From contig JAQSDT010000326.1 in the NCBI GenBank assembly GCA_029946075.1, positions 1 through 34,564 of the forward strand: a stretch of 34,564 nt of DNA, read 5' to 3'. Under the pieces are notes generated by a model that was not told the DNA's origin, searched no databases, and was given only the letters and a program-made list of their open reading frames with translations. The stretch comes from a bacterium (GTDB lineage Bacteria; Pseudomonadota; Alphaproteobacteria; Rhizobiales; Xanthobacteraceae). Position numbers and translations under genes: made by a program. How positions within the stretch are numbered: position 1 is the first letter of the stretch; every line of letters begins with the position of its first letter. Shown one piece after another: positions 1-34,564 of the stretch.

Positions 1-78
1 TGAATATTCCGAACATGGGCGCCGTGATACACGGAGAAGCCCGTAAATTCATGCTTTTCCGTCAATTTGTCTCAAGTT

Positions 79-96
79 TGTATGCCACGTCATACA
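79..96. promoter_or_regulatory. Inverted repeat TGTATG-N6-CATACA (candidate operator)
   Basis: TGTATGccacgtCATACA read directly; CATAC core recurs in other intergenic regions. Confidence 0.35.
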
Positions 97-127
97 GATT
101 TTGGGCGCATTTTTGGGCGCGAAAAGC

Positions 128-259
128 ATGCAAGAGCCTTCCGACGGCTTCGTTGTTACGTTCTACTTGGTGTTGAGTTTGCCCGCGTTGCTCGTTTTCG
201 GCATTGCGGTATGGCGGCTACTTCAGCAGCACCGCCGCAATAAGCGCGACCAGCAGTAG
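128..259 (+). CDS. Short hydrophobic ORF, possible single-TM protein (43 aa)
   Basis: ATG..TAG: MQEPSDGFVVTFYLVLSLPALLVFGIAVWRLLQQHRRNKRDQQ; one hydrophobic stretch then basic tail; weak RBS. Confidence 0.35.
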   Translation: MQEPSDGFVVTFYLVLSLPALLVFGIAVWRLLQQHRRNKRDQQ

Positions 260-352
260 GCATTGGCAAACCGCCAGCACGACGCCGAGACGCTGGCGCT
301 CTAGCACCTTCGCAAGTTGGTCGTTGGCGAAGTCCAGATGTTCCAGCTTCAT
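218..352 (-). CDS. Short hydrophobic ORF, possible single-TM protein (44 aa)
   Basis: MKLEHLDFANDQLAKVLERQRLGVVLAVCQCLLLVALIAAVLLK; C-terminal TM-like segment; overlaps the + ORF 128..259 tail-to-tail. Confidence 0.35.
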   Translation of the reverse strand: MKLEHLDFANDQLAKVLERQRLGVVLAVCQCLLLVALIAAVLLK

Positions 353-420
353 GCCGGAAAAGTAGCATACGTTTTATCGACCTAACAACCTGCTGATAAG
401 CGATGACTATGGAGTAGATC

Positions 421-711
421 ATGAGCGACTGGCAACCACCTGAGACCGCGCCGAAAGACGGGAAAGTCTTTCTGATAACGATGGCCGGCCCTAACGTAGA
501 GCTGTGCTGTTGGGTAAAAGAGAGGGGCCGATTTGAGGACTATTTTCACAAACAGAAGATCGAGCCGAAATGGCCTTATATGGTTGCATGGAAGCCGATC
601 GGGCGACTGGCGCGCGTCTGCAATTCAGAGGAAGATTCGCGACGCGAGAACGGCTGGACCGGCGACGAGCTTTATGCCGTGCATGATCCCCGCCAACCAT
701 CAGCCGAATAG
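421..711 (+). CDS. Small phage hypothetical protein (WQPPETAPKDGK motif)
   Basis: GGAG RBS about 7 nt before ATG; N-terminus resembles a recurrent small phage protein type (WQPIETAPKDG...). Confidence 0.65.
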   Translation: MSDWQPPETAPKDGKVFLITMAGPNVELCCWVKERGRFEDYFHKQKIEPKWPYMVAWKPIGRLARVCNSEEDSRRENGWTGDELYAVHDPRQPSAE

Positions 712-1344
712 CTGGCCGAGCCCGCCGCCACCGAGCAGCGCCTTCCGGCGTTCCATATCCTGTGCTGCGGCCACCGCCTGACGGCGCGCGAACTCGTCGG
801 CGACCGGCGCTTCGGGCGGCATAAAGGCCGCCGCGAGGCCTTCCGGCTGCCCCGGCATCGTTGACGGCTGCAGCATCCCCGCGGGCGCTACGGCGGGCCC
901 TGGCGCGGCCGGAACGCCCGCCAGCTCGGAAGCCTTACCGAACCTGTTCGCCCATCCGTGACCCGCTTCCGGGTTGTCCGACGTGTAGCCCGCCGGCCGC
1001 TCGAACATCATGCCGGCCCGGGTCGCACCCCTGACATCGGTCGAGCCGCGCAGCGCGTCGCCGGCCCGCTTCTCGGTCGTGTTCATTTCCCGGTCCATGT
1101 AGCCGAGCTGCGTGTCGAGGCTGTGCGGGTCCGCGCCTGTCTCGGCCGCGAAGTTGTAGAGCCCGGCCAAGCGCGGACCGCGCCACTGGAAGGCGCCGAA
1201 CGCCGTGCCGTTGTCGCCCCGGGCGGTCGGGTTCAGGCCACTTTCCTGTACGCCATGCCCCACCATCGCCGCGGCCTGGTGCTGCGCGTAGCCCTTCTTC
1301 AGCAGCCAGTTCATCGCGTAGGCGGCGTTATCGGCCATTGCCAT
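700..1344 (-). CDS. Phage tail lysozyme-like protein (virion-associated muralytic domain)
   Basis: AAAMVGHGVQESGLNPTARGDNGTAFGAFQWRGPRLAGL typical of phage tail lysozyme domains; last gene of virion block. Confidence 0.75.
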   Translation of the reverse strand: MAMADNAAYAMNWLLKKGYAQHQAAAMVGHGVQESGLNPTARGDNGTAFGAFQWRGPRLAGLYNFAAETGADPHSLDTQLGYMDREMNTTEKRAGDALRGSTDVRGATRAGMMFERPAGYTSDNPEAGHGWANRFGKASELAGVPAAPGPAVAPAGMLQPSTMPGQPEGLAAAFMPPEAPVADEFARRQAVAAAQDMERRKALLGGGGLGQLFG

Positions 1345-4249
1345 CCTTCTTCATGATCGCGCCTTTTACCGGGTCTTCCGGCTCGGTCAGCAGGTCCGTC
1401 ACGGTCGAGGCTTCGTTGCCGAGGTAGGCCTTGGCGGTGCGCGCGAGCGCAGCCCGATTCGCCGGGTTATGCTCCTTCAGAAGCTGCGCCGCGAGATCCG
1501 GATCGAGCAGCGCCTTGTCGAGCAGCTTTTCGACGGCCTCGCCTTGCGCGCCCCGCACCAATCGCCGCGCCGCGACCGAGCCGAGCGCGGTCAGCATGAA
1601 GCCGAGCGACGTTTGACCCCGCTTGTAGGCGTAGAAACGGCTCTGCAGCGTCTCGGGCGTCAGGACGTTGCTGATGCCCTGCGTGGTGCCGGACGTGTTC
1701 GGCGCCTTCCCGCGCGAGCGCAGATCGACGTTCTGCAGCTCGTCGGCGATCTTCCGGACGTTGGAAAGCTGCTCCGGGTTGTCGCGGTATAGCCGCTCGG
1801 CGACGGCCGCATGTGCGGGGTCGTCGAGGAAGTTCCGCAGCCGGTTCGGCATCCACGGCTGCGCGCCATCGATCGTCTTCGTCGTCTCGCCGTTCGAGCG
1901 CGCCTTCGACTGCATCAAATCCCAAAACGCCTTCTGCGCACCCTTCACGGCGTCGGGCGAATCGTTGACGAAACGCAGCAATTCGTCGGCAGCCTGGCCG
2001 GGGTTCTTCGACGCGATGACGCCCTTCAAGGCGTCCTGCGCCCGCTCGTCGCCGTACTGCAGATACTTGCCGACGGTGCTCGTGCCCGGCTGGTCGGCCG
2101 TGCCGAGTTCGCGCGTCAGGTTCGTTTCGCCAGCCGTCGCATCATCGAGTGTGCGACGTAGTCCGGCCGCATTGTCCAGTTGCTGCCGGACGGGATCGAA
2201 CCGACGATCTGAAAGGACAGTGTTGTACCGACCGAGATATTCCCGAAGCTGGTCAGGGCGATCCAACAATCCGCGATCGCGCACGTCCGCAAGTATCTGG
2301 TCACGGACTGCCGAAACAACCCCTTGGTCATTGCCTGCTTCCCTCATGAGCGCTTGGAAGTCGCTGATTCGCCCCTCGTCGGCCTGCACGAACTTGCCGG
2401 CGACCGCGCTGTCGGGCTGGCGGTACAAGCCTTCCCTGCGATCGAGCGTCTGCGCGATGGCCGTCTGCGGGCGCGTGAAGCGATTGTTGAAATCGACGGT
2501 CGCGGTGCGAGCTGCGTCGTAGTCCTGCCGCAGTGTCTCCGGCATTGCGTTGTCGAGATAGCCGTCGAGCGCCGTGACGTGCTGGTCGATGATTCGCGCC
2601 TCGTTGTCCCGGCCGGCGGTGCGGGCTTCACGAGCGGCGTCCGTCAACGCACTGCGCAAGCCGGTCACTTCGCGCATCGGCTGCGTGATCGTTTCCATGA
2701 CCGGGTTGCCGTCGGCATCGACACGAGGCGGTTGAACCGGCCGCTCGCCCGACAGGCGCTGCGGGATGGTTGCCTCGTTGGGCTGAAAGCGCTCGCGCTC
2801 GGCAGTCGACATGCCACGATTAACACGGCCGAAGTCCTGCGCGAGCGGCGCCATGTCGACGCGCTCGGTGCTGTTGTTCAGCGGTTCCCACGCCTGGCGC
2901 AGAATGTCGCGAGCGCCTTCGCTGGCGTTCTCGAGCGCGGTTCGGATATTGGCGCCGCGCCCCTCGCCTGTCATGGCGGGCCGCAGCGACTGCGTGGCGC
3001 GCTCGAAGTCATCGGCGGCGTTCTGGCGTTGCACGCCGGCATCGGTCAGGCGTCGGCCCCGCTCAAGTTCCAGCTCGGACCGCAGCGCGGCCGGGTTGCC
3101 GTCCGGCGCGTTGGCGTTCATCGCCGAATCGACCGCCCCGGTATTCTCGGCGCGCCGCTGCACGAACTGGCCGGCGTTCGGGCCGGACTGACGGCCGTAT
3201 TCGAGCGCGGCGATCCCCGGGTCCGCCGTGCGATCGGCGAGGCTTTCCTTGAAGCCCGGGATCGTCTCGTCGACCCGCTTCGCGCCGGTGATGGCGTCCA
3301 CCAGCGGCTGCGTGTCGACTGGCTTGCCTTCCGTCTTCGGCAGAGCGTCGGCGTTGTTGATGATTCGGTCGGTGACGGTGTTCTTGACGGTTTCGTTGCC
3401 GAATTTGTCCCGGGCGAAAATAGCCTGCCCGATGTCGCTGATCGGTCGGCCGACAGCCTTCGCGACGCCGAGCGCCGTCGCCCCGCCGATCGCGCCGACG
3501 ATATCGCCGGTGTTGTGAACCGCGCCGCCTTCCTTTGCGCCCGCCGCTCGAGTCAACTCGTTGGCGACCGCAGCACCGCCGCCAGCAGCCGCGGCCGTGG
3601 CGCCTTCCTTGGCGGCGAACTTCGCCGGGTTGATTGCCGCGGGCTCGACGAACATGCGCGCCAGGATCGGCAGATCGCGCGCCGCCTGCACACCCATCTT
3701 GCCGGCCTGCACGGCAGCGCCGACCGGCAACGCCGCCGCGCCGATCTCTTCGCCAACGCGGCCTAGACCGCGCTCGGTCATCGTCGACGGCGGGCGCACT
3801 TCGGGGATCGCCCCGAAGCCGCCGAGAATTTCGTCAATCGACTTCGAGCCCATGAAGGGTTTCTGGCTGACGGGCGCGCCGACGACCGACAGGCCGGCGT
3901 TGATCGCGTCCACAGGCAGGCCGACGATGTTTGCCACGCCACGCCGCATTCCGCGCGCCAGATACGCACCCTGATCGCCCGCAGCGGACAACGCGGCCGG
4001 CGCGCCCGTTACGGTATCTCGCAGCGTGTCGAGCCAGGTGCGCGCCGGCGGGGCAGCCGACTGCAGCGCCGTCAAGTCGGCCTGTGCCCGCGCTGGCATC
4101 GCCGCGGCTGCTGCTTCGGGTTGCGTCGAGCGCGCGACGTCCGACAGCGACGGTGCCGGCGGCGCGGACAGAATGCCCGCGACGTCCGCGTCCGTTGCGT
4201 CATCTGGCACCTGAATCGTGCGGCCTTCGAACTGGATCGTTCGGCTCAT
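1328..4249 (-). CDS. Large internal virion protein (ejection protein candidate)
   Basis: Long ORF; start placed at MSRTIQFEGRTIQVPDDATDADV (ATGA overlap with upstream stop at 4246) rather than ORF-track start 4288; T7 gp16-like position. Confidence 0.65.
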   Translation of the reverse strand: MSRTIQFEGRTIQVPDDATDADVAGILSAPPAPSLSDVARSTQPEAAAAAMPARAQADLTALQSAAPPARTWLDTLRDTVTGAPAALSAAGDQGAYLARGMRRGVANIVGLPVDAINAGLSVVGAPVSQKPFMGSKSIDEILGGFGAIPEVRPPSTMTERGLGRVGEEIGAAALPVGAAVQAGKMGVQAARDLPILARMFVEPAAINPAKFAAKEGATAAAAGGGAAVANELTRAAGAKEGGAVHNTGDIVGAIGGATALGVAKAVGRPISDIGQAIFARDKFGNETVKNTVTDRIINNADALPKTEGKPVDTQPLVDAITGAKRVDETIPGFKESLADRTADPGIAALEYGRQSGPNAGQFVQRRAENTGAVDSAMNANAPDGNPAALRSELELERGRRLTDAGVQRQNAADDFERATQSLRPAMTGEGRGANIRTALENASEGARDILRQAWEPLNNSTERVDMAPLAQDFGRVNRGMSTAERERFQPNEATIPQRLSGERPVQPPRVDADGNPVMETITQPMREVTGLRSALTDAAREARTAGRDNEARIIDQHVTALDGYLDNAMPETLRQDYDAARTATVDFNNRFTRPQTAIAQTLDRREGLYRQPDSAVAGKFVQADEGRISDFQALMREAGNDQGVVSAVRDQILADVRDRGLLDRPDQLREYLGRYNTVLSDRRFDPVRQQLDNAAGLRRTLDDATAGETNLTRELGTADQPGTSTVGKYLQYGDERAQDALKGVIASKNPGQAADELLRFVNDSPDAVKGAQKAFWDLMQSKARSNGETTKTIDGAQPWMPNRLRNFLDDPAHAAVAERLYRDNPEQLSNVRKIADELQNVDLRSRGKAPNTSGTTQGISNVLTPETLQSRFYAYKRGQTSLGFMLTALGSVAARRLVRGAQGEAVEKLLDKALLDPDLAAQLLKEHNPANRAALARTAKAYLGNEASTVTDLLTEPEDPVKGAIMKKDGNGR

Positions 4250-5685
4250 TGCGCCCGCCTGAGTTGACCGTCGGGGCCACGCTCCCACACTTCAGGCGTG
4301 GATGGCGCGGGTGCCGGCGTTGCGCCAGGCGTCGGCTGACCGATCGCAGCGGCTGCCGGCCGCACAGGCGCGAGAATGCCGCGCCGATCCGCGATCGTAC
4401 GGTCCAGCTGATCCAGCGTGGCGATCGTCTTCGCCGTGTTGGCCGTCCAGCCGCCAGCGCCGAGCGCCTTTGCAACCTGCTCGTAGCGGTCGTTCGATAT
4501 CCTGCCGTTCGGGTCGAGCACCTTTGCCACTTGCGCGGTCAGCAGGGTTTCGAGCATGTGAACGGCCGGGATGTTCGGGTCGAAATTCGAGAACTTCTGC
4601 GCGACGGCCGGATCGACCCGACCCGCAGCGATGTCTTCCTTGACCTTGTTCATGTTGACGTTGAACAGCTGGCCGACTTCGCCGCCAGCCTGAATGACGT
4701 CCTGCACCGTACCGCGGATGTTGCCGGCGAGGCCGTTCACGGCGGGGTTCTTCGACACGATGTTGCGCAGCGCTTTCGACGTCTGTTCGGTCGTCGTCAG
4801 GTCGAGCAACTGTTGATCGATGCTGTTCTTGGCGGTCGTACCGAGCCCGGTCTGATCCTTGTCGCCCTGCAGGTTCGCCGTGTAGGTCTGGCTGCCGGCC
4901 GGCAATTCCGCGCCGGTTTGCGTGTCTTTCCAACGGCCCGTCTCTTTGTCGAGCGAAGCCGTACCGACGGCCCCGCCGGGCGCTTTGTAGTTCGCGATCT
5001 GCGGCTGCCGCTTGTCTTCGACGTAGGCTTCTTTTCCTACGGCGTCGGGCGTGAACGCGACCGTCGGATTGCCGCTGGGGCCAACGACATTCGTCGTCCC
5101 GACGCCCTGCATGGCGACCGCCCGCTGTTCGTTCTGCGGCAACTGGCCGATGATGGCGCCCTTCATTTCGCTGTCGGTCAGCGGCTTCGCCGCACCCTTG
5201 ATGACTTCGCCGGTCGGCGTCGTAACGGTCTGGCCTTGATTCGCCGTGATGTTGCCGCGGAACATGGCAGGCAAGCCGGTGGCCGCTTGCGTCTGCGCCG
5301 GCAGCACTGCGGTCTGGCCGTCGCCGAGAACGACCGGCGTCGCGTAGGTTCGCGCGAGCGCACCGGCGTTGTTGATACTGGCGACAGCAGAGGCCGACGA
5401 CGCGGTGACGTCGGCATTGCGCCGCGTGGTCGCGTTGTTCTGGTCCTGCGCGTAGAAACTCTGAATCGGCGTGTAGTTGCCGACCGCGATATTCTTGCGG
5501 TCGAAATTCGGATCGCTCGGATTGTTGAACAGTTCCGACAGCCGGGACGCTTTTTCGCGCTCGGTATTGGCCCGCGTATAGCCGTAGACGTCCGCTCCGG
5601 TCGGCGTCGCGAACGCGCCGGCCAGGTTGTCGAACGCTGAAGCGAGCGCCGGATCGTTGTAGAGGCCGTTTCGCCTAACTGCCAT
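4246..5685 (-). CDS. Internal virion protein
   Basis: 479-aa ORF in the collinear virion block, Ala/Thr/Gln rich; T7 gp15-like position. Confidence 0.55.
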   Translation of the reverse strand: MAVRRNGLYNDPALASAFDNLAGAFATPTGADVYGYTRANTEREKASRLSELFNNPSDPNFDRKNIAVGNYTPIQSFYAQDQNNATTRRNADVTASSASAVASINNAGALARTYATPVVLGDGQTAVLPAQTQAATGLPAMFRGNITANQGQTVTTPTGEVIKGAAKPLTDSEMKGAIIGQLPQNEQRAVAMQGVGTTNVVGPSGNPTVAFTPDAVGKEAYVEDKRQPQIANYKAPGGAVGTASLDKETGRWKDTQTGAELPAGSQTYTANLQGDKDQTGLGTTAKNSIDQQLLDLTTTEQTSKALRNIVSKNPAVNGLAGNIRGTVQDVIQAGGEVGQLFNVNMNKVKEDIAAGRVDPAVAQKFSNFDPNIPAVHMLETLLTAQVAKVLDPNGRISNDRYEQVAKALGAGGWTANTAKTIATLDQLDRTIADRRGILAPVRPAAAAIGQPTPGATPAPAPSTPEVWERGPDGQLRRAQ

Positions 5686-5688
5686 GTG

Positions 5689-6423
5689 TCACCCGTACCT
5701 CAAAAACGGCGCGGCGCCGGTCGAAAAGACGTTAGCGAGCGGCGTCGGCCCCGTCTGCGCGATCGGCGGCAGAATGTTCATCGGCGCGCCCAGGACGCCA
5801 GTCGTCGCGGCGGCCGGTGCGAACTGTCCCGCCAACGACGACGTAAGCGCGACCTTACCGAGCCCACCCGTGAGATCGGCGAAAAACTTGTAATCGTTGC
5901 CGGCGCGGTTCGCGTTGTCGAGTTCAAGCTGCTCGACCGACGACGAACCCTTCTTGAAGTTGCCGATCTGGCCGACGTCCTGCGTGTCGCCGGCGACGTC
6001 GCGGCCGATCCCGCCGAACGACGTGCCGAACGCGCGCAACTTGCCGAGCTTGTCGGCCTGGTTGTCGACGAACATGTGCGCGATGTCGCCCCTGTGGCCG
6101 ATCTCACGCTGCACCAGATCGGATGCCGCGGGCGGCAACGGCGCTTGCGTAAAAGGCGTGTTCGGCGTGGCGACATTGGTCCGGAAATAGTCGGAAAGCT
6201 GGTTGCCGGTGTTCGCGAGCGTCTGGTCATAATTGGCGTACCGGCCGAGCGATTTGTCGGTGATCGCCTTGCCTTCTGCATCGAACCCGGCCTGTCGCCC
6301 GCGCTCTGCACTGATGACGCCGTTGCGCGCCTCGTTGACCGAGTTGTTCGCAGCGCTGTTCAGGAACATCGACGCGAGTGTCGAACCGCCGCCGAGAAGT
6401 AAGCCGGTGATCGGGTCCATCAC
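5689..6423 (-). CDS. Internal virion/structural protein
   Basis: [33 protein letters not shown]...; hydrophobic N-terminus, positional. Confidence 0.5.
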
Positions 6424-7160
6424 GTCACCTTTATCGAACTGTTGGACGGCGCGAACAGGCCGGTGTTGAACGGCGCCTTCACGACGCCGTTGCTGTAATA
6501 TTGCGCGCGTTCAGCGGCGGCCTGCGTGCCGAGCGCGCCGGTGAAGTTCGAGAACAACTGCCCGAGTGGGCTATATTGCTGCGGCGCCGACAGCGCCGTC
6601 GCACGGGCCAGCGCGTCGTTCGCCGCGAGCGTTGAATCGCCGGTCGTGTTCAATTGGCTGATAAGATCGGACTTCGCGCCGGCAACGGCGTTGCGCGCGT
6701 TCTGTTCGGTCGTCAGCGCCGTATCGGCGATGCCTTGGCGCGCTGCGCCTTCATCCTTCGCGAGCTGGCCTTCCTTGCTGGCGCGGGTCGAACTGTCAAG
6801 CAGCCGCGATCGATCGAGTGCGAACGTCAGCTTCCGGCGCGCATCGGCAAGCTGGTCTTCAAGCTGCGGCGTCGCGAAATTCTGATAATCCTGCCGACGC
6901 TGCTTGAAGAAATCGTCCGTGAAGCCACCGAACGTGTTGCCGGCAAGCGGATCGGGGGTCGCCGGGGCTTCGGCCTGCCCCGGGACTTTGAAGCCGAGCG
7001 GGTTTGTCGTGGTCGACGTGTCGGCAGGGATCGGCGTGCCGTCGAAGACAGCCTTGATCCTGGCCGTGCCGGAACGAATGCGCGACTGCCGGGCCTGCTC
7101 GTCAGAGCGTGCCTGCGCCGCATTCGCGGCTGCCGCGTCGTCACCGCCCTTTTTTGCCAT
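6420..7160 (-). CDS. Putative virion structural protein
   Basis: Start placed at [22 protein letters not shown]; coiled-coil-like, Ala/Gln rich; positional. Confidence 0.5.
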
Positions 7161-7611
7161 GCGCGCCCCGCTTGCGTCTGACGAACGTACCGACCGGCTC
7201 GAAGCCAAAATGGCCCATCAGGCGGGTCGTGCGTTCAGTCGTCAGATTGTTGTCATTGCCGCCGGTGCTCTCGACCGCTCCTAGCTGGTCGCTCCACCGG
7301 CAAAATTCGGCATACAACAGCGCGGCGGCCCGAGTGCCGCGTTTATCGGGACGAACGAATGTACCACACAAAGTCGTATAAATGCCATCGGCAAAATCGT
7401 AGCTCGAGATCGACGCCTGCATGACCCCGACGACCTCGCCCGCCTGGTCGGCGAAAAAGAACGTCGGGTGTGCCGTCTTGAGATAACGCTGGAACGTCTC
7501 GCGCGCCCGTTCTTCGCTGAAGACCTGATCGGGGTAGCTCTCGGCCAGCATGAGCCGAGCCAGACCGACAAAAAGGTCTTCCTCGTCGGGCATGGCGAGA
7601 CGGACGATCAC
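7141..7611 (-). CDS. GNAT-like N-acetyltransferase family protein in virion cluster
   Basis: GTG start with GTGA overlap; [19 protein letters not shown]...[16 protein letters not shown]...[27 protein letters not shown]...[17 protein letters not shown] is GNAT-like; T7 gp13-like position. Confidence 0.6.
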
Positions 7612-9698
7612 TTGCCGCCCTCGAAATGGATGGCCGCCGCGGCGATCTTCTTCGCGCCGGAACCGACGCCTTTAAATCGCAAGCTAACGTGCGTGGCGCT
7701 GTGCTCCCACGGCAGGGTGTCGCCGTTGTAGGTCGTTTTCGTGACGATACCGACCTTGTCTGACGCGGCCTGGTCGGTCGATTCGAGCGCCACCCGAACT
7801 TCCCAACTGCCTTCACAGGCCACGTCGATCGCCTTGAAGTCCTTCGATACAGCCGGACTGTCTGCGTCGAGATAAGGCACCCATAGTTCAGGCTCCGTCG
7901 CGTCATAAACCGGGCTGGCGCCAAGCCCGCCGAACACCTTGATCGCGTCGCCAGAGCGCAGATAAACCTTCTTGTTGAACACCACGGCGTCGTCGATATC
8001 GAACGCCTCGCCGTTGATCGCCGGCGTGTAGGTGCTCCACGCGCTGATCTTCGAGCCCGCGAAGAAGCTCAACACGAAAATCTCGTCGGCGAAAATGAGC
8101 CAGAATCGGCCTGCTGTCGGTTCGATCAGGCCGATTACGCGGCTGCGTTCCAGTGTCGATAGCGTCGCCAGTTTGGCGACGATCAGCGTGTCGATCGGGA
8201 TGCCGACGTCGGTCGTCGAAGCCGCGGTCGAAGCATCGCGCGAACGCAGCGAGCGCACCCCGCTCTCGTCAAGGTAAAACAGATCGCTGTCGCCGAAATT
8301 CGTCACGGACCGCGGGCTGCGGGTGCCGGTGTTCGGCAGCACCTGCGCCGGCTTGTTGAGATCCGGGTCGGGGTCGACGTACCAGATTTGAATCACGCGG
8401 GCCGCCAGCACGGCGATGTACTGCAGGTACTTCGCGATGGCCTGCAGCGCTTCCGATCCGGCGTATTCGGTCGACATGTCGATGAAGCCGGCGCCGACAT
8501 TCAGCGGCTCTGTCGCCTCTGTCTGAAAGCCGGTCGGCCGCCTGATGCCGGAAAAATTCAAGAACTCTTGATTGGCGACGTAGACCTTCGACCCGACGGT
8601 CTTCGCGAAGCTGCCGGATTGAAAGACGTTGCCCGGCGCGAGCCCGTTCGCGAGCACGACGCCGACACTCGGCGTCACCACCATGCCGTTCGCCAACGTG
8701 AACGCGACCGCGTAGCCGTTCGACCCCGTACCGGGATTGGCGGCCAGCAGGTTCACTTTATTGTCGACAACCGACGCCGTGTAATCCGGCACGCTGGCGT
8801 AGGTGTTGATCGAATCGGCGATGGCCTGCGCCGTCGCCGCATTGCTGGTCGTCCAGTCGACCGCTGCGGCCAGGATCGACACACCGTTGACCGTCAAGTC
8901 CGTGAGCGACGAATAGACCGCGTCGGCGCCGCCGGCGAATGCCGTGATGGCGGTAATGGACGTGTCACCGTTCAGCGTAACGACGGGCGAAAGACCGTTC
9001 ACAGCCGGGCCCGTGGCTGTCGCTACGATCGTGACGACGGCGCCGAGCGACGTCGCGGTGTATTCCGGCACTGACGAATAGCTGTTGACCGCTGAAGCGA
9101 CCGCAGCGGCCGACGTCGTGTTATCGCCGGTGTGCTGAACGGGCGCACCGATGATCGACACGCCGTTGACCTTGATATCGCCGAACGTGTTGACGATGCT
9201 CGCCGAGCCGCCGTTGATCGTGAACGACCCCGACGCGTGCGTAGCTGGCTGCAGCCCGCCGCCCGTCACGGTGAACGAAACGCGCGCCCGACCGTCCTGC
9301 CAGTCCGCGATCCGCGTGCCGTCGTAGAAGTGGTAGATCGTACCGTCGCCGAACTCGGCGACGACATAGATTTTCTTCTGGTACAGGTCGAAATTCAAAA
9401 TCCGGGTCAGCGGCGTCGTGCCGTCCGGGTGCTGCAGACGTTGATACGTCACGCCGCGCGGCATCGTCGGTGCAGCGCCATCGCCAAACACGTAAAGGCC
9501 GGAATTGTCGAACGCCAGGCCGATCGTCTGCGCTGCCGGCAGGGTGTAGGCATCCACAAAGGCGGGTCGCTGCTCGAACTCGCCGCCGCGCGTGATATGA
9601 CCATCGTTGGCGCGGATCGCCGAGCCACCAGGAAGCGCTTCAGCCATCCTGCGTGTGTCGAGGCCGCCTTTGATGTCGCGAAGCCAGATCGTACCCAT
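7608..9698 (-). CDS. Tail tubular protein B-like / tail nozzle protein with internal tandem domain
   Basis: Start reassigned to MGTIWLRDIKGGLDTRRMAEALPGGSAIRANDGHITRGGEFEQRPAFV (TGATG coupling); large beta-rich protein downstream of tail tube A-like gene. Confidence 0.6.
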   Translation of the reverse strand: MGTIWLRDIKGGLDTRRMAEALPGGSAIRANDGHITRGGEFEQRPAFVDAYTLPAAQTIGLAFDNSGLYVFGDGAAPTMPRGVTYQRLQHPDGTTPLTRILNFDLYQKKIYVVAEFGDGTIYHFYDGTRIADWQDGRARVSFTVTGGGLQPATHASGSFTINGGSASIVNTFGDIKVNGVSIIGAPVQHTGDNTTSAAAVASAVNSYSSVPEYTATSLGAVVTIVATATGPAVNGLSPVVTLNGDTSITAITAFAGGADAVYSSLTDLTVNGVSILAAAVDWTTSNAATAQAIADSINTYASVPDYTASVVDNKVNLLAANPGTGSNGYAVAFTLANGMVVTPSVGVVLANGLAPGNVFQSGSFAKTVGSKVYVANQEFLNFSGIRRPTGFQTEATEPLNVGAGFIDMSTEYAGSEALQAIAKYLQYIAVLAARVIQIWYVDPDPDLNKPAQVLPNTGTRSPRSVTNFGDSDLFYLDESGVRSLRSRDASTAASTTDVGIPIDTLIVAKLATLSTLERSRVIGLIEPTAGRFWLIFADEIFVLSFFAGSKISAWSTYTPAINGEAFDIDDAVVFNKKVYLRSGDAIKVFGGLGASPVYDATEPELWVPYLDADSPAVSKDFKAIDVACEGSWEVRVALESTDQAASDKVGIVTKTTYNGDTLPWEHSATHVSLRFKGVGSGAKKIAAAAIHFEGGK

Positions 9699-10402
9699 CA
9701 GCTCGGCGGCCTGTACTGCCCAACGAACATGCGCCGCGGCGGCTCGCAGCGACCGATGCCGAACATTTTGAACTGCCGGCGCGGCGTCAGGTGCGCCTTC
9801 AGTTTCGCCAGGCGGCGGTTCGCCAGGTTCAACGCGAACTTGCCGTGTTTGCTTTCCGGGTCGAGCTTCGCGGCGGCGTAGAGATAGACAAGCTGGCTGT
9901 CGAGATCCGCGCGATGCGCGTCGTCGACGAGCGGGTTCAGCCGCCTGATCCCCGTGACTTTGAAATAGCCCTCGAGATCGTCCGCGGTGCCGTTCGTGTC
10001 GGGAATCGGCCACACTTCGACCTGTTCGTTCTCGCCGATGCGCCAGCGACGAACGGGCCACGATCGTTGGTCAAGCTCGGTATCGTGCGAAGCATAGTGC
10101 CCGGGGTCGATGCCGGCATCCAACTCGCGCCACACGCCGCCATCCTTGACCTCGATCCGCTCGATGCGGTCGATATCGAAGTCGGCGCCGACGTCGTACA
10201 GGAACTGCCCGGCCTGAAGCTGGTAGTTCTTGCGCGTCCGCAGGTGCGGCCATGTGAAGTCATCCCACAGCCACTCTTGCGTGGACTGTAGCGCTTTGAC
10301 CTGTTTGTCGCGGACCTGGTTGTTGTGCGCCGGGTTCAGGGAAAGATGAAGCTCGGCGCGCAGATCGTCCAGCAGTTTAACTAGCGTCGATCCACGCGCC
10401 AT
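9698..10402 (-). CDS. Tail tubular protein A-like / head-tail adaptor
   Basis: KALQSTQEWLWDDFTWPHLRTRKNYQLQAGQFLYD...DLDSQLVYLYAAAKLDPES; position between capsid and nozzle genes. Confidence 0.55.
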   Translation of the reverse strand: MARGSTLVKLLDDLRAELHLSLNPAHNNQVRDKQVKALQSTQEWLWDDFTWPHLRTRKNYQLQAGQFLYDVGADFDIDRIERIEVKDGGVWRELDAGIDPGHYASHDTELDQRSWPVRRWRIGENEQVEVWPIPDTNGTADDLEGYFKVTGIRRLNPLVDDAHRADLDSQLVYLYAAAKLDPESKHGKFALNLANRRLAKLKAHLTPRRQFKMFGIGRCEPPRRMFVGQYRPPS

Positions 10403-10416
10403 CGCTCAAGCACCTT

Positions 10417-10902
10417 TCAGCCGAACAGGTTCGTATCGCCTTCCGGCTTGCCGCCGTCGGTTTCGCCGATACCATCGTTGATATCGTCGCCGACGCCTTC
10501 GTCCGCTTCCTGCGCTTCAGTCTGCGCCTCGATCTCTGCCGGAGCTTCGGCCACTGCCGGCGACGGAGACTTCGCGCTCAAGCGCCCGGTCGCCTTGAAG
10601 AAGCTATCGTCCAGCTCGAGTTCGTCGAGCGTTTCGAACACGCGAGCCGCGACGCCGGGAAACATCGTTTCGACGATCGGCGTCTGCGTGTTGGGGACTT
10701 TGGCGCCGCCATAGATGGCGCCGAGCCGTGCGCGCTCTTCGCGGTTCGACCGCTTCACGTCGCCGATCGGTTCGATGTCGTTGACGGACTCGTCGCCGTG
10801 GATGGCGCGCAGCACGGCGATCTCGGCAGCCGTAACAGCGAATTTCGGGATGGTGTTGCCGTTGTCGCCTCCGAGCGACAGCATGATATTGGCGATCTGC
10901 AT
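10417..10902 (-). CDS. Hypothetical virion-cluster protein with acidic C-terminus
   Basis: GGAG RBS; MQIANIMLSLGGDNGNTIPKFAVTAAEIAVLRAIHGDESV; Glu/Asp-rich tail. Confidence 0.55.
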   Translation of the reverse strand: MQIANIMLSLGGDNGNTIPKFAVTAAEIAVLRAIHGDESVNDIEPIGDVKRSNREERARLGAIYGGAKVPNTQTPIVETMFPGVAARVFETLDELELDDSFFKATGRLSAKSPSPAVAEAPAEIEAQTEAQEADEGVGDDINDGIGETDGGKPEGDTNLFG

Positions 10903-10935
10903 GGTAACTCCGGGTCAGGTGGGTTTGCGGTTGGC

Positions 10936-10961
10936 GAGACGCGGCCCGTAGGCCGCGCCTC
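10936..10961. terminator. Intergenic stem-loop between capsid-region genes
   Basis: CGCGGCC-cgta-GGCCGCG plus GAG/CTC outer pairs; no T-tract, so possibly a processing hairpin. Confidence 0.35.
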
Positions 10962-10988
10962 TATATGAGCAGGCCGTAGCCCGCCCTG

Positions 10989-11675
10989 TTAAATGACGCC
11001 GTCGGCGGACTTCGTCTTGCGGATGCGGATGTTCAGGAAGCCGCTGCCTTCTGCGAACGCGGTGACACTCGCCGCTTCGACCGAGAGCGTGCTTTCCGGC
11101 GTCAACGTGTTGTTGGCGGTGATATCCGACCCCATCGCGATAGCCTTGCCGAGAGGCGTGGCAGCGGCCGACGTCAGAGCGATCGTGCCGCCCGTGACGT
11201 TGGTGGTGTCGATTTCGAGGTTCAGCGTCGCCAGCTTCGAGCCGGTCGTGACCGGCTGCGTGACGACGTACTCCCAATACTCGATCTTGCCGTAGACACC
11301 CGGCCGGATGTCGGTCACGACGTCGCCTGCGCCGGTAATGGCGGCAAGGAACACCGGGATCTGCAGCATGATGACGTCGTTGCCGTCCTGCTGATCGACG
11401 TTCAGTTCGACTTTCGTGCCGATCGGCCAGGTGGCGCCCGTGCTGTTGGTCAGCGTAATCAGCGACGCACCGAACGACATCGAAATCTTCGAGTCGGATT
11501 CGAGATACTTGTCGTTGTCGTTCAGCATCACGTAGCTGCCGGTGCCTTTCAGGCCAGCAGTGAACGACTTCTGCGAAGTGCCGGACGGATACGCGAGATC
11601 GACGGTGGCCGAGTTCGCGACTGCGGCGCCGAGAGTGATCGAGGTACGGCCCGATCGGTTAATCAACTGAGACAT
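10989..11675 (-). CDS. Putative capsid-associated (decoration-like) structural protein
   Basis: MSQLINRSGRTSITLGAAVANSATVDLAYPSGTSQKSF...; directly downstream of major capsid gene. Confidence 0.45.
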   Translation of the reverse strand: MSQLINRSGRTSITLGAAVANSATVDLAYPSGTSQKSFTAGLKGTGSYVMLNDNDKYLESDSKISMSFGASLITLTNSTGATWPIGTKVELNVDQQDGNDVIMLQIPVFLAAITGAGDVVTDIRPGVYGKIEYWEYVVTQPVTTGSKLATLNLEIDTTNVTGGTIALTSAAATPLGKAIAMGSDITANNTLTPESTLSVEAASVTAFAEGSGFLNIRIRKTKSADGVI

Positions 11676-11714
11676 TTCGGTGTTCCTTGCTCTAACGAGC
11701 TTGAATTTGCGGAA

Positions 11715-11734
11715 GCGGGCGCCGAAGCGCCCGC
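11715..11734 (-). terminator. Stem-loop with UUCG tetraloop downstream of major capsid gene
   Basis: - strand: GCGGGCGC-TTCG-GCGCCCGC perfect 8-bp stem; weak T-tract, may attenuate or stabilise mRNA. Confidence 0.5.
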
Positions 11735-11751
11735 CGATGTATCACGACGTC

Positions 11752-12831
11752 TTACGCGATATCATACACCGCAGACGTGTTCAGCTGCTTCGCGACCAGC
11801 ACGCCGGTCATCGAAAGACCGTTGTACATGACCATGCGGTCATACGGCCGTGCCGGGTTGTGCTTCTTCATGCGGTTGCCGTCCATGTAGAGCAGCCGCA
11901 GGCCGGTCTTGCTCATGTCGATGACGTACATACGCTTCGCCAGGCTGAGATCGTCGAGCGTCGGGTCCCACTCGATCGGGGTACCCTTCCATTCGAGGCT
12001 GCCCTGCGAACCGTCGACCGTGCCTTTCAGGCCGGTCATGGTGTAGTAGCCGTTCGCGCGCATTTCCTTCCGGTAGCCCGCAATGAAGTCCGAGCCGGCG
12101 AACAGCTTGTACTTCGTCGTGCCCTTGCGGTACTTCGAAAGCTGCAGCCACTCCTTCTCGAGAAACTCGATCAGAGCGCCGCCGCTGGCGGTGTTGACGG
12201 TGATCGCACCTTGGAAGCCCGCGATGCCGTTCGCCACGGTCGCAGCGCGGTTGCGCCACCACGAGTTCGCCACGCGCGACAGGCTGCCGGTCGAGCCGAC
12301 GGTCGGCGAATCGAGGATGATCGACTGAATGCCGGCGATGGCCTTCGCGTCGGTCGAACCGTCACCGTGGATCAGCCGATCCAGGCTGAAGGCGTAGTCC
12401 TCGCCGAGAATTTCGTTCTTCTCGTCGAGCAGGTTCGCCAACGCGTGCTCTTCGCGGCCGTCCATCGCGTTCGTCGACTGATCGGCGCCGTCTTCGGTCA
12501 CGTTGATGCCATCGACCTTCAGCTCGGTCATGGTGACAACGGTGCCCATGAAGTGCTCACGCCACTGGAACTTGGCGCGCTTGGTGCCGGTCGGGTTGTA
12601 GTAGGAAAGCTGGTCGTCGCCGCTGTAGCCCGCCAGCGTGCCGCCGCCCTGCCCCGCCTTGACGGCGAAGCTGACGTAGTCCTTGCCACCGTTGAACTTG
12701 CCGGCCGCGGCGTTGAACGCCTGCAACATCGGCTTGTTCGTGATGTTCTGCGCCCAAACCTTACCCTTGTCGATGTAGTTTTCGAGCGCAGCGTTGTTGA
12801 TATTCGCGATTTCGTCGGCAGTGAAAGCCAT
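11752..12831 (-). CDS. Major capsid protein
   Basis: 359-aa protein after scaffold-like gene; MAFTADEIANINNAALENYIDKGKVWAQNITNKPMLQAF...; phage coat-like composition and position. Confidence 0.75.
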   Translation of the reverse strand: MAFTADEIANINNAALENYIDKGKVWAQNITNKPMLQAFNAAAGKFNGGKDYVSFAVKAGQGGGTLAGYSGDDQLSYYNPTGTKRAKFQWREHFMGTVVTMTELKVDGINVTEDGADQSTNAMDGREEHALANLLDEKNEILGEDYAFSLDRLIHGDGSTDAKAIAGIQSIILDSPTVGSTGSLSRVANSWWRNRAATVANGIAGFQGAITVNTASGGALIEFLEKEWLQLSKYRKGTTKYKLFAGSDFIAGYRKEMRANGYYTMTGLKGTVDGSQGSLEWKGTPIEWDPTLDDLSLAKRMYVIDMSKTGLRLLYMDGNRMKKHNPARPYDRMVMYNGLSMTGVLVAKQLNTSAVYDIA

Positions 12832-12849
12832 CGTTCAAAACCCTGATGT

Positions 12850-13869
12850 TTAGCCCGTCGCCTGCCGCCGATTGGCCCGAACGATGTCGAGCGTGTTCTG
12901 CGGTTTTTCGCGTTGGGCCGATCCAGTGACTGTGCCGCCTGTCACGGGCTTGATCGCGGGTCGCTTCTGCTGCGGGCTCGGTACGGCTGCCGGCGCCTTG
13001 AACGTCTTGTTCACGGCGTCATAGGCCTTTTTGAGCTGCGCCTGAACGCCGGCCTTGTCTTTAGGCTTGCCTTCAGTCTGCTGAAGATACGCGACTTCCC
13101 GTTGAAGCAGCGGATACTTGGCTTCGAAATTCGGGTCTTTCGCCTTCCGGTCGCTCTCCCAAGCCATCGCCGTAGAAACGAGTTCCTGTACGGCGGCCGT
13201 TGTCGTCTGTCGCTGACGACGCTGGTCCTCGAATCCTTGGCGCGCCTCGTGCGAAGTTGCCTTCGCGCGCTCGCGGGCCAATTCCATGCCGATATCGACG
13301 GTGATCTCGCCTTTATCGACGCGGGCCTTGATATCTTCCGGCATCACTTCGCCGGCGCGAGTCAAGAGATCCTGAAGCCACGGCTTCAATTCCGCAAAGG
13401 CGCCAGGCGCATCGATCTTCGCTCGCGCGAAGGTGTGCAACGCGTTGGCAGCCTCTTCGGAAGTCAGATTGTTTTCGTCGAGATAGCTCTGGATGTTGTT
13501 GAAGCGTCCAGCGTCTTCACGAAACGAATCTCGCTGGCGAACCAGCGTCTGAAACCGAGGGTGCTTGTGGAACGGAACATCCGAGAAGTTCTCGTCGTCC
13601 GGTCCGGTCGGGAGAGGCTTGCCGTCAGGCCCAAGAGCCGGTTCGGTGCCATCGGCTGACGAGGCCGCCGCTTCGGGCTCTACTCGGTCTTTGACCACGT
13701 CGCGAACGACGCCAAGCAGGCCTTCATCGTTATCGTCGGTTTGCGCGGCGGATGATTCCGCGACTGCGCCGTCGACGTCGTTGCCGATCGTCTCAAGCGC
13801 TGCATCCGGGTTTTGGCTGGTGGACGATTCCAGCTCTTCGATATCGTCCGTTTGGTTAGTCAGAGGCAT
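12850..13869 (-). CDS. Scaffolding protein candidate
   Basis: Acidic, charged, coiled-coil-like 339-aa protein between portal and capsid. Confidence 0.65.
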   Translation of the reverse strand: MPLTNQTDDIEELESSTSQNPDAALETIGNDVDGAVAESSAAQTDDNDEGLLGVVRDVVKDRVEPEAAASSADGTEPALGPDGKPLPTGPDDENFSDVPFHKHPRFQTLVRQRDSFREDAGRFNNIQSYLDENNLTSEEAANALHTFARAKIDAPGAFAELKPWLQDLLTRAGEVMPEDIKARVDKGEITVDIGMELARERAKATSHEARQGFEDQRRQRQTTTAAVQELVSTAMAWESDRKAKDPNFEAKYPLLQREVAYLQQTEGKPKDKAGVQAQLKKAYDAVNKTFKAPAAVPSPQQKRPAIKPVTGGTVTGSAQREKPQNTLDIVRANRRQATG

Positions 13870-13893
13870 ACATATCCCTATGTTGCAGTGGTG

Positions 13894-13922
13894 TTTGTAT
13901 CTTGTGTATGTCGTAATATCAA
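13894..13922 (-). promoter_or_regulatory. Candidate sigma70-like promoter upstream of scaffold/capsid genes
   Basis: - strand TTGATA-17 nt-TACAAA in an AT-rich 72-bp intergenic gap; includes CGACATAC. Confidence 0.45.
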
Positions 13923-13941
13923 GCCATTTGGTACATAAAGC

Positions 13942-16218
13942 CTAAACGCGGTTGTTGCCGAGCGGCGCTTCGCTGCCCGGCTGGACTTCAGACGGGCCTT
14001 TCGCCGCGTTGTTTTTGCCCTCGCCGCCCTGCGCGGCCGGGTCGTTAACGGCGCCCGCGGCGCTCGGCTGCGCCGTCTGGTTCATCGACGCAATCGACGG
14101 GATGCCTTCCGCCACCGCGTCGGTAAGGTCCATCTTGTCGTCTAGCCGGCGCAGCGTTTCCCGGGCCAGCCAAAGCGGCTTGATCGAGCCCATCTGAATC
14201 AAGAGCGGCAGCATTTCCTTCCAGTTCTTGATCTCGAACGCCTGGTTGGGCTTGCCCATCGAACCGGCTTCGATTTCGAGGAAGACTTCGCCCGCGATGT
14301 CCGCAAGCGACAAATGCGGCCACACCGCGCCGGGGCCGGCTTGCGCCTTGACCGTCTCTTCCGACATTTCGCGAAGCAGGATCTGGCCGGCTGCGCGAGC
14401 GACGATCGTCATGAACCCGTCCAGATCGTCAATGCTTGAGCCGTCGGCTGTGTTCGTGGTGCCGGCCGAAATGGCGACTTCGGTCGCGCTCGAATTGGAC
14501 GTGCCGCCGAGCTGCGCTTCCTGCGCGCCGACGACGATCTGCGCATCCGCGAACGTCTCGTTGGTATCGTAAAGGTTCGGATCGACCCCGGGCACCGGCA
14601 TCGACTGAAACACGTCGGCCATCTTCGTTGCCGGATCGACATTCAAGCCGATGACGTCGAACGGCTTCATCTTTTTGAGCCGTTCCTGGTCTTCTTCCTC
14701 GATCGCGCCGTTCGGGAACACCCAACGCGGGCGCGCAGCTTCGCGGTGCTCGCGCTTGCCCTGGCGCGACCTGTTGTGCTCGTTTTGCATGTCGCGCAAC
14801 AGATAGACGTCTGACGGCGGATAAAGATCGTCTTCGTTCTCGACCTCGTTGAAGGTCAGCGCGTAGACGGGCCAGAAGTCCTCGACGAACACGTCCGGCG
14901 GCGCCGGTTCGCGCAGCCATTTGTGATAGCCTTCGGCGACGTAATAGACGAGCCCGCTCGGCTTGTCGTAGTGCTTCCACACACGAACAAGGCCCTCGCC
15001 GGGCTTGACGCTGCTGTGCTGACCGTCCTCGTCGAATGTCTCGCCAGCGATGTTCGCCGTCTCCTTGCCTTCGGCGTTGAACTTTGCGCAGTCCTTCAGG
15101 TCGACGCCGTCGAACAATTCGCGGACTTCGCCGAGCGTGTACTCGTACTCGACCGTAATGTGCCGCGCGCCGATGAAGCCGACGAGCGTCTTCGTCAGCA
15201 TGTCCGGAATGACTTTGGTCGAGCGCGGCCAATCGAAGATCAGGCCTTCACGAACCAAAATTTCCGGCTCGGCTTCGAGCGAAGCGATCGACGCCTGCAG
15301 TTCCGCCATTTCGGCGTCGGTGCTCTCGATCTCTCCGGACGCGACGTCTTCCGACAGCCGCGCCAGGTGATCGAGCCGAACCTTGGAATCGGCAAGATGG
15401 TCGGACAGCCCCGGGCGCGGGCCGTATTCCCGCTGAAAGCCAAGCTCGACATAGCCGACGCCAGTCGTGCAGGTCCGCCGCACGAGCTGCTTCGCCGCAG
15501 TCTTGAAGTCGACCGGCTTCTGCTCGCGCAAGGCCTTGGCGTACAGGATCTCTAGCGTCTTGCCGATTTTGTCGATCTGCTTCCGACGTTCCATACCCTG
15601 CTGAAAATCGGTCAGCAGTTCGTTCGCGGCGACCGCTTCCGGCGACGGCTGGTAGGGCTGCATGATCGGGTCGTCGAGCGGCGGGCCGCCGTTATGCCCG
15701 AGCAGGCCGGACGTCACGAACGGGTCTTGCGGCACGGAAGCAGCCGCGGCGACAACGGTCTGCTGCGCCTGCATGTGCGCGGCTTCGGCCATCGCATTCT
15801 GCTGCATCGCTTGCATTGCGAGCACGATCGACTGCGGGTCTTCATCCCACACGGCGAAGTCCAGCCGCTCGGCGCGTTTCGCCGTCGCTTTCGGGTTCTT
15901 CGCGTACAGCGTCGCCGTCTTCTGCTTGACGTGCCGGCCGGCGATATTGGCCTTGTAGTTGGTTTCGCTCCACGTCTCTTCGCGGCCGTACATCGCGACG
16001 AACATGTCTCGACGCATCCGCTTGAACGCCTTCGCGTGGAACGCCTTGTCGGCCTTGATCGTCTTGATGATCTTGGTGACGTGCGCCTTCAGCGCCTGGT
16101 CGGCGTCTTCCGTCTCTGGCGTTTCGTCCGGCTTCGGCGACCCGTCCTGTTCCATCGCGGGCAAGTCGGTATCGTCGGGGACGACGTTGGTCAGAGGCGC
16201 TTGTTCATCGAATGCCAT
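13942..16218 (-). CDS. Portal protein
   Basis: 758-aa acidic protein immediately after TerL; MRRDMFVAMYGREETWSETNYKANIAGRHVKQKTATLYAKNPKATAKR. Confidence 0.75.
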   Translation of the reverse strand: MAFDEQAPLTNVVPDDTDLPAMEQDGSPKPDETPETEDADQALKAHVTKIIKTIKADKAFHAKAFKRMRRDMFVAMYGREETWSETNYKANIAGRHVKQKTATLYAKNPKATAKRAERLDFAVWDEDPQSIVLAMQAMQQNAMAEAAHMQAQQTVVAAAASVPQDPFVTSGLLGHNGGPPLDDPIMQPYQPSPEAVAANELLTDFQQGMERRKQIDKIGKTLEILYAKALREQKPVDFKTAAKQLVRRTCTTGVGYVELGFQREYGPRPGLSDHLADSKVRLDHLARLSEDVASGEIESTDAEMAELQASIASLEAEPEILVREGLIFDWPRSTKVIPDMLTKTLVGFIGARHITVEYEYTLGEVRELFDGVDLKDCAKFNAEGKETANIAGETFDEDGQHSSVKPGEGLVRVWKHYDKPSGLVYYVAEGYHKWLREPAPPDVFVEDFWPVYALTFNEVENEDDLYPPSDVYLLRDMQNEHNRSRQGKREHREAARPRWVFPNGAIEEEDQERLKKMKPFDVIGLNVDPATKMADVFQSMPVPGVDPNLYDTNETFADAQIVVGAQEAQLGGTSNSSATEVAISAGTTNTADGSSIDDLDGFMTIVARAAGQILLREMSEETVKAQAGPGAVWPHLSLADIAGEVFLEIEAGSMGKPNQAFEIKNWKEMLPLLIQMGSIKPLWLARETLRRLDDKMDLTDAVAEGIPSIASMNQTAQPSAAGAVNDPAAQGGEGKNNAAKGPSEVQPGSEAPLGNNRV

Positions 16219-16220
16219 CT

Positions 16221-17876
16221 TCAGAAGCCCCCGGCCGCTACTTCAGCGGCCTTTTCCTTTGCCCACTTGTCCGTCATCTTCAACCAGTTCAGCGACCCGA
16301 ACGGCGGTTGTTTCGGTCCGCGCTCACTCGCCGGCGTGCCCGGCTTGAACTGGCTCTGCAGGCCGAGCCCGATGTAAGCCAGTGCGTCTACGAAATCGTC
16401 ATGGTTGCCGTTCGGAAAGGCGAGCATTTCGTTGATCGCCCGCTCGGTCCAGACCGCCTTCCGGGGGAAGTACACCTTACCCATCGCGACACGCGCTGCG
16501 ATCGATTGCGCTCGCTGCTCCTTGTCGGTGGCAGGCGTCACTTCCACGATGTTGATGTAGGTGCTCGTCTCGACCATACGCTTGCGCAAAAACGGGCCGA
16601 TAGACTTCGATATGTGACCGCGTTCAGCCCACCACAGCAACGGACGCGTGTTGCCGCCTGCCATCGTCAACATTGCCTCTACTGCAACGTTCGTCGGCAT
16701 CCGGCGCCAGTCGCAATCGACGATGTAGATGTTGCTCTGTCGGTCGACGGCCACCTTGATAAAACACGACGGATCGTTGCGTTGCGACGTTCCGACGGCG
16801 TGATCGCTCGCGGCGTAGTAGCGCAGTTCTTCCGGCAGCGTGTCGTAGTATTGAATCGTCTCGCGCCGGAAAAGAACGCCGTCGGCGACCGTCGGCCGCT
16901 GCTGCGTCAGTGCGGCGAAACCGAGCGGGTCGCGACGCTGGTTAGCCAGGTGATAATCGAGATTGTAGCGCTCGGGCCACAGCGGCTCGCCCGGCGGCCT
17001 TCCGAGCGGGTCGTCTTCTTCCGCCAGCCCCGGCAGTCTGATGATCTTCCACGACTTCGCTTCTTCGGCGTTGTAGTGCGCGTTTTCAGGGTCCGTCAGC
17101 CGGCCGATGATGTCGTCGCTATGCCAGCGCGTCATCGTAATGATCGTCAGGCGTTTGCCCATGCGGCGGTATAGCGCGACCTTGACGAGCCAGTCCCACG
17201 CCTGGTCGCGAATCGCCTGCGAGCGCGCTTCGTTCGCGTCCTTGTAGAGATCGTCGACAAGCAGCAAATGCGCGCCGCGGCCGTTGATCTGACCGCCGCG
17301 GCCCGCGAAAATCATCCGCCCGCCGACGTCGGTCTGAATGTTGTCTTTCGCGTTGCCGCCCCGTCGCAGCTTGTGACTCGGAAACACCTGCTTGTGCTGC
17401 GGCGAATGAATGATCGCGCGAACGTCGGCGCCGAAATCCCCGGCCAGGTCGTCACCCGCCGCCGCAACGATGATATCGTGTTCCGGATGATTGCCGCTGT
17501 ACTGCGCCGCCAGGCGCTTCGTCGCCATTTCAGTTTTGCCGTGGCGAGGCGGCATACAGAAAATGAGCTGCGTGCAGACACGGCCGTCGTCGAATGTCAG
17601 TTCGCCGGCGAGAAACTTGTCGAGCACCGCGGCAATCTCGCGATGAAAGCGTGCGTCCTCATACCGTGACCGCGACAGATCGTTGATCGCTTCCGGGTCA
17701 GGCATGGTGAATTTCGTGTATGTAAGCAGGCTACTGCGGGCCGCCATCGCCGTAGACTGCCGCTTCAGCGCAGCCACATGACGCCGCAAAGCGACAGCTT
17801 CGGCGTCCTGGTGCGCGGGGTCGATGAAATCGAAACGCTTGCCCGTTCGCGGGTTGATGGCGTTAGGTGCTGGCAT
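16221..17876 (-). CDS. terL: Terminase large subunit
   Basis: Walker A-like FCMPPRHGKTE, Walker B LLLVDD, TMTRWHSDD motif, C-terminal nuclease Asp residues (AASDHAVG, HDDFVDAL). Confidence 0.93.
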   Translation of the reverse strand: MPAPNAINPRTGKRFDFIDPAHQDAEAVALRRHVAALKRQSTAMAARSSLLTYTKFTMPDPEAINDLSRSRYEDARFHREIAAVLDKFLAGELTFDDGRVCTQLIFCMPPRHGKTEMATKRLAAQYSGNHPEHDIIVAAAGDDLAGDFGADVRAIIHSPQHKQVFPSHKLRRGGNAKDNIQTDVGGRMIFAGRGGQINGRGAHLLLVDDLYKDANEARSQAIRDQAWDWLVKVALYRRMGKRLTIITMTRWHSDDIIGRLTDPENAHYNAEEAKSWKIIRLPGLAEEDDPLGRPPGEPLWPERYNLDYHLANQRRDPLGFAALTQQRPTVADGVLFRRETIQYYDTLPEELRYYAASDHAVGTSQRNDPSCFIKVAVDRQSNIYIVDCDWRRMPTNVAVEAMLTMAGGNTRPLLWWAERGHISKSIGPFLRKRMVETSTYINIVEVTPATDKEQRAQSIAARVAMGKVYFPRKAVWTERAINEMLAFPNGNHDDFVDALAYIGLGLQSQFKPGTPASERGPKQPPFGSLNWLKMTDKWAKEKAAEVAAGGF

Positions 17877-18267
17877 TGGTCAATATCGCATGTTCCATGC
17901 GCGCAAGCCGGGTATCGAGTTTGTCGAACTGCGCATTGACGTCGGTTTTCAAATCTCCCATCGACGCGTAGTAGCTGTCGCGGCGCATGTACGTTTCGGC
18001 GGCCACCGCGCGGGCCGTTAGGGCCTCCAATTCTTGCTTGTGCATCATGTCTTTGATCGCTTGAACCGCGGTGCCGATGTTGCCTTCGCTGGTGTCGTGC
18101 CGCAGAAACACGTCTTTCCGAAGTTGCGCCACTTCAACGTCGACATACCGCTTCATGTCAGCCTGCGATGTAGCCGCGCGATTACCCCCACCCCAAACGC
18201 GGTCGAACACGTTGAAGGCAAACAAAGCCCCGGATATGCACAAAGCAGCAAAGCCGTAGTCCATCAT
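17863..18267 (-). CDS. Small membrane protein with coiled coil (holin candidate)
   Basis: N-terminal TM FAALCISGALFAFNVF then amphipathic helix; in lysis cassette; ATGA overlap with Rz1. Confidence 0.5.
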   Translation of the reverse strand: MMDYGFAALCISGALFAFNVFDRVWGGGNRAATSQADMKRYVDVEVAQLRKDVFLRHDTSEGNIGTAVQAIKDMMHKQELEALTARAVAAETYMRRDSYYASMGDLKTDVNAQFDKLDTRLARMEHAILTNAST

Positions 18268-18563
18268 TTTGCGCCGTAGCTCTTTCGAACTTCCTCGTAC
18301 CAGCTACGGAAGCGCGTGATCGTTGAAGCGTTCTGTCTGCGCGCCGCGCGCTCGCGCGCCGCAATGGCGAGTTGGTCTTCGCCGGTTTTCGGGTCCGGCA
18401 CGGCGGCAGGACGCGCGAAGCCGGGCGTCGCCGGCAGGTCGCGCTCGATCGGCTCCCTGCCCGCGCTAGCGCAACCGGAGACGATCAGGCTCAGTGAGAG
18501 TACAGCGAGCAGCGGCCGGGCGCTTCGCCAGTTCCTCTTCGAGTTTGCGCTGAAATTCGTCAT
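18264..18563 (-). CDS. Rz1-like outer membrane spanin lipoprotein, out of frame within and beyond Rz
   Basis: MTNFSANSKRNWRSARPLLAVLSLSLIVSGCASAG: lipobox VSGC; +1 frame relative to Rz-like gene. Confidence 0.7.
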   Translation of the reverse strand: MTNFSANSKRNWRSARPLLAVLSLSLIVSGCASAGREPIERDLPATPGFARPAAVPDPKTGEDQLAIAARERAARRQNASTITRFRSWYEEVRKSYGAK

Positions 18564-18813
18564 CCTTTTTCCGATCTTTGTCCTGCTCGATCTGGTTCCG
18601 CTCGTCCGCTTTTGCCGATAGCTCGCCGATACGGGCGTCCCGCTTTCGGATCTCGATCTCGCGCTGCTTGGCGGCGAACTCACACTTCCGGCTCGCGGCG
18701 TTGTAGCCCTGCTGTCGAAGTCCGAGAGCGAAGCCGCCCGCGACGAGGCCGATCAGCGCGTACTTGCCCGCCGCCGAGCCAAAAAATGCGATCAGCTTCA
18801 GGACAATCGTCAT
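18466..18813 (-). CDS. Rz-like inner membrane spanin
   Basis: N-terminal TM (YALIGLVAGGFALGLRQQG) then charged coiled coil; downstream of endolysin. Confidence 0.75.
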   Translation of the reverse strand: MTIVLKLIAFFGSAAGKYALIGLVAGGFALGLRQQGYNAASRKCEFAAKQREIEIRKRDARIGELSAKADERNQIEQDKDRKKDDEFQRKLEEELAKRPAAARCTLTEPDRLRLR

Positions 18814-20057
18814 CGCAACAGCCGCCCGGTTTTGAAGGATTCAACTACGGTCGTGTCGGACTTGCGCGTGCCGACCCAAATCGCCACGGCTGCGCCGGCC
18901 GCGACGACGAACCAAAGCCAGCCGGGCACGTCGACAAAGAAGTCCATGACGGGGTCGACGTAGGTCGCCTTCGCGTCAGGGAACCTGTCCATCGCACCGC
19001 TGATGCCCGCACCGATGACCGACGGAATGGCGACAATCTTCGCCCACAGCCGGGTCCACCAATTTTGTTTGATCGTGTCGTTGACCGGCGCCAGGTCTTT
19101 CACGGTGGCGTTCGTCCGCGTGTCTTTCATCGGCCGCTGCCAGCCCTCACTCAAATCCTTGTCGAGCTGGTTCAGCAGCGCGTCGTCGATTTCCGCCGGG
19201 CCCGACATGCCCCGGTCGAGCTTGTAGGCGGCGATCGCGGCGACGGTGCGCCCGCCCCATTCCTCGTCGAGCATTCCGAACTCGTGGTAGCCGAGCGCGT
19301 CGAGTTTCTTTTTCGTCGCGACGATCAGCGCGCCGTCCGGCCCTATCGGGGCGTCGGGGAGTTCTTCGGGCGCTTCTTTCTCGCCGTAGTCGGCGAGTGC
19401 CTTCTTGGCCCTCACTAGGAACGCGCGGCACTCTTTGAGGCCGTTGTCGCCGCCATTGATGACTTCGCGGACGGCCGCCACGTCGTCGCGATCGGCTGCG
19501 GCGTTGCAGCGACCATCTTGCGACCATTCGAGATAGGCCGCCGTGAAGGCACTGTCGGGGTTGTGCAGTAGTTCCGGGTGCGCAACCAGCGGCAGGCCGG
19601 TCTTCTTTTCCATCGCCGCGTAGTTGCTCTTGCCCGTCGCCTGCATCATACCGCCACCGCGGTAAAGCCAGCCATCATTCGAACCTGTGTTGCCGAACTC
19701 GCGCATTTTCTTCGGATTGCCGACGCCGTAAACCCGATTGAACAGGACCGGCCCGCGCTTCGGCACGGGCAGCGCGGCAATCTCGGCGGCCTCTTCGGGT
19801 CCGACCTTGGCGCTGTGCCTGATGGGACCGAATATCTCGACGATCCGCTTCGCCGAGTACGCGCCGCTCTCTTCGAGAATCTGCAGGCCGCCAGTCTCGG
19901 TCATGATCTGCGCGAGGAAGTGCGCGGCACGCAGTTTAGTGGTCAGCTTCGCCTTCGCGACGGCAGTCGGCCAGCCGCGCGCAATCGCAGCCGCGAGCGC
20001 GGGCTTCGCGCCCGGGCCTGCGATCTGCTTTAATTGCGCAATGCTGACGGCAGTCAT
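18810..20057 (-). CDS. GH19 chitinase/lysozyme-like endolysin with C-terminal TM segments
   Basis: HFLAQIMTETGGLQILEES...YGVGNPKKMREFGNTGSNDGWLYRGGGMMQATGKSNY; C-terminal hydrophobic GWLWFVVAAGAAVAIWVG. Confidence 0.85.
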   Translation of the reverse strand: MTAVSIAQLKQIAGPGAKPALAAAIARGWPTAVAKAKLTTKLRAAHFLAQIMTETGGLQILEESGAYSAKRIVEIFGPIRHSAKVGPEEAAEIAALPVPKRGPVLFNRVYGVGNPKKMREFGNTGSNDGWLYRGGGMMQATGKSNYAAMEKKTGLPLVAHPELLHNPDSAFTAAYLEWSQDGRCNAAADRDDVAAVREVINGGDNGLKECRAFLVRAKKALADYGEKEAPEELPDAPIGPDGALIVATKKKLDALGYHEFGMLDEEWGGRTVAAIAAYKLDRGMSGPAEIDDALLNQLDKDLSEGWQRPMKDTRTNATVKDLAPVNDTIKQNWWTRLWAKIVAIPSVIGAGISGAMDRFPDAKATYVDPVMDFFVDVPGWLWFVVAAGAAVAIWVGTRKSDTTVVESFKTGRLLR

Positions 20058-20106
20058 TGTCTCGCTCCGTATCTCGCTATTTCATACCCGAATTACGGCT
20101 TTTTGG

Positions 20107-21354
20107 CTAATATTTGATGCAAGCCAGCTTCGTGACGTTCCGCGGACGGGTTTCGGATGACGCGCCAGTGCTCGCGTCGCCGCTCGTTCTAGAGCCGTTC
20201 GTACCGCCCCTGACCGAGCCGGCAGTGACATCCGAAACCAGGCCGTCTTCCTGCATCGCTGTCGTATTGTGGGTATGGGATTTCAACGCGTCGGCCTGAA
20301 CGGTGCCGATCACCCGCCCGGCGTCGCGGCCTCGCCCGTCATCCCAATGCCGAATGAACTCGCCGCGGCTGTCAGGAAGCCGAAAAGTGGTCGACAGATC
20401 GCCCGTGGAGAAAGCGCCGGACGACGTGCTGGACCAAACAGCTTCAGATACGATATTGCCCGAAGCGTTGGCATAATACCACAGCGCGGGATACGTCGCG
20501 CGGGACAAAAGCGCGCCGTTCTCTTTCAGGAAACCCGCCGGCGCATTCGTGCCGTTGACCCATATCGTCGTGCCGACCGGCACGGTAGCCTGGCTCTCCC
20601 AAGCCGTCCACGCCAACGAGCCGGCGTTGTTGTAGCCGTGGCGTCTGAACGGCACGATGCTCGACGTCGACGTCCCGGCCGCAAACGGGTAAGCGATCTG
20701 TGTGATGTACAAATTGCTCATGGCGATGACTTGCACAAGCCAGTCGTTCACCCCACCACCGTAAATCGGCTGGTTGGCCAGAGAGAAGCCGTTATACCAC
20801 CCGCTCTCTACGGCCTCATTCCAGTTCGTAAACGCGTTCTGCCCTGTTGTCGTCTTCGCCAGGCGGCCAGTCGCGGTCGAGCCGTCCCGCTTCATCGCCA
20901 GAATATTCGCCAGAGCGGTGTCGACATTGCCGAGCCCTGCCAGGTTGTTCGCCTTGGCGAGATAGAGCGACAAATCGATCGCGCCAGCCGAAGCCGCGGC
21001 CGCCGCAGCCTGCGTTGTCGCAACGCCCGCCTGCGTTGTGGCAATACCCGCTTGCGTCGTCGCGCTCGCGGCAGCGGCTTGCGCCGTCGATACGGCCGCA
21101 GCAACGAGCGCGCCGTTCGTCGGGTCGAACGTGAGCTGCAGGCCGAGTTCGAGGCTGTCGTAGGTGACAATTCCGTTCTGTAGCGCGCCGTCAGACCGTC
21201 GGACGTTCTTGATCGACGCAACCAGTTCGGCGACGGCGGTCGCAATGTTGGCCAGTTCGTTGTCGACCTGCGCAGCCGGCAGCGGCGACGTCGGGTTGTT
21301 CGCCTGAAAATTGCCGAAGCTGTAGGAGACTTCGTAGCCCGCCGGATCTGCCAT
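20107..21354 (-). CDS. Tail fibre protein with phage tail-collar-like domain
   Basis: VPVGTTIWVNGTNAPAGFLKENGALLSRATYPALW...TTFRLPDSRGEFIRHWDDGRG...SHTHN; TTQAG repeats. Confidence 0.85.
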   Translation of the reverse strand: MADPAGYEVSYSFGNFQANNPTSPLPAAQVDNELANIATAVAELVASIKNVRRSDGALQNGIVTYDSLELGLQLTFDPTNGALVAAAVSTAQAAAASATTQAGIATTQAGVATTQAAAAAASAGAIDLSLYLAKANNLAGLGNVDTALANILAMKRDGSTATGRLAKTTTGQNAFTNWNEAVESGWYNGFSLANQPIYGGGVNDWLVQVIAMSNLYITQIAYPFAAGTSTSSIVPFRRHGYNNAGSLAWTAWESQATVPVGTTIWVNGTNAPAGFLKENGALLSRATYPALWYYANASGNIVSEAVWSSTSSGAFSTGDLSTTFRLPDSRGEFIRHWDDGRGRDAGRVIGTVQADALKSHTHNTTAMQEDGLVSDVTAGSVRGGTNGSRTSGDASTGASSETRPRNVTKLACIKY

Positions 21355-22211
21355 TATACGAACACTCCCGCCGCCTGCATGTTGTTGTAGTTTGCCGTCG
21401 CCATGACGAGCCCGCCGGCGTTGTCGGGATGAGTCCCGTCCGTTCGCGTGATCGCGGTACTGTCGATATCGCCGCCGTAGTAAGTGTTGACGCCGTTTAT
21501 GAGTGACGTCTGCGCGGACCGGATCGCGTTCGACGTCTGCCCCGCCAGGCTCTCGTGGCAGATCATGACCTTGCCGTCGAAGCCTGTGGCGAACACTTTC
21601 GACAGGAACTTCGTTCCCGCGGCGGCGAAGACAGCCTGTGACGTGCCGTCGACATAGTCGCGCGTCCCGTCCGAGAGGATCATCATCATCGTCAGGTTCG
21701 GCGTACCGGGCACGATGCCGCGGGACGCAAGGCGCCGCATGGCGACAGGGAAACGATCGGCGTAAAGCCCGTCGTCGTTACCATGCGACTCCATGTTCGT
21801 GTTGCCGATCGAGAGCGAGTAGATGATGACGCGATCGAACTTCCCGTTCGCGATCAGCATGTCGGCCAGCAGCACCAGCGCGTTACCGGGGCCGAGCGTC
21901 GGCGCAAGCGACAGCGCGTAGGTCGTGCCGAGCAGAGGCCCCACGATATCGTAGAAGCCGCCGTCGTGGACGTTGGCGTTGTCGATATTCGCAGCGTTGG
22001 CCGGCACGACAAGCGTCGGCATGACGCTGCTGTAGAACGATTGCCCGACGCCGAAGAGAATGCCGGTTCGCTGTGCGGGGTTGATGACTTGCGAACGTCG
22101 CTGACGCCCGGTCGTGTTCCGATAGCTGTGAATGCCGTTATGGATGTTGCCCGCGATCGTGACGGTGTCCGACAGCAGAAACGGATCTGGCAGCCCTGCG
22201 CCCGCGATCAT
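21354..22211 (-). CDS. SGNH/GDSL-like esterase, putative receptor polysaccharide deacylase
   Basis: GVGQSF (nucleophile region) and TDGTHPDNAGG (Asp-x-x-His) spaced as in sialate O-acetylesterase-like enzymes; between two tail fibre genes. Confidence 0.65.
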   Translation of the reverse strand: MIAGAGLPDPFLLSDTVTIAGNIHNGIHSYRNTTGRQRRSQVINPAQRTGILFGVGQSFYSSVMPTLVVPANAANIDNANVHDGGFYDIVGPLLGTTYALSLAPTLGPGNALVLLADMLIANGKFDRVIIYSLSIGNTNMESHGNDDGLYADRFPVAMRRLASRGIVPGTPNLTMMMILSDGTRDYVDGTSQAVFAAAGTKFLSKVFATGFDGKVMICHESLAGQTSNAIRSAQTSLINGVNTYYGGDIDSTAITRTDGTHPDNAGGLVMATANYNNMQAAGVFV

Positions 22212-22215
22212 TGTG

Positions 22216-24129
22216 CTACATCGCCATCAGATAGCCGACACCCGCCGACGACACCGTACCGCCAAGGTTGAATGTCGAAGCGTTGGTCCCGTCCGCGTTC
22301 TCCATACCGCATATAAAATGCGCACCGGGCGCCGGGCTCGAAACCTTGAACGGCACAGGGCAGCCTGAGATAATCGTCGTCGCGGCGTTATTGGAGAACG
22401 GCACGTTGTTCGAAGGCACCGATGTCGAATCGTAGCCGAGCCCGAGCCTGGCGACGGCCCCGCTGACGGCAACGAGCTGGATCACGTTCTGGTAATCCGC
22501 GATCAGCGGCGCGTCGCCGCCGGTAACGAACTGGATCATGTTGATCGCGCTGGCGCGTGCCAGGCGCCAGGTGGCCGAACTGCGGGTGTACGAAACGCCG
22601 TTGTCGATAACCGTACCGGCGACCGGCTTCTGGTTGTAGGCGTTCCACACGTTGAACGCGCCAGCGACGCCGAACGTCGGATAGATGAAATCAACCGTGC
22701 TCGAAGCGTTCGTCCTGGTGATGCCAAGCCACGTCCCGCGCTGCGCAGCCGGGCCGTTGGTGATCGACGACGTGTTGACAGGAATGCCTTGAACGTCAGT
22801 GTGCGTGTAGCCGCGCGACGTCGTGCGGTTCTCGCCGGTGTGCGTACCGCTCTGCGACCCCGACGTGTTGACGTAGGTTCCAGCGATCGCGTTTGCGAGG
22901 GATGTCGCGATGTTGAATGTGTTGGTCGCCGGCGCAAGGCCGACGTAGTAGACCGTACCGGCGGTAACCCCCGTCGGCAACGCACCGCCGCTGTTGGTGA
23001 AGATGACGGGCGAAAATTCCGGCAGCGCGTGTCCGCTCCACGTCACGACGCACGGCGACGCGATCGTCATCGTGATCGTCGCCGTCTTGCTCCAACGCTG
23101 CCGCGACAGACGGGTGGTCCCCGCGTCGCTCCACGCGTAATGGTCCCAGCACTCTTCCGGCCCCATCGCCGCCGGCGCCTTGGTCGTGTCGGTCGTCGCC
23201 TGCGAAAACTCGGTAAACGGCGTCGGGACCCAATCGGTGCCGTTCCACAACGGCAGCAGATTGCCGCCGCACGGCGTTGCGATGATCGACGTCGCGCCGG
23301 CCTGGCTCGTGCCCATGTACTTGACGCCGCTCGCCAGCGTCAAACGCACTTGCGGCGGATAGAAAATCTTGATGGCGCCGCCCTGCCCGTTGAAGCTGGT
23401 CACGCCGCTCGGCACGCCCGATACCGCGAAACGCCAATCGGCAAGCGTGCCCGAACCGCCGGTTATCGTCACGTTGATCGTTAGCGAAGTGCCGCTGTAC
23501 GCGGTGACGAGCCCCTCCATGAAATTCGCGCCGCTCGCGGCCGACGACGCGCGAACGTAGTTGCCGACCTGATAGGCAAGCCCGGCCTGCGTGGTAAAAA
23601 CCTTCGAGCCGGTGCCGATCGCAAGCGACGTGGCCGACGTGCCGCCGTACCCTGCCCCGTTGGTGCCGTTCGTCCCGTTGGTGCCGTTCGTCCCGTTGGT
23701 GCCGTTCGTCCCGTCGACCCCCGGGAGTCCTTGCGGCCCTGCCACCAGCGCCCCGACGAGCACCCATTTGCCCGCCGCGAGATCCGTCGCGAAGACGCCC
23801 GACGTGTGGTCGAGCAGCGCCCGGTACAAGTTGCTGTTGATGACGACCGAGTTGCCGACGAGATAGCCGTGCACAGTCACCCACGCCGTCGCCGGCGCTA
23901 AACCGGCCGTCTGCAGGTCGACCGAAAGGCTTTCGTAAGTGACGGACCCGTTCGCAAGCCGGCCGTCCGCGCGCAGCGCGCCCGTAATGAACAGCGCCAA
24001 ACTGCTGACGCTGTCGGAAAGCCCGGCTAGGTCGGCGTCAATCTGCGTGCCCGGGAACGAATTATCGCCCTGCGCCTGCTGAAAGCCGGTGTAGCTGTAA
24101 GTGACATCATAAACATCGGGATACGCCAC
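22216..24129 (-). CDS. Tail fibre/spike protein with collagen-like GTN repeats
   Basis: N-terminus similar to 20107..21354 product; GLPGVDGTNGTNGTNGTNGTNGTNG. Confidence 0.8.
   Translation of the reverse strand: MAYPDVYDVTYSYTGFQQAQGDNSFPGTQIDADLAGLSDSVSSLALFITGALRADGRLANGSVTYESLSVDLQTAGLAPATAWVTVHGYLVGNSVVINSNLYRALLDHTSGVFATDLAAGKWVLVGALVAGPQGLPGVDGTNGTNGTNGTNGTNGTNGAGYGGTSATSLAIGTGSKVFTTQAGLAYQVGNYVRASSAASGANFMEGLVTAYSGTSLTINVTITGGSGTLADWRFAVSGVPSGVTSFNGQGGAIKIFYPPQVRLTLASGVKYMGTSQAGATSIIATPCGGNLLPLWNGTDWVPTPFTEFSQATTDTTKAPAAMGPEECWDHYAWSDAGTTRLSRQRWSKTATITMTIASPCVVTWSGHALPEFSPVIFTNSGGALPTGVTAGTVYYVGLAPATNTFNIATSLANAIAGTYVNTSGSQSGTHTGENRTTSRGYTHTDVQGIPVNTSSITNGPAAQRGTWLGITRTNASSTVDFIYPTFGVAGAFNVWNAYNQKPVAGTVIDNGVSYTRSSATWRLARASAINMIQFVTGGDAPLIADYQNVIQLVAVSGAVARLGLGYDSTSVPSNNVPFSNNAATTIISGCPVPFKVSSPAPGAHFICGMENADGTNASTFNLGGTVSSAGVGYLMAM
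23662..23716. repeat. 18-bp tandem repeat encoding (Gly-Thr-Asn)n collagen-like tract
   Basis: Repeated gttggtgccgttcgtccc units. Confidence 0.85.
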
Positions 24130-24141
24130 GCCGACCGCCTA

Positions 24142-24180
24142 TAAAAATGGCCGCCAGGCGGGAGTAAACGCCTGGCGGCC
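24142..24180 (-). terminator. Rho-independent terminator (12-bp GC stem + T-tract)
   Basis: GGCCGCCAGGCG-N8-CGCCTGGCGGCC; on - strand followed by ATTTTTAT. Confidence 0.85.
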
Positions 24181-24231
24181 GACCTGCCCGTCAAGGAGTG
24201 CGAGGCGTGAGCCCTGCCCGACGGTTGTATC

Positions 24232-24519
24232 TCAGTGTATTGCGCTGGTCAAGACATCGCCGTCGGGCGCAATCGGCTCGACGACCACCGCGGCCGGTCC
24301 CCAATCCTCCGGAGCACGATATCGTGCCGGCAAGAACATTACGCCGTTAACGATCGTTGGCTCAAACACGGTGATCTCGTTGGTTACAGCGTTATCGCCG
24401 TAATTCACACGGATGTAATCCACGAGCCACTGCCAGCGCTCGGCCGACAGCAGCACAAACTCGCCGTGCTGCGGCCGATCTTCGCGAACGTGGCACGAGT
24501 AGGGTACGAAATCGGCCAT
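24232..24519 (-). CDS. Hypothetical protein
   Basis: 95-aa ORF 3 nt after the upstream stop; ends before terminator. Confidence 0.6.
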   Translation of the reverse strand: MADFVPYSCHVREDRPQHGEFVLLSAERWQWLVDYIRVNYGDNAVTNEITVFEPTIVNGVMFLPARYRAPEDWGPAAVVVEPIAPDGDVLTSAIH

Positions 24520-24522
24520 CGA

Positions 24523-25056
24523 TCAAGCCGGAAGCCGGTCGCCAGGCAGCGTCACGCGCCCCGGCTTGAAGACGGCCCGGTTGACGGCCATGAAGCCCTG
24601 CTCGATCGCGGTGCGCCCGATCGCGAGCCAGCGCTGATCGACAGCGATCACGCTCGGCTTGTCGTTCGACGCTGCCGGACCCTTCATCGTCGCGAGATCG
24701 TCGAGCACGCGCAGGGTGTTCTCTTCGAGCCGCTTGTTCTGGCTGACGAGATCGACCGTCGCGTCGCTCTGCGGCCGATACCCGGGAACGGGCAGTCCAA
24801 CGTTCTGCGCCGCAGATTCGGCCACGTACCCTTCGAGAAAAGCCTTGCGCGGGCTGATCGAAACGTAGCCGTCGTCGTACTTGATGAAGAAATCCCCGGG
24901 CACCGGCGTATAGCGCGCGATGATCGCGGCAGCGAGGACAAACGACTCGTAGTCTTCGCGGAAAGTGAGCAAAACGCCGCCATCGCCGCGGTGCGTGATG
25001 CTGGCGATCTCGAGCGCCGATACGGTTTTGTGGCTTTTATAGCGCGGCATTTCCAT
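24523..25056 (-). CDS. Two-domain phage protein: MPRYKSHK N-domain + Acb2/Tad1-hairpin-like C-domain (anti-CBASS candidate)
   Basis: Start reassigned to MEMPRYKSHKTVSALEI with AAAGGA RBS; C-terminus VPGYRPQSDATVDLVSQNKRLEENTLRVLDDL...DQRWLAIGRTAIEQGFMAVNRAVFKPGRVTLP matches remembered Acb2-type consensus. Confidence 0.6.
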   Translation of the reverse strand: MEMPRYKSHKTVSALEIASITHRGDGGVLLTFREDYESFVLAAAIIARYTPVPGDFFIKYDDGYVSISPRKAFLEGYVAESAAQNVGLPVPGYRPQSDATVDLVSQNKRLEENTLRVLDDLATMKGPAASNDKPSVIAVDQRWLAIGRTAIEQGFMAVNRAVFKPGRVTLPGDRLPA

Positions 25057-25125
25057 GCGGAAGTCCTTTTGCGGTTGGGGTGCGTGTAACTCGCATATCT
25101 CACGAGTGACATACATCCGTCAAGG

Positions 25126-25317
25126 CTAATTGATTTTGTACCGATCAGTACGGAAACGCCCTTTTAGCCGTTTCGGGTTTTCGGCTTTTCGTCGATCGAC
25201 CTTCGGATTTTTGGCTTTTCGTCGATCGACCTGTTCGGATTTTCGGAATTTGGATTTTGAGGCGCAAATTTGTTTGGGCGTCCGACGCCGTCTGCGCTTT
25301 GGCGCCGAAACCGTCAC
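25126..25317 (-). CDS. Very basic 63-aa protein with repeated VDRRKA(K/E)NPK motif
   Basis: GTG start; MTVSAPKRRRRRTPKQICASKSKFRKSEQVDRRKAKNPKVDRRKAENPKRLKGRFRTDRYKIN; no strong RBS. Confidence 0.4.
   Translation of the reverse strand: MTVSAPKRRRRRTPKQICASKSKFRKSEQVDRRKAKNPKVDRRKAENPKRLKGRFRTDRYKIN
25183..25232. repeat. Direct repeat of 20 bp (30-bp period), each copy with palindrome GTCGATCGAC
   Basis: ggcttttcgtcgatcgacct at 25183-25202 and 25213-25232. Confidence 0.8.
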
Positions 25318-25423
25318 CCGGGGGCCAGGCCGGGCTTTTGGCCGGCGCCGAGCACGCCCGCCGAGCTGGCGCCGAGGCCGTGCGAATATATCTTATATCC
25401 GCACAAGCCTTGTAGAATAGGCA

Positions 25424-25909
25424 TTACTCGAATACGCTGGGCGCAGCTTGCGCGCTTTGGGGCTGTTCCGCCGGCTCATGCTCGATCGTCTTCAGCTTCG
25501 CCATACGATCGGCAAGCGCGCGTTCAGCTTCACCGAGCAACGCGCGAATCTTGTCAGCCGGCATTTCGGCCAGGTCCTGCTCTGTCAACGATTGCGCGCC
25601 AGCCACGCCAGACAGCTGCACAAGGCTTTTAGCCGCGGCGCCGCGCGTGCTGCCCTTCTGTTTCGTGTCTTCTGCCAGCTCGATCAACACCCGGACTCCT
25701 ACTTCGGCGCCGCGCGTAACGAGCAAATGCCGGGCTTTGCGGCGCACGTCTTCGGCCACGTCTGGCTGGCGCGCCAGGCGCCCGCCGAGCACGCTAGGCG
25801 ATGAATACCCTGCTTTTTCAGCCGAATACGTCGCATCGCCCGTGACGGCCATGTGGCTGGAAAACGCGCGCTGCATCGCCGTCAAGTGGCCCTTCTTTTT
25901 TCCCGGCAT
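25424..25909 (-). CDS. terS: Terminase small subunit
   Basis: AMQRAFSSHMAVTGDATYSAEKAGYSSPSVLGGRLARQPDV resembles small-terminase HTH; first gene of leftward block. Confidence 0.7.
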   Translation of the reverse strand: MPGKKKGHLTAMQRAFSSHMAVTGDATYSAEKAGYSSPSVLGGRLARQPDVAEDVRRKARHLLVTRGAEVGVRVLIELAEDTKQKGSTRGAAAKSLVQLSGVAGAQSLTEQDLAEMPADKIRALLGEAERALADRMAKLKTIEHEPAEQPQSAQAAPSVFE

Positions 25910-26014
25910 AGAACCTGCGAATTATTACCCGGATACAATCTAGTACGCAGACCTGCGTCATACCGAATTTGTTGACCATAGCGGCCAGGCGAAAATAATT
26001 CAAGTTTCGTATCT

Positions 26015-26053
26015 TTTGTATCTTGACGATAGCATACAAATGACATACGTTTC
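26015..26053 (+). promoter_or_regulatory. Candidate early rightward promoter/operator
   Basis: TTTGTAT-N12-ATACAAA inverted repeat containing TTGACG (-35-like), followed by AATGACATACGTTTC; weak -10. Confidence 0.4.
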
Positions 26054-26078
26054 TGACATCAGCAACGGAGCACTGCAC

Positions 26079-26258
26079 ATGCAAACCGCCGATCTCATAG
26101 CTCGCATTCAAGCCCTGCCGAAAACTCACAAGGTCGTCACCCGTTGGCCCGACGGCACTGAGACGCGCCACGAAAGCCATAGCGCTGCAGGCGCGAATAA
26201 TTACGCCGATCACATGCGCTTTCGCGGCGCCGTATCCGCCACCGTTACGGAGATTTAG
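26079..26258 (+). CDS. Small hypothetical protein
   Basis: Start at MQTADLIARIQALPK with GGAG RBS rather than TTG at 26016. Confidence 0.6.
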   Translation: MQTADLIARIQALPKTHKVVTRWPDGTETRHESHSAAGANNYADHMRFRGAVSATVTEI

Positions 26259-26261
26259 GCC

Positions 26262-26459
26262 ATGCAAACCAACGGTGACATCATGCGAGCACAAGCCGAA
26301 CGCGCAGGCATTCCGCCCGTTTCGATATGGAAGGCGAAGGAAGGCCTGACCCTCGCCAAGAAGAACAAAGCCGATAAGGCTTTGGCGCGGCTGATGCTGA
26401 ACCACGGGCGCCTGACCGATGAAGCCCGCGCGTGGATTGCGAAGGAGTACCCGCAATGA
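26262..26459 (+). CDS. Small hypothetical protein
   Basis: GGAG RBS; MQTNGDIMRAQAERAGIPPVSIWKAKEG...; ATGA overlap with next gene. Confidence 0.65.
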   Translation: MQTNGDIMRAQAERAGIPPVSIWKAKEGLTLAKKNKADKALARLMLNHGRLTDEARAWIAKEYPQ

Positions 26460-26617
26460 CGCCACGCCGCGCCAACTACCCGGATCTCGCGCGCATTGAG
26501 CGCGACCGGGTTTCGACCAAACTCGCCCTAGCCGCGATTTGGGCCGTGCTGAACTGCAACGGCATCGCCGGCTGGAACGATTGGTATCAACACGCCACAG
26601 ACGGGGAATGGAACTAA
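26456..26617 (+). CDS. Small hypothetical protein (53 aa)
   Basis: ATGA coupling; MTPRRANYPDLARIERDRVSTKLALAAIWAVLNCNGIAGWNDWYQHATDGEWN. Confidence 0.6.
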   Translation: MTPRRANYPDLARIERDRVSTKLALAAIWAVLNCNGIAGWNDWYQHATDGEWN

Positions 26618-27225
26618 TGCGCAAGAAACTTGGAAAGCCGAATCCCATGCGCGGTGGCGCCGACTTCGCCATAGGCCGCGACAAAGTGTTTTGGTGCGAA
26701 ACACCAGACGCCTATTTGCGGCGAGTTGGCTTTGCGGATCAGTTCGCTGGCATACGCCATAACGGCTGGTATCTCGAAGACGACTATTCCGATGAACTGG
26801 CGCGCGGCGTTGTGTTCCAGTTGCCAGCTCGCAACGGCCAGACGCGATTCCTTTCCGCAGTCGCGGACCCTTTCAACAATGGCCCTGCAATCCTGTCACT
26901 CGAGATTTTCGACGACAAAGACGACGCGGCGCGCAACGCCGATGAACTCGCCAGGATCTATGCCGAGTCGGAGCGCGACTACCGCCGCGCGTGGAACGCT
27001 GGCGCCGAATTTGTGAGGCTGGGCGAGTTGATCGCCGATATCAGGCGCGCGACGCTGATCCTGTTCAAGGCGCGCCACACTAACCCGCCGCTAGGCGCCG
27101 ACAACGCGATCCTGTTTCAAGTGAATCGCGCACTGCGAGACATCTGCAGCGCCAGGAAAGAACGCGCCCAACTCCAAAACGACTACGGCCGCACCGCCGA
27201 ATTTCAAGAGGCTTTGCACGCCTGA
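26617..27225 (+). CDS. Hypothetical phage protein
   Basis: Start at MRKKLGKPNPMRGG (or MELM at 26608); 202 aa. Confidence 0.6.
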   Translation: MRKKLGKPNPMRGGADFAIGRDKVFWCETPDAYLRRVGFADQFAGIRHNGWYLEDDYSDELARGVVFQLPARNGQTRFLSAVADPFNNGPAILSLEIFDDKDDAARNADELARIYAESERDYRRAWNAGAEFVRLGELIADIRRATLILFKARHTNPPLGADNAILFQVNRALRDICSARKERAQLQNDYGRTAEFQEALHA

Positions 27226-27273
27226 ACTGTATCAAATCACCACATACACCACCGCACAAAAGGACACCTGACA

Positions 27274-27642
27274 GTGCCCAACATTCTCCCCGAGATCTAT
27301 GAACAGCACAGCAAAGCGTTCGAACACGTTTCCGCCTATGTCGTCACGAAAGGCGACGACATAATCGCCACCGTCGCCTTCAAGTTCGCAAAAAGCGGGA
27401 TGCGCACGACCTGCTACCTGCACATTCTGGGCGCACAAATGGTGCGCGCCTACGCAAGCGGCGGCGGTTATGACAAATGCAGCGCCTCGGTCTATTCCGC
27501 GATCGACCGCGTCAAGCCTGATGAAAACGACATTCGAACACTACAGCGCGCGGGCGCCTTCCGCGACGCGGTGACAGACGACGGCCAGCATTGGGACAAC
27601 GCTTTGCGCCAGGCCGGCTTTACCGTTCATCAGGCCGTATAG
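27274..27642 (+). CDS. Hypothetical protein
   Basis: GTG start with AAAGGA upstream; MPNILPEIYEQHSKAFEHVSAYVV. Confidence 0.6.
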   Translation: MPNILPEIYEQHSKAFEHVSAYVVTKGDDIIATVAFKFAKSGMRTTCYLHILGAQMVRAYASGGGYDKCSASVYSAIDRVKPDENDIRTLQRAGAFRDAVTDDGQHWDNALRQAGFTVHQAV

Positions 27643-27651
27643 GAGCGCACC

Positions 27652-28116
27652 ATGCCAGAATTTGTTCTTGACCGCGGCACGGCAGAATCCGCGCGCCACT
27701 TCGAATCCCTTGACACGTTCACGCAGGCATATATCGAAGCGCTGTTCTTCACTGAAGCCGAACACGGCACCGTTACCGAACGCGAATCGACATCGCCGCG
27801 CGTTAGAGTCTGGAACCCCGAAACCGATTCGAGCCTACCGGGCGATATCGACTTTTCGGATCTGGCGCCCGAAACGCTGGCGCACATTATCGCGGATTGC
27901 GCGGCGTTCCAGGCGGATGCAACAGCCGCCGCGTACATCGACGATCTCGACGCACAAGCGGGTCACGACTTCTGGCTAACGCGTAACGGCCACGGTGCAG
28001 GCTTTTGGGATGGCAACTGGCCTGAACCGGGCGCGTCCTATCTTGACGCGCGCTCTAAGGCCTCTGGCGGTATTGACGTCTATCTAGGCGACGACGGCAA
28101 AGTATATCTGTCATGA
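27652..28116 (+). CDS. Conserved phage/plasmid hypothetical protein (AGHDFWLTRNGHGAGFWD motif)
   Basis: Motif recalled as highly recurrent in phage and mobile-element proteins; GGAG RBS. Confidence 0.75.
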   Translation: MPEFVLDRGTAESARHFESLDTFTQAYIEALFFTEAEHGTVTERESTSPRVRVWNPETDSSLPGDIDFSDLAPETLAHIIADCAAFQADATAAAYIDDLDAQAGHDFWLTRNGHGAGFWDGNWPEPGASYLDARSKASGGIDVYLGDDGKVYLS

Positions 28117-28253
28117 TCGTCTGGCTTTTTACCGTCGGACTTCTTTTAATTCTCTTAACGGCGCCCTGCACCATCTTCGGCTGGCTGTGCGGCCGTATCG
28201 CTTCAGCGTGGGTCGACCGCGATCGAAAACCACCCCTGCCACCGCCCATATAG
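28113..28253 (+). CDS. 46-aa membrane protein
   Basis: ATGA coupled to previous gene; MIVWLFTVGLLLILLTAPCTIFGWLCGRIASAWVDRDRKPPLPPPI; absent from supplied ORF track. Confidence 0.65.
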   Translation: MIVWLFTVGLLLILLTAPCTIFGWLCGRIASAWVDRDRKPPLPPPI

Positions 28254-28281
28254 CATACCTCAACTTCGGCCTCTCCCCTTG

Positions 28282-28310
28282 ACCCGCGTGTGCCGCCAGG
28301 CTGCGCGGGT
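28282..28310 (+). terminator. Hairpin after rightward operon
   Basis: ACCCGCG-N15-CGCGGGT followed by TGATTGTTG. Confidence 0.4.
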
Positions 28311-28344
28311 TGATTGTTGAATGACATACGTTTCGACCCCGAAG

Positions 28345-28397
28345 ACCCCGGGCGTGGGGTTAGCGCGCTGTAGGCGCTACCCACCCCGTAGGGGTGG
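28345..28397. other. Cluster of three adjacent stem-loops
   Basis: ACCCC/GGGGT (28345-28360), TAGCGC/GCGCTA (28361-28379), CCACCCC-GTA-GGGGTGG (28381-28397). Confidence 0.75.
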
Positions 28398-28398
28398 T

Positions 28399-28627
28399 AC
28401 TTTGATGCAGCACTTTGATGCACTTCGATGCATGTCATACAAACGGACCTGTTTTCTAGCGTTTTCAGCACGTTACAAACGACATCGATGCAAAATGATT
28501 TTACTTTGATGCGCTTCGATGCAGAAAGTGCATCAAAGTACTTCGATGCAATGTTTTCAATGACTTAGCATGGACTTCGATGCACTCGAAAGTTACTTTG
28601 ATGCAGATTTGTATGCACTTTGATGCA
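28399..28627. repeat. Iteron array, consensus ACTT(T/C)GATGCA; candidate replication origin
   Basis: 10 direct copies (28399, 28412, 28422, 28482, 28503, 28513, 28540, 28574, 28595, 28617) and one inverted (28529-28539), some with one or two mismatches. Confidence 0.9.
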
Positions 28628-28640
28628 GCGAAAACCGCCA

Positions 28641-30923
28641 CTAGTCGAACACGCCAGGCGCCGCGGGCGGTATGACCTTAAAGCCTACAATTGGCATACG
28701 ATTGCCAGGCTTTCTAGCCACAACGGTCGCCGCCACCCTGCCCGCCTTAACGACGCGGTCCCAACTCGCCGCAACGTCTTCGAGAGGATACAGCGCCAGG
28801 ACGTCGGAACGCCGCATCAGCACGCGCGGCGCCCAATGCGGCGAGTTGCGGGCCTTGGAAAGCGCTTCACCGTCAACAGCCGAATCAGCCACCGCGACCA
28901 GTAGCGCGTCGTCGATCGCCCGCCCCATAGAAACGACGGCGGGCCCGCGCGCAACGGCCGCGACACCCGCGACACTCGCGACGCCATCGCCACCAGAACC
29001 CACTGAAGGCGCCGCAACACCTTCCGCGGCCTCGCCAGGCTCGCCCGCGAACGTGGCCGACTCCTTGGTGCTCACGAGATCGAACGCGCCTCGCAGCCAC
29101 CGCAACATGAACGCGTCACCTGATGCGCCGTAGTTGGCTTTCCGGTTCTCCAACCGCCGGAACGGCCCTGTGCCGTCCTTTGTGGCGTGCTGCAGGTACA
29201 GCCGCGATCGCACAGACGCGTGCCAGGCCGTAGACCCGGACGTGCCGTCACCGCCGATCGCCTGCCCCGCTTTGGACGGGTGGCCCAATGCGAGCACGGC
29301 GCCGCCGGTTTCTTGCGCCAGGCGGCCGAGACACGCCTGCACAAACTGCCGCACCTGCGCGCGATCTATCTCGTTACCGCCGAATGTGTCTGCGATCGTG
29401 TCGACGACGATCAGCTTGGCGCCGAACGCCTTGGCGTCGTCTAACAGCGCTTGCCAGACGGCCGTACGTTTCATTGATCCCGCGTTGCTGTTCCAGATTG
29501 CCAGCAGGTTATCCATAAATTTGCGCGACGCGATTCGCAGGTTGGCCGATAGCTCTGGCAGGTCCAGGCCTAGCGCCAGGCAGATATCCCGCTGGCGCAG
29601 CTGCAGCTCGTCTTCGCTGTCTTCGCACAGGAACAGCATGACTTTGCGCTGTTCCGTTTTGCGCGCCAGGAACGGTAAGCCCGCGGCGATGCAAGTCCCA
29701 GCCTGTTGCGCCAGCAGCGTTTTGCCGACACCGCCGGCGCCCGTGAGAAGTGTTACCTCGCCGTCCGGCACCATGCCGTCGACGACCCACCGCCGCTTCG
29801 GCGGCGTGCGGCCTTCCCATTCCTTCGGGTCTACCCACCGGATCGCGACCGGCTCTGGTTTGGTCTCTAAAAGGCGTGGCGAATTTTCGATAAATAAACT
29901 TTCCGGTTCATCTGGAATTTCATCGAAGAAGGCGTCGACTTTTTTGAACTGATCCGGGGCGTGCTGTTCCGCCAGCTCATACAGCCAGTTCGCGCCGCGC
30001 CGGAACGGCGGCTTCATCCTGCGCCAGTCGGCCTCGACGACACCCGGGTCGTTACTGCCGTCCTGCCAGCGTTGCGCCCATTCGCTGAAGATTTCGAACG
30101 CGTCTTTTGGGTGATCGGGCAGCGCGGCTTTGATCGCGTAGCCGAAGTCCCGATACGCCTCGCGCGTGGCGAACACGGCCGACGTGTTGGGTGTGGCGCT
30201 GACCGCCTTGCGAACCTTCTCGAGATCGCCCTTGAGACTTGCCTGCGCGACGACGTCGGTTGCGCCTTCCGTGACGATCGGCTTCGCGGCCGGTAACAGT
30301 GTGCGCAGCTCGTTCAGTAGTGCGACGATCTGCTCGGGCGAGAAGACCGGGAGCTGGTCGAACGGCTTGATCGCGAACGGCCAGGCGTAAGGCGCTTTTG
30401 TCTTCGGGTGGATGCCGTGCGCGACGAACTGGCGCCCATCCGACAGGATCTCGACGCGCTCTGTGAGCCGGCCCTTGGCGTCGAGATCGCCGAACTCGAC
30501 GCGCATGTACTTTAGTGGCGCGGACACCCGGCATAGATAGCCCGCCTTCGGAAAATTACCGATGCGCGTCGGCAGCACGCCAAGGTGCTTGACGATCGTC
30601 TGTTGAATTAGAGCAGCGTGGACTTTGTGCGGCGTGTCCGCGTCGATCAGGATCAGGCCCTGCCCGGTCTTGATGCCTATGCCGGCGCCCATCGCCTGCC
30701 AGCGCTGGAAGTCTCTCGCGTCGGCCTCGTGCTGCAGCCAGTCGAAGCCGAACCATTTGCCGTCCTGGCCCTTGACGCCGACGGCTTTACCGCGGCTGTC
30801 CTGGCTGGTGCCGACGCGTGCGTACAGGCTCGATCGATCGGAGATCGCCGCGTCGTGCGGGATGATCGGCACCAGACGCGTGTAGCCGAGCTTGAAGAAC
30901 GCGTCGAACGTGTTGGGGTTCAT
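28641..30923 (-). CDS. Bifunctional primase/polymerase (PrimPol-like) with RepA-like AAA helicase domain
   Basis: Walker A LLTGAGGVGKTLLAQQ, LFLCEDSEDELQLRQRDI, KLIVVDTIADTFGG, ALGHPSKAG; N-terminal GIGIKTGQGLILIDADTP; start at [17 protein letters not shown]. Confidence 0.85.
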   Translation of the reverse strand: MNPNTFDAFFKLGYTRLVPIIPHDAAISDRSSLYARVGTSQDSRGKAVGVKGQDGKWFGFDWLQHEADARDFQRWQAMGAGIGIKTGQGLILIDADTPHKVHAALIQQTIVKHLGVLPTRIGNFPKAGYLCRVSAPLKYMRVEFGDLDAKGRLTERVEILSDGRQFVAHGIHPKTKAPYAWPFAIKPFDQLPVFSPEQIVALLNELRTLLPAAKPIVTEGATDVVAQASLKGDLEKVRKAVSATPNTSAVFATREAYRDFGYAIKAALPDHPKDAFEIFSEWAQRWQDGSNDPGVVEADWRRMKPPFRRGANWLYELAEQHAPDQFKKVDAFFDEIPDEPESLFIENSPRLLETKPEPVAIRWVDPKEWEGRTPPKRRWVVDGMVPDGEVTLLTGAGGVGKTLLAQQAGTCIAAGLPFLARKTEQRKVMLFLCEDSEDELQLRQRDICLALGLDLPELSANLRIASRKFMDNLLAIWNSNAGSMKRTAVWQALLDDAKAFGAKLIVVDTIADTFGGNEIDRAQVRQFVQACLGRLAQETGGAVLALGHPSKAGQAIGGDGTSGSTAWHASVRSRLYLQHATKDGTGPFRRLENRKANYGASGDAFMLRWLRGAFDLVSTKESATFAGEPGEAAEGVAAPSVGSGGDGVASVAGVAAVARGPAVVSMGRAIDDALLVAVADSAVDGEALSKARNSPHWAPRVLMRRSDVLALYPLEDVAASWDRVVKAGRVAATVVARKPGNRMPIVGFKVIPPAAPGVFD

Positions 30924-32077
30924 GCAAAGACGCCACTCGTCAGTCGAAGATGCTCGTTTTCGGCGTCGAGCCATGCACCGATGAACTCTTCGGCTTGCGT
31001 GGCGACGATCGCGTTGCCATAGGCGCGCAGTCGTCCCACACGGGAGGGAGCGCCATGAGCCAGCGGGAATGTCCCGGCCTCAACTGGCCGCCACTTTCCA
31101 TCCCGGCAGAGCAGCCAGTCAGCATTTCGCCAAACGCCGTTAACCGGGCCGGTTGGAGAGTTGCCGTTTGCTGAGTAAGCGACGAGCCTGTCATGACGGA
31201 CGTCATCGTACCGCCTCGTTCCCCATCCGTCGCCGATGGCGTCGTCCAGCAAGCCAAAGCCGCTTGCTGCGTCAGCGGCACGCCCGTATCCCAAGGCCGC
31301 GCGTCCTTCCCGCCCCGCGAGTGATCCTGTGCTGTTGGTGTTGCCCACGACGACACGTTGTTCAGCCAGTGATCCGCCGCTGCGTCCAGCCTCATTCCCT
31401 TCTTGCCCCCGCCTCGTTCCGAGTACGGTTTCGAAGGGGCGCCCTTGCCGTCCGTGCTCGTCGTCGTTGGCCAGGCGGCCAGCAAAGCCGAAGCTTGCAG
31501 GTCTTTTGACGACTGGTGTTTCGGGTTTGAACTGACCCCACGCGGCCCGTGCGGCCCTGTCATCGTGTCCGGCGTCGGCCAACCAATATAGTCGCTGTCG
31601 GATATGCGGCGCCCCGAAGCCCGCAGCGCAGAGATCGAACGCCCCGAAGGTGTAGTCCTCGCCTTCCATGTCAGATTGAAGAGTGTCGAGCCAAGCAAGG
31701 CCGTCCTTGCTCGCAACCTGCTCTCCAAAGCAGCTAACTGGTCGGCACGCCCTGACGAGGTGGTGCATGTGCGGGCGTAAGTACCGCTCGTCAGCAGCCC
31801 CAAGGCCTCGGCCTGCCGCGCTGAAAGGTTGGCAAGGTTCCGACCACGTCCAGACAGGCCGTCGATCGGGCCATCCTGCGCGTCTGAGAGCGTAGGACCA
31901 GACGCCGATGCCGGCGAAGAAGTGGCATTGCGTGTATCCTCTGAGATCGACAGGCCGAACATCGCGGATATCTCTTTCGTCAACGTCGCCCGGCGCGATA
32001 TGGCCCGCTGCGATCAGATTGCGCAGCCAGGCCGCGGCGAACTTGTCGTGCTCGTTGTAGTAGGCCCCGGCATTCAC
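30920..32077 (-). CDS. DNA (cytosine-5) methyltransferase, phage type, orphan
   Basis: [16 protein letters not shown] (motif I), [11 protein letters not shown] (motif IV), [10 protein letters not shown] (motif VI, EQV variant), [10 protein letters not shown] (motif VIII), [18 protein letters not shown] (motif X); GTG start via GTGA. Confidence 0.88.
30940..31983 (-). CDS. Nested alternative-frame ORF inside the methyltransferase gene, WPTP-type repeats
   Basis: 347 codons open in +1 frame; [23 protein letters not shown]...[17 protein letters not shown]...[40 protein letters not shown]...[23 protein letters not shown]. Confidence 0.55.
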
Positions 32078-32292
32078 GCGTCCGGCCTCTTGTCGCTGTA
32101 TCGCCGGTCCAGCACTTCCATCATGAGATCGCACTTCGTCTTGCCGTGCTCGCGGAAGAAGTCCGCCAGCGCGACGCGCGCCGCGAGACGGATTTTGTGA
32201 TCCGGGTTGTTGCTGGCGAAGATCAACTGCTCGAAGTCGATCAGTTCCTGCGGTGTGTAGGGCTCGGCGAGCGGCGCGGTCAGGTGCGTCAT
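32074..32292 (-). CDS. Hypothetical protein upstream of methyltransferase
   Basis: 72 aa, GTGA/ATGA overlaps with both neighbours. Confidence 0.6.
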   Translation of the reverse strand: MTHLTAPLAEPYTPQELIDFEQLIFASNNPDHKIRLAARVALADFFREHGKTKCDLMMEVLDRRYSDKRPDA

Positions 32293-32372
32293 CCGAAATT
32301 CCGGTGCAGCAGCATTCCGACGACGGCGCTGATGACGATCAGTGCGGCGGTATTTTCCAGCAGGGCAACCAT
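32289..32372 (-). CDS. 27-aa membrane microprotein
   Basis: MVALLENTAALIVISAVVGMLLHRNFG; TGATG with upstream stop, ATGA with downstream start; absent from ORF track. Confidence 0.5.
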   Translation of the reverse strand: MVALLENTAALIVISAVVGMLLHRNFG

Positions 32373-32824
32373 CAGATCACCGCCATGCGCGCGTGCGGCG
32401 AGCAGTACGGCTTGCCGGCGCTGAAGTCGGCGCCCGATTCGCCGCAGAAGCAGAAACCCGCAACGCCCGGCGTGCCTTTAGGCCAGCGGCAGGCGCTGTT
32501 CGTCAGGTCGACGAGCTGCAGGCCGACGCCGTCGCTCGGCTCGATCGGCAGTTCAGGCTTGCGCGCCTTCGCGCCGTCGATCCACGCCAGCCCGGGGTTG
32601 TGCTTGCGCTCCCGTGGCGGTCTAGGTTTTGACGGCTGACCCTTGCGGGGCTTTCGTTCGCCGCGATCGCGCGTCAACCCGAGCCGATCTATCTTGCCGA
32701 TGATGGCGTTACGCGAAAAATGCGGCAGGTCGTGCCGGATCTCGCTCGCGGTCCAGCCTTTCTCCCAACGATCGCGCAATAACGCCGTGTCGGGTTCGCT
32801 CCACATTGTGGCGGGGTTGGTCAC
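32372..32824 (-). CDS. GcrA-family cell-cycle-regulator-like protein
   Basis: WSEPDTALLRDRWEKGWTASEIRHDLPHFSRNAIIGKIDRLGL and C-terminal CRWPKGTPGVAGFCFCGESGADFSAGKPYCSPHARMAV. Confidence 0.85.
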   Translation of the reverse strand: MTNPATMWSEPDTALLRDRWEKGWTASEIRHDLPHFSRNAIIGKIDRLGLTRDRGERKPRKGQPSKPRPPRERKHNPGLAWIDGAKARKPELPIEPSDGVGLQLVDLTNSACRWPKGTPGVAGFCFCGESGADFSAGKPYCSPHARMAVI

Positions 32825-33057
32825 GACAGCGTCCGATCAAGTTCAATGATGGAACGCTTCAGGTAGTTGGCCTGGTCGAGACATTCCTCGTAGGCGTGTT
32901 GCAGCCAGTCCCGCAATGTCAGGTCGGTGCGGTCCAGCGCCGTGCCGTATTTGGCGATGCCGAATTGCGAGCGCTGCAGCAGGTCTGCCCGAACGGCGTC
33001 GACGACACTATCCCGTGTAGGCGTCTCTTGCGTATCGGGGCGAGCGGTGGTATTCAT
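32821..33057 (-). CDS. Conserved small phage protein (KYGTALDRTDLTLRDWLQHAYEECLDQANYLKR)
   Basis: Motif recalled as recurrent in phages; 78 aa. Confidence 0.65.
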   Translation of the reverse strand: MNTTARPDTQETPTRDSVVDAVRADLLQRSQFGIAKYGTALDRTDLTLRDWLQHAYEECLDQANYLKRSIIELDRTLS

Positions 33058-33111
33058 GACGTTGATCCTCGCTTGTCAGGGCGGGTGATTATTGCGGTGG
33101 TGCGCAGTGGC

Positions 33112-33144
33112 GGCGGGCTCTTCGGGGTCCGCCGTTTTCTTTTG
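33112..33144 (+). terminator. Terminator-like hairpin with UUCG loop and T-tract on + strand
   Basis: GGCGGGCTC-TTCG-GGGTCCGCC (two wobbles) followed by GTTTTCTTTT. Confidence 0.55.
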
Positions 33145-33154
33145 CTGGCTGGCT

Positions 33155-33182
33155 ACTATATCGCGATGTCTCTTATTGTCAC
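33155..33182 (-). promoter_or_regulatory. Candidate sigma70-like promoter for the GcrA/methyltransferase/primase block
   Basis: - strand GTGACA-16 nt-TATAGT; upstream of 33057 gene start. Confidence 0.55.
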
Positions 33183-33189
33183 GCGCGAT

Positions 33190-33381
33190 TTAATACACCA
33201 GACCTTTAAGCTCTGCGACGAGCAGGATCGCCAGCGACACGCCTGTCAGGACGCGCCACATGCTGTTCAGCTCGTGGCCGGTGACGATCAGGTGCATCGC
33301 CAGACAGGCCCCGCCGGCGTACAGCGCGAAGAACAGCGGCAGCACGTAGGGGCCGAGCGCGATCACATACCCGGCGATCAC
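33190..33381 (-). CDS. Small membrane protein
   Basis: GTG start (GTGA); MIAGYVIALGPYVLPLFFALYAGGACLAMHLIV...VLTGVSLAILLVAELKGLVY: two TM-like segments. Confidence 0.6.
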   Translation of the reverse strand: MIAGYVIALGPYVLPLFFALYAGGACLAMHLIVTGHELNSMWRVLTGVSLAILLVAELKGLVY

Positions 33382-33938
33382 GCGAACACCTGGCCGCGCT
33401 GCTCGAGGAACGGCGACTTCAGAAAGATCGGCAGGTCGTTGTCGTCATGCGCGACGATAGTCGGCCCGCCTTGCGACATGCTGCGCGTCGGCTGTTCGTC
33501 GCCGCTGTCACTCGCGAGCGCGTTCGCGTTGCCTGCGTCCTGGTCGAGCTTGTAAATTTCGCCCGTATAGATGATCGACCCCGGTTCAGGTTTGAACGGA
33601 ACGCCTGTGACGCCATCGGGGCCAGGCACCATAAAGGGTACGACCGTCGTCTTCACTTCGACGACAGGGCCGATCTGCCGGCGCGACACGCGCAGCATTT
33701 CGTTCGCGGATGTCGCGAGGTTCTGCACCATGTCGCGGGTCGCGTCGACATACTGCTGCATGTCGTTGATCTTCGCGTGCGCGTCGGCGTTGTCGGTCCG
33801 CAGTGACGCGTTGGCGAGGCTGTACGCCTGGTTCTCTGATGTCAGCGCGTCGATCCGCGCGAGCGCGGCGGCGAGATCGTGCTGTGCGGCGTGCAGGTCG
33901 AGTTCGAGCTGCGCAACCTGGTCGGCGATGCTTGGCAT
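33378..33938 (-). CDS. Coiled-coil hypothetical protein
   Basis: Start at MPSIADQVAQLELDLHAAQHDLAAALARIDAL with AAAAGGAG RBS. Confidence 0.65.
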   Translation of the reverse strand: MPSIADQVAQLELDLHAAQHDLAAALARIDALTSENQAYSLANASLRTDNADAHAKINDMQQYVDATRDMVQNLATSANEMLRVSRRQIGPVVEVKTTVVPFMVPGPDGVTGVPFKPEPGSIIYTGEIYKLDQDAGNANALASDSGDEQPTRSMSQGGPTIVAHDDNDLPIFLKSPFLEQRGQVFA

Positions 33939-33969
33939 AGGTGGTGCTCCTTTTGAGAGGTGGACGGGT

Positions 33970-34221
33970 TCAGGCGTAGTCGCCGCGCAGCGGCAAGTGT
34001 CTTTCGAGCATCTTCCGACAGTAGTAGGCGCCGTCAGGCGAAAGCTGCGAGCCGTGATCGACGCCCATGAAGCGCAGCAGATCAGACGATAAAGCGCGAG
34101 CATTGGAACGACCTATGTTGACCATCAGGCAACGCACGACGGCGCGAAGGCTCTCGTGAGCCGCCGAATTATACGGGCCGCCTTGATCCGGTACTGGCGT
34201 GTGGAAATGTTCGCCGGGCAT
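33970..34221 (-). CDS. Small hypothetical protein
   Basis: GAGAGG RBS before ATG; 83 aa. Confidence 0.5.
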   Translation of the reverse strand: MPGEHFHTPVPDQGGPYNSAAHESLRAVVRCLMVNIGRSNARALSSDLLRFMGVDHGSQLSPDGAYYCRKMLERHLPLRGDYA

Positions 34222-34322
34222 GTCATCCTCTCAATCGAATACGTTGTCAGGGTTTGGGTGTTGATGGCGTTTCCGGTGGTGGGGGGAAATGTCGCCAGTT
34301 CGGGTCCGTTGTACCTGGTCAC
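34125..34322 (-). CDS. Possible small protein overlapping 33970..34221
   Basis: GTGA coupling to upstream stop; VTRYNGPELATFPPTTGNAINTQTL; overlap lowers confidence. Confidence 0.35.
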   Translation of the reverse strand: MTRYNGPELATFPPTTGNAINTQTLTTYSIERMTCPANISTRQYRIKAARIIRRLTRAFAPSCVA

Positions 34323-34564
34323 TGCGAAACCTCTTCGATTTCGCCGTCGGCGTTCAGCGTGTACCACTGATCCGGCTTGACGCCGTTTTGGCCGGCAATA
34401 CCGGACCACGTCCTGGTAATTTTCCAGCTAGAGTCGCGGTGCACGAGAAATAGCGCACAACCATCGGCGCCGCGCACGCGCCCGAACCGCCCCGACGCGG
34501 TCGCTGCGCCGCTGTCGCCCGACGCGGTCGCTGCGCCGCTGTAGCCCGACGCGGTCGCTGCGCC
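34319..34564 (-). CDS. C-terminal part of 9-aa-repeat protein, truncated by window edge
   Basis: Open - frame: GAATASGYSGAATASGDSGAATASGRFGRVRGADGCALFLVHRDSSWKITRTWSGIAGQNGVKPDQWYTLNADGEIEEVSQ*. Confidence 0.65.
   Translation of the reverse strand, partial: GAATASGYSGAATASGDSGAATASGRFGRVRGADGCALFLVHRDSSWKITRTWSGIAGQNGVKPDQWYTLNADGEIEEVSQ
34491..34564. repeat. 27-bp tandem repeat (2.7 copies visible)
   Basis: cccgacgcggtcgctgcgccgctgt(c/a)g repeated up to the window edge. Confidence 0.95.

Follow-up and report, generated by a model that had tools for sequence, protein, structure and literature searches.

Results

Locus and gene

The window analysed here, a stretch of 34,564 nucleotides, spans contig 326 of draft genome G000 from end to end, and carries phage genes for a terminase large subunit, a major head protein, an endolysin, a tail fibre, a primase/helicase and a DNA methyltransferase. 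The gene of interest occupies 24523..25056 on the minus strand and encodes a protein of 177 amino acids, in which a Dec-like OB-fold N-domain is followed by an Acb2/Tad1 hairpin. The original prediction had placed an ORF of 178 codons at this position. The ORF is real, its coordinates are right, the sequences quoted from it are exact and the 177 residues fit that codon count; the strand, which had been left unstated, is minus. The open frame as a whole has 197 codons for amino acids (25116..24523, minus strand). The ATG at 25056, with AAAAGGACTTCCGC just upstream, is a likelier start than that of the 197-aa frame and gives the 177-aa protein. The AAAAGGA stretch seven bases before this ATG (25062..25070, minus strand), read directly from the sequence, is a putative ribosome-binding site.

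The upstream neighbour is the gene for the terminase small subunit, terS (25424..25909, minus strand; assigned by weak profile matches). The gene lies ~370 bases downstream of it in transcription order, in keeping with the position after terS that had been proposed. The downstream neighbour is a 95-aa ORF (24232..24519, minus strand), for which a family search returned no match. Elsewhere in the window, ARAGORN reported a tRNA-Pyl at 15516-15609, on the strand opposite a long ORF of 758 aa that probably encodes the portal; this call is probably a false positive.

The C-terminal hairpin

Residues 92-164 (24565..24783, minus strand) match the Pfam family PF24729, Acb2_Tad1_hairpin, with E=9e-17 and 61.5 bits against a curated cut-off of 27 (E=8e-17 and 61.6 bits for the 197-aa frame); an NCBIfam search of the protein gave no match. 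By sequence, a search of the PDB matched the Acb2 of phage PaP2 (p26) at E=1e-5, and a profile built from 21 relatives reached p26 at E=2e-9 and the Acb2 of T4 (Vs.4) at E=1e-4. The resemblance to an Acb2-type hairpin, which had been put forward and was to be given up if no significant Acb2/Tad1 hairpin profile matched, is thus far past chance. In the full-length AlphaFold model (pLDDT 84.6), the two helices of the hairpin span residues 98-123 and 141-163, and Foldseek returned PaP2 Acb2 with a probability of 1.00 and a modest E of ~6e-3. The loop between the helices is ~12 aa longer in the window protein. In phage contigs, close relatives of this hairpin are for the most part stand-alone proteins of ~84 aa.

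Residues that align with the ligand site are retained. Tyr93 (codon 24778..24780, minus strand) aligns with Tyr8 of T4 Acb2, a residue of the cyclic-dinucleotide site, and Phe163 (codon 24568..24570, minus strand) with Phe82, which stacks on the ligand base (PMC12657218). In T4 Acb2, cyclic-dinucleotide binding is disrupted by Y8A, and in the Panoptes assay either Y8A or F82C renders Acb2 inactive (PMC12657218). Among 29 relatives, the tyrosine is present in 28, and Lys108, Arg142 and Phe163 in all 29. The Phe163 position is not universal, since the profile alignment places no phenylalanine there in PaP2 Acb2. In the PaP2 protein, Lys26 and Arg67 are ligand residues.

A second hairpin match in the window's own genome (G000 contig 125, 1000-1089; L002) is sub-threshold, at 25 bits. 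In Rhizobium phage RHph_X2_26 (L146, 2450-3255), a stand-alone hairpin gene comes directly after a phage TIR-domain gene.

The N-terminal OB domain

The N-domain (residues 1-81; 24814..25056, minus strand) has no Pfam model; it matches two uncharacterised PHROG families, phrog_11049 (E=5e-14) and phrog_872. Modelled from 51 sequences with AlphaFold, it is confidently predicted to adopt an OB-fold (pLDDT 92.8, pTM 0.80). The only PDB match of this model at E≤0.001 is the decoration protein Dec of phage L (PDB 6E3C; E=4e-5, TM 0.72, 26% identity over 83 columns). The OB-fold of Dec is built in the order beta0, beta1-3, alpha, beta4-5, alpha2 (PMC6449081), and the same order is present in the N-domain model. 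Sequence comparison by itself gives an ungapped match of 72 residues to Dec that falls short of significance (E ~0.1-0.2), so the homology rests on the fold together with weak sequence agreement. That the N-domain is independent, as first proposed, is borne out by its own PHROG matches, its occurrence alone in other phages and its folding by itself in AlphaFold.

Mobility of the N-domain and its sponge partners

Two scans of viral contigs yielded ~60 N-domain proteins, of which 58 are non-redundant at 80%; 22 of these 58 carry a C-terminal extension of at least 40 aa. In some of these proteins the N-domain stands by itself (~85 aa), and in others it precedes a different domain. Pfam assigned an Acb2/Tad1 hairpin to 8 and Tad2 to 4 of 62 N-domain proteins. 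In the non-redundant set, a sponge domain was found in 10 of the 22 extended proteins (seven Acb2 hairpins, three Tad2), a raw count that is somewhat biased because the scan seeds included fused proteins. The Tad2-like domain that takes the place of the hairpin in L112, L116 and L133 belongs to an unrelated family, PF11195. Further partners are gp49_66, crAss001_48, a MazG-like protein (by fold search) and several uncharacterised domains. Tad2 is also met as a neighbour: L088 has a Tad2 frame overlapping the end of its N-domain gene, and the N-domain gene of L125 is closely preceded by one for Tad2.

Each domain was aligned separately, because the hairpin became blurred when fused and unfused proteins were aligned together. 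In the resulting N-domain tree, which is built on few columns and has many open forks, the hairpin label requires four changes, at least three of them forced by well-supported branches. Furthermore, the hairpin-bearing L095 is sister to the Tad2-bearing L116, and therefore one sponge has apparently been swapped for another. Phages have joined this N-domain repeatedly to signal sponges, the Acb2 hairpin and Tad2.

The fusion of the window itself recurs in L003 and L004 (~60% identity) and in the Caulobacter phages Jess A and RapA (37% identity). In Jess A it is encoded among early replication genes, and in L004 near a terminase-like gene. The architecture is indeed uncommon, as had been supposed: only 7 of the 58 non-redundant N-domain proteins bear the hairpin, close hairpin relatives mostly stand alone, and among 385 genomes of the host's class a full-length match was found in the window's own genome and in none of the 384 others sampled. 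A scan of the genome collection with the N-domain gave four loci only, all distant, and searching with terS for closely related phages gave two distant loci only, neither with the fusion in the stretch examined. The fusion is not described in the literature found, a body of text that lies outside most subscription journals and the primary Acb2 and Tad1 papers.

CD-NTase genes in the host's relatives

CD-NTase genes encode the makers of the CBASS signal. A search of the host genome (81.7% complete) gave no CD-NTase match. In the host's order, 5 of 61 genomes have such genes, one of them from the same genus, and a CBASS target in the host is plausible on that account.

Discussion

Taken together, the protein is probably an Acb2-type anti-CBASS sponge with a Dec-like OB module. 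The hairpin homology, the conserved site residues, the OB fold and the repeated fusion are computed results; the anti-CBASS function is predicted from homology. With the known Acb2 proteins (PaP2 p26, PDB 8H2J; T4 Vs.4, PDB 7UQ2), the window protein has in common the hairpin, the N-terminal GY(R/K) segment and the ligand-site residues. The known proteins, however, are single-domain and ~90 aa long, whereas the window protein adds an OB domain of 80 aa and a longer hairpin loop. Because of the added N-terminal domain, it is a variant of the Acb2 family and not a plain member.

By analogy with Acb2, the C-terminal hairpins would be expected to assemble as a hexamer and to bind the cyclic di- and trinucleotides of the host CBASS without degrading them. 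With its nucleotides bound, the CBASS effector would stay off and infection would proceed. The Dec-like OB-fold is an add-on module whose role is most likely accessory, for example to broaden the set of bound ligands, or to anchor the sponge or gather it into clusters.

A β-sheet N-domain followed by two long helices is also the plan of Tad1 (PMC12043709), and PF24729 covers both families. A Tad1-type Thoeris sponge would hold gcADPR between its N-domain and hairpin, and cyclic trinucleotides in the hairpin core. We regard this assignment as very improbable. The hairpin profile matched the Acb2 of PaP2 and of T4 in the PDB and no Tad1 chain at E≤10, and Tad1 is absent from the 50 best PDB fold matches of the full model and of the N-domain model; Tad1 membership is disfavoured on these results. 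In addition, although Tad1 (C. botulinum prophage, PDB 8SMD) likewise has a β N-domain before a hairpin that belongs to PF24729, the fold of the window N-domain is the Dec-like OB. The Dec likeness raises another alternative, namely that alphaproteobacterial phages have reused the hairpin as a structural or assembly part, docked on the capsid by the N-domain. Dec decorates the capsid and attaches to the shell through its OB domain (PMC6449081). The gene adjoins terS in the window, its counterpart in L004 is near a terminase-like gene, and the head module of RcapMu contains a stand-alone hairpin. The hairpin is, moreover, strongly conserved across alphaproteobacterial phages, which counts against the sponge reading, as do the extra ~12 aa in the hairpin loop and the lack of a CD-NTase match in the host genome (81.7% complete). 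With such conservation, and with head or packaging neighbours in places (RcapMu44, L004 and, beside terS, the window), a different conserved role of the hairpin is conceivable. Nevertheless, a structural part is unlikely: the fusion of Jess A sits among early replication genes, the N-domain genes of LASTA and Bas106 are outside head modules, and the ligand-site residues are kept. Also, the trimeric capsid spike at the C-terminus of Dec is absent from the window protein, which has the sponge hairpin there.

A further alternative concerns the N-domain only and leaves the hairpin free to act as a sponge. The fusion could be a passive mosaic, the N-domain being a promiscuous module that is functionally unconnected with the sequestering of signals. 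The N-domain is often found alone and also precedes gp49_66, crAss001_48, the MazG-like protein and several other domains, and we hold this to be a serious possibility, if not the one we favour. Against it, 10 of the 22 extensions come from two unrelated sponge families, and the sister branches L095 and L116 suggest a swap between sponges.

Retaining the Acb2-type sponge as our reading, we note that the finding adds a multi-domain architecture to the known phage sponges, with a shared N-terminal module, absent from Pfam, that precedes two unrelated sponge families. The role of this module is the more interesting question. Speculatively, and we think this rather doubtful, the Dec-like OB module might itself bind immune signals or organise the sponge. 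The Acb2 and Tad2 fusions would then be bispecific sponges, and the stand-alone N-domain proteins of ~85 aa an unrecognised anti-defence family. If the module does bind signals, a family of small phage genes now lacking annotation would supply anti-defence candidates that can be tested. The link to Dec would also mean that a domain for decorating capsids and one for countering defence have the same fold.

Other N-domain proteins show more elaborate arrangements. In L132 (1053-1436), the beta1-beta2 loop of the N-domain holds a 'KPTIAELQALL...VNPDGSI' mini-module that is also the C-terminal tail of L095. One protein of L133 (1251-2036) combines the N-domain with a Tad2-like and a crAss001_48 domain, and a 584-aa frame in L134 (3814-5565) carries the N-domain and, at its C-terminal end, a weak hairpin.
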